64,000 nucleotides of DNA, taken from NCBI RefSeq assembly GCF_030160295.1, contig NZ_BSOB01000010.1, forward strand, positions 1 through 64,000, in the 5' to 3' direction. The notes beneath the pieces are model-generated. The model was not told where the DNA came from. It did not search any database and worked only from the letters and a program-made list of their open reading frames with translations. Below, piece after piece: positions 1 through 64,000 of the stretch. The stretch's first letter is position 1; the number at the start of each line of letters is the position of its first letter. Made by a program: the position numbers and the translations under genes. Origin of the DNA: Dyella acidisoli (lineage in GTDB: Bacteria; Pseudomonadota; Gammaproteobacteria; Xanthomonadales; Rhodanobacteraceae).

Positions 1-91
1 ACACCTTGCCACCTTGGTGAGGCCTCATACATAGATGCAGCCGGCATTCGGGGATGAAAAAAGCGGTTGACGAAGGGGGCGAGTCCATACA

Positions 92-163
92 TAGGCTGGG
101 ATGACAATCCCAGCATTGCCATGCATGCACACATCGCGATGCTGGGATTGCCATCCCAGCCTA
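92..163. repeat. REP-like palindrome, TAGG family, copy 1
   Basis: A 25-base arm starting TAGGCTGGGATG is repeated inverted at the right end (CATCCCAGCCTA) with one internal mismatch. Each arm is itself a smaller hairpin (CTGGGAT/ATCCCAG). The whole 72-base unit can fold as a cruciform. It belongs to the family seen again at 754, 20094, 25315, 26744, 34057, 52065 and 62531. Confidence 0.85.
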
Positions 164-275
164 CAGGCCGTTGTGGGCCCTTTGGACGTGTTAGCAATCT
201 CCGTATCCGGCTGCCAAGCAGTGGCTATCTCAGCGCAGTACGCTGAAAGCGTCGGAGGTGCGTGGGGGAAACGAC

Positions 276-749
276 ATGTTTGAAGCATTCAAAAACGGCA
301 CGCCAGTGGAAGTATGGCAATCGTTGGTGCAGGAAGCTTATGAACGCACCGGGCGACGACTCGATGAATCGAGCGAGAGCTACCTGGTGTTCGTGCTACT
401 ACGCTATCAGGCTGACAATTTGCTGCTGACGCGCACGCAGGGCATGGATTGGTTGTTGGCCATGGACCTGGTCGGCACCGCGCGCGCCGATGCACTGCGC
501 GACGTCGGCGATCGTTGCTTGCTGGTTGCCGGCCTGTTTCCAGGCCTGGCGGAGCGGCGACGAGTGAGTGTGGATTACTTCATCGCCGTAGGTCGCAGCG
601 CGTACCTGGGCGTAGCCGATGCCACCCGACAGGCGTATGCAACGCTCTATGCGCAATTGGCGAATGGCTATCGCGAATTGGTCGTTACGCTGGATGCGAT
701 GCGCAGGCAATCGAAAGCACCCGTGTTGATCGGCTCGCCGCGTGGATAG
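276..749 (+). CDS. Hypothetical protein, 157 aa
   Basis: I do not recognise this family. The protein is predicted to be mainly alpha-helical and soluble, with no signal peptide, no clear membrane segment and no metal-binding motif. The ATG at 276 is preferred because a purine-rich GGGGGAA lies about 6 bases upstream; a GTG at 258 would add six residues. Codon use looks normal for the window, and the frame is open for the whole length with several overlapping frames broken. It stands alone: a palindromic repeat lies on each side (92-163 and 754-824), so it is probably a single-gene transcript. Function unknown. Confidence 0.7.
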   Translation: MFEAFKNGTPVEVWQSLVQEAYERTGRRLDESSESYLVFVLLRYQADNLLLTRTQGMDWLLAMDLVGTARADALRDVGDRCLLVAGLFPGLAERRRVSVDYFIAVGRSAYLGVADATRQAYATLYAQLANGYRELVVTLDAMRRQSKAPVLIGSPRG

Positions 750-753
750 TTAG

Positions 754-824
754 TAGGTTGGGGGCAAACCCCAACATCGCCATGCAACGTGATATCAGGA
801 TGTTGGGACCCGCACGCCAACCTA
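754..824. repeat. REP-like palindrome, TAGG family, copy 2
   Basis: This 71-base unit starts TAGGTTGGGGGCAAACCCCAAC and ends GTTGGG...CCAACCTA, the same architecture and almost the same length as the copy at 92-163. It lies 4 bases after the stop codon of the preceding gene and just upstream of the regulatory region of the first small-peptide gene. Confidence 0.8.
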
Positions 825-840
825 TGTGAGTGCCCAAGAA

Positions 841-895
841 TGTCCAGATACTGTCCGAACAAGGCGGACAGCTGTCCGCGGACAAGCTCTTGTCC
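841..895 (+). promoter_or_regulatory. Clustered TGTCCG/CGGACA sites upstream of small-peptide gene 1
   Basis: Sites visible: a half site TGTCC at 841, TGTCCGAACAAGGCGGACA at 852-870, the perfect palindrome TGTCCGCGGACA at 873-884, and a further TTGTCC at 890-895. The cluster lies 60-110 bases upstream of a sigma-54-type promoter, the usual place for enhancer-binding protein sites. The same arrangement recurs at 4491-4523. The activator that would bind it is not in this window; its identity is unknown. Confidence 0.7.
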
Positions 896-951
896 TACTC
901 CGCATATCGAAAAATGGCTGAAATACGCGGCCTTTTGCATGCCCACGCCAT

Positions 952-967
952 TGGCATGGGCTATGCA
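952..967 (+). promoter_or_regulatory. Sigma-54-type -24/-12 promoter of small-peptide gene 1
   Basis: TGGCATGGGCTATGCA matches 10 of 12 defined positions of the sigma-54 consensus TGGCACG-N4-TTGCW, with the invariant GG (953-954) and GC (965-966) at the required 12-base offset. Transcription would start near 977, giving a leader of about 34 bases to the ATG at 1011. Confidence 0.7.
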
Positions 968-1010
968 CTACCTCATTCGAAAGCCACGTAGCCCACCAAG
1001 GAGAACAGCC

Positions 1011-1097
1011 ATGAAATTCGAAACACTGATGCTGAACAGTCTGTTCGTCGCTTGCCTGGTGATTTGCGTAACAACGCTGGGTGCCATGCTTGCCTAA
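1011..1097 (+). CDS. 28-aa hydrophobic small peptide, paralogue 1
   Basis: This short gene encodes 28 residues beginning MKFETLMLNSLF and ending TLGAMLA. A charged N-terminus (K2, E4) is followed by one hydrophobic stretch (about 11-28) that could span the inner membrane, with cysteines at 15 and 19. An AAGGAGAAC ribosome-binding site sits 4-5 bases before the ATG. A second gene at 4652-4738 encodes a peptide identical at 24 of 28 positions. Between the two copies I count about seven synonymous codon changes against four replacements, which supports real coding. Upstream lie a sigma-54-type promoter and clustered palindromic sites; downstream is a 15-base inverted repeat. The function is unknown. 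I do not recognise the family; a membrane-complex subunit, toxin or signalling peptide are all possible. Confidence 0.75.
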   Translation: MKFETLMLNSLFVACLVICVTTLGAMLA

Positions 1098-1104
1098 GTC
1101 ATTC

Positions 1105-1155
1105 GATTCACTCTTGCCGCCCCCTCCTAGGCAGCGATGACGGCAAGAGTGAATC
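1105..1155. terminator. Inverted repeat between converging genes
   Basis: A perfect 15-base stem (GATTCACTCTTGCCG at 1105-1119 and its complement at 1141-1155) with a 21-base loop lies directly after the small-peptide gene and overlaps the last codons of the converging AraC gene. It lacks a T-run, so termination is inferred from position and symmetry. Confidence 0.5.
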
Positions 1156-1954
1156 ACGGCGAACGAGAAGACACCACGGAAGGCTCTATCACCTGCTTCA
1201 TATAGTGCGTAGGCGTAACACCCAGCACGCGATGAAACATGCTGCTGAAAGCACTGCAACTCGCATAACCCGCATCGCGGGCTACCATTTTGATGGCGTG
1301 TCCCTGACTTATCTGACTCAGTGCCCTGGCCAGCCGAACATGCTGCCGCCAGTGCACGAATGACATCTGCAATTCACTCTCGAACAACCGCGCCAGGGTT
1401 CGGCTGCTGGCGCCCACATGTGCGGCCAGCTGATCCAGCGTTTCCACCCGTGATGTTCCAGCAAGCAGCCGCTGGCATACATTTTTGAGCCGCGGATCCG
1501 ACGGCACCGGTATATGCAAGGATTCTTCGTTTGCTTCCTGCAATTCATGCAGTAGCAAGGGCGCCAGGATCGTCATGCGCTCCCTGTGCTTCTCTGCGTA
1601 TGCCTGCACAGCAGACAAGATCAATTCCCGCAACAGCCCTGATATTGCCAACACCTTGCAGTGCGAACCAAACAATGCGCTGCTGAGGCGGTCCAGATAC
1701 AGCATGCGAACGGCCACCTGCCCTTCCATATGAATTTCGTGTTCCATTCCCAGCGGCATCCATAAGGAACGTTGTGGCGGAACGATCCAGATGCCTTCGC
1801 GCGTAGTCACGTGCATGACGCCCGATTTGGCGTAAATCAGCTGACCACGGCGATGGCGATGCTTGGGCACATGCCATCCGCGCGGGTAATCCTTGGCGAG
1901 CGCCGTAATAGGCCACACTTTCACGCGTGGGGGCTGCTGTCTGAAACGCGACAC
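1154..1954 (-). CDS. AraC-family transcriptional regulator
   Basis: A 266-aa regulator. The N-terminal half (about residues 15-110) is a cupin-type ligand-binding domain with a histidine-rich start (HVPKHRHRRGQLIYA). The C-terminal 100 residues hold two helix-turn-helix units of the AraC type, including VETLDQLAAHVGASSRTLARLF and a second motif around DAGYASCSAFSSMFHRVLG, the classic family signature. The overall layout resembles NimR/YdeC-like regulators, but the inducer cannot be told. The start is a GTG at 1954 with AAAGG about 11 bases upstream. It diverges from the DUF1501 gene at 2086, so it may control that gene; the 131-base gap shows no obvious palindrome. It is not an enhancer-binding protein and so is not the candidate activator for the sigma-54-type promoters nearby. 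Confidence 0.9.
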   Translation of the reverse strand: MSRFRQQPPRVKVWPITALAKDYPRGWHVPKHRHRRGQLIYAKSGVMHVTTREGIWIVPPQRSLWMPLGMEHEIHMEGQVAVRMLYLDRLSSALFGSHCKVLAISGLLRELILSAVQAYAEKHRERMTILAPLLLHELQEANEESLHIPVPSDPRLKNVCQRLLAGTSRVETLDQLAAHVGASSRTLARLFESELQMSFVHWRQHVRLARALSQISQGHAIKMVARDAGYASCSAFSSMFHRVLGVTPTHYMKQVIEPSVVSSRSP

Positions 1955-2085
1955 AACATGGCCACCTTTCGAAAGACGGACGGGCCTAGGCTACGTCTGA
2001 AATCGTGGCGAAGGCAACAAGGCGGCAATCAGTTGAATGCAACCGGTGATCGCGCCAGCCGCCAAGTCGAAAAAGGCAGGTTCAC

Positions 2086-3171
2086 ATGCACACGCACGCA
2101 ATGACACGACGTAGCTTCCTCAAGGTAGGTGCTGCTTTGACTGGCACGCTAGCCCTAGGCGACTGGAATCTGCTGGCACGATCAAGTCACCGCACTGAAC
2201 GCCCTACTCTGGTTGTGTGGTGGCTAAACGGCGGCCCTGCCGGCCTGTTCAACAGTGCAGACGCGTTTTTTGCCAATGGTGCATTCGGCGTAACGCGAGA
2301 CAACGTGCGCGCCTTGGGCAATGGACTTTATGTCGATGCCGGTTCGCTCGGTACGCTACCCGCGGTCGCCGTGGCCCATATGGCATCGGTGCACTTCCGG
2401 CATGGGCTCTATTCGCACAACGACTCACGTGCAGCGGTATTGCAGTCAGGCCCACGCAGTCAGCTGCTGCGCATGGCGGCCGCCATGCCGCGCAGCACGG
2501 TCTCGTGTGCCATCGTCAATAACCTGGGTTTACCGGTAGGTGTCTCTGCCAATCCACCCGTCGAACACGACTCTGGTTTCGAACACATCATCAAACTCGA
2601 CGATGCCCGCCGCGCACTCTCCGTCACGCAATTCAACGACATCCGAGAAGCCTATGGCGCATTCGGCACCAACCCTACCATCGACAGCCAGCGAGCAACC
2701 TTCACCGCCGTAGAGGCACTGGTGCATGAAGGCGCCAACGTGATCTTTGCGCAACCGGCGTATACCGGCCGGCAGGATCGCCAATTTGATACTCACCTCG
2801 ACGACACCGGAAAAGTTGCACGCGAGATCATGGCTCCCATTACACCGATGCTGGCAACGTTTCTCAGCCGCGTCATGACCATGCCGGGCCGCAATGTCGT
2901 AACGCTGCTGACGGGCGAATTCAGCCGCACACTACCCGGTGCCGATCACGCCAAAGGCGGTACCGCTACCGTGATCGGCAAATACGTCAAGACTGGCGCT
3001 GCCGCGCGCCAACAACCTGACGGATCGCCGCCTGCGAATGCGCCGCCACCCGAAGCACTCTGGGCTTTCGTCGCTTCAGCATTGCGATTGGGCGAAACCG
3101 CGCCTTTTGGGATCAACCCGCATCCCGGCTTGTTGGCACGGAATGCCGCTGAAACGACCAGCGTCGTGTGA
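2086..3171 (+). CDS. DUF1501 family protein with Tat signal
   Basis: A 361-aa exported protein. A twin-arginine motif TRRSFLKVG followed by a hydrophobic segment marks Tat export, so the protein probably folds, and may bind a metal, before reaching the periplasm. After the signal comes VVWWLNGGPAGLFNSADAF, and near residue 270 LLTGEFSRTLPGADHAKGG, both typical of DUF1501 proteins, which belong to the alkaline-phosphatase/sulfatase-like fold. Biochemical activity of the family is not established. The protein is shorter than many members (often above 400 aa). The start at 2086 has GCAGG just upstream; the internal ATG at 2101 would start directly at the Tat motif. Its 3' end overlaps the converging acyltransferase gene by 59 bases. 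Confidence 0.8.
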   Translation: MHTHAMTRRSFLKVGAALTGTLALGDWNLLARSSHRTERPTLVVWWLNGGPAGLFNSADAFFANGAFGVTRDNVRALGNGLYVDAGSLGTLPAVAVAHMASVHFRHGLYSHNDSRAAVLQSGPRSQLLRMAAAMPRSTVSCAIVNNLGLPVGVSANPPVEHDSGFEHIIKLDDARRALSVTQFNDIREAYGAFGTNPTIDSQRATFTAVEALVHEGANVIFAQPAYTGRQDRQFDTHLDDTGKVAREIMAPITPMLATFLSRVMTMPGRNVVTLLTGEFSRTLPGADHAKGGTATVIGKYVKTGAAARQQPDGSPPANAPPPEALWAFVASALRLGETAPFGINPHPGLLARNAAETTSVV

Positions 3172-4282
3172 ATACGGGAAGCCGGATGCCAACCAAGCGT
3201 TTGCGCATCCATGCCGAGGCCGGCGCTTCGATATAGCGGAACATGAGCCAGGCACAGGCCACCGCGATGATCGGCCGCGTCACGAAAAGTACCACCCTGT
3301 ATACATCCGGCTCCATGGGGATACGCGTCGCCACACGTTGCACAAGTTCAAACACATAGACGTGCATGAGATAGAGCGAATAAGAAATCTCGCCCATCCA
3401 CACGGTCCACGCTGGCACTTTGATATCGCCGCGCTTGGCGAGCAACACGATACCGAAGAACAGGATGGCCAGCGGCGCGCCCCATCCGCGCGGGCCGAAG
3501 AAATTCACCATGCCGATGCGATGCCAGCCGATAAGCAGCGTGGCGAGCAGCAAGATCACCGTAACGTAGACAGTTGCAACGTGCTTGATCGTAAAGCGGG
3601 AGCAATACAGCCATCCGGCAAGCATGCCAAATATGAACTCCCAGACGATCGGATTGATCGCGAGGTTGGCATATCTCGACCACGTCACCAGCGGTTGCGA
3701 AGCAACGCCAAGGCTGTAACTGCCGCGCAGAAGCGGAATTGCAATCAGCGTCAGGGCAAACCAACCCGCCATCACCCCATAGCGATGCCGACCGAAAAGC
3801 ATGCACGCTGCGAATACCAGATAAAAATAGCACTCGAAACACAACGTCCACGCCACACCTAACGCCATATTGAAATAGATGGGCGATGCAGCGGGATCGT
3901 GCGGGATGGAGAGCAAGCCTTCCAGATACGGGAACAAGACGGAAGCGTGGAGAAACCCGTGAATGCCGTGGTGGTCGACCGCCACGGCGATCAATGAAGC
4001 GATGGCAAATAAGGGCCAGATTCTTGCGATGCGTTTGGCCGTGAACTTCCATGCGTATGCACGGCTTGCGTCAAAGTCCCGGGTGGTCAGTACCATCAGA
4101 AAGCCGCTGATGATGAAGAAGAGATCCACGCCCATGCTCAGCGGCAAGAACAGGTGGTCGGCGATGAGTTGGCCAGCATTGGTACCCATCAGCGCGCCGC
4201 GGTTATGCACCAGCACGACCATGAAGGCTGCGATGCCGCGCAGTGCCTGGATCCACGCAAGCTTGTGATCTTGGGTGCCCAT
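3113..4282 (-). CDS. Acyltransferase 3 family membrane protein (OafA/YrhL-like)
   Basis: A 389-aa integral membrane acyltransferase. The N-terminus has the family signature IQALRGIAAFMVVLVHN, with the conserved Arg and His, followed by GVDLFFIISGFLM and about ten hydrophobic segments. Members move acyl groups (often acetyl) from the cytoplasm to surface sugars such as O-antigen, exopolysaccharide or glycans. No SGNH extension is present, so this is the short membrane-only form. There is no sugar-biosynthesis cluster beside it, so the acceptor cannot be predicted. It converges on, and overlaps by 59 bases, the DUF1501 gene. No clear Shine-Dalgarno sequence precedes the ATG. Confidence 0.9.
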   Translation of the reverse strand: MGTQDHKLAWIQALRGIAAFMVVLVHNRGALMGTNAGQLIADHLFLPLSMGVDLFFIISGFLMVLTTRDFDASRAYAWKFTAKRIARIWPLFAIASLIAVAVDHHGIHGFLHASVLFPYLEGLLSIPHDPAASPIYFNMALGVAWTLCFECYFYLVFAACMLFGRHRYGVMAGWFALTLIAIPLLRGSYSLGVASQPLVTWSRYANLAINPIVWEFIFGMLAGWLYCSRFTIKHVATVYVTVILLLATLLIGWHRIGMVNFFGPRGWGAPLAILFFGIVLLAKRGDIKVPAWTVWMGEISYSLYLMHVYVFELVQRVATRIPMEPDVYRVVLFVTRPIIAVACAWLMFRYIEAPASAWMRKRLVGIRLPVFTRRWSFQRHSVPTSRDAG

Positions 4283-4360
4283 CGTAAGTGAGTGCGCACT
4301 GGCGCTGTCCTGGTTGTGCCCGCTGCCTTTGCCTGTCCTACCGAATTAGCTAAAAGACTC

Positions 4361-4437
4361 GTCGCCCCGGCGAAGGCCGGGGCCTAGCGTCTTGTGGATC
4401 GTAAAAGTCACTGGGCTCCGGCCTTCGCCGGGGCGAC
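4361..4437. repeat. Perfect 20-base inverted repeat (GTCGCCCCGGCGAAGG type)
   Basis: GTCGCCCCGGCGAAGGCCGG at 4361-4380 is mirrored exactly at 4418-4437, with a 37-base centre. Each arm also contains a short internal palindrome. It resembles the genome-wide palindromic elements of proteobacteria and lies between the acyltransferase start and the second sigma-54-type promoter region. Confidence 0.8.
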
Positions 4438-4490
4438 GCATGCTGAGAAGGGGCACGTGGCCGTGAACCAATTTCTCTTCGTCCGCCCGC

Positions 4491-4523
4491 TGTCCGGACA
4501 ACGCGGACAACCGTCCGCGGACA
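4491..4523 (+). promoter_or_regulatory. Clustered TGTCCG/CGGACA sites upstream of small-peptide gene 2
   Basis: The palindrome TGTCCGGACA at 4491-4500 is followed by GCGGACA at 4503-4509 and CGTCCGCGGACA at 4512-4523. The spacing and order match the cluster at 852-884. Distance from the first site to the ATG is about 160 bases in both copies. Interpreted as binding sites for an enhancer-binding activator. Confidence 0.7.
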
Positions 4524-4590
4524 GGTACGCGCATCGACCGAAATATCGAGAAATGGCTTAAGACCGCGGTTTTTCGTGAGCACAACGACT

Positions 4591-4606
4591 TGGCACAAGC
4601 CTTGCC
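4591..4606 (+). promoter_or_regulatory. Sigma-54-type -24/-12 promoter of small-peptide gene 2
   Basis: TGGCACAAGCCTTGCC keeps the invariant GG (4592-4593) and GC (4604-4605) at the same 12-base offset as copy 1 and matches TGGCAC...TTGC of the sigma-54 consensus. Predicted start near 4616, leader about 36 bases. Confidence 0.75.
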
Positions 4607-4651
4607 ATATCTACATCGAAAGCTTCACTCATCAACTCACGGAGAACCGCC

Positions 4652-4738
4652 ATGAAATTCGAAACCCTGATGCTGCACAGCCTGTTCGCTGCCTGCCTGG
4701 TGATCTGCGTTGCAACGCTGGGCGCCATGTTGACCTGA
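4652..4738 (+). CDS. 28-aa hydrophobic small peptide, paralogue 2
   Basis: A 28-residue product beginning MKFETLMLHSLF and ending TLGAMLT, differing from the product of 1011-1097 only at positions 9, 13, 21 and 28. Both cysteines (15 and 19) and the single hydrophobic stretch are kept. A CGGAGAACC ribosome-binding site precedes the ATG. The leader, sigma-54-type promoter and upstream palindromes are conserved with copy 1 in order and spacing. It converges on the large TonB-dependent receptor gene ending at 4798, and a hairpin at 4754-4781 lies between them. Function unknown; likely membrane-embedded. Confidence 0.78.
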   Translation: MKFETLMLHSLFAACLVICVATLGAMLT

Positions 4739-4753
4739 GCCATACTTCGCAAA

Positions 4754-4781
4754 GCATCGACTCGCCCTGTCGAGCCGATGC
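4754..4781. terminator. Hairpin between small-peptide gene 2 and receptor gene
   Basis: Stem GCATCGACTCG (4754-4764) pairs with CGAGCCGATGC (4771-4781) with one mismatch and a six-base loop. It sits in the 59-base gap between converging genes. No T-run, so a bidirectional termination role is inferred. Confidence 0.5.
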
Positions 4782-4797
4782 CTGCATGAAAGCGTGG

Positions 4798-7725
4798 CTA
4801 CAACCTGTAGTTCAAACCGAGCATCACAGTGCGTCCCCAGGTAACGTAATCCAGCGGACGCGCCACCTGTACGTTATTCGGCAAGTTGGAGATCTGCTGC
4901 GTCTTGTTCGCCGAGTTGGTCAGGTTGTAGATCTGGAGCAACACTGAGAGACCATGCCAGCGGCCGTCAGGAAAGTCGTAGCCGGCCTGAAAATCCGTCT
5001 GCTTGTCGGCCAGGATCTTGGTGTAGCCCAGTTGATCGAACAGCGCCACGGCTTCGCCGGTGAATGACGAACGGTAACGCTCGGAAATACGCACGGACCA
5101 TCCGTACTTCTCGTAGTACAACTCAAGGTTCGCTACCTTGCGCGACAGTCCTGGCAGTGTGGACGGGCTGCCGGGAATGGTGGATACCGCGCTTACGGGA
5201 ATCGAGCTATTGGTGAGCGAGAAATTGGCCTGCACGCCGAAACCATCGATCGCAGATGACACCAAGCCGCCTTCCAACACACCCGAAAGTTCAAGACCGC
5301 GCATCTTGCCGCCGGCACCGTTCTCCGGCCGGGTAAACGAGCCGATGTTGCTGGATGGTGTAAGCGACGGAGTGTCGTTGACATATCCGGCCTTAGCGAA
5401 ATCGAAATCCAGTACGGTCTTGTCGTAGATGTAATTGAGCAGGTTCTTGTTGAACACCGCCACCGCGACGTAGCTGGATTTGCCGAAATATTTCTCCCAC
5501 GACAAATCGGTGCCCACAGCCACATAAGGCTTCAACTGCGGGTTGCCGCCGCTGCCGGACCACAGCACTTTGCCCGCACCAGGGCCACTGGTAACCAGCG
5601 CCACACCCGCCGTGCTCGCTACTTTCTCATCATCGATGCGCCCGCGCGCCATGGTCTTCGCAAAACCAAAACGCAGCAACTGCCCTTCGCTAAGCTGCGC
5701 CACCAGATTCAGGCTGGGCAGCACATTGTTGTATTTGGCACCACCTGTAAGTGTGCCAACCAGCGCATTGCCATTGGTCTGGAAAGCCTGCGACGACTGG
5801 TCGGTATGCACGAACTGCACGCCGACGTTACCGCGCAAGGGCACGTCGCCCAGCTGTGTGTCGATGTTGAATTTGACATAGGCCACCGGGACTTTTTCTT
5901 CAATCGTGTAGTTGCGACTCCAGTCTGCCTGGCCATTGCGCTGGGTGAGATAGAACTGCTGCTGCAGTGCATCCAGTACGTTGTAGTCGAGGATTCCGGA
6001 AATGCCGCCGTAACTCAGCGATGTCGGTGCGTACAGCAGGCTGGGATCGACCGGCACACCAAAGCCCGGGCGATACGTACCGGAGGTGGAGCCATTACCG
6101 TTGAGCCAGGCGAAAAACACATCAGCCTGCTTGGTCTTCTTGCGGTCCGAATAATTCACACCCAACGTGACATCGCTGAAGATCCAGCCCACCGGATGGC
6201 TCACTTCCATGCGCACGGCGTGAATGTTGTCATTTTGCCGGTCGAACTCCTCGCGTCCGTTATAGCCATAGTTGTCCGGATCGGTGAAGACGATCGAAGG
6301 GCCACTCAAGTCGACGCCTGGCGTGAAATAAGGATAGCCGTCACCGACCGGCGTGTTGAACTGCACGCTCGTCGTCCCAGCATTGGCCAGACCGCTAAAC
6401 AGATACGCGTCGTGCAAGGATTTCTTCGCGCTGGAGTACGACAAGTCGGCCATGGCCATCCAGCCGTTGCCGAAGTCGTACTGATTGTTCCAGCCCGCGG
6501 AAAACAGCTTGTCATGCTCTTTGGTGTATTCGTTCTGCAGAATCGGCTGGATGCCGTTGACCGTGCCCGAGGTCACGATGGGGTACGGAAAGGCCGGCGT
6601 CACACCCACGTCTGAGTAGGAGACATTGTTGTAAGGACTGCTCGACCACTGCACGCCGTTCTTGTATTTGCGCTCGTTGAAGACGGAGTAGTACAGATCG
6701 AGCGTGGAGTGGTAGTGATCGCCCGGAGCCCATTCCAGTACCGTCATCAGACCGTTGCGCAGTTGGTTTTCCGATTGCGCGCGCAGTTGCATGCCTTCCT
6801 GCGATATCACGTTGTCCGGCATGCCCGGTGTATGCGGGCCACCCCAGTTGTGATCAATACCCGCTGAGCCATTGTCCACGCTCCACCACCACGCTTGGTA
6901 TTGCTTCTCCTGGATGGGCGAGTCGAGTTGCGCAAAACCCATCGCCAAGCCCAAGGTGTGATCAAAAAACTGATCGATGTACGAGAAGCTGGTGCGATGC
7001 CCCAAGTCACCAACACCTGTTCCGGGACTAAGCGTGCCGTTAGTGGTGTACTCGCCGCGCAGATTTGCGGCGATGGCGCGACGAGGCAGATCCAGCGGTT
7101 TGATGGTGTGCAGGTCCACCGTGCCTGAAAGGCCCTGCCCTACGAGGCTTGCGTCAGGTGTTTTGTATACGACTGCGCCGCTGATCAGTTCCGACGGATA
7201 CTGATCGTATTCAACGCCGCGGTTCTCCCCGACGGTGGCCTGCTCGCGTCCGTTGAGCGTGGTGCCGGAGAAATCCGGCGAAAAGCCACGGATGGAAATG
7301 ACGTTGGCACGGCCATCCAAACGCTGCGTTGCCAAACCGGGCAAATGCGACAGGCTCTCGGCGATGCTCGCATCCGGCAGCTTGCCGATGTCCTCGGCGG
7401 ATATCGCTTCCACGATGTTGTCGGAATTTTGCTTGGCCTTGAGCGCACCTTCGATGCTGCCACGAATGCCGGTGACGACGACCGTATCGAGATTGCGGAC
7501 CGAACCTTGTTGCGGTTTCTGCGTTTTGCCAGTGGGCTTGGCTTGCTGCGTATGGGTCTCGATGTTTGCCGGCTTCGTCGCCGATTGAACTTGTGTGTCT
7601 TGCGCCCCTGCATCGCTCAAAGCCAGATTGGCCATCAAGCTCATTGCACATGCCACTACCAGCTGGCGACGCGATAAACCTGCGAAACACCCCACCATCT
7701 TCCGTAACGACTTGCGACCCATCAT
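4798..7725 (-). CDS. TonB-dependent receptor, Xanthomonas/Caulobacter type
   Basis: A 975-aa outer-membrane active transporter driven by TonB-ExbBD. Residues 1-42 form a signal peptide ending near DAGAQ. A low-complexity Gln/Lys/Pro segment precedes the TonB-box-like DTVVVTGIRGSIEGALKAK. The plug domain (about 85-215) has IVEAISAEDIGKLPDASIAESLSHLPG and VISIRGFSPDFSGTTLNGRE, the signature of the TonB-Xanth-Caul subfamily (TIGR01782), often linked to uptake of plant sugars and other large substrates. The remaining 750 residues are the beta-barrel, ending in NYRL. The start is the first of two adjacent ATG codons at 7725, with AGGGAGAG 5 bases upstream; a longer reading frame upstream lacks a ribosome-binding site. 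No degradative genes lie next to it, so the substrate is unknown. The leader contains three hairpins (7743-7805). Confidence 0.95.
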   Translation of the reverse strand: MMGRKSLRKMVGCFAGLSRRQLVVACAMSLMANLALSDAGAQDTQVQSATKPANIETHTQQAKPTGKTQKPQQGSVRNLDTVVVTGIRGSIEGALKAKQNSDNIVEAISAEDIGKLPDASIAESLSHLPGLATQRLDGRANVISIRGFSPDFSGTTLNGREQATVGENRGVEYDQYPSELISGAVVYKTPDASLVGQGLSGTVDLHTIKPLDLPRRAIAANLRGEYTTNGTLSPGTGVGDLGHRTSFSYIDQFFDHTLGLAMGFAQLDSPIQEKQYQAWWWSVDNGSAGIDHNWGGPHTPGMPDNVISQEGMQLRAQSENQLRNGLMTVLEWAPGDHYHSTLDLYYSVFNERKYKNGVQWSSSPYNNVSYSDVGVTPAFPYPIVTSGTVNGIQPILQNEYTKEHDKLFSAGWNNQYDFGNGWMAMADLSYSSAKKSLHDAYLFSGLANAGTTSVQFNTPVGDGYPYFTPGVDLSGPSIVFTDPDNYGYNGREEFDRQNDNIHAVRMEVSHPVGWIFSDVTLGVNYSDRKKTKQADVFFAWLNGNGSTSGTYRPGFGVPVDPSLLYAPTSLSYGGISGILDYNVLDALQQQFYLTQRNGQADWSRNYTIEEKVPVAYVKFNIDTQLGDVPLRGNVGVQFVHTDQSSQAFQTNGNALVGTLTGGAKYNNVLPSLNLVAQLSEGQLLRFGFAKTMARGRIDDEKVASTAGVALVTSGPGAGKVLWSGSGGNPQLKPYVAVGTDLSWEKYFGKSSYVAVAVFNKNLLNYIYDKTVLDFDFAKAGYVNDTPSLTPSSNIGSFTRPENGAGGKMRGLELSGVLEGGLVSSAIDGFGVQANFSLTNSSIPVSAVSTIPGSPSTLPGLSRKVANLELYYEKYGWSVRISERYRSSFTGEAVALFDQLGYTKILADKQTDFQAGYDFPDGRWHGLSVLLQIYNLTNSANKTQQISNLPNNVQVARPLDYVTWGRTVMLGLNYRL

Positions 7726-7742
7726 GTGATCTCTCCCTAAAG

Positions 7743-7805
7743 AAGCGCCCCTTGCGCTTGTCAGGCAACAGCTGCCTTCAGCGGGCGCACAACACGTGCG
7801 CCTGC
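7743..7805 (-). promoter_or_regulatory. Structured leader of the TonB-dependent receptor gene
   Basis: Read on the minus strand, three hairpins follow one another before the ribosome-binding site. The first pairs 7796-7805 with 7781-7790 (ten base pairs, one mismatch). The second is a GGCA/TGCC hairpin around 7763-7777. The third pairs 7754-7759 with 7743-7748 (AAGCGC/GCGCTT), and its loop side carries a GGGG run. Established for Xanthomonas: the small RNA sX13 acts on G-rich motifs near starts of receptor mRNAs. Control by such an RNA here is an inference. Confidence 0.45.
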
Positions 7806-7946
7806 TCCCTATCAGCAAATAGACCTGGAAGTGGGGAGAGAATGATCGAGAGAATTTGCTGCTGTCATCCTGCGACGCAGCAAGTTCGTGCGGAAATGTT
7901 CAGCAGAGTGAAAAAGATGTGTTCTTAATCACGCAGAGCTTCTTCA

Positions 7947-7969
7947 TGATTTCATGCTCGATGAAATCA
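7947..7969. terminator. Nine-base inverted repeat at the end of the CGNR gene
   Basis: TGATTTCAT (7947-7955), loop of five, ATGAAATCA (7961-7969): a perfect stem overlapping the stop region of the CGNR gene. It could end that transcript before the receptor gene, which runs in the same direction. No T-run. Confidence 0.45.
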
Positions 7970-8605
7970 AGCTTTCTGCACGCTTGTCGTTGCCTTTAGA
8001 CGATGCCTATGCGCAGCTTGTTTCGCACGGTTCCCGCAAAGCGACATGCTGCACCAGCGGCGCGCATGTCCTCGTGTGTGATCCACGAATAGCAACGTAC
8101 AAGTGGGCCCTTCGCACGCCTTTACATAAGCGAAGTCTTCCATGCTAACCAGCTGCGCCATCGATTCTGCGATAGGCAGTAGCAAGGCTTCCGGTGAAAT
8201 CCAGCGGCGTGTTTGAACCAGGCGCAGTGCCAAATGCTCATCACGCGCTTCGGCGATGATTTCGCCATACCGCTCGTCGCGCTTGAGCAGTTGATTGAGC
8301 GGTTCAAGCTCAGCTAGATCCGCAGGCTTCAGCGGATGCCCTTTGTGTTTGCGGACGAACGCGCGAAACCACTCTCTGAGTGCGCGCGCCTGATCGGCCA
8401 GACGATTGATCTCGCCCGGAATCGCACGCTCCCGCATCGCACTGATCACCTCATCCGGCACCAGGCGCGCCTGTTGAAGCCAGCTCAGCAGCCCCTCTCC
8501 GTCTTCGAGCCAATCGACGGGCGTGTCTACAGGCGTCGCCACGGAATTGAGGAAATCCAGGCCAAGAGAGTCGGCCAGGAAAAGAGCGGGAGTTGATGGG
8601 GTCAT
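7967..8605 (-). CDS. CGNR zinc-finger transcriptional regulator
   Basis: A 212-aa protein with the ABATE plus CGNR layout. The N-terminal region has FLADSLGLDFLNSV, typical of the ABATE ligand-binding domain. The C-terminus has the treble-clef zinc finger: CEGPTCTLLFVD, then RRWCSMSLCGNRAKQAAHR, giving four zinc-binding cysteines and the CGNR signature. Such proteins are DNA-binding regulators, often of small detoxification genes. The ATG at 8605 is chosen because AGGAGGC lies 6-7 bases before it. It diverges from the two alpha/beta hydrolase genes at 8762 and 9490, and the shared gap carries a palindrome (8648-8666), so it probably controls these genes and itself. Confidence 0.9.
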   Translation of the reverse strand: MTPSTPALFLADSLGLDFLNSVATPVDTPVDWLEDGEGLLSWLQQARLVPDEVISAMRERAIPGEINRLADQARALREWFRAFVRKHKGHPLKPADLAELEPLNQLLKRDERYGEIIAEARDEHLALRLVQTRRWISPEALLLPIAESMAQLVSMEDFAYVKACEGPTCTLLFVDHTRGHARRWCSMSLCGNRAKQAAHRHRLKATTSVQKA

Positions 8606-8626
8606 GGGCAGCCTCCTGGTCGTCAA

Positions 8627-8700
8627 AGTAACCACCTAAAAGCCTATTGACAAGTTATTTTTGTCAGAATAACCTCGTTCGTAACGTTGAGGAGGTTACT
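8627..8700. promoter_or_regulatory. Divergent promoter and operator region, CGNR gene/hydrolases
   Basis: TTGACA at 8647-8652 could be a -35 box for the hydrolase operon. It overlaps the inverted repeat TGACAA (8648-8653)/TTGTCA (8661-8666). A wider inverted pair AGTAACC (8627-8633)/GGTTACT (8694-8700) encloses it. The position between divergent genes suggests an operator for the CGNR regulator. Confidence 0.4.
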
Positions 8701-8761
8701 AGCATTTCAAGTATCCGCCTCCCTTTCAGGTCACGCCCAACCCGCTAAAGGAGCGCTTAAA

Positions 8762-9454
8762 ATGAGCATAGACGGGATAATGGCAGTACTTGTCCATGGT
8801 GCATGGGCCGACGAATCGAGCTGGAGCAAGGCGCTCAAGCTCATCCAGTCCAATGGCATTAAAGCAGTTACTATCAAGTTACCGCTTTCGTCGCTTGGCG
8901 ACGACACAGCAGCTTTGGACAAGGTGTTGGAGCAGGTCGCCGGACCAGTCGTCCTGGTGGGCCACGCCTATGCGGGTGCTGTCATCGCCTCCACCCAAAG
9001 CACCAAGGTCCAGGCCCTGGTCTACATCGCCGCGCTGGCGCCGGATGAAGGAGAAACGGTGGCCGACGTGTTCTACCGCTACGAACACGACGACAAAGCG
9101 CCCAAGCTCGCTCCGGATAGCGACGGATGGATCTGGCTACCCGTTGAAGCGTTCGGCACTGCATTTGCTCAGCACGCAACGCCGCAAGAACAACAGGCGC
9201 TCGCAAAAGCACAACGCCCTATTTCGCCAGCATGCATCACCGTGCCCGTTGGGCAACCTCTCTGGAAGCGCATTCCAGCTTGGTACCTGATCGCCGAACA
9301 GGACCACATGATCCCCGAACGTACGCAGCGCTTCATGGCCGAACGCATGCGTGCGCACATCAGCGCACATCCCGTCGACCATCTGCCTAGCGTTACTGCG
9401 CCGGAGCTTGTCGCGGCGGTGATCGTCGATGCGGTGAAACAAAGCAAGAACTGA
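8762..9454 (+). CDS. Alpha/beta hydrolase-like protein with altered nucleophile elbow
   Basis: A 230-aa protein of the alpha/beta hydrolase fold. The oxyanion-hole motif VLVHGAWADESSW is near residue 8. The nucleophile elbow reads VVLVGHAYAGAVIAS, where most relatives have GHSxGG, so the catalytic Ser appears to be Ala. The later Asp (around AEQDHMIP) and His (near PVDHLPS) are kept. It may be non-catalytic, use another residue, or bind ligand only. The ATG at 8762 is taken because AAAGGAG lies upstream; an upstream frame without a ribosome-binding site extends to 8687. The next hydrolase starts 35 bases downstream, forming a likely two-gene operon facing the CGNR regulator. Confidence 0.85.
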   Translation: MSIDGIMAVLVHGAWADESSWSKALKLIQSNGIKAVTIKLPLSSLGDDTAALDKVLEQVAGPVVLVGHAYAGAVIASTQSTKVQALVYIAALAPDEGETVADVFYRYEHDDKAPKLAPDSDGWIWLPVEAFGTAFAQHATPQEQQALAKAQRPISPACITVPVGQPLWKRIPAWYLIAEQDHMIPERTQRFMAERMRAHISAHPVDHLPSVTAPELVAAVIVDAVKQSKN

Positions 9455-9489
9455 TTGCGCCTCTCCCTCTTACGCAAAGGAGAAATCCC

Positions 9490-10344
9490 ATGTCTTCCAT
9501 TCGCTACCGCAAGGCCAACGTTGACGGCCTGAATATCTTTTACCGTGAAGCCGGTTTACCGGATAAGCCAAAACTGCTGTTGCTGCATGGTTTTCCGAGT
9601 TCGGGACACATGTTTCGCGATCTCATTCCTCTGCTAAGCAAGGACTTCCACATCATTGCGCCCGACCTGCCCGGCTTCGGTCAGTCAGATATGCCCGCAC
9701 GCGAACAGTTTACCTATACGTTCGATCATATTGCGGATGTCATCGATCGCTTCACCGACATCGTGGGCTTCGATCGCTTTGCGATCTATGTGTTCGACTA
9801 CGGCGCGCCGACCGGCTTCCGTATCGCGGTAAGACATCCGGAGCGCATCACCGCGATCATTTCGCAGAACGGCAATGCATACGAAGAAGGCTTGAGCGAC
9901 GGTTGGAATCCAATCCAGGCGTACTGGAAAGACCCCTCGCCTGCCAAGCGGGATGCGCTGCGCGGATTCCTTGCTCCGGAAGCCACACGCTGGCAATACA
10001 CGCATGGTGTGACGGATGAATCGCTCGTATCACCCGACGGCATTGCGCTGGATAACTACTATCTTGCCCGCAAGGGAGCCGACGACATTCAGCTGGACCT
10101 GTTCCTCGACTACCAGAGCAATGTTGCGCTCTACCCTACATTCCAGGCCTATTTCAGGACTCATCGCCCGCGCTTCCTGGCCGTGTGGGGCAAGCATGAT
10201 CCGTTCTTCCTGCCGCCCGGCGCAGAAGCCTTCAAGCGTGACATTCCGCAAGCGCAGGTTCGTTTTTTTGATACCGGACACTTCGCGCTAGAGACGCATG
10301 CGACGGAGATTGCACAGGCCATCCGTGAATTTTTTGAAGCCTGA
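9490..10344 (+). CDS. Alpha/beta hydrolase, epoxide hydrolase/haloalkane dehalogenase type
   Basis: A 284-aa enzyme. LLLLHGFPSSGHMFRDLIP gives the HGFP oxyanion motif. The nucleophile elbow is YVFDYGAPTGFR, where Asp stands in the nucleophile position as in epoxide hydrolases and haloalkane dehalogenases, which form a covalent ester with the substrate. A late GKHDPFF and DTGHFALETH supply the acid and the general-base His. The substrate is unknown. AAAGGAG lies seven bases before the ATG. It is the second gene of the operon with 8762-9454 and is probably regulated by the divergent CGNR protein. Confidence 0.92.
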   Translation: MSSIRYRKANVDGLNIFYREAGLPDKPKLLLLHGFPSSGHMFRDLIPLLSKDFHIIAPDLPGFGQSDMPAREQFTYTFDHIADVIDRFTDIVGFDRFAIYVFDYGAPTGFRIAVRHPERITAIISQNGNAYEEGLSDGWNPIQAYWKDPSPAKRDALRGFLAPEATRWQYTHGVTDESLVSPDGIALDNYYLARKGADDIQLDLFLDYQSNVALYPTFQAYFRTHRPRFLAVWGKHDPFFLPPGAEAFKRDIPQAQVRFFDTGHFALETHATEIAQAIREFFEA

Positions 10345-10716
10345 TACCCAGCACCGAGGACAGATTAAATCCATTTAGCTCGATCCAAGGGCGACTAGGG
10401 AGCATTGCTGTCCTCCTTGTGCCGTGGAACGTCACGTCGAGAATGCTGTTGCGCGTCACACTTCCAGAAGCGCCGTAACGTGGATACGCCTTAGCTCTTC
10501 TGTTTGGCACGGAAGCGCTTACGTAAAGGGCGTTTTCGCGGGCCTTGGGCGGTTTCTGCCATCGGGCAATCCCGTTTTAACGACGTCGACACGCTTTAGG
10601 GCCAAAACTTAGCGCGAAACCGTGACGCAACGCACGTTCCAACCGTGAAATATGGCCTGCCGCATGCTTACTTACCCTCGAAGGCCCAAAAGCCTCATAG
10701 AAAGGGGAAAGCGAAA
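10345..10716. other. Intergenic, no gene seen
   Basis: In 372 bases I see no supported reading frame, RNA gene, strong terminator or palindromic repeat. Short overlapping frames here are broken and lack ribosome-binding sites. The last bases (AAAGGGGAAAG) are the ribosome-binding site of the gene at 10717. Confidence 0.5.
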
Positions 10717-10983
10717 ATGGAACAGATCGTCGAATGTCTAATTGCCGGTGGGCCCCAGCATGGCCTGGTGCGTCGGCAACTGTGGGACCCGGAATATCCG
10801 GGACCGCCTGTAGTAGCAACCGGTGATGGCGCGGTGTGCATTGCCGCTGCATGCCGCCCGTCGGGTCCGGGTAACAATCGGTTTCTGCTGCTGCATCCAC
10901 GCGCGACCGGAGCACAGATTCTTTCCATGATCGCCATACTGAGTACGCAGGCGGCCATCGCCAAGTTCCATCTGGCTGGCTAA
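10717..10983 (+). CDS. Hypothetical protein, 88 aa
   Basis: A small soluble protein I do not recognise. It begins MEQIVECLIAGGPQHGLVRR and has three cysteines, a Pro/Gly-rich middle (WDPEYPGPP) and a helical C-terminus. There is no signal peptide or membrane segment. The ATG at 10717 follows AAAGGGGAAAG by about 7 bases, a convincing ribosome-binding site; a longer frame upstream to 10645 is less likely. It stands alone between two unannotated gaps. Its function is unknown and orthologues should be sought before trusting it. Confidence 0.6.
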   Translation: MEQIVECLIAGGPQHGLVRRQLWDPEYPGPPVVATGDGAVCIAAACRPSGPGNNRFLLLHPRATGAQILSMIAILSTQAAIAKFHLAG

Positions 10984-11448
10984 TCCGCAGCAAGCATCTG
11001 AACATTCTCTTCCGACGCGCGGCGTGACTGGATTCGCCAATGCCGCGCAAGCGCCACAGACGAACGCGAACGATAAAGTTTGTCGCATCGGTGCAAAATT
11101 TGGTCGAGAGGCGGAAGCAACCGTGACGCACCGGCTGCATCGTTAATCATTCTGCAGAACGTCTTGCCGTTGCCATCGCGCGCTTACGCGGCATACAAAG
11201 GCGACACCCGAACACATCGAACATAGCAGTCGCTGTGTGACTCGCCCAAGCATTGCCGAACGACTGCATGTCGCATTTCAAGCACGGCTAACGCGTGCCT
11301 TACGAATGCTGTTTGCCGTGATTCAGTCAGCTGTCCGGCACCTGAAGTAGACCCGATTCCGTTCAGGATGCAGTTCGCCCAGATCGCATAGCGTCTGCTC
11401 GCCGCGTCATCGAACGCGGCACACTACCCACCAGTGAGGTCACTCTCT
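10984..11448. other. Intergenic, little seen
   Basis: A gap of 465 bases without a supported gene. The only structure noted is a short hairpin GCCGCG (11401-11406)/CGCGGC (11415-11420), 28 bases before the start of the following gene, which would lie in its leader. Confidence 0.5.
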
Positions 11449-11862
11449 ATGCGCAAGTCCATTCTCGTCGCTGCTATCGTCACTGCCAGCGTGCTGAGCA
11501 TTCCCGCCTTCGCCCAAGTTAATGCTGGTGGTGGCGTAGGTGTTGGTGCCAGTGTGAATCCTGGTGCGGCCGTGCAAAGCGCAACGCAAACGGCTGACAG
11601 TGCTACCTCCACGGCTGGGCAGGCCGTTGAACATACGGGCCACGTAGCCAAGCACGCTATGCATAAAACCACGCACAAGGCGGCCTCCGCTGCTAGCAAG
11701 ACCGCGTCGAGCACCGCCGATAAGGCAGCTACGGATGCGGCAGGAGCCGCCAACACCAATGTACAGACCGGCGCTTCGGTCAACGGCAGCGCTGGCGCTG
11801 CAGGCGCGAATGCTGGCGTCAGCGCGAATGCCGACGCCAAGGCTTCGACTGGCGGCCATTGA
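11449..11862 (+). CDS. Exported Ala-rich low-complexity protein
   Basis: A 137-aa protein with a clear signal peptide (MRKSILVAAIVTASVLSIPAFAQ, cleavage after FAQ). The mature part is Gly/Val-rich, then an Ala/Thr/Lys/His region (HVAKHAMHKTTHKAASAASK) resembling histone-H1-like or LEA-like disordered proteins, then an Ala/Gly/Asn tail. It is probably periplasmic and unstructured. The function is unknown; stress protection or envelope association are possible. The ATG at 11449 is preferred to a GTG at 11434 because it starts the signal peptide directly. The simple composition makes long open frames appear on the opposite strand, but these have no support. A strong terminator follows at 11893. 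Confidence 0.8.
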   Translation: MRKSILVAAIVTASVLSIPAFAQVNAGGGVGVGASVNPGAAVQSATQTADSATSTAGQAVEHTGHVAKHAMHKTTHKAASAASKTASSTADKAATDAAGAANTNVQTGASVNGSAGAAGANAGVSANADAKASTGGH

Positions 11863-11892
11863 TCGCCACCGCGCCTGATCATGTTGGAGACG

Positions 11893-11924
11893 AAAGCCCG
11901 GGAGACAACTCCCGGGCTTTTTTT
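11893..11924. terminator. Strong bidirectional Rho-independent terminator
   Basis: AAAGCCCGGGAG (11893-11904), loop ACAA, CTCCCGGGCTTT (11909-11920) followed by a T-run: a perfect 12-base stem. The A-run on the other side makes it usable in both directions, and it overlaps the stop codon of the converging DUF427 gene. Confidence 0.92.
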
Positions 11925-12327
11925 AATCGTCGAGCAAGTCGATGGAGTCGATGCGATCCGGATAAAACGCCAGATGTTCTTTGATCACGGCAACCGCATC
12001 GTAAGGCTCTTCATAGGTCCACACCGCGTTCGTGCCGCGTTCGTCGGCAGATGGAATGCTGTAGTAGGCGCAGTCGCCTTTGTACGGACAGTAGGTGGCA
12101 TGATCGGTACGAACGAGCCATGTCATGTCGGCGTCGGCGCGCGGAATGTAAAGCACTTCCGGATAGCTTGCTTCTTTCAGGATAAGCGCGTGGCGCGTGT
12201 CCGCTATCGTACGACCGCCGGCTTTGACTACGACATGCCGGGGATTGCGCACGATAGTGATGGGGTGATCCGGTCCGGGTTGCCTGATGGGCCGTGCAGT
12301 GGATGCATTGGGCGGAGTCATGGTCAT
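11923..12327 (-). CDS. DUF427 family protein
   Basis: A 134-aa protein matching the DUF427 fold: VVVKAGGRTIADTRHALILKEASYPEVLYIPRADAD, then TYCPYKGDCAYYSI with the conserved CPxKG element. The family forms a beta-barrel-like tent fold; its biochemical role is not established. AAAGGAGAT precedes the ATG at 12327 by about 6 bases. It is a single gene ending in a terminator shared with the neighbour at 11449. Confidence 0.9.
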   Translation of the reverse strand: MTMTPPNASTARPIRQPGPDHPITIVRNPRHVVVKAGGRTIADTRHALILKEASYPEVLYIPRADADMTWLVRTDHATYCPYKGDCAYYSIPSADERGTNAVWTYEEPYDAVAVIKEHLAFYPDRIDSIDLLDD

Positions 12328-12477
12328 ATCTCCTTTCAGGGATAGCGGCGAAATCTCTATTCGACCTTGCGGCCAACCACGACAAGTTCAATGGCTCCAA
12401 AGAAATTTTACGGGCGCCCTGGCCTGTGAAGCACTTCATCAAGTAGCCCCCTATTCCCGAAGCCAGCAAACAGACAT

Positions 12478-12780
12478 TCATCCGTCAAACGTTCCGATTT
12501 CCCTCTCCGCACTCGTCAGGCTTTCACAGGCGCGATCCAGTGCGGCGTACGCTTCAGCGAATTGCGTTCGAAACGCCTGATAGGCGGCGGCACTCTGCCA
12601 ACGATCCACTGTGACATATCGGTATGGAACATCCCTATCCCTGAGCAACAGGGTTTCAATAAATCCCGGCGCCTGTTTGAACAACTGCACCCAGATTCCT
12701 TCCGAGCCGTAATGTTCCAGGAAACTGGCCTCTTGCTCAGGCTTTACCTGGAATTCCCAGATATAGGTGTAGCCCGTCAT
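12478..12780 (-). CDS. Antibiotic biosynthesis monooxygenase-like (ABM fold) protein
   Basis: A 100-aa single-domain protein of the dimeric alpha-beta barrel superfamily: YTYIWEFQVKPEQEASFLEHYGSEGIWVQLF, then GFIETLLLRD and the YVTVDRWQSAAAYQAFR element. Members include cofactor-free monooxygenases and stress proteins. The activity cannot be assigned. It follows the methyltransferase gene at 12804-13646 by 23 bases on the same strand and is probably cotranscribed. Confidence 0.8.
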   Translation of the reverse strand: MTGYTYIWEFQVKPEQEASFLEHYGSEGIWVQLFKQAPGFIETLLLRDRDVPYRYVTVDRWQSAAAYQAFRTQFAEAYAALDRACESLTSAEREIGTFDG

Positions 12781-12803
12781 CGAATTTCGATTCCCATGAT
12801 TGT

Positions 12804-13646
12804 TCAGCGTCGTGTTGCCAACACACCATCCAGCGCCAGCTGCGCTTTGAAACCTGCTTTCTCCAAACGTTTTGCCACTTCGCGCGGAACGTCACGATCG
12901 CTGGTGAGCTTGTTAGGACTGCCGGTGTAATGAAACAGACGTCCGCCGCGGCGAAGCACGCGCGCAAGTTGATCGTAGAACACCTGCGAGTAGAGTTCGC
13001 CCGCAATACCGAAGCGCGGGGGATCGTGCAGCAGAGCATCCACCGAAGCGTCTGCGACCTGCGCTATCGCTTGCGACACGTCGGCATGGGTCAGCTCAAG
13101 GCGACCGCCGTTGGCGAGATCATCCGGATCCGGCGACCACGGATTGATCTCGCGCAACCACAATACGTCGGAATTCTTCTCGAACGATTGGATGCGTGCG
13201 ACACCCGCCTCTAAACAACACGCAGCGAAGTAGCCCAGGCCGCCACAGGTATCGAGCAGCATTTTGCCCTTCGGTTCGACCAGCGCAACTTTGCGGCGCG
13301 CATCCTCGAATGGCGATTCCTTCGACGTGGGCAGCATCTTGATGCCATCGATCTCGAAAGTAGGCGCCCCCCACTCGGTAGGGACCAGCTTGATCAGCGA
13401 GCCGGAAAAGCGCGACACCGATGCAAACTCGTCGCCATCCCAGTAGTAGATCGTGCGGTCTTTGAGCTTGTGCGGATACGGATAACGCTGTCCCTTCCAC
13501 TGCCAAGTATCTGCGTTCAATTCCGCAGTACCGCTCGAGCGACCGAGATCTAAAGAGCCGGTCCATTCGACCGTACCTGCATCGCGTGATGCCAATAGCG
13601 ACTCAGCGATGGAGCGTGTGAGCAACGGACCAGAATAGTGCGACAC
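12804..13646 (-). CDS. Predicted SAM-dependent methyltransferase
   Basis: A 280-aa protein. The N-terminal 110 residues (with KGQRYPYPHKLKDRTIYYW) form a separate domain. The C-terminal half is a Rossmann methyltransferase: LLDTCGGLGYFAACCLEAG as motif I, an acidic FEKNSDV strand, and LLHDPPRFG resembling the catalytic D/NPPY/R element of N-methyltransferases. It resembles a class of predicted archaeal-type methyltransferases (COG2521); the substrate is unknown. The start is a GTG at 13646 with AAGGAG about 11 bases upstream. Probably in operon with the downstream ABM-like gene. Confidence 0.8.
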   Translation of the reverse strand: MSHYSGPLLTRSIAESLLASRDAGTVEWTGSLDLGRSSGTAELNADTWQWKGQRYPYPHKLKDRTIYYWDGDEFASVSRFSGSLIKLVPTEWGAPTFEIDGIKMLPTSKESPFEDARRKVALVEPKGKMLLDTCGGLGYFAACCLEAGVARIQSFEKNSDVLWLREINPWSPDPDDLANGGRLELTHADVSQAIAQVADASVDALLHDPPRFGIAGELYSQVFYDQLARVLRRGGRLFHYTGSPNKLTSDRDVPREVAKRLEKAGFKAQLALDGVLATRR

Positions 13647-13718
13647 GAAGGGGAATCTCCTTGAGCGAAGATCCGCATTTTAAGTGACTGGGAACGTGCC
13701 GTTTACCTGGCTGTGTTG

Positions 13719-13988
13719 TCACACGCTCCAGTAAACATCCATCACATCGACTTCGACACCCGGCCCGGCGGCGATTTCGTTGATTTCCTCCGCATGAATC
13801 ACCGCACTGGAATCGGCCATGGATTGTTCTTGCGCCAATGCCGGGTGTTGCTGCTTGGCTAGGTGGATGGCTCTTATCAGCGCAGCATCCGGACTGGCTG
13901 CTTCGACGACACCGTAAAGCTCCAACCTTGCCGGCCCTTCGGATCGCACAAACCCCTCGCCAAACGCCAAGACTGCCCAAAGTCCCAT
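13719..13988 (-). CDS. Hypothetical protein, 89 aa
   Basis: A short acidic soluble protein with GFVRSEGPARLELYGVVEAASPDAALIRAIHLA. I do not recognise the family. GGGAGAG lies a few bases before the ATG. It sits between the methyltransferase at 13646 and the DUF1737 gene, all on the minus strand. The gap to the methyltransferase gene is 72 bases, so shared transcription is possible. Function unknown. Confidence 0.65.
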   Translation of the reverse strand: MGLWAVLAFGEGFVRSEGPARLELYGVVEAASPDAALIRAIHLAKQQHPALAQEQSMADSSAVIHAEEINEIAAGPGVEVDVMDVYWSV

Positions 13989-14048
13989 ATCGCTCTCCCG
14001 TTGTGAGATCGAAGAAGTCGCTTGCGCGTCAGTCCACTCGCCGAGCAG

Positions 14049-14237
14049 TTATTTGTACTCCGGCCAAAGAACCGCCTGGGCGACGACGACATGTTCACCG
14101 TTGAACGTTGCTGCGGGGGAGCCATACAGCTGATAGCCGAGACTCAAGGCTTCCGAAACGCGACGGCAAAATGCTGCATCGTCTTTGCCGGTCAGCAACC
14201 GATAGCGCGGAAGATCATCAGGGGGTACATCCGTCAT
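14049..14237 (-). CDS. DUF1737 family protein, 62 aa
   Basis: A compact protein with the DUF1737 pattern: YRLLTGKDDAAFCRRVSEAL, then GYQLYGSPAATFNG and VVVAQAVLWPEY. Members are tiny single-domain proteins of unknown role. The ATG at 14237 follows a strong GGAGGA ribosome-binding site; the open frame continues upstream to 14441 without one, so the longer form is rejected. It is the first gene of a short minus-strand group. Confidence 0.88.
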   Translation of the reverse strand: MTDVPPDDLPRYRLLTGKDDAAFCRRVSEALSLGYQLYGSPAATFNGEHVVVAQAVLWPEYK

Positions 14238-14456
14238 TAGGAAATTCCTCCATAAGGCGATCAGGAACGAGGTATTGTTTGCGCGGATGACAGACGTTAG
14301 CCCGTTCCACACGGTCTCGGCAATGCAGATTGAGGCTGCTTGGCGCGCCCCTGCGCTCGGAACCTGCTTCAAACCGCACACCTGCGCTATTGTTGGCCTC
14401 AGACCCGCGCGGTTTGTACGTGGGCGTATGTATCGAAGCACGCTTGGGCGGCATGC

Positions 14457-17426
14457 ATGTGGTGTACAGGGGACAAGGGGTCATATGGAGCACGTTCGGG
14501 TGACCTGACGGTCGTACCCGCGTGGAGCGTATGCCATCGACGCAGATGGGTCGCGCTTGTCGCCGGCTTCTTCACGCTTGTGCTGACCATGCACGCCAAT
14601 GCTCAGGCCATCAGCCTGGCCACGTTCACCCAGTCCCAGGGCCTGCGCAGTCTGGAAGACAATTGCCTGCTGGAAGACCGCATCGGCTTTGTGTACGTGT
14701 GCACGGAGAATGGGTTGTTCCGTTTTGATGGCCACGCTTTTCAGCGCATCGGCGCAGCAAACGGCTTGCATGGCAGCTTTATCTCGGCCCTGCACCAAGA
14801 CAGCGCCGGGCGTTTGTGGGTAGGCACGCTCACTGGGCTTTATGTGGGCGATGGTCAGCATTTTGAGCCGGCCGAGGGATCAGCCCACCCGCTATCGGTG
14901 GATCCAGGCGCGATGCTTGCCGATCTGGGTGGCCGTTTGTATGCCGTAAGCCAGCACCGTCTATGGCTGGTCGAACCTGCGGGAACGCAATGGCGCATTC
15001 AACCGCGCTTCGACGCCGCGGCACTGCGCGCCACACCCGTGTTGGCGGACATCACCAGCGTTTTCAGCGACGGACACACACTGTGGTTCGGCTGTGGCAA
15101 ATCACTATGCCAGCTGATCGACAATCAGCTGCATGTGTGGGATGAGCACAAGGGCGTTCCCGCAGATACCTGGACGTCCTATTTGCTCGACCGGAACGGC
15201 ACGCTTTGGGTTCGCAGTCCACTCTACATTCGAACGTTGTCTTCCGGCAGCGCCGCGTTCGCCAATCACGATCTGCCGGGCGCGCGTGTAGTCACCGCGT
15301 ATCTGGACATGATTCAGGACGACCAGGGACGCATGCTTACCCGTGCCAACGATGGCTTGGCCCGATGGGAAGGCGACCGTTGGCGGATTTTCGATAAACG
15401 CAACGGCTTGCCCGATATTGGTATCGACGCGTTGCTGTACGACCGCAGCCACGTGCTGTGGATCGGCACCTATGGGCGCGGTGTATTGCAGTGGCGCGGC
15501 TATGATCAGTTCGAGAGCTGGCAGACCGCGCAAGGCCTGGACAGCAGCCCCAGTTGGGCCATCGCACGCGCGCAAACCGGTGCGTTATGGGTCGGCGACG
15601 AACTAGGTGGCAGTGTGCTTGCACCTGGCAGCGAGCGCCTCACGGCGTGGCCCTTGAAAGCGCCGCCACTTGCGCAAGAAACCATTGGCCTTTACGCCCT
15701 GCCCGACGGCGATATGCTGGCCGCCTATTACTCGGGTGAGCTACTGCGCTATCACGCGCGCGAAGGCCGCACCGAAGAAGTGACGCACTCGCCCGCTTAC
15801 ATTCATGATCTGTTTGTCGACAGTCGTGGATCGATATGGCTCTGCACTGAGCGCGGCCTATACGTCCACGACGGCCACAAGCTGCGACGCGCCGGTGCAA
15901 ACATCGTCCCCGACACTGTGTTTTCCGATGCAAAGGAAGATGCGAAGGGCCGGCTATGGTTCTCGGGCGAGGCAGGCCTGTTTCGCCTGGATCATGGGCA
16001 GTGGACGCGCATACGCGTGACCGGCGCGCCAGCCAACCAGAACTTCACCCACATAGACGTACTGCCCGCTGGTGATCTCTACCTTGCCGGCAACTTCAAT
16101 GGTGTATGGCATGGTCGCATCACTGACGGCGATACGCTGAACGTACAGCACGTTGTGAACGATCTGCTTGACGACACGCGGGTCTATTTCATCCGGCACG
16201 ATCGCAGAGGCTGGCTGTGGATTGGTGGCACCGACGGGGTGGAGCTCTTCAATGGCCAAGGCTGGCGCCGACTCACCGAAGACGATGGCCTGATCTGGGA
16301 CGACATCGGGGAAGATGCTTTCTTCGAAGATCAAGACGGCTCGGTGTGGATCGGTACCACCAACGGTATTTCGCACATCCCGCGTCCGGAATCGCTGGGG
16401 TCACCCGATCCGTTGAACGTTGCCATCACCGAGTTGAATCTGGGCGGCGTGGCACAGAAACCCGCCTCAGCCTATCGCTTCGACTATGCATCAGAGCAAC
16501 CGCTTACCCTGCATCTGGCCACGCTTGGTGCACCCACGCGCCGTACCTTGCAATACCACTATCGATTGCAGGGTCTCGAGCACAACTGGGTGAACTCTGA
16601 TCGCTTGCAAGTGGATTACCCTCCACTTCCGCCAGGCAATTTCGTTTTCGAAGTAGCCGCTTACGATCCGGACAGTCGCCAGCTTTCGCAGGCGGTGCAG
16701 TTGCCGTTGCACATCGTGCCGCCATGGTGGCAGCGGCTACCGGCCGTACTGGGCGCCTTGCTGCTGGTCGCCTTTGGCATCGCACTGATGTGGCACATGC
16801 GCACACGACATCTGCGAGCACGTGCGCGCACGCTTGAACATTTGGTCGCCGTACGCACGCGCGAGTTGGAGGTGGACAAGCAAGCGCTTGAAGAAGCGCG
16901 CGCTGCACTGTGGCAGCAGGCCACGCACGATGCGCTGACCGGCTTGCCCAATCGGCCCCGTGTACTGGAGATCCTGACTCAGGCCATCATCGATACCCGT
17001 AAGAACGAACAGCCCCTAGTTGTGGCACTGATCGATCTCGATCACTTCAAGCGCATCAATGATCATTACGGTCATCTGGCCGGCGACGCGGTATTGATCG
17101 AAGCCGCCGCGCGGCTACGTGAAGCACTGCCCGCCAGCGCCACACCAGGTCGCTACGGCGGGGAAGAAATTCTGGCCGTGGTACCCGGCGTATCGATCAA
17201 TGATCCCGCCCCCTTCGAAGCATTGCGCCATTGCATTGCACAACGCGTGTTCACCGGCGACGGCACTTACGTGGAAGTCACTTGTTCGATCGGTGTTGCC
17301 TGGCTGCAACCGCAAGACAGCGACGGCTTTGACTTGATCCGCCGTGCCGATGCCGCGCTCTACATAGCCAAAACGTCCGGACGCAATCGTGTGGTGATAG
17401 CCGGCGATCGCCGGAAAGCCCATTGA
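14457..17426 (+). CDS. Propeller-sensor diguanylate cyclase
   Basis: A protein of about 989 aa joining an exported sensor to a cytoplasmic GGDEF domain. A basic N-terminus and hydrophobic segment (to about residue 51) precede a series of two-component-regulator propeller repeats (about 60-690, with recurring LWVGTxxGL-type units such as LWFGCG, LWIGTYGRG, VWIGTTNGI). Next come a Y_Y_Y-like domain (YRLQGLEHNW, about 700-755), one transmembrane helix (about 760-782), a coiled linker and GGDEF (about 820-985). The active loop is RYGGEEILAVV, so cyclic di-GMP synthesis is expected. The RxxD inhibitory site normally just upstream is absent (PASATPGRYGG). The start is uncertain: the ATG at 14457 is the last in-frame one before the signal segment, but its ribosome-binding site is weak. 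Confidence 0.9.
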   Translation: MWCTGDKGSYGARSGDLTVVPAWSVCHRRRWVALVAGFFTLVLTMHANAQAISLATFTQSQGLRSLEDNCLLEDRIGFVYVCTENGLFRFDGHAFQRIGAANGLHGSFISALHQDSAGRLWVGTLTGLYVGDGQHFEPAEGSAHPLSVDPGAMLADLGGRLYAVSQHRLWLVEPAGTQWRIQPRFDAAALRATPVLADITSVFSDGHTLWFGCGKSLCQLIDNQLHVWDEHKGVPADTWTSYLLDRNGTLWVRSPLYIRTLSSGSAAFANHDLPGARVVTAYLDMIQDDQGRMLTRANDGLARWEGDRWRIFDKRNGLPDIGIDALLYDRSHVLWIGTYGRGVLQWRGYDQFESWQTAQGLDSSPSWAIARAQTGALWVGDELGGSVLAPGSERLTAWPLKAPPLAQETIGLYALPDGDMLAAYYSGELLRYHAREGRTEEVTHSPAYIHDLFVDSRGSIWLCTERGLYVHDGHKLRRAGANIVPDTVFSDAKEDAKGRLWFSGEAGLFRLDHGQWTRIRVTGAPANQNFTHIDVLPAGDLYLAGNFNGVWHGRITDGDTLNVQHVVNDLLDDTRVYFIRHDRRGWLWIGGTDGVELFNGQGWRRLTEDDGLIWDDIGEDAFFEDQDGSVWIGTTNGISHIPRPESLGSPDPLNVAITELNLGGVAQKPASAYRFDYASEQPLTLHLATLGAPTRRTLQYHYRLQGLEHNWVNSDRLQVDYPPLPPGNFVFEVAAYDPDSRQLSQAVQLPLHIVPPWWQRLPAVLGALLLVAFGIALMWHMRTRHLRARARTLEHLVAVRTRELEVDKQALEEARAALWQQATHDALTGLPNRPRVLEILTQAIIDTRKNEQPLVVALIDLDHFKRINDHYGHLAGDAVLIEAAARLREALPASATPGRYGGEEILAVVPGVSINDPAPFEALRHCIAQRVFTGDGTYVEVTCSIGVAWLQPQDSDGFDLIRRADAALYIAKTSGRNRVVIAGDRRKAH

Positions 17427-17461
17427 CGTGCATCACGCCATACTCAAGTCAACTATCTTAT

Positions 17462-17848
17462 TTAGCCATCGTCGACCGGAAACAGAAGGCCGAGCGAAAG
17501 CAATAGCGACAGGAACTCATCGCCATCCTGACGACCGACATCAAGCCGGCTGCACATGGCTGCTGCGTCCAGCCGGAATTTGAAGTAAGCGTGGATGTTT
17601 TCCTCTTCGCGGATTTGCAACACCCCATACACATCGCGTCCATCGTTGTCAGCCCGCTCGATCGAGGCGAAATGCATCGAGCCGATGTGATCGCGCGTGA
17701 AATTAAACAGACTCTTCCGCTTGCCGTTGTCGAACAGCTTGGCGCTTGCAGTGAAGCAAGTCAGCCAACTGAGCCTGTCGCCTACCTGCAGGGCGGAGAT
17801 CGCCGTGCGTACCGTAGGATGCAAGTAGAGCCCTGAACCTATTTCCAT
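17462..17848 (-). CDS. Hypothetical protein, 128 aa
   Basis: A soluble protein beginning MEIGSGLYLHPTVRTAIS, with WLTCFTASAKLFDNGKRK and a C-terminus rich in Asp and Leu. I do not recognise it. The ATG at 17848 follows GAGGAAG by about a dozen bases; a longer form to 17908 is possible. It converges on the diguanylate cyclase gene, 36 bases away, with no clear terminator. Function unknown. Confidence 0.6.
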   Translation of the reverse strand: MEIGSGLYLHPTVRTAISALQVGDRLSWLTCFTASAKLFDNGKRKSLFNFTRDHIGSMHFASIERADNDGRDVYGVLQIREEENIHAYFKFRLDAAAMCSRLDVGRQDGDEFLSLLLSLGLLFPVDDG

Positions 17849-18229
17849 AGGAAGGCGCTTCCTCAAAGACGTTTCACTGCTGAAGGCAACCTTCCATGGC
17901 GAACACATTCACGCCACTTTGAGAATTGGCCATGGCGATCGATGCGGGGCGGCTCGGCGAATAATTTACGCATGGCGTAGTCGTAAAGATGTGATCGCTC
18001 GTCTGGATCAACCTCATGAAAAATGCAGTGACGCAAGCTCATCCATGCGGACGAGCCGTTAGTGCAATCCGCACAATCACGTATCTATGTTCTTCGTGGT
18101 CGGCTGCAAGTGAAAGTCGACGTTTCGTTTACCTGTGTGAAGACTTTCTGCGTAACAAATACACAGGTCATTGACGTGTTCTGCAGGGGATTGTTGACGG
18201 TCGACGGAGCACCCTGGACCGCAAGGCCA
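17849..18229. other. Intergenic, one inverted repeat
   Basis: A stretch of 381 bases without a supported gene. ACCTGTGT (18131-18138) is mirrored by ACACAGGT (18161-18168), a perfect 8-base pair around a 22-base centre, lying just beyond the end of the minus-strand MmyB-like regulator. It may be a terminator or binding site. Nothing else is seen. Confidence 0.4.
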
Positions 18230-19069
18230 TCAAGGCGCTGTTTTGTACTGCGCCTTGACCAGCAACGCGATCTTCTCTGCATCCTCCTGCGTCGCCGGGT
18301 TGTAGATCACCATGCTTAGATCAGGCCGGCCATCCACCGCGAAGGACGAATATTCCATGGCGATCAAGCCGGCGGCTCGATGCTTGAGCTGCTTGGTGCC
18401 TTCCCCGTACGCGCGAACGTCATGGTCACGCCATATGCGTTCAAAGTCTGGGCTGGCCTGGCAAAGTTCGTCGACCAGCGCTTGAATACTTCTCGACGCG
18501 CCAGCCCGCGCCACATCCGCGCGAAATGCAGCCACCACGAAGCGAGCAACACTTTCCCAATCATGCTGCGCCGCCTGCACGCGAGGATTGAGGAAAATAA
18601 GGCGAAGAATATTGCGCTGCTCGACCGCCAAGGTTGCATAGTCGGTCAGCATCACGGTAGCTGCGCGGTTCCACGCAACGACATCCCAGGTAGCGGTCTT
18701 GATGATGGCTGGTGCGAACTCCAGCGCGTCCAGTACGCGCTGCAGCCGTGGCGTAACCCCTTCGGAAGCCTGGTAGCGCACTTCGGGTGGGCGACCCAGC
18801 GCGAGCAGGAACAAATGCTCGCGTTCGACATTCGTCAACATGAGCGCGTGCGCAATCCGTTCGAGCACGTCGGCAGAAGGCGCACCACCGCGTCCTTGCT
18901 CAAGCCACGTGTACCACGTCGCGCTGACGTTGGCGCGTTGCGCTACTTCTTCGCGCCGCAATCCTGGCGTTCGCCGACGCGTCATGGAGAAGCCGAAAGT
19001 CGCCGGATCGAGTTTTGTACGGCGATCTCTCAGGTAGGTGCCAAGCAAGTTGTCGTCTGGGATGGACAT
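18230..19069 (-). CDS. Helix-turn-helix regulator, MmyB-like
   Basis: A 279-aa regulator. An N-terminal XRE-type helix-turn-helix ([29 protein letters not shown], about 32-60) is followed by the MmyB-like ligand-binding domain with [25 protein letters not shown] and the C-terminal [38 protein letters not shown], a PAS-like fold reported to bind fatty acids in a relative. Such proteins are often divergent from a single oxidoreductase gene that they repress. Here the neighbour is the SDR-family gene at 19188, and a perfect palindrome lies between them (19102-19117). Confidence 0.93.
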
Positions 19070-19101
19070 GCTCGTCCCGTCAATCGTTCAAGCTATTAGT
19101 A

Positions 19102-19117
19102 GTTATACCCGTATAAC
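19102..19117. promoter_or_regulatory. Palindromic operator candidate GTTATAC-CC-GTATAAC
   Basis: A perfect 7-base inverted repeat with a 2-base centre, extended outward by AGTAGT on the left and ACTACT on the right. It lies between the divergent MmyB-like regulator and SDR gene, so it is the best candidate for the binding site of the regulator. Confidence 0.6.
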
Positions 19118-19187
19118 GTCACTACTTTACCCCGATAGCCAGGGAGCCAAGAGTATCGCCATCCACATTGGATTGGGAGCTATTTCC

Positions 19188-20081
19188 ATGCGAGTTTTTG
19201 TTACAGGCGCCACCGGCTTTGTTGGCTCAGCAGTTGTCGCAGAATTGATCAACGCTGGCCATAGCGTGCTGGGTCTGGCGCGTTCGGATGCGGGGGCTGC
19301 TGCACTCACGGCCGCGGGTGCCGAAGTGCTGCGCGGTTCGCTCGAAGAGCTCGACAGCTTGCATGATGGCGCAGCTGCGGCGGACGGCGTGATCCACACA
19401 GCTTTCAATCACGATTTTTCAAAGTTCACCGAGAATTGCGAAATGGACAGGCGTGCCATCGAGGCTATCGGCGACGCGCTGGCAGGCTCAGATCGTCCGT
19501 TGCTTGTCACATCCGGCGTTGCGCTTCTGACCGATGGCCGCATCGCCACTGAAGAGGATGCGCGTGTCCCAAGCACCAACGCCTATCCTCGCGTTTCGGA
19601 AACAACAGCGCTATCGCTGACAGCGCGCGGCGTACGCGCATCCGTGGTTCGCCTTCCTCCTTCGGTTCACGGCAATGGCGATCATGGCTTCGTACCGCGC
19701 CTGATCGATTTTGCTCGTAGAAAAGGTGTCTCAACCTATATCGGCGACGGCAGCAATCGTTGGCCTGGCGTGCATCGGCTTGATGCCGCAGTCGTGTATC
19801 GCCTCGCTCTGGAGAAAGCCGCTACAGGAAAGCGCTATCACGCAGTCGGTGATGAAGGCGTGCCGTTCAAGGACATCGCCAACGTGATCGGCCGCCACCT
19901 CAATGTGCCGGTTGTAAGCAAATCGCCGGAAGAAGCGAAAGAGCACTTCGAGTGGTTTGCGCTGTTCGCGGGCATGAATGTTCCGGCATCGAGTCAACGC
20001 ACCCAGGAAGCCTTGGGTTGGCAGCCGAAGCAGGCGGGATTGATTGCGGATATCGATCGTCCGGCTTATTTCGAACACTGA
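19188..20081 (+). CDS. SDR family NAD(P)-dependent oxidoreductase (atypical, extended)
   Basis: A 297-aa protein with an N-terminal Rossmann motif [18 protein letters not shown], the family TGxxGxxG nucleotide site. It has VTSGVALL and a [12 protein letters not shown] active-site segment in which the usual YxxxK Lys is not obvious, as in many atypical members. The C-terminal part ([18 protein letters not shown], then HFEWFALF) matches the NAD-dependent epimerase-like subgroup. The substrate is unknown. The ATG at 19188 has GGGAG upstream and starts the Rossmann strand directly; the frame is open back to 19038 but overlaps the regulator gene. It is probably repressed by the divergent MmyB-like protein. 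Confidence 0.9.
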
Positions 20082-20093
20082 AAATCGGCCACG

Positions 20094-20121
20094 CAGGTTG
20101 GGGTTTGCACTCCAACCTACG
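20094..20121. repeat. REP-like half element, TAGG family
   Basis: A single hairpin AGGTTGGGGTTTGCACTCCAACCT. It equals one arm of the full elements at 754 and 34057 and lies 13 bases after the SDR stop codon. Confidence 0.7.
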
Positions 20122-20296
20122 TCCACTCTACCGACGCTTGTCAGCAACGACCGCTCAACGTTGCCTCACTAGCCAAATGCTTTAACCATTGCGCACGATT
20201 GGCCTGATTTAACCGAAACTTGTCCCTGCCTGATAAGCAGTGCTCGATAGCGCATGCCGCAGCATGGCGCGGCCCCCTGGCCGATACGAATCGTGC

Positions 20297-22006
20297 ATGC
20301 TTCATCTTTCTAACCGAAGCCCGCTGCATCCAACTGCAACGGGCTTGCATAAGCTTTACTACCTAGCATCACTTTGCATCTACCTCATCCTGGCGCTCTG
20401 TTATTTCGGAACCTGGCATTCCTGGACACAGCACTACCTCGGCGAAGGTAACGATCCGGTCAGCTTCGTCTGGTTCATCCATTGGTGGCCATTCGCTCTT
20501 CAGCACCATTTGAATCCATTCGTCAGCTATTACGTCTGGCATCCGGATGGCGTCAATCTTTCATGGACCACATCTATTCCGACCATTGCGCTGCTGCTTT
20601 GGCCGATTACCGCCACGGGCGGCCCGGTGATGGCCTTCAACGTCATCAGCGTCCTGGCTCCGGCAATCAGTGCCTGGACAGCTTTTCTGTTGGCCATGTA
20701 TCTCTCGCGGCGATGGCTGCCTTCGCTGTTTGCGGGATATTTTTTCGGCTTTTCGTCTTACGAATTCGGCCAGCTGCTCGGCCACCTGAATCTCGACCTT
20801 GTGTTTCTGATACCGGTCGCGGTGCTGCTCTGTGTGACTCATGTCCGCGGAGATCTTCGGCGCCGCACGTTCGTTCTGTCGCTCGCGGCGGTGCTGATTC
20901 TTCAGCTAGGCATTTCGACGGAAGTGCTCGCGAGCCTGTGCGTACTCGGTGCGATGACGTGGCTGATCTTTCTTCTCTTCACTCCGATTGCGGATCGCAA
21001 ACCACTATGGCGGCTTGCCAAAGATATCGCCCTTACCGCGCCGATCGTGCTGGTGTTTGCTGCACCCTACCTCTTCTACATGTTCAAAGGCATGGCGCAT
21101 GGCCAACCGTTTCATACGTTGCCATCTGAATACTCTGCGGACCCGCTGAATCTTCTGATTCCCACTCGTGTTTCCTTACTCGGCAGAGCCACCTCCACAT
21201 GGGCCGAGAAATTTAGCGGCAATGCCTCGGAGCAAGGCGCTTACCTCGGCTTGCCACTGCTTTTGGTGGCCATGTGGTATTTCCGCGATCACTACCGGGA
21301 TCGCGGCGTCAAAGCCTTTCTGGTCGCGACGTGTGCGCTGGCGATAATGAGTTTGGGGCCGCATCTGCAAATCGAACGGCACATCACAAAGCTTCGCCTT
21401 CCATGGCATGAAATCATGAAATTGCCCCTCATCGACGAAGCGCTGCCAACGCGCTTCATGATGTACGTGGCGCTGTGCGCAGCGATTGCAGCTGCACTGT
21501 GGCTATCGGATGCGAAGACACGCAAGCAGCTGATCGGTAGGGTCGGCATCGCCATGCTGGCTGCAGTCGCGCTATTACCTGATGGCTCGGCATTCGCGTG
21601 GACATCGTGGCCTGCACAGCCATTTTTCCAGGCCGCTCACATCGAACAGACGCTGGGCAAACATCCGAACGTGCTGATTCTGCCCTTCTCCGACAAAGGT
21701 CCGGGCATGGGCTGGCAGGTCGACGCCGGCATGGCATTTACGCAGGCCGCCGGTTACCTGGGGCCTGATCCCAAGCAGGAAGATGGTGTCACCTTGGAAG
21801 AGCTTCGCCACGGCGAACTCTCACCGGATTTTGGCAGCCATCTGGAAACGTTCTGCCTGGCACACAACGTCGATTACATCGTGATCGGCCCCGATACGCC
21901 CACTGCGCTGACCGAAGCCATTTCCAAGTTACCTTGGACGCAGCACGTTGACGGTAACGTTGTGGTCGTCGACGCGCCGCGCATGCCTACACTGACCCAG
22001 CGATAG
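20297..22006 (+). CDS. Polytopic membrane protein, GT-C-like
   Basis: A protein of about 569 aa. It has around ten hydrophobic segments (first at YYLASLCIYLILALCYFG) and a periplasmic-looking loop after helix 1 with EGNDPVSFVWFIHWW. The C-terminal 150 residues are soluble (HPNVLILPFSDKGPG to the end). The layout resembles GT-C glycosyltransferases or YfhO-like membrane proteins, with an acidic residue in the first loop, but no catalytic motif is certain. The start is unclear: the ATG at 20297 precedes the first helix; the frame is open to 20240. It ends 4 bases before the converging PAP2 phosphatase gene. A role in lipid or sugar transfer is a guess from the neighbour. Confidence 0.75.
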   Translation: MLHLSNRSPLHPTATGLHKLYYLASLCIYLILALCYFGTWHSWTQHYLGEGNDPVSFVWFIHWWPFALQHHLNPFVSYYVWHPDGVNLSWTTSIPTIALLLWPITATGGPVMAFNVISVLAPAISAWTAFLLAMYLSRRWLPSLFAGYFFGFSSYEFGQLLGHLNLDLVFLIPVAVLLCVTHVRGDLRRRTFVLSLAAVLILQLGISTEVLASLCVLGAMTWLIFLLFTPIADRKPLWRLAKDIALTAPIVLVFAAPYLFYMFKGMAHGQPFHTLPSEYSADPLNLLIPTRVSLLGRATSTWAEKFSGNASEQGAYLGLPLLLVAMWYFRDHYRDRGVKAFLVATCALAIMSLGPHLQIERHITKLRLPWHEIMKLPLIDEALPTRFMMYVALCAAIAAALWLSDAKTRKQLIGRVGIAMLAAVALLPDGSAFAWTSWPAQPFFQAAHIEQTLGKHPNVLILPFSDKGPGMGWQVDAGMAFTQAAGYLGPDPKQEDGVTLEELRHGELSPDFGSHLETFCLAHNVDYIVIGPDTPTALTEAISKLPWTQHVDGNVVVVDAPRMPTLTQR

Positions 22007-22010
22007 AAAC

Positions 22011-22712
22011 TCAAACATTCTTCCAGACGAACTCGCTCAACTTGCGCAGCTCATCGAACTGGCTGGCCAGTTCGAAGCTGACCAGAAAAATGGCCACGTA
22101 GAACACGCCCTGATACTTCACGGACCAATCCAACACCGGTGCTGCAACGCGCTCCCGGAACAGGGAATGATTGAGCAACAGGCAGATCAACACACCCAGC
22201 ACGGCACCGAACAGCACATCCGAGGGGTAATGCATACCCAGGTAAATGCGTGGCAGGCAGATGAAGATGAGCGTGTAGATGAAGGCGACGATGCCCAGAC
22301 GCCTTGAAGCCAGGTAGACACCCGTTGCCACGGCACACCACATCATGGCGTGATCGCTGGGGAACGAACTCCAGGTACGCACGACCGACACCTTGCATGC
22401 GGAGATGTCCGCTGGAAAGTGCATCGCCAGCGCATCATTCGCGAAAGGCCTGACCCGGAATGGAAGAAAATGCGCCAGCAATCTGCCGAGGATCAGTGAA
22501 ACAAAAGTCGCGATGGCGGTGCAAACGACGATTTCCCTATCACGCCGTGCATCCGGCCCGTTGCGAAACCAGATCCACCACAACAGGCAGGTCAGTCCCA
22601 GGCCACGCGTGAAATAAAATCTCTCGATGCCGATCGCCATGTAATCGAGCATCGTGGAGTGGAAAGCAAACTGGTTGATAAATCGTAGGATGGAAAGATC
22701 GAAAGGATTCAC
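22011..22712 (-). CDS. PAP2 family membrane phosphatase
   Basis: A 233-aa membrane protein with about six helices. The three phosphatase motifs are present: a KxxxxxxRP-like HFLPFRVRPFAND, then SSFPSDHAMM (PSGH-type, with catalytic His), then RIYLGMHYPSDVLFGA (SRxxxxxHxxxD-type). The family removes phosphate from lipids such as phosphatidate or undecaprenyl diphosphate on the outer face of the membrane. The substrate is not identifiable. The start is a GTG at 22712. It converges with the membrane protein gene 20297-22006 with almost no spacer. Confidence 0.92.
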   Translation of the reverse strand: MNPFDLSILRFINQFAFHSTMLDYMAIGIERFYFTRGLGLTCLLWWIWFRNGPDARRDREIVVCTAIATFVSLILGRLLAHFLPFRVRPFANDALAMHFPADISACKVSVVRTWSSFPSDHAMMWCAVATGVYLASRRLGIVAFIYTLIFICLPRIYLGMHYPSDVLFGAVLGVLICLLLNHSLFRERVAAPVLDWSVKYQGVFYVAIFLVSFELASQFDELRKLSEFVWKNV

Positions 22713-22913
22713 GGTTGACCATGATTGCTACAGGGCGGTGACATGACTCATGTACCGGTCACCCCGTGGTCCAGATGTGAAATTCATGCAGCGATTGAGT
22801 GGACTTCACGGCAACGAAAAATACGAGCGCGCCGCAAAATGTATACGCGGTCGTCACAAGCTAAATAATTTGCTATCGCGCTGCACTGAATTTGACATCG
22901 CAACTAACAGCAT

Positions 22914-23318
22914 TCACGGCGGATCTTTGTCGTACCGTGCGATCCCTTCCGGCAGTTGCACCCAAGCGTGCCTGCGACATTCGTAAACGGAATCCTGCGG
23001 CGGCGGAAAATCAGGATCGGCAAAAGCACCCACCGCCACCATCACGAAGCCTTCTTCGCCTTCACCGGTATGAAACACATTGCTTCCGCAAACGGGGCAA
23101 AACCGGAAGCGGAACTTTGCACCGTGATCGCCAGTACGCACGTATTCGGTGGCGGTGCCGGTGACTTTGTACGGAGCGGCGTAAGCGGCAATCGTGGCGA
23201 AGACGCTGCCGGTACGCTGCTGGCAGGCAAGGCAGTGACAGACGCCCGTGCCCAGCGTTTCGCCTTGCACTTCAATGCGTAGTTGTCCGCAACAGCAGGA
23301 AGCCGTTCTGCTAGTCAT
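22914..23318 (-). CDS. GFA family (CENP-V/GFA domain) protein
   Basis: A 134-aa zinc protein. Cysteines fall in the GFA pattern: SCCCGQLRIEVQG, then GVCHCLACQQRTGS, then FCPVCGSNVFH, giving two zinc sites. The family is named for glutathione-dependent formaldehyde-activating enzyme, but for most members the substrate is unknown. AAGGGGAATC precedes the ATG at 23318. It follows the PdxI-like reductase gene on the same strand with a strong hairpin between, so it is likely transcribed separately. Confidence 0.9.
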   Translation of the reverse strand: MTSRTASCCCGQLRIEVQGETLGTGVCHCLACQQRTGSVFATIAAYAAPYKVTGTATEYVRTGDHGAKFRFRFCPVCGSNVFHTGEGEEGFVMVAVGAFADPDFPPPQDSVYECRRHAWVQLPEGIARYDKDPP

Positions 23319-23375
23319 GGATGATTCCCCTTCACATTCACGCTACTCAGGTCTGTGAATGGTACGTCCACGCGA

Positions 23376-23400
23376 GCCGGCCCGGTTGGAACGGGCCGGC
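23376..23400. terminator. GC-rich hairpin between PdxI-like and GFA genes
   Basis: GCCGGCCCG (23376-23384), 7-base loop, CGGGCCGGC (23392-23400): a perfect 9-base stem. It lies 11 bases beyond the stop of the PdxI-like gene. No T-run, but its stability and position fit a terminator. Confidence 0.55.
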
Positions 23401-23410
23401 CATGGCGATA

Positions 23411-24295
23411 TCAAACATGTTGCGTGGCAACCTGCCCCATTTCATCCAGCTCAGCGAGTGCACTGTTCGGCAAGCTCAGTGATGCGGCCTGCAGGTTCTC
23501 ACGCAAATGCACCAGGGAAGATGTACCCGGAATCAGCAGGATATTCGGCGCACGATGGAGCAGCCAGGCCAGCGCAACCTGCATCGGCGTCGCCCCCAGT
23601 GAAGCGGCTACGTTGGACAACGTCGACGACTGCAGCGGCGTGAAACCACCGAGCGGAAAGAAGGGCACGTAAGCGATGCCTTGGCTGGCCAGTTCATCGA
23701 TCAACGCATCATCGGCACGATGCACCAGGTTGTAATGGTTCTGTACACAAACGATGTTCGCGATGCCCCGTGCCTCGGCAACTTGCCTGGCGGTCACATT
23801 GCTCAGCCCGATCTCGCGAACCAGGCCCTGTTGCTGAAGTTCGGCCAGCGCAGCAACCTGTTTTGCGATCGATCCTTCAGTAGGCGCATGAACTTCGCCC
23901 ACGATGCGCATGTTGACCACATCCAGGCGTTCCAGCCCGAGATTGCGCAAGTTGTGGTAGATGCCACGTTTGATGTCCTCCGGCTGCTGTGCGGGCAGCC
24001 ATGCGCCATCGCTACCGCGAACAGCGCCGACTTTCGTCACGATCACCAGATCATCCCGATATGGATGCAAGGCTTCGTGGATAAGCTGATTGGTAACGTG
24101 CGGCCCGTAAAAATCGCTGGTGTCGATGTGATTGACGCCGGACGCCACCACTTCGCGCAGCACGGCAATGGCCGCGTTGCGATCCTTCGGCGGGCCGAAA
24201 ACACCAGGGCCGGCCAGTTGCATGGCGCCGTAACCCATGCGGTTCACGGTACGGCCGGCGAGCGCAAACGTGCCGGCGGAAGAAAGCTTGGACAT
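23411..24295 (-). CDS. pdxI: Aldo/keto reductase, PdxI-like (pyridoxal reductase)
   Basis: A 294-aa TIM-barrel NADPH oxidoreductase. It closely resembles E. coli PdxI (YdbC), which reduces pyridoxal to pyridoxine: NRMGYGAMQLAGPGVFGPP, then VNHIDTSDFYGPHVTNQ, IVTKVG and YVPFFPLGGFTPLQSS. The catalytic Asp, Tyr and Lys of the aldo/keto reductase tetrad are visible, but the usual His is replaced in LDVVNMRIVG, as I recall for PdxI itself. AAGGAGAC lies before the ATG at 24295. It diverges from a LysR-type regulator at 24412, a common arrangement for regulator and target. Confidence 0.85.
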   Translation of the reverse strand: MSKLSSAGTFALAGRTVNRMGYGAMQLAGPGVFGPPKDRNAAIAVLREVVASGVNHIDTSDFYGPHVTNQLIHEALHPYRDDLVIVTKVGAVRGSDGAWLPAQQPEDIKRGIYHNLRNLGLERLDVVNMRIVGEVHAPTEGSIAKQVAALAELQQQGLVREIGLSNVTARQVAEARGIANIVCVQNHYNLVHRADDALIDELASQGIAYVPFFPLGGFTPLQSSTLSNVAASLGATPMQVALAWLLHRAPNILLIPGTSSLVHLRENLQAASLSLPNSALAELDEMGQVATQHV

Positions 24296-24411
24296 GGAAG
24301 TCTCCTTGGACCTGGGGGTATTGGATTTGAGGGAACGGAAACCACTATGCGCCCGGCCTGTTTGTTAGATAATCCCCTTCAATGTGCACGGGCTGTGCAA
24401 GGAATTGAACA

Positions 24412-25317
24412 ATGACTGTGGAGATCAACGATCTCGCCGCATTCGTTGCCGTGGCCCGAGCCGGCGGTTTCCGCGATGCGGCCCGCATCAGTGGTGTTTC
24501 CCCTTCCGGCCTCAGCATTGCCGTGCGCCGGCTCGAATCCAAGCTCGGCGTGCGCCTGCTCAATCGCACCACCCGCAGCGTTGCGCCCACCGAAGCAGGT
24601 TCGCGCCTGATCGAAAGGCTGGCGCCGGCGCTTGCTGAAATGGAAGCGGCGCTGGATGTGTTGAACGGTTTTCGCGATCGGCCAGCCGGCACGTTGAAGC
24701 TCAACGTGCCGGCAAGCGTGGCGAGCATCGTGTTGCCGCCTATTTTGGCGGCCTTCCTGAAAGCTTATCCGGACATCCGCGTGGAAGTGATCGTGGAAGA
24801 CAGCTTTGTCGACGTGCTTTCCGCCGGATGCGACGCAGGCATTCGCTACGACGAACGGCTCGAGCAGGACATGATCGCCATTCCCATCGGCCCTCGCGTG
24901 CAACGCTTCGCCACCGCCGCCGCGCCCAGCTACCTGGATGCGCATGGCCGCCCTGAACATCCGCGCGAATTGCTTTCTCACGCGTGCTTGCGCGGACAAT
25001 TCGCGAGCGGTGCCACGCCGATCTGGGAATTCGAGCGCAATGGCGAGGTGATCCACGTTGATCCGTCCGGGCCGCTGCTGGTCAGGCTTGGTGCGGCAGT
25101 ACATCTGGCTGTGGACATGGCGGTTGCCGGGCTTGGCATCATCCATCTTTTCGAAGGCATGCTGCGTCAGCATCTGGATAGTGGCGCGCTCGAGCCGATC
25201 CTTGAGCCTTGGTGGCAAAACTTCTCCGGGCCGTTTCTCTACTATCCCGGGCGCAAGCATCTGCCCGCACCGCTGCGTGCGTTTGTGGATTTCGTGAAGG
25301 ACAACGCGTCGCTGTAG
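24412..25317 (+). CDS. LysR-type transcriptional regulator
   Basis: A 301-aa regulator of the LysR family. The N-terminal winged helix has FRDAARISGVSPSGLSIAVRRLESKLGVRLLNRTTRSVAPTEAG (residues 17-60). The remaining 220 residues are the periplasmic-binding-protein-like effector domain. AAGGA lies 9 bases before the ATG. It diverges from the PdxI-like gene, which it probably regulates; the gap holds the inverted pair TTCAAT (24378-24383)/ATTGAA (24404-24409). The TAG stop codon (25315-25317) is the first three bases of the palindromic repeat that follows. Confidence 0.95.
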   Translation: MTVEINDLAAFVAVARAGGFRDAARISGVSPSGLSIAVRRLESKLGVRLLNRTTRSVAPTEAGSRLIERLAPALAEMEAALDVLNGFRDRPAGTLKLNVPASVASIVLPPILAAFLKAYPDIRVEVIVEDSFVDVLSAGCDAGIRYDERLEQDMIAIPIGPRVQRFATAAAPSYLDAHGRPEHPRELLSHACLRGQFASGATPIWEFERNGEVIHVDPSGPLLVRLGAAVHLAVDMAVAGLGIIHLFEGMLRQHLDSGALEPILEPWWQNFSGPFLYYPGRKHLPAPLRAFVDFVKDNASL

Positions 25318-25389
25318 GTTGGGTTAGCGCAGCGTAACCCAACGGCGATGACCGGAATTTGTTGGGTTACGCTGCGCTAACCCAACCTA
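25315..25389. repeat. REP-like palindrome, TAGG family, overlapping a stop codon
   Basis: TAGGTTGGGTTAGCGCAGCG is mirrored at the right end, ending CCCAACCTA. The arms are near-perfect over 29 bases, with a 17-base centre. The left TAG is the stop codon of the LysR gene. Confidence 0.88.
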
Positions 25390-25528
25390 CAACAACCAAT
25401 GAGTCTTCCACTTCGCGGAAGATCGACTGCCACGCGCCATCCCTTCGTTAAGCAAGTCAAGGCGGGTAGAGTCACCGCCATCTCCACGCAGCTTCTCATC
25501 CTTTTCATTCGCTCAGGAGCTTTCTGCC

Positions 25529-26608
25529 ATGGCGACTTCCTCTACTTCGCCCCTGCTCGAACTGCTTGGCATCGACGTGCCGATCATCCAGGCGCCGATG
25601 GCGGGCGTATCTTCACCGGCCATGGCCGCAGCAGTCAGCAACAGCGGTGGACTAGGTTCGCTGGGTGTTGGCGCCATGACGGCAAACCAAGCGCGTGAAG
25701 CCATTCAACAGTTTCGTGCGCTGAGCAATGGGTCGCTCAACGTGAATGTGTTCGTGCATAAGCCAGCGCAGGCGAATGCGAAAAAAGAAGCAGCCTGGCT
25801 CCAACGTCTCAGCCCCGTATTCGAACGCGCTGGCGCCGAGCCACCCGCCGCGTTACATGAGATCTACACATCGTTCCTTGTCGACGACGACATGCTGGCC
25901 ATGCTCGTGGAAGAAAAGCCGAAAGTGGTGAGCTTTCATTTCGGCGTACCGCGCCCTGATCAGATCGCAGCATTGCACCAGGCAGGTATCGTGTTGCTGG
26001 CAAGCGCAACAAACGTGCATGAAGCGACGTTGCTCGAAGCAGCCGGGGTTGATGCCATCGTCGCGCAAGGCTACGAAGCGGGCGGCCATCGCGGCATTTT
26101 CGATCCGGATGGTGAAGACAGCCGGCTTGGAACCTTCGCGCTGACGCGTTTGCTGGTGCGTGCGCTGAAGCTTCCTGTGATTGCCGCGGGCGGCATCATG
26201 GATGGCGCCGGCGTTGCTGCCACCCTGAAGCTCGGCGCGGCTGCCGCACAGTTGGGCACGGCGTTCGTCGGCACGGATGAATCACTCGCGGACGCAGGCT
26301 TCCGCGCGCTTCTTTTCGGCGATGCCGCTCATCACACCACGATGACACGCGTGATTTCGGGGCGCCCTGCGCGCAGCCTCGCCAATGCATTCACGCGTTG
26401 GGGTGCCGATGTGCCGGACGATGCGGTTCCCGACTATCCCATCACCTACGACGCCGGCAAATCGCTCAATGCAGCAGGCAAGGCGGCCGGACAACCTGGT
26501 TATGGTGCGCATTGGGCTGGGCAAGCGGCGCCATTGGCACGTGCGATGTCGACGCAAGCGTTGATGCAAGTGTTGAAGAGCGAGTTGAAGCACGCGTTGA
26601 ATGCGTAG
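25529..26608 (+). CDS. Nitronate monooxygenase
   Basis: A 359-aa FMN-dependent TIM-barrel enzyme that oxidises nitronates such as propionate-3-nitronate to carbonyl products. It has IIQAPMAGVSSPAMAAAVSNSGGLGSLG at the N-terminus, VSFHFGVP, the class I signature AQGYEAGGHRG with the catalytic His, and VIAAGGIMDGAGVAATLKLGAAAAQLGTAF for FMN phosphate binding. AGGAGCTT lies before the ATG at 25529. It is flanked by palindromic repeats. It may be a single-gene unit; its stop TAG is the start of a TAGGTT sequence. Confidence 0.95.
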   Translation: MATSSTSPLLELLGIDVPIIQAPMAGVSSPAMAAAVSNSGGLGSLGVGAMTANQAREAIQQFRALSNGSLNVNVFVHKPAQANAKKEAAWLQRLSPVFERAGAEPPAALHEIYTSFLVDDDMLAMLVEEKPKVVSFHFGVPRPDQIAALHQAGIVLLASATNVHEATLLEAAGVDAIVAQGYEAGGHRGIFDPDGEDSRLGTFALTRLLVRALKLPVIAAGGIMDGAGVAATLKLGAAAAQLGTAFVGTDESLADAGFRALLFGDAAHHTTMTRVISGRPARSLANAFTRWGADVPDDAVPDYPITYDAGKSLNAAGKAAGQPGYGAHWAGQAAPLARAMSTQALMQVLKSELKHALNA

Positions 26609-26613
26609 GTTTG

Positions 26614-26696
26614 CACTGTGATATGCCCCCACGTTCTTTGCTCGTCATCCCAGTGAAAGCTGGGATGACGCCTGGGCGGTTTGAAAGATCACAGTG
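26614..26696. repeat. Nested inverted repeats after the nitronate monooxygenase gene
   Basis: CACTGTGAT (26614-26622) is mirrored by ATCACAGTG (26688-26696). Inside lies the perfect hairpin CGTCATCCCAG (26643-26653)/CTGGGATGACG (26660-26670) with a six-base loop. The inner hairpin may end the nitronate monooxygenase transcript. Confidence 0.7.
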
Positions 26697-26743
26697 AGCT
26701 TGCATAACTTCAAAATTCTGGGAAAACCACCAAGCAAAAAACG

Positions 26744-26777
26744 TAGGGATGTCTCATGGGTTTGCATCCTCAACCTA
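26744..26777. repeat. Degenerate TAGG-family repeat
   Basis: TAGGGATG ... GGTTTGCATCCTCAACCTA keeps the TAGG/CCTA ends and a GGATG/CATCC core but has lost much of the symmetry. It ends four bases before the stop of the aldo/keto reductase gene. Confidence 0.5.
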
Positions 26778-26781
26778 CGTA

Positions 26782-27807
<1,026 letters not shown>

Positions 27808-27879
27808 TCATGCGCACATGCTAGAGAGGAACTTCGCGTCGATTAAGATCGGCAAACCGCATGGCCTTATGTACGGCGC

Positions 27880-28788
27880 TCATGAATCCTCATCGCGCTT
27901 TCGATAGCGCAATGCATCGATCACGACGGATAGCGCACGCGAAGATTGGCGGCGAGTCGGGTAATACAAGTGATAACCAGGGAACGTCGAACACCAGCTT
28001 TCGAGCACGCGCTCAAGATGCCCTTCGCGCACATGCCGCTGCACCATGTCATCGGGCAGATAGGCCAGGCCGAATCCGGCTAGGACAGCGCGAAGCATCG
28101 GGCTGCTGCTGTTGAACACCCACTGCCCTTCCACGCGCGCTTTGAGCTCTTGCCCTTTGCGCTCGAATTCCCATGCCATCAGACTGCCGTGCGTAGGCAG
28201 CCGCAGGTTGATGCAATCGTGCGCCGCCAGATCTTGCGGTTTCTGTGGGCGCGGCCGCTTCGCAAAATAAGCCGGCGCGCCGACCACCGCCATGCGCATG
28301 TCCGGCGCGATGCGCACGGCGATCATGTCTTTCTCTACTTGATCGCCCAGGCGCACGCCCGCGTCGAAACGCTGTGCCACGATATCGGTGAGGCCGTAGT
28401 CGACGCTGATTTCCACCTTGATGTCGGGGTAGTTCGGCAACACCTTCGCCAACTTTGGCCACAGCACGGAGTTGGCTGCATGTTCGGCGGTGGTGATGCG
28501 CACCGTGCCGGCCGGCTTGTCCCGGAATTCGCTCAAGGCCGCCAGTTCGACCTCGATCTCCTCGAAACGAGGACCAATGGTGCGCAGCAATCGTTCGCCA
28601 GCTTCGGTCGGCGATACGCTGCGCGTGGTGCGGGAGAGCAACCGCAGCCCAAGCCGCGTTTCCAGCGCGCGAATGGTGTGGCTCAACGCGGATTGGGACA
28701 CACCCAGTTGCGCTGCCGCACGCGTAAAGCTCCCTTCCCGCGCGACGGCAAGAAAGGCCAGAAGATCACTGAAGGTCTCCCGCGGCAT
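27880..28788 (-). CDS. LysR-type transcriptional regulator
   Basis: A 302-aa LysR-family protein with the N-terminal winged helix FTRAAAQLGVSQSALSHTIRALETRLGLRLLSRTTRSVSPTEAG and a full effector-binding domain. AAGGGG is present 8-9 bases before the ATG at 28788. It lies upstream of the aldo/keto reductase gene (26782-27765) on the same strand and may control it or a gene on the other side. Its effector domain resembles that of the LysR protein at 24412 (both include DAGxRxxxxxEQDMIAxxI-like segments), suggesting a common ancestor. Confidence 0.95.
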   Translation of the reverse strand: MPRETFSDLLAFLAVAREGSFTRAAAQLGVSQSALSHTIRALETRLGLRLLSRTTRSVSPTEAGERLLRTIGPRFEEIEVELAALSEFRDKPAGTVRITTAEHAANSVLWPKLAKVLPNYPDIKVEISVDYGLTDIVAQRFDAGVRLGDQVEKDMIAVRIAPDMRMAVVGAPAYFAKRPRPQKPQDLAAHDCINLRLPTHGSLMAWEFERKGQELKARVEGQWVFNSSSPMLRAVLAGFGLAYLPDDMVQRHVREGHLERVLESWCSTFPGYHLYYPTRRQSSRALSVVIDALRYRKRDEDS

Positions 28789-28936
28789 TCATGAATCCCC
28801 TTCATGGACCAGCGTGAATTATACGCTCCGCCTTGACGGCACCCCTACCCGCCGCCCGCGCCCCGTTATTCACACGCAGGACATCAGGAACCAGTGAGAC
28901 TGCGTGGTTTCAAAGCAACATCCGTTAAAACAGGGA

Positions 28937-30040
28937 ATGCTCGTGCCGTATCGCAACACCTTTCAACGCCCTCTTTACTGGAAGCTGGCAAGCCTCTCGC
29001 TATTGGCCACCTGCATCACTCCAGCCTTTCAGGTGCATGCAGAAAAGAGCACCTCCAAGAACGCGGCATCCAGCCAGCTCGCCATGCAGGTGAACGACGA
29101 TCGCATGACGTTGAGTATGGCCCGAGTGCCGCAGATCTATCTCTACGGACCGATCGACAGCGATGCGCCGCGCCGCTTCGAGTTACTGGTGAAGTCGGGC
29201 AAGATTCCCAACGGTTCGGACATCTATTTGAATTCGCCTGGCGGCAGCGTCGACGCCGGCATGGCTTTGGGGCGAATGTTCCGGCAAGGCTCGATGGTGA
29301 CGCACCTGGGCACGCCGCGATTGCCCAAGCACACTCCCATCGTCAATAAATCCGCCATCTGTGAAGGCGCCTGTGCCTATGCTTATCTGGGCGGCCGCTT
29401 CCGCTGGGCGGCCAGCGGTAGCGATCGCATTGGTTTTCCTACTTATCCGGCGCAACAGGCACCTGAGCAGATCAGCGCCTACGTGAAAGAGATGGGCATT
29501 GCCGATGCTGCGCTTACCGCAGCCTCGGCAACGGGAACGGCCGATCCCATCCTGTGGCCAAATGCTGACGAAATGATCGCCAAGGGTCTTGCCAACAACG
29601 GCCGGCTCGACCTGGTTGCCACGTACAAATACGTGCAGGATGCGCCGTATCTCGAACTCAAGCAGAGCGATCGCAACGGCGAACATACGATCACGTTGTT
29701 GTGCAAACCGGGTGGCGCGGAACTCGCCACTTACGACACGATCGGCACCGTACGTGCGCGACAAACCGTAGCGCGTGCAGTGCACTCGTACTTCGAGATC
29801 AACCAGCAGGAAACGCTGCCGCAGCAAGGTGGCGCTACTGCAGTCGATCAATCTGTGGTGCTTCAACGCATCTACCCGCTGGATCAATTGCAGCACATGG
29901 CATCCGCGCAAGCGATGGGTGCATGGGTGCGCGATCGCACCGGCATTCGTTATGGCTTCGCCTTCGAAGTGGGTGGCGTGCGCAAGGTGCTCAATGATTT
30001 CTATAACGCGTGCACATACGCCACGCAGCAACATTCCTGA
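28937..30040 (+). CDS. Exported ClpP/crotonase-fold protein
   Basis: A protein of about 367 aa with an N-terminal signal segment (LYWKLASLSLLATCITPAFQVHAE). The core has IYLYGPIDSDAPRRFELLV, then IYLNSPGGSVDAGMALGRMF, where the GGSV loop corresponds to the oxyanion region of ClpP-like serine peptidases, and SAICEGACAYAYLGG, where a Ser would normally be the nucleophile but Cys and Ala occupy the site. It resembles COG3904-type periplasmic proteins, whose activity is unproven. The start is uncertain: ATG at 28937 or GTG at 28943, the latter better spaced from AGGGA. It stands alone and ends in a good terminator. Confidence 0.8.
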   Translation: MLVPYRNTFQRPLYWKLASLSLLATCITPAFQVHAEKSTSKNAASSQLAMQVNDDRMTLSMARVPQIYLYGPIDSDAPRRFELLVKSGKIPNGSDIYLNSPGGSVDAGMALGRMFRQGSMVTHLGTPRLPKHTPIVNKSAICEGACAYAYLGGRFRWAASGSDRIGFPTYPAQQAPEQISAYVKEMGIADAALTAASATGTADPILWPNADEMIAKGLANNGRLDLVATYKYVQDAPYLELKQSDRNGEHTITLLCKPGGAELATYDTIGTVRARQTVARAVHSYFEINQQETLPQQGGATAVDQSVVLQRIYPLDQLQHMASAQAMGAWVRDRTGIRYGFAFEVGGVRKVLNDFYNACTYATQQHS

Positions 30041-30077
30041 AATATTTCGCGGCAGTTTTCACTTACATCTGCCTGAC

Positions 30078-30112
30078 AAAGCCATGGCGTTTCCACACGC
30101 CATGGCTTTTTT
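30078..30112 (+). terminator. Rho-independent terminator
   Basis: AAAGCCATGGCGT (30078-30090), 6-base loop, ACGCCATGGCTTT (30097-30109) followed by more T: a perfect 13-base stem with a T-run, 38 bases after the preceding stop codon. Confidence 0.9.
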
Positions 30113-30325
30113 ATGTGCTTGCTAAGCTAGAACTAAGCCTTGACACGAAAGCGAGCTAGTTCCCGCTTGCTTGGTCACTCTATATAGATAAGGCGCGATC
30201 GAGTCGCCAAGACTCATGCCGATCAGCGCCGCATGTCACCGTGTTGCAACAAAACACGCTGTTCGCGGCGGTCGGAACCGTGCACGACCATCATCGCAAT
30301 GCGCCTTTCTTGGGAATTTTTGCAA

Positions 30326-32692
30326 ATGATCACACGCACGCATGGCCGGACCCTGCTGGCCACTCTAATCGCCGTCAGTTTGATAAGCGGCTCCATCGCA
30401 GTCGCAGCTGCCGATAGCCAGGCAAGTACAGCACCCGCCCAGGAAACAACCTCCGACCAGGACAACTCGTCATCGGCGAAATCCAAAGAGAAGGTCAAGC
30501 AGCTCACCGGTGTGTCCGTGAGTGCAACGGTACAGACCGTGCCGCCGACGGCGGCGTACACGCAAAGCCTGATCGACGAAGACACCCTCCGCAACTTGTC
30601 GCCGGGCCCTACCCTGACCGTGCAGACCATGCTCAACCAGCAGCCCTCGGTGTTCGCTTATGCGAACGGCCCGAACGGCGTGGAAACGACGATCTATCTG
30701 CGCGCCTTCAACTCCAGCCAGTTCTCGGAGACTTTCGACGGCGTAGCGCTCAACGACTTGTTCAACGGTGGCGTGACCAACCAGGCGGAAAACCGCAACA
30801 ATGTCCTGCTGATCCCGAGCAACCTGCAGTCGGTGGAGGTCTATCGCGGCATCAACAATCCCGCGGTCAATTCGTATAACTCGCTCGGCGGCACCATCAA
30901 TTTCGTACCGCGCCAACCTGACGACACCATGGGCGGCAGTGTCGGCGCGAGTTATGGCAGCTTCAAGAGCTGGGACTATCACGGCACTTTCAATACCGGT
31001 GATTGGAACGGCATCAAGCAGGTGTTCTCGTTCGAGCATTCGGCTAGCCGCGGCTGGATCGACAACACCGGCGACCACAACAACAACTTCTATTGGGGTC
31101 TGACTTACGACTTCAACGACAACAACCGCCTGTCGAACTATCTGCTCTTCAACAACAACAAGGGTTTCTCGCCCTTCAACATGCCAGCGCCGCTGCAGCA
31201 GCAATACGGTCGCAATTACCAATGGCCGCTCAGCTGGACCAACTCACCCATCAAAGACACTAACTGGATGGACATCGTCGATCTGAAGTCGAAATTCAGC
31301 GATGACATCCTGTTCCAGAACAAGTTTTTCTTAGGCCGCAACGACTATCTGCGCACCTCGTTCTCGAACCCGCTCTTCCAGGAGAGCGCGACACAGCCGT
31401 ACAACCTAGAGGACGATCCGAGCTCGTCCGCGTTCTGGCTAGGCAACCCCAACGGCCCTACCTACGATCCGGCCGCAGCATTCGGTTCGGCGCAAAACGG
31501 CACTGCCTACCATTTCTATGGCTACACCACGAAAGGCGTCGGCGATACGCCAACGCTTACGCTGAAGCTTCCGCAGAACGAAATCGTCGTCGGTGCCAAT
31601 GCCACCTATGGCGAGCTTTACTCGCGCGAATACTGGTACGGCTCCTCCCCCGTACCGAAAATTCTTGGCTACAACGACACTTGGGACGAACACGACCGCC
31701 GCACGCTGACGTCCTTCTTCGCGCAAGACACCATCAGCCTGTTCGATAACACCCTGCACCTCACGCCGGGCGTGAAATACATCTACGCCAGCACTACGGA
31801 CCGCGATGCAGTAGGCATCTACTACCCGATAGCCGGCGAAGTGCACGACACGGAACATTTCGTGTCGCCCACCTTCGGCATCAACTACCAGATCGTGGAT
31901 GGCTTGAACGTCTATGCCTCCTACGGCAAGAACTTCAAGCTGCCGGATATCTCCGCTTACTACGGCGCTTTCCAGACGGATGCCAACGGCAACAACACCA
32001 TCGCTCCGCCCCACGTGAAACCCGAGTACGTGCAAGATTACGAAATCGGCGTGCGCTATCAGCTAGACGGTTTCAGCGTAGCGGTTAACGGCTATCGCGA
32101 AAACTTCACGAACACCTTCGTCACCGTCACCGACCCTGTCACCTTGCTCAGCACGTTCACCAACGGCGGCGGCTCGCGCTACCAGGGTGGCGAGCTGCAA
32201 CTGCAAAACAACTTTGGCGCCACCGCATTTGGCGATTTCAGCGCGTACTTCAACTATGCGCACAACCAGGCCAAGTTCACTTCCAGCTTCGTCTCCGACT
32301 ACGCGGGAACGGTGAACGCCGGCCAACCGCTGGCGGGCGTGCCGCAGGATCTGATCAGCGCCGGATTCGTGTGGAAGTACGAAGGCTGGCGTTTCAATCT
32401 GGATGCGCGCTTTGTCGGCAAACAGTACGTCGATCAGCTATATGCGGGTACGCCGACGGCATCCACGATCAAACCGTATGCGGTGGTCAACCTGGGGGTC
32501 AGCGATACGATTCGTTTGCGGGAGTCGGGCTTCGGCAAACAAGTCCGCGTCGGTTTGAATGTCGACAATCTGCTGAGTCGCGAGTATTTGAATACGGCGT
32601 ATACGGATACGGATTACTTCGGCAACAGCTTCATTCGCGGAATCGTTGCGCCGCCGCGGACGATTACTGGCAGTATTGACGTCGATTTTTGA
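30326..32692 (+). CDS. TonB-dependent receptor
   Basis: A 788-aa outer-membrane receptor. Residues 1-33 are a signal peptide (MITRTHGRTLLATLIAVSLI...AVAAA). A Ser/Lys-rich segment leads to the plug domain, with SVSATVQTVPPTAAYTQSLID, LTVQTMLNQQPSVF, TTIYLRAFNSSQFSETFDGVALND and VEVYRGINNPA. The barrel fills the rest and ends VDF, a proper C-terminal Phe. TGVSVSA near residue 55 may be the TonB box. It is closer to siderophore or cofactor receptors than to the Xanthomonas/Caulobacter type at 4798. The start at 30326 is chosen because the signal peptide begins there; longer frames lack a ribosome-binding site. No regulator or FecIR pair is adjacent. Confidence 0.93.
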   Translation: MITRTHGRTLLATLIAVSLISGSIAVAAADSQASTAPAQETTSDQDNSSSAKSKEKVKQLTGVSVSATVQTVPPTAAYTQSLIDEDTLRNLSPGPTLTVQTMLNQQPSVFAYANGPNGVETTIYLRAFNSSQFSETFDGVALNDLFNGGVTNQAENRNNVLLIPSNLQSVEVYRGINNPAVNSYNSLGGTINFVPRQPDDTMGGSVGASYGSFKSWDYHGTFNTGDWNGIKQVFSFEHSASRGWIDNTGDHNNNFYWGLTYDFNDNNRLSNYLLFNNNKGFSPFNMPAPLQQQYGRNYQWPLSWTNSPIKDTNWMDIVDLKSKFSDDILFQNKFFLGRNDYLRTSFSNPLFQESATQPYNLEDDPSSSAFWLGNPNGPTYDPAAAFGSAQNGTAYHFYGYTTKGVGDTPTLTLKLPQNEIVVGANATYGELYSREYWYGSSPVPKILGYNDTWDEHDRRTLTSFFAQDTISLFDNTLHLTPGVKYIYASTTDRDAVGIYYPIAGEVHDTEHFVSPTFGINYQIVDGLNVYASYGKNFKLPDISAYYGAFQTDANGNNTIAPPHVKPEYVQDYEIGVRYQLDGFSVAVNGYRENFTNTFVTVTDPVTLLSTFTNGGGSRYQGGELQLQNNFGATAFGDFSAYFNYAHNQAKFTSSFVSDYAGTVNAGQPLAGVPQDLISAGFVWKYEGWRFNLDARFVGKQYVDQLYAGTPTASTIKPYAVVNLGVSDTIRLRESGFGKQVRVGLNVDNLLSREYLNTAYTDTDYFGNSFIRGIVAPPRTITGSIDVDF

Positions 32693-32704
32693 GCTTGCTG
32701 ATGG

Positions 32705-32828
32705 CTCCCTCCCCTGCTTGCAGGGGAGGGTTGGGGTGGGGCTGCACGAGCTTGCCGCGAAGCTTGAATTCACCGCGAGGTTGCTTCACCCCACCCCAAC
32801 CCTCCCCTACTACACGTAGGGGAGGGAG
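32705..32828. repeat. Inverted repeat, CCCTCCCC/GGGGAGGG type
   Basis: CTCCCTCCCCTGCTTGCAGG and the run GGGTTGGGGTGGGG are mirrored at the right end, CCCCACCCCAACCC ending GGGGAGGGAG. It lies in the gap between the converging receptor gene and V4R-domain gene, and probably acts as a terminator in both directions. Confidence 0.8.
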
Positions 32829-32856
32829 TAGCTCGTGGCGAGCATAAACACTTCGC

Positions 32857-33885
32857 TCAATCCATCACCGCCAACACGCACTCATCCGCACCGAAACTGC
32901 GGCAACACACTTCGAAGATCGACAAGCCCTGCGATGCGATCACCGGTCCGAGCAAGCCTTCCAGATAACCGCTGAGGAACTTGCATCCGGAATGCCCATC
33001 TTCCGCGCACAGCGGACTGTTGCGGATGTGCAATTGGTTTCCGCTGTATTCGACTTCCAGCAGCGCGCTCAATGCGGGAACGCCTACGCGCGTCATCGCT
33101 GCTTCAAGATCCATCTTTGTATTCAACGCATGCTGACGCTGGAACACCCAGGCGCCCACACGCTGGCCTACCAGCAATAAGGACGATTCGCGCGCGCCCG
33201 GCTGCACGGATTGCTCCAGTTTCTTCACCAACGGGAATATCTGTGGGTAATCGTCCATCAGCTTCGGCAGCAGCTTTTCCACTGCAGCCTGGTCCGCTTC
33301 GAGCTGCACCATTTCCACGAACGGCTCTTCTGCCACCACCGGCGCAGGTGCAGGCACTGAAGCACGCATGAAATCGAACTCGGGCTCAGGCTCCGGTAGT
33401 GGTTCTGGTTTTGGTGCAGGCGCCGGCGTTGCCTCAGATACCTCGGGCGCTACGAGCTCAAATGCCGGCGAAACAGGACGAACATGCGGCACCAGCGCCA
33501 CACCTGCTTGAAAGTTCGGTGTTTTCGTTTCGGCGGGCTTGGGAACCTTGCTTTCGACAATGGGTGCCGGCGCAGGCGCGGGTGGTGGCGGCGGAACGTA
33601 ATCCTTGGCCACTGAACGCGCTGCGGCGAAATGCGGCTTCGGCGGTCCGTCGACGAACGGCGAAACCTCGAAGCTGATGATGCGCTCGTGCTTGTCCAAC
33701 GTCGCTTCCAGCGCACGCTGCTTACGCTCCGGCCCACGCACGACCATCGTCAGCAGTACGCCGTTGCGATCATCCACCAGGCGCTGCCGCACCAGGGCAA
33801 AACCGGACGCTGCGACCACGCGTCCAACGTCCATAAGTAAGCCCTCTCGCGAAAGCGAGAGCGCCTGTAGTTCCAGCTCGATCAT
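32857..33885 (-). CDS. ACT-like plus V4R-like domain protein with Pro-rich linker
   Basis: A 342-aa protein of three parts. The first 75 residues (LLMDVGRVVAASGFALVRQRLVDDRNG, then HERIISFEV) resemble an ACT-type regulatory domain. Residues about 95-200 are a Pro/Ala/Glu-rich linker, probably disordered. The C-terminal 140 residues contain CKFLSGYLEGLLGPVIASQG and FEVCCRSFGADECVLAV, matching the 4-vinyl reductase (V4R)/heme-NO-binding-like fold with its conserved cysteines. The molecular role is unknown; small-molecule sensing is likely from both domains. The ATG at 33885 follows AGGGGGG. It is a single gene. Confidence 0.75.
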   Translation of the reverse strand: MIELELQALSLSREGLLMDVGRVVAASGFALVRQRLVDDRNGVLLTMVVRGPERKQRALEATLDKHERIISFEVSPFVDGPPKPHFAAARSVAKDYVPPPPPAPAPAPIVESKVPKPAETKTPNFQAGVALVPHVRPVSPAFELVAPEVSEATPAPAPKPEPLPEPEPEFDFMRASVPAPAPVVAEEPFVEMVQLEADQAAVEKLLPKLMDDYPQIFPLVKKLEQSVQPGARESSLLLVGQRVGAWVFQRQHALNTKMDLEAAMTRVGVPALSALLEVEYSGNQLHIRNSPLCAEDGHSGCKFLSGYLEGLLGPVIASQGLSIFEVCCRSFGADECVLAVMD

Positions 33886-34056
33886 TAGGCCCCCCTGAGC
33901 TCGATGCTGGTAGTTGAATGCAGTTAGGCACGATGACCGGATTCGTTAAAAATTACCGTGATCCGTCGCAAGTCACGTGCAAGCCCCTGCTCATGACTGG
34001 CAAACACCATGCCAGAACATGTCATTTGAGGCCAATATCCGTCCACTCAGCCTGTG

Positions 34057-34127
34057 TAAGTTGGGGTGCAAACCCCAACTTCGGGTACCACCAAAAATCG
34101 CAACGCTGGGGTTTGCATCCCAACCTA
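34057..34127. repeat. REP-like palindrome, TAGG family, overlapping a stop codon
   Basis: TAAGTTGGGGTGCAAACCCC ... GGGGTTTGCATCCCAACCTA: two arms that are each hairpins. The right-end CTA (34125-34127) is the complement of the TAG stop codon of the permease gene. Confidence 0.85.
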
Positions 34128-35732
34128 AGCGTGCGCCGGCCCAGGTTTGCCGCGCCAGAAGGAAAACACCAACAGTACCGCCGCCAGCGCCAGGTAGGCG
34201 CCTGCAAATTGCAGCACGATCGAACGCATGCCTGCATCGAGCGTCCACGGCAAATACAAATTGCCGGCTGGCGTCACCGAATGGATCACGCCAAACAAAG
34301 TGAGCGCGCCGCCAAGCAAGGCGATCCACGACGCTTGGCGTGGCCTGCCTTCGATCATGGCAACAACGAAACTGGCCCAGATCATCGACGTGATGATGAA
34401 ACCGTTGCCTAGCACGTTGATGACGGCAAGCTCGGAAATACCTTGTGATGCGTCGTTGTATAACGCGTTGAAGTGCTCGGGCGATACATAAGTGGGATCA
34501 CCCAGCTTGATCGCGACCATGCGCGCGATGGCAGGAAAGAAACTGAACACCACGGCCGCGGCATGACGCACCGGCGTTGCCTCGAATGCCTGCGCGGTAA
34601 TGCCGATGGCGACGAAGATCAGGATCGGCGCAAGCACCGCAAGCGGCAGCATTTCCACCAGGTTGGACAGGTAGCCGAAGATGCCGCCAAGACCGATCAC
34701 GATGCCGGCCACCAAGGTGTAACCCGTGCGCGCGCCCATTGCGCGATACGCCGGCTGGCCGATGTACGGCGTCGTTTGCGCGACACCGCCGCAGAAACCG
34801 GCGATCAAAGTGGCCAGTGCTTCCACCAGCAGAATGTCGCGCGTGTTGTAGTTGTCGCCGGCAGCGCTTGCGCTCTCGGTGACGTTGATGCCGCCCACCA
34901 CCATCAGCAATCCGAACGGCAGAATCAGCGGCAAATAGGGAATCGTCAGCGGCAGGCCATGCAGCCATTCCAACGTTGGCCACGGCAGTGCGAAGCGCCA
35001 CTGCCATGCCGCCGCTGGATGATAGCCATGCCCCAGCCAGCCGAGCGGACCAAGCACTTCGTACAGCAGCACTCCGACGACGAACGCGACGAGCACGCCC
35101 GGCAGATTCCACGGCATATGGCCGCGCGCCACCAACGCATACAGCACCACGCCAAGACCGGCAAAACCAACCACCGGCACCTTCATGACTTCCACCAGCG
35201 GCAGAAAGCCCATCAGCACCAGTGCAATGCCGGCGATGGAACCAAGCAACCCCGCACGCGGCACGTGCCGCTGCACCATCGCACCGAAGAACGACAGCAC
35301 CGTCTTGAACACGCCCATCACCACCAGCGATGCCATGCCCAACTGCCAAGTAGCGATCGCAGCAGCATGCTCGTCCATACCTGCCTGCTTGTAGCTGAGG
35401 AATGCAGGCCCCAGCACGAGCAGCGCCAAGCCGATCGTTGTCGGTGCATCCACACCCAGCGGCATGGCGGTGGTATCCGCTTTACCGGTGCGTTTCGCCA
35501 CACGGCGTGCCATTACCGTGTAAGCAAGATTGCCAAGCAGGATGCCTAGCGTGGTGCCGGGAAACATTCGCGTGTAAACAAGATCAGCGGGAAAACCGAA
35601 GATGCCGATCAAGGCCGTGGCGAGAAACGCCATCACGGAAAGGTTATCCACCAGCAAACCCAGGAAGCCGTTGAAGTCGGCGCTGACGAAGAGGGGGATT
35701 TTGCTGCTGGATTGGGTCACAAGTTGTCTCAC
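34125..35732 (-). CDS. NCS2-like membrane permease
   Basis: A 535-aa membrane protein with 12-14 hydrophobic segments. GFLGLLVDNLSVMAFLATAL and TAMPLGVDAPTTIGLALLVLGPAFLSYKQ fit the NCS2/SulP-type 7+7 inverted-repeat transporters, where the first helix of the core holds a broken polar stretch; LMVVGGINVTESASAAGDNY and GFCGGVAQTTPYIGQPAYRAMGARTGY fit the substrate-binding helices and the sodium or proton motif region. The family moves purines, pyrimidines and related compounds; the substrate is unknown. The start is a GTG at 35732. The stop TAG lies inside a palindromic repeat. Confidence 0.85.
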   Translation of the reverse strand: MRQLVTQSSSKIPLFVSADFNGFLGLLVDNLSVMAFLATALIGIFGFPADLVYTRMFPGTTLGILLGNLAYTVMARRVAKRTGKADTTAMPLGVDAPTTIGLALLVLGPAFLSYKQAGMDEHAAAIATWQLGMASLVVMGVFKTVLSFFGAMVQRHVPRAGLLGSIAGIALVLMGFLPLVEVMKVPVVGFAGLGVVLYALVARGHMPWNLPGVLVAFVVGVLLYEVLGPLGWLGHGYHPAAAWQWRFALPWPTLEWLHGLPLTIPYLPLILPFGLLMVVGGINVTESASAAGDNYNTRDILLVEALATLIAGFCGGVAQTTPYIGQPAYRAMGARTGYTLVAGIVIGLGGIFGYLSNLVEMLPLAVLAPILIFVAIGITAQAFEATPVRHAAAVVFSFFPAIARMVAIKLGDPTYVSPEHFNALYNDASQGISELAVINVLGNGFIITSMIWASFVVAMIEGRPRQASWIALLGGALTLFGVIHSVTPAGNLYLPWTLDAGMRSIVLQFAGAYLALAAVLLVFSFWRGKPGPAHA

Positions 35733-35750
35733 ATGTTTCGGAATACGAAC

Positions 35751-35907
35751 CCCCTCTCCCCTTCGGGGAGAGGGTTGGGGTGAGGGGCCGCGCTTGCCAT
35801 GATGCTTGCGCCTATCGCGTCATCGCTTCACGTTCTTCAAGCGAGGAAAGTCGGCTCTATCGCAAGATTGTCCCCTCACCCTAACCCTCTCCCCAGAGGG
35901 GAGCGGG
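35751..35907. repeat. Inverted repeat, CCCTCTCCCC/GGGGAGAGGG type
   Basis: CCCTCTCCCCTTCGGGGAGA and the following GGGTTGGGGTGAGGGG are mirrored by CCCCTCACCCTAACCC and CTCTCCCCAGAGGGGAG, with an 80-base centre. It lies between the permease start and the stop of the DUF3574 gene. Confidence 0.8.
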
Positions 35908-35917
35908 AATGAGAAGG

Positions 35918-36370
35918 CTAGAACGACACATCCGCCGGCTGCGTCACCCGCAACACCGACTGATCCCCTGTGCGCTGCTTCCACGCGGCGCGTATCGCCT
36001 CGATCTTGCCGCGGTTGTCGTTCGTATCAAGGTAATAGATCACCAGCAGTTTCGAATGCAGGCGTTCGGGCGCGGTTTCCTGCTTGCCTTGCCATTGGCC
36101 ATATACGTCGATCACGGTCAGGCCGTCCGGAAAACGCGATGTGACTTCCTTGTCGAGAAAGCCACGCCATTGCGTTTCGCTGATGCCCTGCTCCGGGTGA
36201 TCCGCAGGGCCAAGGCCGAAGTAGAGTTTGGTATCCACCCAGCCTTGCGTTTGCGCCGGATGCGCTGCATCGCCTTGCAAAGTAGAAGAAGCGGTAGGTG
36301 CGGAGGTGGTGGCACAGGCAGCGAGCTGCAACGCAAATACTGCGGCGAGCAGCGAACGGTGGATCTTCAT
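35918..36370 (-). CDS. DUF3574 lipoprotein
   Basis: A 150-aa protein. It starts with a lipoprotein signal, SLLAAVFALQLAAC, with the lipidated Cys at residue 19. The mature part has the DUF3574 pattern: WVDTKLYFGLG, ISETQWRGFLDKEVTSRFPDGLTVIDVYGQWQG and LLVIYYLDT. The function is unknown. The ATG at 36370 follows AAGGGGAA; a longer frame to 36451 lacks this. It is likely an outer- or inner-membrane lipoprotein. Confidence 0.88.
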   Translation of the reverse strand: MKIHRSLLAAVFALQLAACATTSAPTASSTLQGDAAHPAQTQGWVDTKLYFGLGPADHPEQGISETQWRGFLDKEVTSRFPDGLTVIDVYGQWQGKQETAPERLHSKLLVIYYLDTNDNRGKIEAIRAAWKQRTGDQSVLRVTQPADVSF

Positions 36371-36829
36371 GCATTCCCCTTCAAAACGTTTGGACGTCCA
36401 GATGCGTGCGTCCTGCACGCGAGTATTGATGACGGGCCGCCGCTTTCGCAACCAACCCTAGCGGATTGGCGCCAGCGACGTTTCAAACAAGCCTTCGCAA
36501 TTTGTTGCGTCAGCACACCGTAAGCAATCCTTCATGCAGGGGCATAGCACCATAAGTAAAAAAATTCTTCCAATCTGTTTATTGACGTAGATTCAAGGGA
36601 CTTACCAGCCATATCTCGAACTAACGAGCGTTGACCGCACCACGCGACCTAGACAAGTTCGCGTCATTACGATAAAAAAATTGTTACATCGCAGCATCGG
36701 GAGGGAGCCGGCGTTTAGATCGGCTTCTGCGGTGTTTTCGCTTGTCATTTAAGGCCATGCGGGCGCCAGTAAAGAAAGACTGGGCACGCGCTGTTTTTCG
36801 GCACATTTCGTTCCGGGGGAAGACCAGGC
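36371..36829. other. Intergenic, AT-rich, upstream of a TonB-dependent receptor
   Basis: These 459 bases hold no supported gene. They are more AT-rich than the neighbours (for example around 36555-36585 and 36670-36690) and probably carry the promoter and control sites of the receptor gene at 36830. I could not fix a -35/-10 pair with confidence. The last bases carry GGGGG at 36815-36819 next to the start. Confidence 0.5.
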
Positions 36830-39208
36830 ATGCATACATCCGCAGTTCGTCGTCACAAACCGCTTTGGCTTGCGCTGGCCGCCCTGATGCTGGGCACCGT
36901 CGGCACTGCGCACGCGGACAACACAACGCAAGCACCCAACACCAGTAGCAGCGACACGAACGAAAAGACGCACAAGAGCACCACGCTTTCCACGGTCAAC
37001 GTCAATGCTCAATCGCTGGCCGGTGGCTTGATGGCCGTCCAGGATCAACCCAAGCAGGTATCGACGATCACCGCACAGGCGATCGCCGAAGTGCCGATCA
37101 CGGCGGACTACACGCAGATCATCAACAGCGCGCCGGGTGTGAACTCTGCCTCCAGCGACGGCTTCGGTCTTACCGATGCCAGCAGCTACACCATCCGCGG
37201 CTTCAACGCGAGCGAGATCGGCGTAACGCTCGACGGCGTACCGGTGAACGATGCGGGCAACTACATTCCCTACGCTTCGGAATACGGCGAAGCGCGCAAC
37301 TACGAATCCATCAATGTGTCGCAAGGCTCGGCGGATCTGGACATGCCGGATCTTGGCGCAGTCGGCGGCCACATCAGCTTCATCACCCGCACGCCTACGC
37401 AAAATTTCAACGTGTACGCGGGCCAGACGGTAGGCAGCAACAATGCGCTGAGCACCTTCTTGCGCATCAATACCGGCGCGATCGGTCCGGTGCGCAGCTG
37501 GATTTCGATATCGCGCAACTCGGACGACAAATGGCGTGGCGGCGGCTACAACCACATCGATCGCATCCAGGCCAAATCGGTGTGGACGATCGACGATAAC
37601 GACAGCATTACCGCCAACTTCAACCTCAATCGCGAGCACAATTATTTCTACATGCCGCTGACCAAGGCACAGGCGGCGCAATACGGCTACAGCTACGACT
37701 ACGGCACAACCTGGACGCCTACGCCTGCCGGTGGTTTCCCCGCCAGTTCGCTTTACAGCGACCCGGCCACAGTCACCCAGGTCAATTATTTCCGGTTGTT
37801 CCAGAACCCGTTCAAGTCGTGGGTAGCGAGCCTGGACGGCGAGTTCAAGTTCGGCAGCAATCTTTCGCTTTCCGTCATTCCCTACTTCCAGTTCGGTGAC
37901 GGCAACGGCAGCTTCGGCGGATTCCTGCCGTTGCAGTTCGTCAACGGCAAGCCGGTGGTACAGGCGAATCAATTCACCGATGGTCAGTACACGGCGTACG
38001 AAGCGTACCGTCCGATCACCTATCGCCCAGGTATCAATGCCAAGTTCACGCTGGCACTGGGAATGGACAACACGCTCGACTGGGGTATCTGGTACGAGCG
38101 ATCGCGCCAGCTGGAATACATCGACGCCTCTTACGTCGATCCGCAGACCGGCGCACCGGAGTCGGTGTGGGGCGACAATAAGCTGCTTACGTATAGCAAC
38201 GGACAGATCTGGAAAAACTATTCCGAATACGACGTCACCACGGTGGAAAAAGCGTTCGTGGAAGACACCTGGACATTCAACGATGCATGGACGTTCAACG
38301 CCGGCGTGGCCTATCTGCATACCGAGCGCAACAATCAGTTCGTGCTGTACCCCGGCAATCCCGATCCGGTGGATTGGACGTCTTATCAGAACTCCGATAA
38401 TCGCTACCACCGCTTCCTGCCGTCAGTAAGCGCCTCCTGGAAACTGGACGACAACAACCAGCTCTACTACAGCCTCACCCGCACCTTCCGCGCGCCGCCG
38501 GATGCCGCCACCTATGGCAATTCGCGACTCGGTTTACCAGCACCCTTGCCGGAAAGCGCGTGGTCCAACGAAATCGGTTGGCGCTTTACGCATGGGCCGC
38601 TCACACTGCACACCGATGCGTACCTCGCCAATATGGGCAATCGCACGGCGGTAGGTCTGGACCCGAACACCTTCATCAACTACTACATCAATGCAGGCCG
38701 AACGCGGATGGCCGGCTTGAACGCGGAAGGCAATCTGGACCTCGGGCATGGCTTCACGCTGTACAGCTCGTACACGTATACGCAGGCCAAGGTGGAGCAG
38801 GATCTCAACTTGCCCGCCACCGCGGATACCGCAGCTGCGTTCTATGCCACCAAAGGCAAGCAGTTCCCCGGCACGCCGCGCAACATGGCGTACCTGGGCG
38901 CGCGCTACTCGGCGAACGGCCTGACGCTGAATCTCAATGGCAAATTCACCGGCAGCGAGTACGGTGACTTTTTGAATACCGAGCGTGTGGCATCCAATTT
39001 CACGCTCAATGGCAGCGCCAGCTACGAGCTGCCGGATTTCAGCGTGCTGCATAAGCCGACGATTGCGATCAATGCGCTGAACCTGCTCAACCGCCGCTAT
39101 TTGATGCTGCCGTCGAGTCCGACGCTTTCGGCGGAGACATCGTCGCCCACGTATTACGTGGGTGCGCCGAGGCAGTGGTATTTGACGCTTAGTACGGAGT
39201 TGTTCTAG
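36830..39208 (+). CDS. TonB-dependent receptor
   Basis: A 792-aa outer-membrane receptor. A signal peptide (LWLALAALMLGTVGTAHA, cleavage near residue 29) precedes a Thr/Ser/Asn-rich segment and the plug, with TLSTVNVNAQSLAGG as the likely TonB box, QIINSAPGVNS and YTIRGFNASEIGVTLDGVPVND. The barrel is rich in aromatic girdle residues and ends LSTELF with a C-terminal Phe. GGGGGA lies 10 bases before the ATG. It is related in layout to the receptor at 30326 (both have VTLDGVPxND-like plug motifs), but the substrate is unknown. A long reading frame on the opposite strand is a shadow of this gene. Confidence 0.95.
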   Translation: MHTSAVRRHKPLWLALAALMLGTVGTAHADNTTQAPNTSSSDTNEKTHKSTTLSTVNVNAQSLAGGLMAVQDQPKQVSTITAQAIAEVPITADYTQIINSAPGVNSASSDGFGLTDASSYTIRGFNASEIGVTLDGVPVNDAGNYIPYASEYGEARNYESINVSQGSADLDMPDLGAVGGHISFITRTPTQNFNVYAGQTVGSNNALSTFLRINTGAIGPVRSWISISRNSDDKWRGGGYNHIDRIQAKSVWTIDDNDSITANFNLNREHNYFYMPLTKAQAAQYGYSYDYGTTWTPTPAGGFPASSLYSDPATVTQVNYFRLFQNPFKSWVASLDGEFKFGSNLSLSVIPYFQFGDGNGSFGGFLPLQFVNGKPVVQANQFTDGQYTAYEAYRPITYRPGINAKFTLALGMDNTLDWGIWYERSRQLEYIDASYVDPQTGAPESVWGDNKLLTYSNGQIWKNYSEYDVTTVEKAFVEDTWTFNDAWTFNAGVAYLHTERNNQFVLYPGNPDPVDWTSYQNSDNRYHRFLPSVSASWKLDDNNQLYYSLTRTFRAPPDAATYGNSRLGLPAPLPESAWSNEIGWRFTHGPLTLHTDAYLANMGNRTAVGLDPNTFINYYINAGRTRMAGLNAEGNLDLGHGFTLYSSYTYTQAKVEQDLNLPATADTAAAFYATKGKQFPGTPRNMAYLGARYSANGLTLNLNGKFTGSEYGDFLNTERVASNFTLNGSASYELPDFSVLHKPTIAINALNLLNRRYLMLPSSPTLSAETSSPTYYVGAPRQWYLTLSTELF

Positions 39209-39264
39209 CAGACAAGGCTCTTGTCGTGGCGTAGGTCGCCGTCAAAGTACACGCCTCCTCTTGG

Positions 39265-39345
39265 CCGTCATTCCTGCGAAAGCAGGAATCCATTTTCAAA
39301 GATGCATCAGAGCAAGATGGATTCCCGCTTTCGCGGGAATGACGG
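39265..39345. repeat. Inverted repeat, GTCATTCCCGCGAAAGCGGG type, copy 1
   Basis: CCGTCATTCCTGCGAAAGCAGG is followed by a core containing GATGCATCAGAGCAAGATGG and by TTCCCGCTTTCGCGGGAATGACGG. The arms are nearly perfect. The core is in the opposite orientation to that of the copy at 45772. Confidence 0.85.
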
Positions 39346-39393
39346 CGGTGAGGTTAGATGACTTTCATGGCAACCCACCAGTTGCCGCAGCGG

Positions 39394-40656
39394 TCAACTC
39401 TTTCGGCTGATAATGATCCGCGCCGCTCGATCACCCTTGATGTAAAGCCACAGCCAATTCAGCGCCACTAGCAGCCGATTTCGCACGCCGATCAAAAAGT
39501 AGATGTGCGCAATCGCCCATAAGATCCAGGCAGGTCGCCCACGCAGCCGCACCTTGCCGAAATCCACCACCGCCGTGTGCTTGCCAATGGTGGAGAGATT
39601 GCCGTAGTTGCGATAGCGGAATGGTGGCGGCAATGCGCTGTTTCGCAAACGTGCCTTGATCACGTCCGCCACGTAACGCCCTTCTTGTTTGGCCGCCGGA
39701 GCAAGACCCGGCACTGGCTTGCCGTTTTTCTGTTCTACCGTGGCCGCATCGCCGATCACGAAAATTTCCGGTTGCGCGGTAACACTAAGATCGGGCTCCA
39801 CCTTCACGCGACCGGCCCTGTCCGCCAACACACCCAGCCACTGCGCCACCGGTGACGCGCGCACGCCGGCCGCCCAGAACACTGCACCCGCGCCAATGAA
39901 CTGGTCCTTGCAGACAACGCCATCTTCGCGACATTCGGTGACCGGATGATTGAGCAGCACGTTGACGCCAAGCCGCTCCATGGTGTGCTGCGCGTAATCG
40001 GCAAGCGGTTCGGGAAAACCGGACAGCACGCGCGATGCCGCTTCGACCAGCACCACGCGCGCCTTGCGCGTATCGACGTGGCGAAAGTCTCCATGGATTT
40101 CTTCATGCGCCAGTTCGGCGATGGTGCAGGCAAGCTCCACGCCGGTGGCGCCAGCGCCGATTACCACAATGGTCTGCAGAAGCTGCCGCTTGGCGGGATC
40201 GGGCTCCCGCTCTGCCTGCTCGAACAACGTCAACAGGTGTTGCCGTATCGCCAGCGCGTCGCCCAGCGTCTTCAATCCTGGCGCGTACCGTGCCCATTCG
40301 TCGTGACCGAAGTAGGCATGCGTGGCGCCGGTGGCGAGCACCAGCGTGTCATAAGGAATACGCGAACCATCGGTGAGCAGCACGGCCTTGCCGGCAACGT
40401 CGACGCCGTTCACTTCGGCCATCAACGTGGTGATGTTCTTGAAGCGATGCAGCACGCGCCGAATCGGCCAGGCAATCTGCGAGATATCCAGCGCCGCACC
40501 CGCCACCTGATACAACAGCGGCTGGAAGACATGATGATTGCTGCGATCGATCAACGTGACGTCCACGGATTGGTTGCCTAGATGCCTCGCGGCTTCGAGG
40601 CCGCCAAAGCCGGCGCCGACAATGACGACGCGGTGTTGGTGGGAAGTGGGCTTCAA
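39394..40656 (-). CDS. ndh: Type II NADH:quinone oxidoreductase (NDH-2)
   Basis: A 420-aa FAD enzyme of the inner membrane that passes electrons from NADH to quinone without pumping protons. The first Rossmann motif is VVIVGAGFGGLEAARHLG, and FQPLLYQVAGAALD is the quinone-site region of NDH-2. The second is TIVVIGAGATGVELACTIAEL for NADH, and IFVIGDAATVEQKNGK binds FAD. The C-terminus is amphipathic and hydrophobic (AWILWAIAHIYFLIGVRNRLL) for membrane attachment. The start is a TTG at 40656 after AAGGAG with 8-base spacing. It converges with no gene; the neighbour at 40686 runs in the same direction but ends 30 bases upstream. Confidence 0.93.
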   Translation of the reverse strand: MKPTSHQHRVVIVGAGFGGLEAARHLGNQSVDVTLIDRSNHHVFQPLLYQVAGAALDISQIAWPIRRVLHRFKNITTLMAEVNGVDVAGKAVLLTDGSRIPYDTLVLATGATHAYFGHDEWARYAPGLKTLGDALAIRQHLLTLFEQAEREPDPAKRQLLQTIVVIGAGATGVELACTIAELAHEEIHGDFRHVDTRKARVVLVEAASRVLSGFPEPLADYAQHTMERLGVNVLLNHPVTECREDGVVCKDQFIGAGAVFWAAGVRASPVAQWLGVLADRAGRVKVEPDLSVTAQPEIFVIGDAATVEQKNGKPVPGLAPAAKQEGRYVADVIKARLRNSALPPPFRYRNYGNLSTIGKHTAVVDFGKVRLRGRPAWILWAIAHIYFLIGVRNRLLVALNWLWLYIKGDRAARIIISRKS

Positions 40657-40685
40657 GATGGCGCTCCTTATGCAGGGCTAGATGA

Positions 40686-41666
40686 TTAAGCTTGCAACGG
40701 ATCATGCGGGACATAGCGCTTACGGTACTCGGCTGGCGTCACGCCCACATGCTTGGCAAACACTCGCCGGAACGTATCGACGTTTTGGAAACCACACTTC
40801 GCGGCCACTTGTTTCGGTGCGGCATGACCGGCTTCGAACAGCGCGCGGGCCGCGGCGACGCGCGCAGCTTCCACCCACGCTGCCGGCGTGCTGCCTACTT
40901 CGGCATGAAACAGGCGCGCGAAGTGACGCGGACTCAGGCCCGCGCGCTCGGCAAGCTCTGCAACGCTATGCTCCAACTCCGGATGCGCCATGATCCAGCG
41001 CTGGACTTCCTGCAACACGGAACGCCCCGCAGGCCGCGTTTCACCGCTACGGCTGAACTGCATTTGCCCACCGGGCCGCTTGAAGAACATCACCAATTGC
41101 GAAGCCACGCGCATGGCAATGTCGCGACCAAGGTCTTCCTCGACCAGCGATAGCGACAGATCCAACCCTGCTGTGACGCCCGCTGCCGTACGCAATTTTC
41201 CATCGCGTACGTAAAGCGCGTCTTCGTCCACAGTGACCGAGGGATGCTCCTGCCGCAGGCGATCTGCTGCTGCCCAATGCGTGGTGACGCGCTTACCTCG
41301 CAGCAGCCCGGTGCCGGCCAGCACGAATGCGCCGGTGCACACCGAGCCATATCGCCGAGCGCGGACAGCCATGCCGCGCAGCCAGGCCAGCGTCGCAGTC
41401 GGCATCGCATAGTCGGCAGCGTGCGGAGCGCCTGCCACCAGCAAGGTATCGACACGTTCGTCCGATTCGCAGGCCACCCGATCCGGCAGCAAGCGCACGC
41501 CCGACGAACTGATCAGCGGGCCGCGTTTGCAAGCGATCACTTGCAGCGCGTAGAACGCATGCCCCGCCTCGATATTGGCCTGGGCAAACACGTCGAGCGG
41601 GCCGGAAACATCCAGCAACTGCACACCGGGGCAGCGCCAGCAAGGCGATCGTCTTGGCCATGCCAT
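40686..41666 (-). CDS. GlxA family transcriptional regulator, probable N-terminal frameshift
   Basis: A 326-aa protein as read here. It has an N-terminal DJ-1/PfpI-like domain, with LLDVSGPLDVFAQANIEAG and the nucleophile-elbow segment YGSVCTGAFVLAGTGLL, and a C-terminal AraC helix-turn-helix (LAERAGLSPRHFARLFHAEVGSTPAAWVEAARVAAARALF, then GFQNVDTFRRVFAKHVGVTPAEYRKRY). The first 13 residues (MAWPRRSPCWRCP) look unrelated to the family. In the +1 frame from the ATG at 41661 the sequence reads MAKTIALLALP, which would join directly to GVQLLDVSGPLD if one C in the CCCC run (41628-41631) were removed. An overlapping ATG at 41666 keeps the rest open. It diverges from the HD gene at 41780. Confidence 0.88.
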   Translation of the reverse strand: MAWPRRSPCWRCPGVQLLDVSGPLDVFAQANIEAGHAFYALQVIACKRGPLISSSGVRLLPDRVACESDERVDTLLVAGAPHAADYAMPTATLAWLRGMAVRARRYGSVCTGAFVLAGTGLLRGKRVTTHWAAADRLRQEHPSVTVDEDALYVRDGKLRTAAGVTAGLDLSLSLVEEDLGRDIAMRVASQLVMFFKRPGGQMQFSRSGETRPAGRSVLQEVQRWIMAHPELEHSVAELAERAGLSPRHFARLFHAEVGSTPAAWVEAARVAAARALFEAGHAAPKQVAAKCGFQNVDTFRRVFAKHVGVTPAEYRKRYVPHDPLQA

Positions 41667-41779
41667 GACTCCTGTGTCCGTGATCCACGGAGGATGGCAG
41701 TATATGACGTATCGCGCCATTTGATGCCATTTTGGATGCGAATGACACTGAGCCTGCTTCCACATGCAGGAGATACCTC

Positions 41780-42421
41780 ATGAAACCCACGATCAACGGC
41801 GTTGGCGTTCCCGACAGCCAACTCGCACGCGAGATCACCGATCTGGTGCGCGATACCGCATCGCCACTGTTGTTCCACCATTCAAGCCGTGTCTATTACT
41901 TCGGCGCCCTGGCCGGCAAGCGCCGCGGCCTGTCGTTCGATGCCGAACTGCTCTACGCGGGCGCGATGTTCCATGACATGGGACTTACGCCTCAGCATCG
42001 CAGTGCCGACCAGCGCTTTGAAGTCGACGGCGCCAATGTGGCGCGCGATTTCCTGCGCAGCCACGGCATTGCCCAGGCGGATATCGATACGGTATGGACG
42101 GCCATTGCGTTGCACACCACGCCGGGCATTCCGGAGCATATGCATCCCGTAGTCGCGCTGGTGACGGCCGGCGTAGAGATGGACGTGCTTGGTATCGACT
42201 ATCAGCGTTTCGGCGAGCGGGAACGCAACGCCGTCGTGCATGCACACCCGCGCGGCAGCCGCTTCAAGGAAGCCATCATCCAGACGTTCTACGACGGGAT
42301 TCAGCACAAGCCGGCAACGACGTTCGGCAATGTCAAAGCAGACGTCATCGCCGATAAGCAACGTGGTTTTTTCCCTGGCAATTTCTGCAGTGTGATCCGC
42401 AGCTCAGCCTGGCCGGAATAG
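41780..42421 (+). CDS. HD-domain hydrolase, cyanamide-hydratase-like
   Basis: A 213-aa protein with an HD metal-binding domain. Histidines H33/H34 (LLFHHSSRVYYFG), H65-D66 (AGAMFHDMGL) and a later IALHTTPGIPEHMHPVVAL give the set of metal ligands. The layout matches cyanamide-hydratase-like (DDI1-type) HD proteins that hydrate nitriles such as cyanamide to urea; other small substrates are possible. CAGGAGATACCTC precedes the ATG at 41780. It diverges from the GlxA-type regulator, so it is probably the regulated gene. Confidence 0.87.
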   Translation: MKPTINGVGVPDSQLAREITDLVRDTASPLLFHHSSRVYYFGALAGKRRGLSFDAELLYAGAMFHDMGLTPQHRSADQRFEVDGANVARDFLRSHGIAQADIDTVWTAIALHTTPGIPEHMHPVVALVTAGVEMDVLGIDYQRFGERERNAVVHAHPRGSRFKEAIIQTFYDGIQHKPATTFGNVKADVIADKQRGFFPGNFCSVIRSSAWPE

Positions 42422-42517
42422 CATTCCTGCGGCAGGATGCGTAGTGCAAACGGGACTACGCATCACCGGGTGTCTCTGTTACCGTCACGCAGCCGACACC
42501 TATGGGGAAAACCGCTT

Positions 42518-43462
42518 ATGCGCCTGCGCCGTCTTCAAGCCGGACTGCTTATTGCAATGGGCCTGCTCGCGTTGCCCGCTATCGCGGATACGCCGAAAGC
42601 CACACCCACCGCAAAGGAACTGATCGCCAAGTCCAAGTCGGAAGAATGGCGCACGCCCGACCCCGAGAATTTGCTTTACATGCAATTGCCGCAGGGTCGC
42701 GTGGTGATCGAACTGGCGCCGGACTTCACGCCGTTGCACGCCGCCAATATCCGGACGCTAGTGCGCGAACATTATTTCGACGGACTGGCGATCATTCGTG
42801 TGCAAGACAACTTCGTTACGCAATGGGGCGACCCCAACGATGACGACAATGGCGACAAGAGCAAGATCAAGCCGCTGGGCAGTGCCAAGCCCAAGCTTCC
42901 GCCGGAATACACGCGGGCCATCGATGCGAAACTGCCATGGACACCGCTGCCGGATGGCGACGTGTATGCGCCGCAGGTGGGATTCACTGAAGGCTTCCCC
43001 GCGGCGCGCGATCCGGCCAGCGGACGCGAATGGTTGGTGCATTGCTACGGCATGGTCGGCGTGGCACGTGACGTGGCTCCCGACAGTGGCAGCGGCAGTT
43101 CGCTCTACGTGGCAATCGGCCAGGCGCCACGCCAGATCGATCGCAACCTCGCCATCGCCGGCCGCGTGATCGAAGGCATGCCTTACCTTTCCGGCTTGCC
43201 TCGCGGTACCGGTCCGCTGGGTTTCTACACGCAGGCGGCACAGCGTGTACCGATCCTCTCGATGAAAGTGGCGGCCGATCTGCCTGCCGCCCAACGCGAG
43301 AAGCTGCAGGTGCTTCGCACGGATAGCGCCACCTTCAGCGCGATCATCGAAGCCAAGCGCAACCGGCACGATGCGTTCTATGCCTTACCTGCCGGAAAGA
43401 TCGATCTCTGCAATATCGACGTGCCGGTGCGCACGGAATCTGCTGCAGATAGCAAGCATTGA
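42518..43462 (+). CDS. Periplasmic cyclophilin-type peptidyl-prolyl isomerase
   Basis: A 314-aa exported protein. A signal peptide (MRLRRLQAGLLIAMGLLALPAIA, residues 1-23) is followed by a cyclophilin fold: VVIELAPDFTPLHAANIRTLVREHYFDGLAIIRVQDNFVTQWGDP is the family start, and GSGSSLYVAIGQAPRQIDRNLAIAGRVIEGM its end. An insert (PNDDDNGDKSKIKPLG to PAARDPAS) enlarges the domain beyond the usual 165 residues. It probably helps fold periplasmic or outer-membrane proteins. GGGGAAA lies before the ATG at 42518; the longer frame to 42437 lacks a ribosome-binding site. Confidence 0.93.
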   Translation: MRLRRLQAGLLIAMGLLALPAIADTPKATPTAKELIAKSKSEEWRTPDPENLLYMQLPQGRVVIELAPDFTPLHAANIRTLVREHYFDGLAIIRVQDNFVTQWGDPNDDDNGDKSKIKPLGSAKPKLPPEYTRAIDAKLPWTPLPDGDVYAPQVGFTEGFPAARDPASGREWLVHCYGMVGVARDVAPDSGSGSSLYVAIGQAPRQIDRNLAIAGRVIEGMPYLSGLPRGTGPLGFYTQAAQRVPILSMKVAADLPAAQREKLQVLRTDSATFSAIIEAKRNRHDAFYALPAGKIDLCNIDVPVRTESAADSKH

Positions 43463-43475
43463 TGCTGCGTTTAAC

Positions 43476-43498
43476 GCCCTCTCTCTGATGGAGAGGGC
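43476..43498 (+). terminator. Hairpin after the cyclophilin gene
   Basis: GCCCTCTC (43476-43483), 7-base loop, GAGAGGGC (43491-43498): a perfect 8-base stem 13 bases after the stop codon. It belongs to the GGGAGAGGG repeat type and may stop transcription, although no T-run follows. Confidence 0.55.
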
Positions 43499-43629
43499 GC
43501 CTTACTCACTCACGCTCCACCTGAATCCGCGCCCAACCCTCTACACCCCATACACGTGATCTTCGCCTTGCTCACAGTTATGTTGAGCAGCTAGCGTGTT
43601 CACCCCGGCGTACCGCAAAGGCAGGAGTG

Positions 43630-45750
43630 ATGAGGCTCGGTTTAAAAATGCTGGCCTGGATCGTGGGCGTGCTGCTGGTGCTGGTCGTTGCGCTGATCCT
43701 GCTCGTTGCTTTCTTCGATTGGAATCGGCTCAAGCCCACGATCGATGATGAGGTCAGCGCGGCCCTTGGCCGATCCTTCGTGATCAACGGCGATTTGACC
43801 GCAGCATGGCAGCGCGAGCCGAGCGAACCCAGTCTTCGCAGGCTGATGCCGTGGCCTACGTTCACGGCTCATGACATCCATATCGGCAATCCGCCTTGGG
43901 CCCGGCAATCGCAATTCGTAAAGCTCGATACATTGCAGCTTCGGATTTCTCCGCTGCCGTTGCTGCTGCATCACGCCTACATTCCCTTCGTGCGGCTCGA
44001 CGGCTGGGGTGTGGATCTGGAGCGCACCAGCAAGGATCAGTCCAACTGGGAACTCAACCGCCCACAGAATGTGCAAGCTTCGAATTGGAAGCTCACCTTG
44101 GGCACGATCGCTTTCGACAAAGGCGACATTCTGCTGGATGACGCCAAGACACGGCTGAATCTGCACGTCACCATCGCGCCGCTGCAGCAAGCCATTCCAT
44201 ACGATCAACTGGTGGCGCAAGCCACCGACGAGTCACGTGCGGATGTGGGCCACAATGTGGGTAATGGGGTGAATACCGAAAAGACCACACCCGATACCTC
44301 TGACAAAGCCAAACACACGGCGTACCAATTTGCATGGACGGCAACCGGCACCTATCAAGGCACACCGGTCAACGGCAGCGGCAAAACCGGTGCGGTGCTG
44401 GCCTTGCAGCGCACAGATCAACCTTTCCCGGTGCAAGCGCGCTTGCACATTGGCGACAGCAAGATCGCGCTGGTCGGCACACTGACCGATCCCACGCATC
44501 TGGCTGCGCTGAATCTGCGTGTGTGGTTTGCCGGCACGAGCATGGCCAAGCTCTATCCGATCCTCGGCATCACCCTGCCCGACACGCCACCGTATGCGAC
44601 AGAAGGCCATCTGTCGGCGGAACTGCATGCCCAAGGCAGTCGCTTCAGCTATCGCGATTTCAAAGGGCGTGTGGGCGAAAGCGATCTGGGTGGCAATCTG
44701 GAAGTCGTCACCGGCGGGCCACGCATGAAGCTTACCGGCGACGTGCATTCGCAATTGCTGCGCTTCGTTGATCTCGGACCGTTGGTAGGCGCAGACAGTA
44801 CGGCGCAGAAACAGCAGCGCGGCGACACAACACCACAACCCAGGGATAAAGCGCTTCCGGTAGAACAGTTCCACACCAACCGCCTGCGCACCATGGACGC
44901 CGACGTCACGTTTGACGCGGCGCATATCGAGCACCCGGCTTCGCTGCCGATCGATGCGCTCAGCACGCATATCAATATAGACAACGGCGTCTTGAAACTC
45001 GATCCGCTGCATACGAGCGTGGCCGGCGGCACGATCGAGGGCAAGCTCAGCATGGATGCCAGTGCACAGCCCATGCGTACGGCGTTCGATCTGCGCGCAC
45101 GCCATTTGCAATTGAAGCGACTGTTTCCGACCGTGAAATCCATGGAGAACAGCTTCGGCGAAATCAATGGCGACGTGACGATGAGTGGTGCCGGCGGCTC
45201 CGTATCGGAGCTGCTCAGCAACGCGAACGGCGATGTGAAGCTGCTGATGAACAACGGCGCGATCAGCAAGACATTGCTGGAAGCTGCCGGATTGAACGTG
45301 GCGAACGTGGTGGTGGAAAGGATGTTTGGTGACAAGACTGTGCAGATCAATTGCGCCGCCACCAACTTGGCTGGAACCAACGGCGTATTCACCAGCCGTC
45401 TGTTTGTGCTGGATACCGCCGATGCCACGATCAACGTCAACGGCACGATCAATTTCAGCAATGAGCAGCTGGATTTGGACGTGGTGCCGCATACCAAAGG
45501 CTTGCGTGTGTTCTCGCTGCGCTCTCCGCTTTACGTGAAAGGCACCTTCAAAGATCCGGACGTGGGCGTGAAGCCCGGACCGTTGCTGCTACGCGGTGGC
45601 GGTGCAGTGGCGCTTGCCGTGCTGGCAGCGCCTGCAGCGGCGTTGCTGGCAGTGATCGTGCCCAGCCGTGAAGCAGCAGAGTCGAACCAGTGTCAGCAGG
45701 TGCTATCGCAGTTGCGCAGTGGATCGCTGCCGAATGGGGGCAAGAAATAG
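43630..45750 (+). CDS. AsmA family protein
   Basis: A 706-aa inner-membrane-anchored periplasmic protein. A first hydrophobic helix (WIVGVLLVLVVALILLVAFF) is followed by a long beta-rich body with two AsmA-type segments (WNRLKPTIDDEVSAALGRSFVINGDL at the start and LDLDVVPHTKGLRVFSLRSPLYVKGTFKDPDVGVKPG near residue 640). AsmA-type proteins bridge the periplasm and carry phospholipid or influence outer-membrane assembly. A final hydrophobic stretch (AVALAVLAAPAAALLAVIV) could return to the membrane. The ATG at 43630 follows AGGAGTG closely; a GTG at 43627 is equivalent. It is probably a single-gene unit. Confidence 0.93.
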   Translation: MRLGLKMLAWIVGVLLVLVVALILLVAFFDWNRLKPTIDDEVSAALGRSFVINGDLTAAWQREPSEPSLRRLMPWPTFTAHDIHIGNPPWARQSQFVKLDTLQLRISPLPLLLHHAYIPFVRLDGWGVDLERTSKDQSNWELNRPQNVQASNWKLTLGTIAFDKGDILLDDAKTRLNLHVTIAPLQQAIPYDQLVAQATDESRADVGHNVGNGVNTEKTTPDTSDKAKHTAYQFAWTATGTYQGTPVNGSGKTGAVLALQRTDQPFPVQARLHIGDSKIALVGTLTDPTHLAALNLRVWFAGTSMAKLYPILGITLPDTPPYATEGHLSAELHAQGSRFSYRDFKGRVGESDLGGNLEVVTGGPRMKLTGDVHSQLLRFVDLGPLVGADSTAQKQQRGDTTPQPRDKALPVEQFHTNRLRTMDADVTFDAAHIEHPASLPIDALSTHINIDNGVLKLDPLHTSVAGGTIEGKLSMDASAQPMRTAFDLRARHLQLKRLFPTVKSMENSFGEINGDVTMSGAGGSVSELLSNANGDVKLLMNNGAISKTLLEAAGLNVANVVVERMFGDKTVQINCAATNLAGTNGVFTSRLFVLDTADATINVNGTINFSNEQLDLDVVPHTKGLRVFSLRSPLYVKGTFKDPDVGVKPGPLLLRGGGAVALAVLAAPAAALLAVIVPSREAAESNQCQQVLSQLRSGSLPNGGKK

Positions 45751-45771
45751 CAACGGCGTAACCCGCACGGT

Positions 45772-45850
45772 CGTCATTCCCGCGAAAGCGGGAACCCATT
45801 TTGCTCTGATGCACAAGCGAAGATGGATTCCCGCTTTCGCGGGAATGACG
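45772..45850. repeat. Inverted repeat, GTCATTCCCGCGAAAGCGGG type, copy 2
   Basis: CGTCATTCCCGCGAAAGCGGG and GGATTCCCGCTTTCGCGGG...AATGACG are mirrored arms around a core with CATTTTGCTCTGATGCA. The core is the reverse complement of the core at 39265-39345, so the two elements lie in opposite orientations. It is 22 bases after the asmA-like stop codon. Confidence 0.88.
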
Positions 45851-45939
45851 GCAGTGAAGGTTACGCCCTGCATATACGCGAACGAATCACCAGGAAGCTT
45901 GGACTAGAATAGCCGGTCTCATCCAATCGCTTCCGTCTC

Positions 45940-46866
45940 ATGCAGCCCGTCACCAAGGCCCGCCTGCAAATTCATTTCTGCGTACTGCTATGGGGCTTTA
46001 CGGCCATCCTCGGCAAGCTGATCACGCTGCCGGCCATGGCGCTGGTGTGGTGGCGCATGCTGCTGGTAACGGGCGCTTTGCTATTGATACCCAAAGTGCG
46101 ACGCGGCCTGCAGGCGATGCCGATGAAGCTGCGCCTGGCGTATGCAGGTATCGGCATGCTGGTGGCCTTGCATTGGCTGACGTTCTACGCGGCCATCAAA
46201 CTTGCCAATGCCTCGGTCGGAGCAACATGCATTGCGTTAGGGCCAGCGTTTCTTGCTTTTGTCGAACCATGGATCGCCAAGCGACGCTTCGATGCGCGCG
46301 AACTGGTGATCGCCATTGCGGTGGTACCTGGCGTCGCCATGGTGGCCGGTGGCGTGCCGGGGCACATGCGCTTGGGTATCGCGGTGGGCGTGGTGTCCGC
46401 GTTGCTGGTGGCGCTATTCAGTTCGTTCAATAAGCGCATGGTTGATCACGGCGATCCCCTTACCGTTACCTGTATTGAACTCGGCACAGGCACCCTGCTG
46501 CTCACGCTGCTCGCGCCGTTGCTGCCGCACAATGGATCGGCATTTCAGCTTCCCGACCTGCACGATGCGTTGCTGCTGTTGCTGCTGTCGTTCGGCTGCA
46601 CACTGCTGCCGTTCTCGCTGGTGCTGGTGGCCTTGCGTCACGTCAGCGCGTTTGCGATGCAGATGATCACCAACCTCGAACCTGTCTATGCGATTGTGCT
46701 GGCGGTGGTATTGCTTGGCGAACAGCGCCAGTTGGACGGCTGGTTCTATGCGGGTGTGGTGGTGATTCTTGCGTCCGTGTTTGCGCACCCCTTGCTGCAT
46801 CGGAAGGAACAAGCGCCGGTGCAAGCGGAATTGCTGGGGACGGTGGAAAGTCACAACGTCGATTGA
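45940..46866 (+). CDS. EamA/DMT-family transporter
   Basis: A 308-aa membrane protein with ten predicted helices in two EamA repeats, typical of the drug/metabolite transporter superfamily. It has FCVLLWGFTAILGKLITLPAMALVWWRMLL in repeat 1 and TCIELGTGTLLLTLLAPLLP near repeat 2, with ITNLEPVYAIVLAVVLLGEQ at the end, the classic EamA second-repeat motif. Members export amino acids, nucleotides or drugs. The substrate is unknown. The ATG at 45940 has only a weak ribosome-binding site. Confidence 0.93.
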   Translation: MQPVTKARLQIHFCVLLWGFTAILGKLITLPAMALVWWRMLLVTGALLLIPKVRRGLQAMPMKLRLAYAGIGMLVALHWLTFYAAIKLANASVGATCIALGPAFLAFVEPWIAKRRFDARELVIAIAVVPGVAMVAGGVPGHMRLGIAVGVVSALLVALFSSFNKRMVDHGDPLTVTCIELGTGTLLLTLLAPLLPHNGSAFQLPDLHDALLLLLLSFGCTLLPFSLVLVALRHVSAFAMQMITNLEPVYAIVLAVVLLGEQRQLDGWFYAGVVVILASVFAHPLLHRKEQAPVQAELLGTVESHNVD

Positions 46867-46869
46867 ACG

Positions 46870-47003
46870 CCCCTCTCCTCCGGGAGAGGGGTTGGGGTGA
46901 GGGTGCGATCAACGCGCGATGATGAAACTCGCGCAAGACGTTGACGTCACGCTTCGCCCGAACCCTCACCCGCCTCTCGGCACCCTCTCCTGAAGGGAGA
47001 GGG
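46870..47003. repeat. Inverted repeat, CCCCTCTCC/GGGAGAGGG type
   Basis: CCCCTCTCCTCCGGGAGAGG with GGTTGGGGTGAGGG lies after the transporter gene. CCCTCACCCGCCTCTCGGCACCC and CTCTCCTGAAGGGAGAGG lie before the LysR stop, mirroring it. It is a paired repeat in a convergent gap and a likely bidirectional terminator. Confidence 0.75.
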
Positions 47004-47034
47004 ACTCACTGAGACATATTCTCGCGCCACACCA

Positions 47035-47928
47035 TCAACGCTTCGTCAATCGATCGCGCATGAAATCAATAAACGCCCGTACCTTTGCCGGTGGCTGCGG
47101 GTCCGGATACACCGCGTGGATACCGCCTTCCAACAACTGATATTGCGCGAGCAGCACCTGCAGGCGTCCGGCTTGGATATCGTCTTCCGCCAGGTAATCC
47201 GGCAATACGGATAGGCCGGCGCCAGCCAACACCAGCGCGCGAATCGCCGCAGCGTTGTTGGCCTGCATCACTTGGCGCATGCGCACCACGCGGCGAGTAC
47301 GACCACGAGTGAAAGTCCAGCGCAACGGTGTGACAAGCGCGGACATGGCGATCCATCCATGCATGGCCACATCCTCCGGCCTGCGCGGCACGCCGTGCTC
47401 GGCCAGATACGCGGGCGCTGCCACCAGCAGCTGACGAAAGTTTCCTAGCCGCGTCGCGCGCAGATTGGAATCGCGCAGCCAGCCGATGCGGATCGCCAGG
47501 TCGAAACGCTCGGCAATGAGATCGCTGATCTGGTCGTTGATCACCAGATCCACTTGCACACGTGGATGCAGTCGGTGAAATTCCGCCAGCGCCGGCGCTA
47601 CCACTGCGGTACCGTAATCCGTCGACGTGGTGAGGCGCAGCGTGCCTGCTGGTGTGCTGCGTTGATCGCCCACCCGCTCGATGGCCGCTTCGGCTTGTTC
47701 GAGCAGTGGCACGCAATCGGCATGAAAGGCCGCACCTGCTTCGGTCAGCGCCATGCGCCGTGTGCTGCGCACGATCAGTGTGACGCCCAGTTCACGCTCC
47801 AGGCGCAACATATGCTGGCTGACCATGGCCTTGGTCATGCCTAGTTGCGCCGCCGCCGCAGTGAATGAGCCGGCGCGCACTAGCGCCACGAAAATGGCCA
47901 GTCTATTGAGGTTTACGTCTCGTCCCAT
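47035..47928 (-). CDS. LysR-type transcriptional regulator
   Basis: A 297-aa LysR-family regulator with winged helix FTAAAAQLGMTKAMVSQHMLRLERELGVTLIVRSTRRMALTEAG and an effector domain with TDYGTAVVAPALAEFHRLHPRVQVDLVI. The ATG at 47928 is preferred to a TTG six bases upstream. It diverges from the NAD(P)-binding oxidoreductase gene at 48044, and the gap contains the palindrome ATTGAC-A-GTCAAT (47952-47964), a likely binding site. Confidence 0.95.
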   Translation of the reverse strand: MGRDVNLNRLAIFVALVRAGSFTAAAAQLGMTKAMVSQHMLRLERELGVTLIVRSTRRMALTEAGAAFHADCVPLLEQAEAAIERVGDQRSTPAGTLRLTTSTDYGTAVVAPALAEFHRLHPRVQVDLVINDQISDLIAERFDLAIRIGWLRDSNLRATRLGNFRQLLVAAPAYLAEHGVPRRPEDVAMHGWIAMSALVTPLRWTFTRGRTRRVVRMRQVMQANNAAAIRALVLAGAGLSVLPDYLAEDDIQAGRLQVLLAQYQLLEGGIHAVYPDPQPPAKVRAFIDFMRDRLTKR

Positions 47929-47951
47929 GCACAAATCATTGTAAACTATTC

Positions 47952-47964
47952 ATTGACAGTCAAT
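47952..47964. promoter_or_regulatory. Palindromic operator candidate ATTGAC-A-GTCAAT
   Basis: A perfect 6-base inverted repeat with one central base, in the 115-base gap between divergent LysR and oxidoreductase genes, 24 bases before the LysR start. It fits a LysR-type T-N11-A-style site, with both ends AT-rich. Confidence 0.5.
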
Positions 47965-48043
47965 TACGCATTAGTCCGCTTATCGTTCCAATCTGGAAAG
48001 CGCATGCTTTCGAGCCATCGATTCCCAGACGGAGATACCCCTC

Positions 48044-48685
48044 ATGAAAGTGATCCTGTTCGGCGCCACCGGCCATATCGGCCGCGGCATCCTCGAAGAA
48101 GCACTAGCGCGTGGCCATGACGTCACCGCGATCGTGCGCGATACCGGCCGGCTCACGCAGCAGCACGAAAGGCTGCAGGTGGTGGTGGGTACTGTCGAAC
48201 AAACGGCATCCTGGTCGGCTTATGCCAAGCATGCCGATGCAGTGATCGCCAGCCTGTCCGCACGGCGCGACGGCAACATGGAAGACGTGCCAAACACCGC
48301 GCAGACACTGCTTCAAACGCTCAACGGCACCCACGCCAAGCGCCTGCTATGGGTGGGTGGCGCCGGCAGCCTGGAAGTCGCGCCGGGGGTGAAGGTGATC
48401 GACAATCCACACTTCCCCGCCGCGTGGAAGCCGGAAGCATTGGCGCAGGCCCGAGCGCTGGATGTATTCCGCACCAGCAAGACCGACGTCGACTGGACTT
48501 ACGTCAGCCCGGCTGCCCTGATTGAAGATGGGGAACGTTCCGGCAAGTACCGCGTGGGTGGTGAGCAGTTGCTGGTGGATGACAAGGGTGTAAGCCGCAT
48601 CACGGTGCCCGATTACGCGGCTGCTGTGCTTGATCGCGTGGAGAAGAACGACGCGCTGCGGCAGCGTATTACGGTGGCGTATTAA
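48044..48685 (+). CDS. NAD(P)-binding oxidoreductase (atypical SDR, YwnB-like)
   Basis: A 213-aa single-Rossmann protein: VILFGATGHIGRGILEEALARGHDVTAIVRD at the N-terminus is the nucleotide-binding site. LLWVGGAGSLEV and DWTYVSPAALIEDGERSGKYR are typical of the short NAD(P)H-binding group of atypical SDR proteins (NmrA/YwnB-like). No YxxxK pair is evident, so it may act on flavin or quinone or serve as a redox sensor. AGGAG-like AGACGGAGATACC precedes the ATG at 48044. It is probably activated by the divergent LysR gene. Confidence 0.9.
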   Translation: MKVILFGATGHIGRGILEEALARGHDVTAIVRDTGRLTQQHERLQVVVGTVEQTASWSAYAKHADAVIASLSARRDGNMEDVPNTAQTLLQTLNGTHAKRLLWVGGAGSLEVAPGVKVIDNPHFPAAWKPEALAQARALDVFRTSKTDVDWTYVSPAALIEDGERSGKYRVGGEQLLVDDKGVSRITVPDYAAAVLDRVEKNDALRQRITVAY

Positions 48686-48710
48686 GTCGCCGCGAGGCTG
48701 CTGAGTTGAA

Positions 48711-48912
48711 TCCCTCTCCCCTCCGGGGAGAGGAGCCTGCCCCCGACTCGATCGGGGGTTAGGCTGTGGGGCCAACCTCGCTCGATGCGAAACTGTGCGA
48801 AAGTCAAAGTAGACGCTTTGCTCTTACTATGTGCTTCTTCGCAAGCCCTGCCCCTCGCCCTAACCCCCGATCGAGTCGGGGGCAGGCTCCTCTCCCCGGA
48901 GGGGAGAGGGGA
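48711..48912. repeat. Paired inverted repeat, CCCTCTCCCC/GGGGAGAGGG type
   Basis: CCCTCTCCCCTCCGGGGAG with CCCCCGACTCGATCGGGGG lies at 48711-48760, and its reverse complement lies at 48860-48912, with a centre of about 100 bases. Both arms also carry their own hairpins. The right arm ends 19 bases before the RlmJ start. Confidence 0.8.
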
Positions 48913-48930
48913 TCAAACCCACGAGCCGCC

Positions 48931-49860
48931 ATGAACTACCGCCACGCCTATCACGCAGGCAACTTCGCCGATGTCCTCAAGCACAGCGTGCTGTTTGCGT
49001 TGATCCAGGCACTGAAGGCAAAAGACACGCCGTTCGCACTGATCGACACACATGCCGGCAGCGGCTGCTACGCACTCGACAGCGAAGAAGCCGGCAAGAC
49101 CGGTGAATACCGCGAAGGCATTACGCGCTTGTTGTTTCCCGATCTACAGCGCTCGGAACAAACACCGTTGCCGCCGCTGCTGCGCCATTGGCTCGATGCC
49201 ATCCTTGCCCTGCCCGGCAACGAACACGGCCTGAAGCTGTATCCAGGCTCGCCATTGCAGGCAGCGCTGACGATGCGCGCGACGGACAGTGTGCAGTTGT
49301 GCGAATTGCATCCGGAAGAAGTCTCACGCCTGCGCGAACTGTTCCATCATGATCATCGCGTGCACGTGCATCACCGCAACGGTTACGAAGCACTGAAAGC
49401 GTTGCTGCCGCCGAAGGAGAAACGCGGGCTGGTGCTGATCGATCCGCCTTATGAGGCGCAGGACAGCGAGTTCCGCCTGATCGAAGCAGCCTTGCAAACA
49501 GCCTTGCAACGCTGGCCCAACGGTATCTATGCGGTCTGGTATCCGATCAAGTTGCGCAGCCAGTCGCAACCATTTCTACGTTGGTTGCAGCGCTGCGGCG
49601 CGCGGCGTGTGCTGCAGGCCGAACTGCTGGTGCATCCAGACGATTCGCCGCTGCGCCTCAACGGATCGGGCATGGCCATCATCAATGCGCCATGGAATCT
49701 GCACCAGGTGTTGCATGAACCTCTGCAAGCCATGGCACGCCTGTTGTCGCAGGAGCGTGCGGCGGCATGGCGCCTGAATTGGCTGGTACAGGAGAACGAC
49801 ACGCAAGCCTTACAAGCGCATCACGCCAAGCCGCTACCGCGACCGAAGCGTCCCCGCTAA
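48931..49860 (+). CDS. rlmJ: 23S rRNA (adenine2030-N6)-methyltransferase RlmJ
   Basis: A 309-aa enzyme that methylates A2030 of 23S rRNA. It begins MNYRHAYHAGNFADVLKHSVLFALIQALK, a very typical RlmJ start; ALIDTHAGSGCYALDS is the SAM-binding region; VLIDPPYEAQDSEF is the catalytic DPPY motif of N6-adenine methyltransferases; and AVWYPIK follows. The length slightly exceeds the 280 residues of E. coli RlmJ. The true start is at 48931; the frame stays open into the repeat upstream, which is not coding. The Slp lipoprotein gene follows 38 bases later. Confidence 0.95.
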   Translation: MNYRHAYHAGNFADVLKHSVLFALIQALKAKDTPFALIDTHAGSGCYALDSEEAGKTGEYREGITRLLFPDLQRSEQTPLPPLLRHWLDAILALPGNEHGLKLYPGSPLQAALTMRATDSVQLCELHPEEVSRLRELFHHDHRVHVHHRNGYEALKALLPPKEKRGLVLIDPPYEAQDSEFRLIEAALQTALQRWPNGIYAVWYPIKLRSQSQPFLRWLQRCGARRVLQAELLVHPDDSPLRLNGSGMAIINAPWNLHQVLHEPLQAMARLLSQERAAAWRLNWLVQENDTQALQAHHAKPLPRPKRPR

Positions 49861-49898
49861 GCTCGAAGGCAGTTGCACGTTCGTTGAAGGGAAACGCC

Positions 49899-50408
49899 AT
49901 GAACATCCGCACTGCTCTCCGTCCACTCGCCCCGTTGTCGCTGCTGCTATTGGTGGCATGCGCACCGGCGCCCATCTACAAGGCCGCACCCGGCACAACC
50001 GTTGCGGCTGCACCCGCGGAAGTGGCGCATTCACCGGAGCAATATGGTAACGGCTCGGTGATCTGGGGTGGCAGCGTGGTCGGCGTGCATAACTTCCCCG
50101 ATCACACGGAAATGGAGATCCTGGCTTATCCGCTGGATTCCTCGCAACGTCCGAAGCCGAATGCGCAGGGCCTCGGTCGCTTCATCGCCGTCTTTCCAGG
50201 CTATCTCGAAGCATTCAATTATCCGAATGGCGCTCTCGTGACACTGACCGGACAACTCAGCGGCAGCCGCGCAGGCACGGTGGATCAGGCGGTTTACACC
50301 TATCCGCTGGTGAGCGTGGCGCAGTCGCATCGTTGGACAGCCGATGAGCTGCGCCAAGGGCATCCCAACATCAGTTTCGGCGTGGGCGTTGGCGTAGGTA
50401 TTCACTAA
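49899..50408 (+). CDS. Slp family outer-membrane lipoprotein
   Basis: A 169-aa lipoprotein. The signal LAPLSLLLLVAC gives a lipidated Cys near residue 21. The mature domain has VIWGGSVVGVHNFPDHTEMEILAYPLDSSQRP and GRFIAVFPGYLEAFNYPNGALVTLTGQLSG, matching Slp (starvation lipoprotein) family members. Slp-type proteins help envelope stability under starvation or acid; a precise role here is inferred from the family. GAAGGGAAAC precedes the ATG at 49899. The CDF transporter gene starts 3 bases after its stop codon, so these two are very likely cotranscribed. Confidence 0.93.
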   Translation: MNIRTALRPLAPLSLLLLVACAPAPIYKAAPGTTVAAAPAEVAHSPEQYGNGSVIWGGSVVGVHNFPDHTEMEILAYPLDSSQRPKPNAQGLGRFIAVFPGYLEAFNYPNGALVTLTGQLSGSRAGTVDQAVYTYPLVSVAQSHRWTADELRQGHPNISFGVGVGVGIH

Positions 50409-50411
50409 CGC

Positions 50412-51320
50412 ATGGCCGGCCGCGCCAATTCGCTCAAGCCCATTCTGCTGGCGCTGGGTGCGAACTTCGCGATCTTCCTCTCCAAGTTGGCGGCGGCCAT
50501 CATCACCGGCTCCGGCGCGATGCTGGCTGAGGCTGTCCATTCGCTAGCCGATTGCGGCAACCAGGGTTTGTTGCTGCTCGGTATGCGGCAAGCGAAAAGG
50601 CCGCCGTCCGACGAATATCCGCTGGGGTGGGGCCGCGCGTTGTATTTCTGGTCGTTCGTGGTGGCGTTGCTGTTGTTCGCAGTAGGCGGCTTGTTTTCGA
50701 TCTACGAAGGCGTGCACAAGCTCTCCGAACCCGAACCATTGCGCTGGCCGTGGCTGGCGCTCGGCGTGCTGCTGTTCGGCATCGTGATGGAAAGCATCTC
50801 CATGCACGGCTGCCTGCGGGAAGTGAACCAGGCGCGCGGTGAGCAAACCTTATGGCGCTGGTTTCGCGAAACGCGCTCCAGCGAGCTGCTGGTGATCTTC
50901 GGCGAGGATCTCGCCGCCCTGCTCGGCTTGTGCCTGGCCGCGCTGGCCATCGGCGCCACCATGCTCACCGGCAATCTGCTGTTCGATGCCCTGGGTACCA
51001 TCAGCATCGGCGTGCTGCTGATAGTGGTGGCGATCGCCCTGGCGATCGAGGTGAAAGCCTTGCTGATCGGCCAAGGCGTGGAACCACGCCGCCGCGCGGA
51101 ACTGCTTGCGTTCCTGAGTGATCGCCCGGAAGTGGCTGAGGTGCTCAATCTGATCACACTGCAAATGGGCCCGGATGTGATGGTGGCAGTGAAAGCGCGC
51201 ATGGCGCCCACGCCCGACAACCTCAGCCTGATCGAAGCGATCAACACCGTGGAGCGAGAGATGAAAGCCCGCTTCACGGAAGTCCGCTGGAGCTTTTTTG
51301 AGCCGGACGTAGCCGACTGA
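50412..51320 (+). CDS. Cation diffusion facilitator family transporter
   Basis: A 302-aa inner-membrane protein with six helices and a short cytoplasmic C-terminal domain. It has MLAEAVHSLADCGNQGLLLLG (HxxxD-type metal site on helix 2) and GEDLAALLGLCLAALAIG on helix 5, the EDxxA form of the second half of the site. The family exchanges zinc, iron or manganese for protons. The metal is not certain; the change from HxxxD to EDLAA on helix 5 suggests a non-zinc or modified site. It follows the Slp gene by 3 bases and is translationally coupled to it. Confidence 0.92.
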   Translation: MAGRANSLKPILLALGANFAIFLSKLAAAIITGSGAMLAEAVHSLADCGNQGLLLLGMRQAKRPPSDEYPLGWGRALYFWSFVVALLLFAVGGLFSIYEGVHKLSEPEPLRWPWLALGVLLFGIVMESISMHGCLREVNQARGEQTLWRWFRETRSSELLVIFGEDLAALLGLCLAALAIGATMLTGNLLFDALGTISIGVLLIVVAIALAIEVKALLIGQGVEPRRRAELLAFLSDRPEVAEVLNLITLQMGPDVMVAVKARMAPTPDNLSLIEAINTVEREMKARFTEVRWSFFEPDVAD

Positions 51321-51445
51321 AAACCTGCGGCACCTTGCTGCATCGCGGGAATTTGACGACAAGAATGGCCCCTTACACCCGATTGACGCCAACCAATCGG
51401 GCAAAACAGGCCGCCCGCATTCATGCTGCAGTGCAAACAATACGC

Positions 51446-51457
51446 TATAGTACGGGT
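51446..51457 (+). promoter_or_regulatory. Extended -10 box placed for a leaderless transcript
   Basis: TATAGT at 51446-51451 lies 6 bases before the ATG at 51458, so transcription would start at or next to the start codon. The -35 region is weak. The lack of a ribosome-binding site fits leaderless translation, but this is an inference. Confidence 0.4.
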
Positions 51458-52063
51458 ATGAACATGACCTCTGCCCGCGACACCTACCCCCGCCACGCGC
51501 AGCTGCCGCCGCCCAGCCGCGAGCGCTACGCGCCTTCGCCGGTTTCCGGCAAACCCCGTGGCGAGGCGGTGCGTACCGCTGATGGACGCGAACTCATTCT
51601 CCGTAGCATCGAGCCCGGCGACATGGCTGCTGTGCAACGTTGCTTCAAACGCCTGCCATCGCAAGATGTGCGCCGCCGTTTCATGCATGCGATGTCCGAG
51701 CTGCCTTCACCGATGGCGCAGCGGCTGTGCCGCATCGATCCGGAACTGGAAGCCGCTTACGTCTTGATCGATGAAACCGTGAAACCGGCCGAGCTGCGCG
51801 GCGTGGGCCGCATCTTCGTCGACATCGCCAGCAACACGGCAGAATTTTCCGTACTGGTAGAACGCGAATGGACGCGTATCGGCCTCGGCGCGCTACTGAT
51901 GCAACGCCTGGTCGACGAATGCCGCCGCCGTGGCTTGAGCGAAATCTGGGGCTATGTGCTGATGGAAAATCGCCCCATGCTCGATCTGTGCAAGGAGCTG
52001 GGTTTCGTCGCCAAGATGGTGCCGGGTGAAGCGAGTACGGCGCAGATCAGCCTGAAGCTTTAA
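51458..52063 (+). CDS. GNAT family N-acetyltransferase
   Basis: A 201-aa protein with an N-terminal basic and Pro-rich segment and a GNAT domain from about residue 50 (ELILRSIEPGDMAAVQRCFKRLPSQDVRRRFMH). The acetyl-CoA loop is REWTRIGLGALLMQRLVDECRRRGL, which keeps the R/QxxGxG/A pattern (RIGLGA). It resembles the acetyltransferase domain of protein lysine acetyltransferases of the Pat/YfiQ type but without the long N-terminal acyl-CoA synthetase-like half. The substrate is unknown. The start at 51458 has a TATAGT box six bases upstream and no ribosome-binding site, suggesting a leaderless transcript. Confidence 0.88.
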   Translation: MNMTSARDTYPRHAQLPPPSRERYAPSPVSGKPRGEAVRTADGRELILRSIEPGDMAAVQRCFKRLPSQDVRRRFMHAMSELPSPMAQRLCRIDPELEAAYVLIDETVKPAELRGVGRIFVDIASNTAEFSVLVEREWTRIGLGALLMQRLVDECRRRGLSEIWGYVLMENRPMLDLCKELGFVAKMVPGEASTAQISLKL

Positions 52064-52064
52064 A

Positions 52065-52084
52065 TAGGCTGGGATGCCAACCTA
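52065..52084. repeat. Minimal TAGG-family repeat between converging genes
   Basis: TAGGCTGGGATGCCAACCTA fills the whole 18-base gap between the GNAT stop (52061-52063) and the methyltransferase stop. The right-end CTA (52082-52084) is the complement of the TAG stop codon of the methyltransferase gene. Confidence 0.75.
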
Positions 52085-52759
52085 CGCGACGGGTTGAAGC
52101 GCGGTAAAACAAGCTACTTTGCCGTGTTGCTTGATCTCTACGTCAACGAAGTGACAGCGCAGCGCTTGCTCCAAACCTTCCAACGTATCGGCGCGATTCC
52201 CGAAAATCCCTTTCTTGTTGTAGACGCCCATCAGCTTGCGGCCGAGCGCGTTGTGCCCTGCTGCGTCGCCGAGGATGGTAGCGCCGTAAAGTACGCCTCC
52301 GCGGGCAAGATGCTGTTTCAAGTGATCGAATACGGAGGCCTTGCTCGCCATCTCGCCCGGCAGGCAATGCAACAGATAGAACAGCGCGATCGAGTCGTAC
52401 TTGCGATCGCCCAAAGCGCCCAAGGGCTGCATCACGTCCTGCACGAACCAGCTGACATCCGCGCGCCCCAGCCGTGCGGCAGCGGTACCCAGGCTGTTCT
52501 CATTCAGATCAAGCAGCGACAGTTCTTTCGCGGGGCCAAAGCCTGCATGTTCGAGATAGAAGCCTGTTCCTACGCCGACATCGAGATGCCGAGCGCCGAC
52601 GTGCTTGCGATAGAACGGCAGCAACACGTCCTCGGTGGAGCACTGCCAAGCCCAACGGTTGGAAACACCCAGCACCCACCAGTCGTAAAGCTTAAGCACC
52701 CACGGTGAGTACACGGCTGCGCCGGCCTGGGTATCGAGTGAAGTTCCGTCGATGGGCAT
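52082..52759 (-). CDS. Class I SAM-dependent methyltransferase
   Basis: A 225-aa protein. After an N-terminal helical region (SPWVLKLYDWWVLGVSNRWAW), HLDVGVGTGFYLEHAGFG is the glycine-rich SAM motif I; LSLLDLNENSLGTAAARLG gives the acidic motif II, and FDHLKQHLARGGVLYGATILG the later strand. It resembles small-molecule methyltransferases next to isoprenoid or fatty-acid enzymes, but no pathway context is visible. The ATG at 52759 is chosen over a TTG at 52819. It converges on the GNAT gene with a 20-base repeat as the only spacer, and diverges from mfd. Confidence 0.87.
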   Translation of the reverse strand: MPIDGTSLDTQAGAAVYSPWVLKLYDWWVLGVSNRWAWQCSTEDVLLPFYRKHVGARHLDVGVGTGFYLEHAGFGPAKELSLLDLNENSLGTAAARLGRADVSWFVQDVMQPLGALGDRKYDSIALFYLLHCLPGEMASKASVFDHLKQHLARGGVLYGATILGDAAGHNALGRKLMGVYNKKGIFGNRADTLEGLEQALRCHFVDVEIKQHGKVACFTALQPVA

Positions 52760-52930
52760 GGATAAGGGCACGGTTGCGTCGGGCCGGCAAAACTTCGCAT
52801 TGGAAGGGCCGGAACGCAATGTCCGAAAAGCCTCCGATGCATGCTTGATGAGCTGCTATTGACCAACGCGCTAAACTTGCGCGCTCGATTGGCGCCGCCC
52901 CACATCGCGCCCTCCCTACCCAGCATCCCC

Positions 52931-55900
52931 ATGCCGAATCCCATCAGCCATCCGCCCCTTCCCACCAGCCCCAAGCAACGCCGCTTCTGGACGCCACCGC
53001 ACGGCTCTGCGCGAGCGCTGTTGGTTGCCGAGGCTGCCAGATCGCACGAGGGCTTGGTGGTGGTCGTCACACGCGATACCCAGCGCGCCCATGCGCTGGA
53101 AGACGAACTGCGCATCTTCGCCGGCAATTTGCCGGTGCTGCATTTCCCGGACTGGGAAACCCTGCCCTACGACGTTTTCAGCCCGCACCCGGACATCGTG
53201 TCCCAACGCGTGGCCACGCTTTATCACCTGCCCGGCGTAAAACGCGGCGTACTGGTGGTGCCGGCGGCAACGTTGATGCAGCGTATCGCGCCGCGATCGC
53301 ACATCACCGGCTCCGGCCTGATGCTGCGCAAGGGACAGAAACTTGATCTGGCCATCGAGCAGCGCCGGCTGGAAGCCTCCGGCTACCGGCACGTACCGCA
53401 AGTGGGTGAGCCCGGCGATTTCGCCGTGCGCGGCGCGCTGATCGACATTTTCCCGATGGGTGCAGGCGAGCCCTATCGCATCGAACTGTTCGACGATGAA
53501 GTGGAATCGATCCGCAGCTTCGATCCGGAAACGCAGCGCTCGCAGCACCAGGTGGAAAAGGTGGAACTGCTGCCTGCGCGCGAATTCCCCGTCACCGATG
53601 AGGGCGCCAAGGCGTTCCGCAGCCGTTTGCGCGAGCGCTTCCCCATCGACGTGCGCCGCTGCCCGCTCTATCAGGACATGAAGGAAGGCGTGACGCCCGG
53701 CGGCATCGAGTATTACCTGCCGCTGTTCTTTGACAACACGGCCACGCTGTTCGACTACCTCGGCGACGATGCGCTGTTCGTGCTTGGCGAAGGGGCGCAC
53801 GAAGCTTCCGCGCAATTCTGGACGCAAACCGCCGAGCGTTACGACCAGCGCGCCCACGACATCGAACGCCCGGTGCTGCCACCGGCAGAGCTGTACCTTT
53901 CGCCCGAACAACTGCGCGAGCAGCTCAACAAACGCTTGCGCGCGGAAGTGGTCGAGAGCGGCCATGAGCACGCGGTGGATGCCGGCACGCAGCCTGCGCC
54001 GGACGTTCCGCTCAACCGCAAAGGCGAGGAACCGGGTACGTCGCTGCGCCATTTCGTTGAGGCCTATCCGGGTCGCATCTTGATCGCCGCCGACTCGGCC
54101 GGCCGCCGCGAAGCGCTACTCGAACAAGTCGCCACGGCCGGCTTGCGTCCGCAGAACGTCGACGGCTGGCAAGCATTTCTGGCCGATACGAACAAGCTGA
54201 CGATCACGATTGCACCGCTGGAACAAGGCTTCGCGCTGAAGCAGCCTGCAATCACCGTGCTCACCGAACGCGAGCTGTTCGGCGAACGCGTGCGCACCGA
54301 GCGCCGTCGCCGGCGCGGTGCGGCGCGTGATCCGGAATCGGTGATTCGCGATCTGACCGAGCTGTCCATCGGCTCGCCGATCGTGCACGTCGATCACGGC
54401 GTCGGCCGTTACCAAGGCCTGGTGTCGATGGAACTGGGCGGCATGGCGGGCGAATTCCTTATCATTGAATACGCCAAGGGCGACAAGCTCTACGTGCCTG
54501 TCGCGCAGCTCGGTCTGGTCAGCCGCTACTCCGGCACCGCGCCAGAACTGGCACCGCTGCATTCGCTGGGTGGCGATGCATGGGAACGCGCGCGCAAGAA
54601 GGCGGCAGAGAAAGTGCGCGACGTCGCGGCCGAATTGCTGGCGATCTACGCACAGCGCGAAGCACGCGGTGGCGAATCGTTACCGATCGATCGTCAGCTC
54701 GTCGAAGAATTCGGCAGCACCTTTCCATTTGAGGAAACACCCGACCAATTGCTGGCGATCGATGCGGTACTTGGCGATCTCGCCCGGCCGCGCGCCATGG
54801 ATCGCGTGATCTGCGGCGACGTGGGTTTCGGCAAGACCGAAGTCGCACTGCGCGCCGCCTTCGCCGCCGCAACGGCGGGCAAGCAGGTGGCGCTGCTGGT
54901 GCCGACCACCCTGCTCGCGCAACAGCATTACCGCAATTTCGCCGACCGCTTCGCCGATTGGCCGGTGAAAGTCGACGTGTTGTCGCGCTTCCGTTCCACC
55001 AAGGACGTGAACGAGGCGCTCAAGCGCCTCACGGACGGCCAGATCGACGTGATCATCGGCACGCACAAGCTGCTGCAGCCCGATGTGAAGTTCAAAAACC
55101 TCGGTTTGGTGATCGTCGACGAAGAACAGCGCTTCGGTGTGCGTCAAAAGGAACAGCTCAAAAAGCTGCGCGCCGAAGTGGATCTGCTTACCATGACTGC
55201 TACGCCGATTCCGCGCACGCTGAACATGGCGATGAGCGGCCTGCGCGATCTCTCGCTGATTACTACGCCGCCTGCGCATCGCATGGCAGTGCGCACATTC
55301 GTTTCCACCTGGGAGCCGGCGCTGATCCGTGAAGCCTTCCAACGCGAGCTGCAGCGCGGTGGCCAGGTGTATTTCCTGCATAACGAAGTGGAGAGCATCG
55401 AACGCACCGCGCGCGAACTGCAGGAGCTAATGCCCGATGCGCGCATCGGCATCGCTCACGGCCAGATGCCGGAACGCGAACTGGAACGGGTGATGGCGGA
55501 TTTCCATCGCCAGCGCTTCAACGTGCTGGTGTGCACCACCATCATCGAAACCGGCATCGACATTCCGACCGCCAACACGATCATCATCGATCGTGCGGAC
55601 CGCTTCGGCTTGGCGCAGCTGCATCAGCTGCGTGGCCGCGTGGGTCGTTCGCATCATCGCGCCTATGCTTATTTGATCGTGCCGGATCACCGTTCGATTA
55701 CGGCCGACGCAGAGAAACGGCTGGAAGCGCTCGCTTCGCTGGAAGAACTCGGTGCAGGTTTTACGCTTGCCACGCACGACTTGGAAATCCGCGGTGCGGG
55801 TGAGCTGCTAGGCGATGAGCAATCCGGCCAGATCCAGGAGATCGGCTTTGGTCTATACACCGAACTGCTGGAACGCGCTGTGCGCGCGCTGAAATCCGGC

Positions 55901-56380
55901 AAGGTTCCGGATTTCGACTTGAGCAGCGAACACGAGACCGAAGTGGAACTGCATCTGCCTGCGCTCATTCCCGATGATTACCTGCCCGACGTGCATGCCC
56001 GTCTGACGCTGTACAAGCGCATCGCCAGCGCACGTGACGAAGAAATCTTGCGCGAGCTGCAAGTGGAAATGATTGATCGCTTCGGCCTTCTGCCTGATTC
56101 GGTGAAAAACCTGTTCTCAGTTGCGGGGCTCAAGCTGATGGCGACACCATTGGGCATCCGCAAGCTGGATATCGGCGCCAACGGCGGACGCCTTACCTTC
56201 CGCGACAAGCCGGACATCGATCCGATGGCGATCATTCGTTTGATTCAGAACTACCCGCGCGTGTACAAACTCGACGGGCAGGACAAGTTGAAGATCAACA
56301 TGGAGCTGCCCGGAGCGAGCGAACGGGTTAGGGCTGCGCAGGATCTGCTTGGAAGGCTTGGAGCGCGCAAGGCGGCTTGA
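52931..56380 (+). CDS. mfd: Transcription-repair coupling factor Mfd
   Basis: A 1149-aa ATPase that releases stalled RNA polymerase and recruits UvrA. The N-terminal UvrB-like region has HFPDWETLPYDVFSPHPDIVSQR and GDFAVRGALIDIFPMGAGEPYRIELFDDEVESIR. The RNA-polymerase-interacting (CarD-like) domain starts near residue 484 (IVHVDHGVGRYQGL). The translocase has Walker A GDVGFGKTEVALRAAF (about 628), the DEEQ box VIVDEEQRFG (about 730) and TATPIPRTLNMAMSGLRDLS, followed by TRG-type motif RGRVGRSHHRAYAYL. The C-terminal TRCF domain follows. The start at 52931 matches the family; a longer frame reaches 52841. It is a single, typical housekeeping gene. Confidence 0.97.
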   Translation: MPNPISHPPLPTSPKQRRFWTPPHGSARALLVAEAARSHEGLVVVVTRDTQRAHALEDELRIFAGNLPVLHFPDWETLPYDVFSPHPDIVSQRVATLYHLPGVKRGVLVVPAATLMQRIAPRSHITGSGLMLRKGQKLDLAIEQRRLEASGYRHVPQVGEPGDFAVRGALIDIFPMGAGEPYRIELFDDEVESIRSFDPETQRSQHQVEKVELLPAREFPVTDEGAKAFRSRLRERFPIDVRRCPLYQDMKEGVTPGGIEYYLPLFFDNTATLFDYLGDDALFVLGEGAHEASAQFWTQTAERYDQRAHDIERPVLPPAELYLSPEQLREQLNKRLRAEVVESGHEHAVDAGTQPAPDVPLNRKGEEPGTSLRHFVEAYPGRILIAADSAGRREALLEQVATAGLRPQNVDGWQAFLADTNKLTITIAPLEQGFALKQPAITVLTERELFGERVRTERRRRRGAARDPESVIRDLTELSIGSPIVHVDHGVGRYQGLVSMELGGMAGEFLIIEYAKGDKLYVPVAQLGLVSRYSGTAPELAPLHSLGGDAWERARKKAAEKVRDVAAELLAIYAQREARGGESLPIDRQLVEEFGSTFPFEETPDQLLAIDAVLGDLARPRAMDRVICGDVGFGKTEVALRAAFAAATAGKQVALLVPTTLLAQQHYRNFADRFADWPVKVDVLSRFRSTKDVNEALKRLTDGQIDVIIGTHKLLQPDVKFKNLGLVIVDEEQRFGVRQKEQLKKLRAEVDLLTMTATPIPRTLNMAMSGLRDLSLITTPPAHRMAVRTFVSTWEPALIREAFQRELQRGGQVYFLHNEVESIERTARELQELMPDARIGIAHGQMPERELERVMADFHRQRFNVLVCTTIIETGIDIPTANTIIIDRADRFGLAQLHQLRGRVGRSHHRAYAYLIVPDHRSITADAEKRLEALASLEELGAGFTLATHDLEIRGAGELLGDEQSGQIQEIGFGLYTELLERAVRALKSGKVPDFDLSSEHETEVELHLPALIPDDYLPDVHARLTLYKRIASARDEEILRELQVEMIDRFGLLPDSVKNLFSVAGLKLMATPLGIRKLDIGANGGRLTFRDKPDIDPMAIIRLIQNYPRVYKLDGQDKLKINMELPGASERVRAAQDLLGRLGARKAA

Positions 56381-56388
56381 ATTTGAAG

Positions 56389-56411
56389 CCCCTCTCCCGA
56401 AGGGAGAGGGG
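56389..56411. terminator. Hairpin between converging mfd and egtD
   Basis: CCCCTCTCCC (56389-56398), 3-base loop, GGGAGAGGGG (56402-56411): a perfect 10-base stem in the 38-base gap between converging genes. It is the shortest of the GGGAGAGGG-type elements and probably stops both transcripts. Confidence 0.65.
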
Positions 56412-56418
56412 AGCCAAG

Positions 56419-57390
56419 CTATACCGCTCGCGTGAGGTACTGCAGACTAAACATCCGCTCCGGATCAAACCACACGTGCTGCACGGCCAACCCGGCTATG
56501 GCCGCCAATGCAGCGAAATCCTCAAGCGAATACTTGCAGCTGTATTCCACCAGCATCGCTTCGTCCTCGTGGAACTGTACTTGCAGACGCCCTACGCGCA
56601 CGCGCTGTTCGCGCTGGCTGAGAATATGCGTTTCGATCCGTCCGGCCATGGCGTTGTAGTGCGCGCGATGGCGGAATGCATTGAGTTCGAAATTGCAGCC
56701 CAGTTCGCGATTCAGGCGCGTCAGCATATTGAGGGTGAAAGCGGCGGTGATGCCTGCACTATCGTTGTAGGCGGCTTCGATCGTAGCGCGATCTTTCTTC
56801 AGATCCGCACCGACCAGAATGCCGCCGTTATCACCCATTTCGCCGCGCATCTTGCGCAAGAGTTGCGCTGCTTCGCGATCTTCGAAGTTGCCGATGGTCG
56901 AACCGGGGAAATACACCACCGTGCGGCGTGGCGCACGCGGCGGCACCGGCAACCGCAACGGCCGGGTGAAATCGACTGTCAGCGGCTGAATTGGCAGATG
57001 CGGAACCTGCTCGGCCATCCGTTCCATGCTTCGCCGCAACGGGTCGGCAGAGAGTTCGATCGGCACCCATGCCACCGGTGTAACCAGATGCTCCAGCAGC
57101 AAGCGCGTCTTGATCGCATCGCCGCTACCGTATTCGACCAGGCGTACATCCGGGCCGAGCACCTGGGCGATCTCGCCGGCGTGCTGATTCAGCAGCGCGA
57201 TCTCGGCGCGTGTCAGGTAGTACTCCGGCTGCTCGCAGATCTGCTCGAACAACGCAGAGCCCTGTTCGTCATAGAACAGCCAGGAAGGCAGGCGTTTGGG
57301 CTGCGAACGCAGTCCTCGCTGCACCACTTGCAACAACATGTTATCGGGCGGGCGCTGCTCATCCCGCACTGCATAAGCTTGCACACTCAT
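56419..57390 (-). CDS. egtD: L-histidine N(alpha)-methyltransferase EgtD
   Basis: A 323-aa SAM-dependent enzyme that trimethylates histidine to hercynine in ergothioneine synthesis. It has SWLFYDEQGSALFEQICEQPEYYLTRAEIALL at the N-terminus and RLVEYGSGDAIKTRLLLEHL as the SAM motif, then VVYFPGSTIGNF and ILVGADLKKDRATIEAAYNDSAGITAAFTLNML, where the family Tyr and Asn contact the amino acid. Its ATG overlaps the stop of egtB by four bases (ATGA), so the two genes are translationally coupled. Confidence 0.96.
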   Translation of the reverse strand: MSVQAYAVRDEQRPPDNMLLQVVQRGLRSQPKRLPSWLFYDEQGSALFEQICEQPEYYLTRAEIALLNQHAGEIAQVLGPDVRLVEYGSGDAIKTRLLLEHLVTPVAWVPIELSADPLRRSMERMAEQVPHLPIQPLTVDFTRPLRLPVPPRAPRRTVVYFPGSTIGNFEDREAAQLLRKMRGEMGDNGGILVGADLKKDRATIEAAYNDSAGITAAFTLNMLTRLNRELGCNFELNAFRHRAHYNAMAGRIETHILSQREQRVRVGRLQVQFHEDEAMLVEYSCKYSLEDFAALAAIAGLAVQHVWFDPERMFSLQYLTRAV

Positions 57391-58637
57391 CGGTCCTGTC
57401 CCAGTCGGATGCCCGCGAATTGCCAGCGGGCATGGGGAGGAAAGAAATTGCGGTAACTGGCGCGAATGTGATCACGCGGCGTGGCACACGAACCGCCGCG
57501 CAACACCCATTGGCCATTCATGAACTTGCCGTTGTATTCACCCAGCGCACCGGGTAGAGGCTTGAAACCGGGGTAGCTGACGTAAGGCGAAGCGGTCCAT
57601 TCCCATACGTCGCCATACATCTGCAATAAACCTTCGCCGGGCGGTACGGCATTTGGATGAAAACGCATGTTGTCCTGGAAATTACCGTTGATCGGCAATC
57701 GTGCGGCAGCGTCTTCCCATTCCGCCTCGGTTGGCAGACGCGCGCCTGCCCAGCGCGCAAATGCGTCTGCTTCGAAATAGCTGATGTGGCACACCGGCGC
57801 GTGCGGGTCCAACGCGCGAACACCAGCCAGCGTGAATTCGCTGGACAAGTCTTCCTGCCAGTACAACGGATGCTGCCAGCCATCGCGCTGCACGGTCGCC
57901 CAGCCATCGGAGAGCCACAGGCCTGCTTCCTGATAACCGCCATCGCGCACGAAGGCTAGGTATTCGGCATTGGTCACCAAGCGATTGGCGAGCGCATGGG
58001 CGGGCAGCCATGTCGTGTGCCGCGGTGTTTCATTGTCGTAGGCAAAACCATCGCCGTCGTGACCGATATCGAGCGGCCCTTGCCGGCCCGGAAGAAAACG
58101 CATCGACACGCTGCGGCTTTCGCTTTTTACTGGAGCTTGGCGATAAGCGGGTCGCAATGGGTTACACCAGAGCGCATGCTTGATGTCGGTCAGCAGCAGT
58201 TCTTGGTGTTGCTGTTCGTGATGCAGGCCCAGTTCGATCCTCGCCGCCAGCGTGGCATCCACACCGCGAACCAAGCGTTCGCTAACCATTTCATCGACGC
58301 GCGTACGGTAATTACGAATGTCATCGAGCGTAGGCCGCGAAAGTAAGCCTCGCTGCGGACGCGCGTGCATCGGCCCGACCGACTCGTAGTAAGAGTTGAA
58401 CAGGTAATGCCACTCAGGATTCGGCGACCGGTAGGCTGGGTCATGCCCGAGCACGAATTGCTCGAAGAACCATGTGGTATGCGCCAAGTGCCATTTCCCC
58501 GGACTCGCATCGGGCATCGACTGCACTTGCAGGTCTTCGCCGCTCAGCCCCGCGCACAGCGCGAGCGTTTGCTTGCGGATGTGCGTGAACCGTGCAAGGA
58601 CATCCTCGGTACTTACGGTGAATGTGGGGACATTCAT
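57387..58637 (-). CDS. egtB: Ergothioneine sulfoxide synthase EgtB
   Basis: A 416-aa iron enzyme that joins a sulfur donor to hercynine. The N-terminal DinB-like part has KWHLAHTTWFFEQFVLG and LGLHHEQQHQELLLTDIKHAL, giving the three iron-binding His (one in WHLAH, two in HHEQQH). The C-terminal formylglycine-enzyme-like domain starts near residue 185 and has ARLPTEAEWEDAAARL, GDVWEWTASPY and VLRGGSCATPRDHIRASYRNFF. No egtA, egtC or egtE lies nearby, so this is the two-gene egtBD form, for which use of cysteine directly, as in some type II EgtB proteins, is possible. It is first in the operon with egtD. Confidence 0.95.
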   Translation of the reverse strand: MNVPTFTVSTEDVLARFTHIRKQTLALCAGLSGEDLQVQSMPDASPGKWHLAHTTWFFEQFVLGHDPAYRSPNPEWHYLFNSYYESVGPMHARPQRGLLSRPTLDDIRNYRTRVDEMVSERLVRGVDATLAARIELGLHHEQQHQELLLTDIKHALWCNPLRPAYRQAPVKSESRSVSMRFLPGRQGPLDIGHDGDGFAYDNETPRHTTWLPAHALANRLVTNAEYLAFVRDGGYQEAGLWLSDGWATVQRDGWQHPLYWQEDLSSEFTLAGVRALDPHAPVCHISYFEADAFARWAGARLPTEAEWEDAAARLPINGNFQDNMRFHPNAVPPGEGLLQMYGDVWEWTASPYVSYPGFKPLPGALGEYNGKFMNGQWVLRGGSCATPRDHIRASYRNFFPPHARWQFAGIRLGQDR

Positions 58638-58812
58638 AGCGCAGTCTCGTTTGGGGTGGACTTGCTGCGACCCACCTTGTGGAGCGCGAAACAGCGGACG
58701 ATCATACAGCCACCATGCCGCAGCAGTTGTTCATATTCCGTGATGCGCGCATGGCAGGAATATGGCCAATGGCCAGGACAATCCATGCTTCTTACAGCCG
58801 TGAGGTGATTCC

Positions 58813-59256
58813 ATGAAAGCCGTCATGTCTGCAGTGCTGGCCTTTACGTTTGCTGCAACTGCCGCAAGCGCGTTCGCGCAATCGGCACCAGCAAGCAACT
58901 CTTTACCGTATAAGGATTGCATCCGTCTCGACCAGATCAACGAGTGGCACGTGGTGGATCCGCAAACCATCATCGTACGCACAGGGCCGTATCAACGTTA
59001 TCTGGTGAAACTGAAAGCAAGCTGCGACAAATTGGGCATCGGCAACCCCGGCATGCAATTTGTGCCTAGCGAATCTGACAAAGCGACTGCGCCGCTACGC
59101 ATTTGCGGCGGAGTCGGTGAAAAGGTGCGTGCGAGGAACCAACCTCCTTGCGCCATTGACTCGGTCGGGCTGATCGATGAGACAACGTTCAATGGGTATC
59201 GCGACCACGCCAAATACCATAGCGTGACCTCGCAACAGCCAGCCAAAAATCCTTGA
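58813..59256 (+). CDS. Exported DUF6491 family protein
   Basis: A 147-aa protein with a signal peptide (MKAVMSAVLAFTFAATAASAFAQ). The mature domain has CIRLDQINEWHVVDPQTIIVRTGPYQRYLVKLKASC and a second CGGVGEKVRARNQPPCAIDSVGLID, the pattern I associate with DUF6491. Four cysteines suggest disulfides in the periplasm. The function is unknown. It diverges from egtB and ends in a strong terminator. Confidence 0.85.
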   Translation: MKAVMSAVLAFTFAATAASAFAQSAPASNSLPYKDCIRLDQINEWHVVDPQTIIVRTGPYQRYLVKLKASCDKLGIGNPGMQFVPSESDKATAPLRICGGVGEKVRARNQPPCAIDSVGLIDETTFNGYRDHAKYHSVTSQQPAKNP

Positions 59257-59261
59257 GACAA

Positions 59262-59292
59262 AAAAAGAGCCCGGCTTTGCCGGGCTCTTTTT
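59262..59292. terminator. Strong bidirectional terminator
   Basis: AAAAAGAGCCCGG (59262-59274), loop CTTTG, CCGGGCTCTTTTT (59280-59292): a perfect 13-base stem with A- and T-runs. It serves the DUF6491 gene and the converging glycine-rich protein gene. Confidence 0.93.
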
Positions 59293-59307
59293 CAAATCAA
59301 ATTTCGA

Positions 59308-59703
59308 TCAGTAAGCCGGACCGACGTAACGCGTCTGGTACGGATCATTGGTGATCACTGTAGTGGTCACCACCGGCGGCGGCGCGCCCTGATAGACCAC
59401 CGTGCCTGGCGTATACACCACAGTCGGCGGCGGTGCGTAATACACCGGCGGACCCGCCACTGCGCCAGCTACGAGACCAGCCACTGCGCCACCTACAATA
59501 GCGCCGGCAATCCAACGACCGCCGCTCCAGTAACCACCGCGATAGCAGCATCCACCGCGGTAGTAACCGCCGTGATAACCGTAACCGCCATGCCAACCCG
59601 GGCCACCACCCCAGGGATGGGCCGATGCGCCGACCGGGACAGCCACGGCACCAGCGATCGCCAGGCCGACCGCAACCATTTTGCCGACACTACGTTTAAA
59701 CAT
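59308..59703 (-). CDS. Exported Gly/Tyr/Pro-rich protein
   Basis: A 131-aa protein with a signal peptide (KMVAVGLAIAGAVAVPVGASA). The mature part has HPWGGGPGWHGGYGYHGGYY, two adjacent cysteines, a hydrophobic glycine-zipper-like stretch (IAGAIVGGAVAGLVAGAVAG) and a Pro/Tyr/Val-rich tail (YYAPPPTVVYTPG). The glycine zipper suggests association with membrane, and the tail an extended surface. GGAGGTGTGTC lies before the ATG. The function is unknown. Confidence 0.85.
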   Translation of the reverse strand: MFKRSVGKMVAVGLAIAGAVAVPVGASAHPWGGGPGWHGGYGYHGGYYRGGCCYRGGYWSGGRWIAGAIVGGAVAGLVAGAVAGPPVYYAPPPTVVYTPGTVVYQGAPPPVVTTTVITNDPYQTRYVGPAY

Positions 59704-59767
59704 GACACACCTCCGTCAGTACGGTGTGAATGGTCGTCCCGATGCGCTTAATCTGTACTGAAGCGTT

Positions 59768-61957
59768 TCATTTCTTAACGCGGGCATTTTCCCAGGGATT
59801 TGCGGAGCCTCCAGCCGGTCCGTGCGGACGCAGCAGCCAGCAATCGTGAATATTTGCGCGCCGCGAAAAATCGAACGGAATACTGCCAGCACCCCAGTTC
59901 TCAATGGTCAAACGCGCTTCGAGTGATTCGCGATCAAGCGAGAAACGGCGGAAGTTATTCGAAAACACGATGACGCCATCGGCGGTCAGTCGATCCGCGC
60001 AAGCCAACAGCAGCTTTACGTGGTCGCGTTGCACATCGAAATCTTCGGCGCGTTTGGAATTGGAAAAAGTCGGCGGATCGACGTAGATCAGGCCATAACG
60101 CTCATGCGTACGTAGCAGAAAACTTGCGGCATCCGCCTGCACCAAACGATGTTTTTCGCCGCTGAAACCGTTCAACGCAAGATTACGCGAGGCCCATTCC
60201 AGATACGTGCCCGATAGATCCACACTGGTGGTATCGCGCGCACCACCCGCTGCAGCATAGACACTTGCCGTGGCGGTATAGGCAAATAGATTGAGAAAGC
60301 GTTTCCCTGCGGCCAGCTCACGCACTTTTGCACGAACCAGTCGATGATCCAGGAACAGCCCGGTATCCAGGTAGTCATAAAGATTGACCAGGAAGGCTAA
60401 GCCACCCTCTTCCACTTCGATGAATTCGCCGCGCTGATCGAACTGCCCGTACTTGGAACCACCCTTGCCACGTTCGCGCGTCTTGAGGGCAATGCGCGTA
60501 CGCGGCGTGTCGAACACTTCCCCCGCCACGCGCGCCATCTCGCGCAAACGCGTGCGCGCAAGCTCAGCAGGCACATCGGCCGGAGCGCGATATTCCTGGA
60601 TATGCAGATGCGTTGTGCGCGACGTGTCCGTGTACACATCGATCGCTGCGGCGTATTCCGGCAGATCCTGATCGTACGCACGCCAGGCATGCACGCCTTC
60701 GCGCTCCAATCGTTTGCGCAGATGCTTGAGGTTCTTCTCCAGCCGGTTCTTCAGCATCTGTGCGCCGGGCGAAAGCGGCGGCTTTTCGCGTGGAGTCTCA
60801 TCGCGCGGATGCAGTTCGAAGATCAGCAGCACCGTTTCCAGCGCACCGTTGTAAAGCGTGTATTTCTTTTCCGCGCGCAACGTCGTGGCGCGCCCGAGTT
60901 CGGCATCGCCCGCGAGCACGGCGGCCCGCCAGCCGGTGAAATGATCGCGCAGGGTTTCGCCCAGACTGCGATAGAACTTCGGCAGGGTTTCGCGTTCGCC
61001 CAGGCGCTCGCCATATGGCGGATTGGTGATCACCAGACCGTGCTCGAAGCCGGCCGGTGGCCGTACGTGCAGCGCGTCATGCTTGTCCAACGTAAAAAAT
61101 CCGGCAATGCCTGCTTCTTGCGCATTGCGTTTGGCCATCTGCACCATGCGCGGATCAGCGTCGGAACCGAAGAAGCAACTGCGCAACGCCGGCAAGCCGG
61201 CTTCTGCACGCCGGTTCGCTTCATCAAGCAGGCTGCGCCATAAACCGATGTCGTGCTGTTTCCAGCCGAGGAAGCCGTAATAGTCGCGACGCAGACCCGG
61301 TGCGACATCCGCCACCATGAGTGCGCCTTCGATCAGCAAGGTGCCGGAGCCACACATGGGATCGAGCAGCGCGCCGCCCTGCGCATAGGCTTCCGGCCAG
61401 CCCGCGCGCAGCAACATCGCTGCGGCAAGGTTCTCCTTCAGCGGCGCTTCGCCCTGGGTTTGCCGCCAGCCGCGGCGATGCAAGGGCGCACCGGCCAAAT
61501 CGATCGACACGGTGGCACGGTCACGCCGCAAACGCAGGTTGATGCGCACATCGGGCTCTTCCGTATCGACATCGGGACGCGCTTGGCCACGCTGGCGGAA
61601 TTGATCGACCACCGCGTCCTTCACGCGCTGCGCAAGATACTGGCTGTGCGTGAGTTTGCTTTGCGCCGTGTTGGCGTCCACCGCCAGTGTGGCGTGCAGC
61701 GCGAGGTGCTCCGACCAGTCGATGGTTTGCACGCCTGCATACAACGCATCGTCGGTAGCCGCATCGAATTCGGCGATCGGCAGCAGCACACGGCTCGCGA
61801 GGCGCGACCATAGACACGCGCGATACGCCGTTTCCAGGCTGCCGGAAAAACGCACGCCGGCCAGCGCCTCGTGCACGTCAGTAGCACCCAGCGACATCAA
61901 CTCGTCGCGTAACAGGTATTCCAGCCCCTTGGGGCACGTTGCAAAGAACTGCTTCAA
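59768..61957 (-). CDS. rlmL: Bifunctional 23S rRNA methyltransferase RlmKL
   Basis: A 729-aa fusion enzyme that makes m2G2445 and m7G2069 in 23S rRNA. The N-terminal THUMP domain begins MKQFFATCPKGLEYLLRDEL. The RlmL half has LLDPMCGSGTLLIEGAL and LVITNPPYGERLGE (NPPY catalytic motif). The RlmK half has FLNLFAYTATASVYAAAGGARDTTSVDLSGTYLEWA and LIYVDPPTFSNSKRAEDFDVQRDH (DPPTFSNSKR). The length is close to the E. coli protein (702 aa). An alpha/beta hydrolase gene precedes it and overlaps by 4 bases at the start codon, suggesting coupled translation. Confidence 0.97.
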   Translation of the reverse strand: MKQFFATCPKGLEYLLRDELMSLGATDVHEALAGVRFSGSLETAYRACLWSRLASRVLLPIAEFDAATDDALYAGVQTIDWSEHLALHATLAVDANTAQSKLTHSQYLAQRVKDAVVDQFRQRGQARPDVDTEEPDVRINLRLRRDRATVSIDLAGAPLHRRGWRQTQGEAPLKENLAAAMLLRAGWPEAYAQGGALLDPMCGSGTLLIEGALMVADVAPGLRRDYYGFLGWKQHDIGLWRSLLDEANRRAEAGLPALRSCFFGSDADPRMVQMAKRNAQEAGIAGFFTLDKHDALHVRPPAGFEHGLVITNPPYGERLGERETLPKFYRSLGETLRDHFTGWRAAVLAGDAELGRATTLRAEKKYTLYNGALETVLLIFELHPRDETPREKPPLSPGAQMLKNRLEKNLKHLRKRLEREGVHAWRAYDQDLPEYAAAIDVYTDTSRTTHLHIQEYRAPADVPAELARTRLREMARVAGEVFDTPRTRIALKTRERGKGGSKYGQFDQRGEFIEVEEGGLAFLVNLYDYLDTGLFLDHRLVRAKVRELAAGKRFLNLFAYTATASVYAAAGGARDTTSVDLSGTYLEWASRNLALNGFSGEKHRLVQADAASFLLRTHERYGLIYVDPPTFSNSKRAEDFDVQRDHVKLLLACADRLTADGVIVFSNNFRRFSLDRESLEARLTIENWGAGSIPFDFSRRANIHDCWLLRPHGPAGGSANPWENARVKK

Positions 61958-62481
61958 GCCTGCTTCGCCAGTTGTTCCAAAAAGAGACCGAATTGACGGC
62001 CGATGGCGTCGACGTGTTCGCTAAGGCGATGATCATCGTCCACGATCCACAGCGGCAGCTCACGGCGACGGGCGAATTCGTACATTTCATCCACCGGGCA
62101 AACGTCATCGCGCCAACCGTGGATCAGCAATGTCGGTACATCCAGACGTACGTCGAACGCCAAGTCACTGCCCGGAATCAACGCTGGCGAAGCGAGCAGG
62201 AATAAGCCCGCCACCGGCAACTCCAACGATGCCAGGCCTGAAACGAAGGCGCCCATGCTGGAACCCACCAATACCGGCTGCGCTGCACACGCTGCGATGC
62301 GCTGATGCAAGCGAGCGATGCGTGGTTCGATCGAGCCGGCGTGGCCGAGCTTGTCGTCCTCGCGATAATCCGGGCGCTCGGTGCTCCAGCCCATGGATTC
62401 GGCGACCTTCGCCAACGCGCTTACCTTGGTGGCATCCGGGCCGCTATCGGAACCATGGGAGAGAATGACGTGTCCGGGCAT
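61954..62481 (-). CDS. Alpha/beta hydrolase (RBBP9/YcfP-like small serine hydrolase)
   Basis: A 175-aa small hydrolase: VILSHGSDSGPDATKVSALAKVAESMGW at the N-terminus, the nucleophile elbow LVGSSMGAFVSGLASL (GSSMG, catalytic Ser), TLLIHGWRDDVCPVDEM with the Asp and DDDHRLSEH with the His. The family acts on small esters or peptides; the substrate is unknown. Its stop overlaps the rlmKL start by four bases (ATGA), so the two are cotranscribed and probably coupled. Confidence 0.9.
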   Translation of the reverse strand: MPGHVILSHGSDSGPDATKVSALAKVAESMGWSTERPDYREDDKLGHAGSIEPRIARLHQRIAACAAQPVLVGSSMGAFVSGLASLELPVAGLFLLASPALIPGSDLAFDVRLDVPTLLIHGWRDDVCPVDEMYEFARRRELPLWIVDDDHRLSEHVDAIGRQFGLFLEQLAKQA

Positions 62482-62530
62482 AACGGTCTCCGTGTCCGCT
62501 CAACAGGACGTGCATGATAACTGCACTGTG

Positions 62531-62618
62531 TAGGTTGGGTTACCCCGGACTTGATCCGGGGGTAACCCAACATAATTCGCAGCGGCATCGTTGGGTTACG
62601 CTGCGATAACCCAACCTA
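62531..62618. repeat. REP-like palindrome, TAGG family, with extra hairpin
   Basis: TAGGTTGGGTTACCCCGGAC starts the element and CGTTGGGTTACGCTGCGATAACCCAACCTA ends it. The left half contains a further hairpin CCCCGGAC/ATCCGGGGG. At 88 bases it is the longest member. It lies in the gap between the hydrolase and the amidase gene. Confidence 0.85.
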
Positions 62619-62631
62619 CGGCCTGCGCCGC

Positions 62632-63198
62632 ATGCCCATGCTCACTATCCATGACCAGCCCTTGCCCTATGTCGCCAAGCTGCCGGAACGGCCAGCCAGC
62701 GCGGTAACGCTGGCGGTCATCCACTGCACCGAACTGCCCGACATGGCCACAGCGCGCGAATACGGGGAGCGCGTGCTGTACGAAAACGGCACCGGTGCCA
62801 GCGGCCATTACTACATCGATCGCGACGGCTCGATCTATCGCTACGTACCCGGCACTCGCGTGGCCAACCACGTACGCGGTTACAACCCGCCATCAATCGG
62901 CATCGAACTGGTAAACCTGGGCCGCTACCCGAACTGGTTCGACTCGCACCACCAGACCATGGCCGAGCCCTATACCGCCGCGCAGATCACCGCACTGCGC
63001 GCGCTGCTGGCGCAGTTGCGGGCCGAGTATCCGAACCTGCACGAGATCGCCGGCCATGAGGATCTGGACACGGCCCGCGTGCCGGCCAGCGACGATCCAA
63101 GCCGCGAGGTTCCGCGCAAGCTCGATCCGGGTCCGCAGTTCCCGTGGTCAGAAGTGCTGGCTGGCAGCGGCCTGCGGCGAGTACATGCCCATTCCTGA
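62632..63198 (+). CDS. N-acetylmuramoyl-L-alanine amidase, AmpD/Amidase_2-like
   Basis: A 188-aa zinc amidase that cuts between muramic acid and the stem peptide in cell-wall recycling. It has LAVIHCTELPDMATAREYG (zinc His at residue 31), SGHYYIDRDGSIYRYVPGTRVANHVRGYNPPSIGIELVN and HEIAGHEDLDTARV for the second zinc His, then RKLDPGPQFPW with the third ligand Asp. The usual short loop between the second His and Asp is lengthened by about ten residues (PASDDPSREV). There is no signal peptide, so a cytoplasmic AmpD-type role is likely. The start is at 62632, 13 bases after a palindromic repeat. Confidence 0.92.
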   Translation: MPMLTIHDQPLPYVAKLPERPASAVTLAVIHCTELPDMATAREYGERVLYENGTGASGHYYIDRDGSIYRYVPGTRVANHVRGYNPPSIGIELVNLGRYPNWFDSHHQTMAEPYTAAQITALRALLAQLRAEYPNLHEIAGHEDLDTARVPASDDPSREVPRKLDPGPQFPWSEVLAGSGLRRVHAHS

Positions 63199-63242
63199 GG
63201 CTCATCCCTGAGGCTTATCACTAAGTATGCAGAACCCCCGGC

Positions 63243-63248
63243 TATAAT
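63243..63248 (+). promoter_or_regulatory. Candidate -10 box of tesB
   Basis: A perfect TATAAT at 63243-63248 lies 29 bases before the ATG at 63278. The -35 region 17 bases upstream is not conserved. Function inferred from the box and its distance. Confidence 0.45.
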
Positions 63249-63277
63249 TTCCGCCGTTTATGTCAGGGGCTAGCCGC

Positions 63278-64000
63278 ATGCGGGAAACACACGTACAGGA
63301 ACTGGTCGAGCTGCTGCAGCTCGAACGTCTGGAAGACAATCTCTTCCGCGGCCAGAGCCGCGATATCGGCACGCGCTTCGTGTTCGGTGGCCAGGTGCTG
63401 GGCCAGGCACTGGCGGCGGCGCAGGAGACGGTGGACTCCTCGCGCGAGGCGCATTCGCTGCATGCCTATTTCCTGCGCGCCGGCGATATCGATGCGCCGA
63501 TTGTCTACAGCGTGGAACGTGCGCGCGACGGCGGTACGTTTTCGTCCCGCCGAGTGGTCGCGATCCAGCACGGCCAGCCCATCCTCAATGGCGCCATCTC
63601 GTTCCAGATTCCGGAAAAAGGCTTGGAGCACCAGTCCAGCATGCCTGAGGTACCGGAGCCGGAAGACGTAGAACCCATGCACCGCGTGCCGGTGAAAGAA
63701 CTCTCCCGACTGCCGGTCAAGCTGCAACGCTGGCTGGGCATCGATGGTCCGTTCGAATTCCGCCAGGTATGGCCGCGCGACGAACTACATCCGGCCAAGC
63801 GTCCACCGATCCAGCACATCTGGTTCCGGCTCACCTCGCCGATCAGTGATTCGGCCATCCTGCATCGCGCCTTGCTGGCGTACGCCTCGGATTTCCACCT
63901 GATCGGCACGGCCACGCTGCCGCACGGCATTTCCTATCTCACGCCCAACTTGCAGATGGCCAGCCTCGATCATGCGCTGTGGTTCCACCGGCCGTTCAGG
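63278..64000 (+). CDS. tesB: Acyl-CoA thioesterase II TesB (partial, runs off window)
   Basis: 241 residues of an enzyme of about 290 are visible, cut by the window end. It hydrolyses medium- and long-chain acyl-CoA. The first hot-dog domain has LVELLQLERLEDNLFRGQSRDIGTRFVFGGQVLGQAL, then SLHAYFLRAGDIDAPIVYSVERARDGGTFSSRRV. The second has RVPVKELSRLPVKLQRWLG and LLAYASDFHLIGTATLPHG, where the Asp of YASDF corresponds to the catalytic Asp204 of E. coli TesB. A TATAAT lies 29 bases upstream of the ATG. Its stop lies beyond 64000. Confidence 0.95.
   Translation, partial: MRETHVQELVELLQLERLEDNLFRGQSRDIGTRFVFGGQVLGQALAAAQETVDSSREAHSLHAYFLRAGDIDAPIVYSVERARDGGTFSSRRVVAIQHGQPILNGAISFQIPEKGLEHQSSMPEVPEPEDVEPMHRVPVKELSRLPVKLQRWLGIDGPFEFRQVWPRDELHPAKRPPIQHIWFRLTSPISDSAILHRALLAYASDFHLIGTATLPHGISYLTPNLQMASLDHALWFHRPFR

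What the first reader, a model, noticed from the sequence alone, without database searches (positions are those of the whole stretch)
841..4738. Duplicated 28-aa membrane peptide with sigma-54-type promoters and shared palindromic enhancer sites
Two genes (1011-1097 and 4652-4738) encode peptides identical at 24 of 28 positions. In both, the same parts recur in the same order and at the same distance: a TGTCCG/CGGACA cluster, an AAATGGCT-AA block, a -24/-12 promoter with correct GG-12-GC spacing, a short leader with a ribosome-binding site, and the peptide. Between the copies, synonymous changes outnumber replacements. This points to a controlled small-protein regulon whose activator and further members would be elsewhere in the genome. 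I know of no named family matching the peptide.
Basis: partly seen in the sequence, partly recalled or inferred. Interest (0 to 1): 0.85.

Follow-up and report, generated by a model that had tools for sequence, protein, structure and literature searches.

The report
Sigma-54 regulon of membrane micropeptides
A soil bacterium (genus Dyella) carries several copies of an unnamed, tiny membrane peptide that are apparently switched on by the same enhancer sites and special promoter as a peptide/drug-type export pump, which suggests that the peptides work with that pump.

Summary
Confirmed, and larger than reported. Both 28-aa genes look coding (synonymous excess; conservation ends at the stop). Three more copies lie elsewhere in the genome. 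A family profile finds the peptide in 62 of 76 sampled genomes of its family (Rhodanobacteraceae) and, marginally, in 1 of 223 others of the order. The composite site, palindrome TGTCCGCGGACA plus a -24/-12 promoter, occurs 128 times in 34 of 61 genomes and never as reversed control; 76 sites directly precede a peptide gene, 31 precede the locus of the likely activator. That locus encodes a HlyD-type adaptor, ABC ATPase, MacB/FtsX permeases, a sigma-54 response regulator and a kinase. A pattern-only scan of GTDB genomes gave 118 loci: 49 precede the peptide, 43 the adaptor, 8 a permease. The regulon is thus well supported by comparison; there are no expression data. The peptides' role is inferred: membrane micropeptides with one conserved helix face, most likely accessory to the exporter; exported cargo is the main rival. 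No Pfam or NCBIfam model matched, and eight literature searches found no description.

The parts
852..884 (+). Enhancer cluster, copy 1: TGTCCG (852-857), CGGACA (865-870), exact palindrome TGTCCGCGGACA (873-884)
912..919 (+). AAATGGCT block, copy 1; element of unknown binder between enhancer and promoter
952..966 (+). Sigma-54-type -24/-12 box, copy 1: TGGCATGGGCTATGC (8 of 10 consensus bases)
998..1003 (+). Ribosome-binding motif AAGGAG, copy 1
   Evidence: read from the sequence
1011..1097 (+). 28-aa membrane micropeptide, copy 1 (MKFETLMLNSLFVACLVICVTTLGAMLA)
4491..4523 (+). Enhancer cluster, copy 2: TGTCCGGACA (4491-4500), CGGACA (4504-4509), CGTCCGCGGACA (4512-4523)
4551..4558 (+). AAATGGCT block, copy 2
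4591..4605 (+). Sigma-54-type -24/-12 box, copy 2: TGGCACAAGCCTTGC (10 of 10)
4641..4644 (+). Ribosome-binding motif GGAG, copy 2
   Evidence: read from the sequence
4652..4738 (+). 28-aa membrane micropeptide, copy 2 (MKFETLMLHSLFAACLVICVATLGAMLT)

Best explanation
The two genes belong to a family of sigma-54-controlled, single-pass membrane micropeptides of Rhodanobacteraceae (27-74 aa; majority core M-K-F-E-T-L-M-L-x-S-L-F-x-A-C-L-L-x-C-x-L-T-L-G-A-M). One response-regulator enhancer-binding protein, encoded with its histidine kinase in a MacB-type exporter locus (G000:C10, about 264-287 kb), would bind the TGTCCG/CGGACA cluster about 67 bp upstream of each -24/-12 promoter and switch on together the exporter, scattered extra FtsX/MacB permease genes and the micropeptides. 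The peptides would insert in the inner membrane with the N terminus inside and pack by one conserved helix face against a partner, most likely the co-regulated permeases, as small accessory subunits in an envelope or antimicrobial-peptide stress response. Supported by comparison: coding status, shared control sites, exporter co-regulation, candidate activator. Inferred: binding by this activator, membrane insertion and orientation, partner, physiological signal.
For: Regulon: 128 composite sites, 0 in the reversed control; 76 directly before a peptide, 31 before the activator/exporter locus, 21 elsewhere. 17 of those 21 were fetched; 12 of the 17 begin with an exporter-type permease, judged from the translations. 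Pattern-only scan: 49 peptide, 43 adaptor, 8 permease, 1 hydrolase, 1 ATPase, 16 other of 118. Activator: receiver, AAA+ and Fis HTH domains; of the 7 scan loci that hold any activator gene, 6 are closest to this one and not to the four other activators of the genome, among them Roseateles, Shewanella and an acidobacterial MAG. Exporter: HlyD adaptor, ABC ATPase, MacB_PCD/FtsX permeases; an outer-membrane efflux protein under the same site in one genome. Peptide: M1 and E4 invariant, K2 L8 F12 C19 M26 at 90% or more in 46 aligned rows; column variability has a helical period (peak 98 degrees, permutation p 0.009 for positions 4-27; 0.031 and 0.036 for the two other ranges tried); 19-residue hydropathy maximum over 2.2 in both window copies. 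MacB-type pumps handle peptides, and MacAB is under PhoPQ, which responds to antimicrobial peptides (PMC5985334, passages seen).
Against: No expression, binding or localisation data. Exporter and activator exist without a recognised peptide in several genera and families, so the peptide is not essential to the pump. At the locus beside trmL, where the long class sits, two genomes of another family have behind the same kind of site an unrelated small protein with a secretion-signal-like start, which favours the cargo rival; I lowered this reading from 0.50 to 0.47 for that. Peptide number follows MacB_PCD gene number only weakly (rho 0.61, p 0.012 in 16 Dyella; 0.35, p 0.033 in 37 family genomes; uncorrected for relatedness; peptide number against genome size gives 0.37 and 0.33). 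No sequence resemblance between peptide and permease helices. 13 of 110 peptide genes have neither a strict site nor another copy within 350 bp, copy 1 of this window among them.
Confidence: 0.47

Rival explanations
1. The peptides are cargo: small peptides made with their own MacAB/TolC-type exporter and pulled out of the membrane or periplasm, as signals or antibacterial peptides. The long class would present or release a two-cysteine, probably disulfide-closed tail (typical form C-A-L-P-P-D-G-V-V-C-P).
For: Co-regulation with a HlyD-ATPase-MacB/FtsX exporter; the adaptor and ATPase score against darobactin-export models DarC and DarD, DarD being the top NCBIfam hit of the ATPase; long members keep two tail cysteines, also three divergent ones found by synteny or site; beside trmL in G037 and G048 (another family) a 9/10 box with TGTCCG-type half sites precedes small proteins that begin with a secretion-signal-like stretch and carry V-x-V-R-P repeats (no signal predictor was run); [quoted passage not shown]
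Against: In the family itself conservation lies in the membrane core, not in the tail; the 27-29-aa members have no tail; by eye no conserved signal-peptidase motif, and no invariant lipobox (positions 14 and 15 vary: A/V/T/F and C/S/T/G/A); DarC and DarD scores are below the curated cut-offs; the proteins in the other family are not relatives by profile.
Confidence: 0.3
2. The peptides are feedback regulators of the histidine kinase, like MgrB on PhoQ (recalled), damping the regulon that makes them.
For: They appear to be made under the kinase/response-regulator pair they would act on; small single-pass proteins with a conserved helix face fit a kinase partner.
Against: Up to ten matches per genome and strong tail variation are unusual for a dedicated regulator; the kinase is also present where the peptide was not found.
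Confidence: 0.13
3. The peptides are small hydrophobic toxins, of the type I toxin-antitoxin kind or membrane-depolarising.
For: Length, hydrophobicity and tandem duplication resemble such toxins.
Against: Enhancer-type sigma-54 control shared with an exporter, long tailed members and conserved N-terminal charges (E4 in 65 of 65, K2 in 60 of 65). No search for an antisense RNA was made.
Confidence: 0.06
4. The short open frames are spurious and only the leader DNA or RNA is conserved.
For: The frames are tiny and match no Pfam or NCBIfam model.
Against: Codon-position pattern, conservation stopping at the stop codon, excess synonymous change, ribosome-binding motif in 46 of 51.
Confidence: 0.02

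Closest known systems
MacAB-TolC / MacB-family tripartite exporters
   Same: HlyD-type adaptor, ABC ATPase, MacB_PCD/FtsX permeases, and in some genomes an outer-membrane efflux protein in the locus or under the same site.
   Different: ATPase and permeases are separate genes and the permeases are multiplied in pairs; sigma-54 enhancer control instead of PhoPQ (PMC5985334 passage); peptide genes in the regulon.
Darobactin export system (NCBIfam DarC, DarD)
   Same: DarD is the best-scoring NCBIfam model for the ATPase (255.7 bits) and DarC is third for the adaptor (81.6 bits).
   Different: Both are below the curated cut-offs (375 and 450). The exporter locus was not searched for peptide-modifying enzymes beyond the genes read, where I saw none.
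ADOP duplicated permeases (TIGR03434)
   Same: Permease A matches the first half and permease B the second half of the model.
   Different: Two separate genes, 164 and 186 bits against a cut-off of 622.
Sigma-54 control of FtsX-like ABC permeases (PMC12316311, 2025; passages seen)
   Same: Enrichment of sigma-54 promoters before COG0577 permeases in Gammaproteobacteria and other classes, which the authors call the first evidence for that link.
   Different: In the passages seen no enhancer site, cognate activator or small peptide is named; term searches of its main text for small protein, Lysobacter, Rhodanobacter and upstream activat- gave 0.
AcrZ and MgrB (recalled, not from a call)
   Same: Small single-pass inner-membrane proteins co-regulated with a pump or a two-component system.
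   Different: No sequence relation tested or claimed; the binding partner here is unknown; here several copies per genome.

Membership tests
Sigma-54 (RpoN) promoters | -24 GG / -12 GC elements in consensus context TGGCAC-N5-TTGC (recalled) | tested here: met
   Copy 2 10/10, copy 1 8/10; 51 of 65 family genes have a box of 8/10 or better within 90 nt.
Sigma-54 (RpoN) promoters | Transcription lost without rpoN and activator | not testable with these tools
   No expression data.
Enhancer-binding proteins of the response-regulator class | Receiver, AAA+ sigma-54 interaction domain, Fis-type HTH | tested here: met
   PF00072, PF00158 and PF02954 over cut-off in L061:4062-5447; the sigma-54 contact loop reads GAYTGA (the GAFTGA motif is recalled).
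Named activators AtoC, PEP-CTERM regulator, GlrR | Score above the curated equivalog cut-off | tested here: not met
   AtoC 349.4 of 714, PEP_resp_reg 344.3 of 502.6, GlrR 292.5 of 763.
MacB-family exporter | MacB_PCD and FtsX domains, HlyD-type adaptor, ABC ATPase | tested here: met
   Pfam matches over cut-off for adaptor, ATPase and the two permeases tested; gene order in relatives.
E. coli-type MacB | ATPase fused to permease; score over the MacB equivalog cut-off | tested here: not met
   ATPase 213.6 bits, permeases 47.4 and 48.2 bits, against 966.
Darobactin exporter | Equivalog scores of DarC and DarD | tested here: not met
   81.6 of 450 and 255.7 of 375.
Any named small-protein family | Match to a Pfam or NCBIfam model | tested here: not met
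   0 families for both window peptides at E up to 1, for two long members at E up to 0.001, and for one divergent member in Pfam at E up to 1.
Lipoproteins | Invariant lipobox cysteine | tested here: not met
   C15 replaced by S, T, G or A in 9 of 65, C19 by S in 4 of 65; the residue before C19 is V, I or L in 60 of 65.
AcrZ-like pump accessory proteins | Physical binding to the pump in the inner membrane | not testable with these tools
   No interaction data; no complex prediction was run.

The most novel reading that the evidence does not exclude
A new class of membrane micropeptide acts as interchangeable accessory helices for a large set of FtsX/MacB-type permeases: one sigma-54 activator sets the whole repertoire of permeases and peptides, so that the cell assembles different exporter variants under peptide stress. 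Alternatively the long members are a new family of secreted disulfide-loop peptides carried by that exporter, with unrelated small secreted proteins in their place in neighbouring families.
Probability: 0.35. Interest if true: 0.85.

Novelty: new variant of a known kind. Interest (0 to 1): 0.7.

Why it matters
It defines a micropeptide family with a clear control logic (enhancer, promoter, candidate activator and kinase) and a candidate partner machine, so the function of peptides of this size becomes directly testable in environmental bacteria. It also supplies an enhancer motif and a likely activator for the sigma-54/FtsX-permease link that a 2025 survey reported from promoter statistics (PMC12316311, passages seen), and a DNA pattern that finds such regulons in other classes.

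Tried and rejected
Peptide as a copy of a permease helix: the peptide HMM against 120 permeases gave best E 0.98, and permeases with shuffled N termini gave better (0.18), so rejected. Lipoprotein reading (F-A-A-C): the cysteine is not invariant. IHF as the binder of the AAATGGCT block: the strict IHF consensus (recalled) is in 6 of 16 long-class spacers, all at one position, and in 9 of 43 adaptor spacers, but in only 2 of 18 28-aa-class and 1 of 15 mid-length spacers, so the block is something else or a weak variant. Peptide number against permease number: weak.

Locus beside trmL, searched in 20 genomes where the profile had found the peptide weakly or not at all: 19 had trmL. All 19 upstream stretches were then looked at (14, the other 5, six of them again; 700-1400 nt). 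Members with box and half sites: G290 (profile E 1.5e-5), G016 (E 0.001) and G019, which the profile had missed; so the profile counts are lower bounds (HMM E 2e-10, 2.6e-8 and 9e-5 for nine sequences). G037 and G048 (another family) and G050 (a third family) have unrelated small proteins behind 9/10 boxes with half sites; G023 has one behind a 10/10 box without half sites and G136 one behind a 9/10 box; none of these matches the profile (E 0.2-0.96). In the remaining 11 I saw no member.

The 16 'other' scan loci: L168 has 8 nt and L199 129 nt of downstream sequence; L154 and L173 hold divergent peptide genes by eye (L154 E 0.003); L189 precedes an S10 peptidase, L193 a DUF885 and L123 a DUF4440 protein by Pfam, L217 an S10-like one by eye; the rest show no related gene, and those in unrelated phyla look like chance. 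The exact palindrome before pcm-tolC of this genome (L063) has no -24/-12 box in the next 260 nt (best 6/10). G013 (86% complete) has no activator ortholog.

Literature: 8 searches listed no description of the peptide or regulon; the library lacks most subscription journals. PMC12316311, PMC8277102 and PMC5985334 were seen by passages only; all other papers by search listing only. No structure prediction was run.
Full report
WHAT IS THERE. The window lies in a genome of 5,344,344 bases in 64 contigs. The organism is most likely a Dyella species: same-genus handles have contigs of exactly the lengths of contigs titled Dyella, for example 2,459,630 for G014 and D. nitratireducens. Both reported genes exist, at 1011-1097 and 4652-4738, 28 aa each, identical at 24 of 28. 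Each lies behind a TGTCCG/CGGACA cluster, an AAATGGCT block, a -24/-12 box and a ribosome-binding motif in the same order. Copy 2 has a perfect box, copy 1 an 8/10 box. Between the copies 8 synonymous and 5 replacement differences fall on 20.8 and 63.2 sites.

FAMILY. Own genome: five copies (two in the window; C10:529141-529221; C18:37596 and 37832). With the single window peptide, 32 of 61 genomes matched at E up to 10, all in the same family. With profile A1 at E up to 0.01, 32 of 61 matched and 63 of 299 genomes of the order: 62 of the 76 family genomes and one marginal (E 0.008) of the 223 others (216 genomes without a match are not listed there, and I take the listing, which goes by kinship, to show all family ones). 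The 14 family genomes without a match fall in seven genera, but the profile under-counts: one of them (G019) has a divergent member beside trmL. Members run from 27 to 74 aa: the first 27 residues are shared; the tail is absent, alanine-rich, or ends in a two-cysteine motif of the type CALPPDGVVCPR. M1 and E4 are invariant and K2, L8, F12, C19 and M26 reach 90% in the 46 aligned rows. Column variability in 60 members has a helical period (peak at 98 degrees for positions 4-27; permutation p 0.009, 0.031 and 0.036 for the three position ranges tried), which fits one conserved face of a membrane helix. No Pfam or NCBIfam match.

CODING EVIDENCE. In 15 genes of exactly 28 codons, identity by codon position is 0.76, 0.89 and 0.61; mean identity is 0.75 in the gene, 0.65 in the 20 nt before it and 0.27 in the 20 nt after the stop. 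Over 1,267 of the 1,770 pairs of 60 members (those with synonymous difference under 0.6) the median pN/pS is 0.51; for the window pair it is about 0.21.

CONTROL SITES. Of 65 distinct peptide genes read, 51 have a box of at least 8/10 within 90 nt of the start. In these the palindrome ends 67 bp before the box in 35, 65-69 bp in 50, and 57 bp in one. The composite pattern GTCCGCGGACA-N48..76-TGGCAY-N5-TTGC has 128 matches in 34 of 61 genomes and none when read backwards. 76 of the 128 lie less than 110 bp before a peptide gene, 31 lie upstream of the activator gene in the same direction within 45 kb, and 21 elsewhere. Of 110 peptide genes counted, 76 are directly behind such a site, 21 more lie within 350 bp of another copy, and 13 have neither, copy 1 of the window among them (3 of the 113 matches left out).

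THE REST OF THE REGULON. In this genome an exact palindrome plus box precedes a HlyD-type adaptor at C10:287 kb. Behind it on the same strand come an ABC ATPase, at least eight permease-like genes (two tested by Pfam, one cut by the edge of a stretch), an alpha/beta hydrolase, a YkuD-type protein, a sigma-54 response regulator and a histidine kinase. About 6 kb between the two fetched stretches was not read; it holds one MacB_PCD match. Twelve loci of the activator in family genomes were fetched (one in two stretches). In 9 of them the adaptor lies in the stretch, and all 9 have a -24/-12 box with TGTCCG-type half sites just before it; L093 showed only activator and kinase. Of 8 loci in other families, 4 showed adaptor, ATPase, permeases, activator and kinase, one of these 4 with such a box in my loose scan; L102 showed permeases, activator and kinase; L098, L099 and L101 no exporter. 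The activator's ortholog is 79-94% identical in 29 of the 36 family relatives; six have 70-72% (five without a profile match, and G016 with a divergent member) and G013 has none. Of the 21 sites elsewhere, 17 were fetched: 12 precede an exporter-type permease (by eye), one an outer-membrane efflux protein (Pfam), one a proline-iminopeptidase-like hydrolase, and three other proteins.

PATTERN-ONLY TEST. Their first downstream genes are the peptide in 49, the adaptor in 43, a permease in 8, the hydrolase in 1, the ATPase in 1 and something else in 16. Adaptor loci include records titled Roseateles, Mitsuaria, Pelomonas, Paucibacter, Rubrivivax and Scleromatobacter, and a Shewanella. Seven scan loci hold an activator gene within the stretch: six are closest to the proposed activator (52-86% identity) and one (L126) to another activator. 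This links activator and enhancer across classes without using the peptide.

MECHANISM. Supported by comparison: coding peptides, a fixed enhancer-promoter layout, shared control with an exporter and its own two-component pair. Inferred: that this response regulator binds these sites; that the peptide sits in the inner membrane; that its conserved face meets a co-regulated permease. The accessory reading is preferred because the conserved part is the membrane core and the shortest members are nothing else. The cargo reading remains open: MacB-type pumps carry small disulfide-bonded peptides (PMC5985334, passage), the ATPase scores best against a peptide-export model, long members keep two cysteines, and beside trmL two genomes of another family have, behind a 9/10 box with half sites, unrelated small proteins with a secretion-signal-like start. 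Regulon members that are peptidase-like (S10, S33-like) would fit a response to peptides, which is weak evidence.

KNOWN OR NEW. The exporter is a variant of known MacB-type systems. A 2025 survey reports sigma-54 enrichment before FtsX-like permeases (PMC12316311, passages). The micropeptide family, the enhancer and the activator assignment appeared in none of eight literature searches.

Noticed in passing
window 95-165, 740-835, 4365-4440: GC-rich palindromic extragenic repeats (REP-like, seen) lie near both peptide loci and may bear on the duplication.
   Followed up: no
L235 (G037), L240 (G048), upstream of trmL: In another family of the order, a 9/10 sigma-54 box with TGTCCG-type half sites precedes a small protein with a secretion-signal-like start and V-x-V-R-P repeats, at the place where the long peptide class sits in Dyella; no Pfam match for the one of G037.
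   Followed up: partly
L241 (G050), L230 (G023), L232 (G136), upstream of trmL: Further unrelated small frames with hydrophobic N termini behind 9/10 or 10/10 boxes; L241 also has half sites.
   Followed up: partly
L063:7244-7255 (G000:C6:45243-45254): An exact TGTCCGCGGACA lies upstream of pcm-tolC without a detectable -24/-12 box; in one relative (L083) an outer-membrane efflux gene has the full composite site.
   Followed up: partly
window 20842-20853: One-mismatch palindrome TGTCCGCGGAGA.
   Followed up: no
spacers of adaptor and peptide promoters in the scan loci: The gap after GTCCGCGGACA is most often 67 bp for peptides (36 of 49) but 66 bp for the adaptor (23 of 43), with a minor adaptor set at 53-56 bp (6 of 43), about one helical turn shorter.
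   Followed up: partly
L189, L217, L193, L084, L123, L080: Composite sites before S10-peptidase-like, DUF885 and DUF4440 proteins (Pfam for L189, L193, L123; the others by eye).
   Followed up: partly
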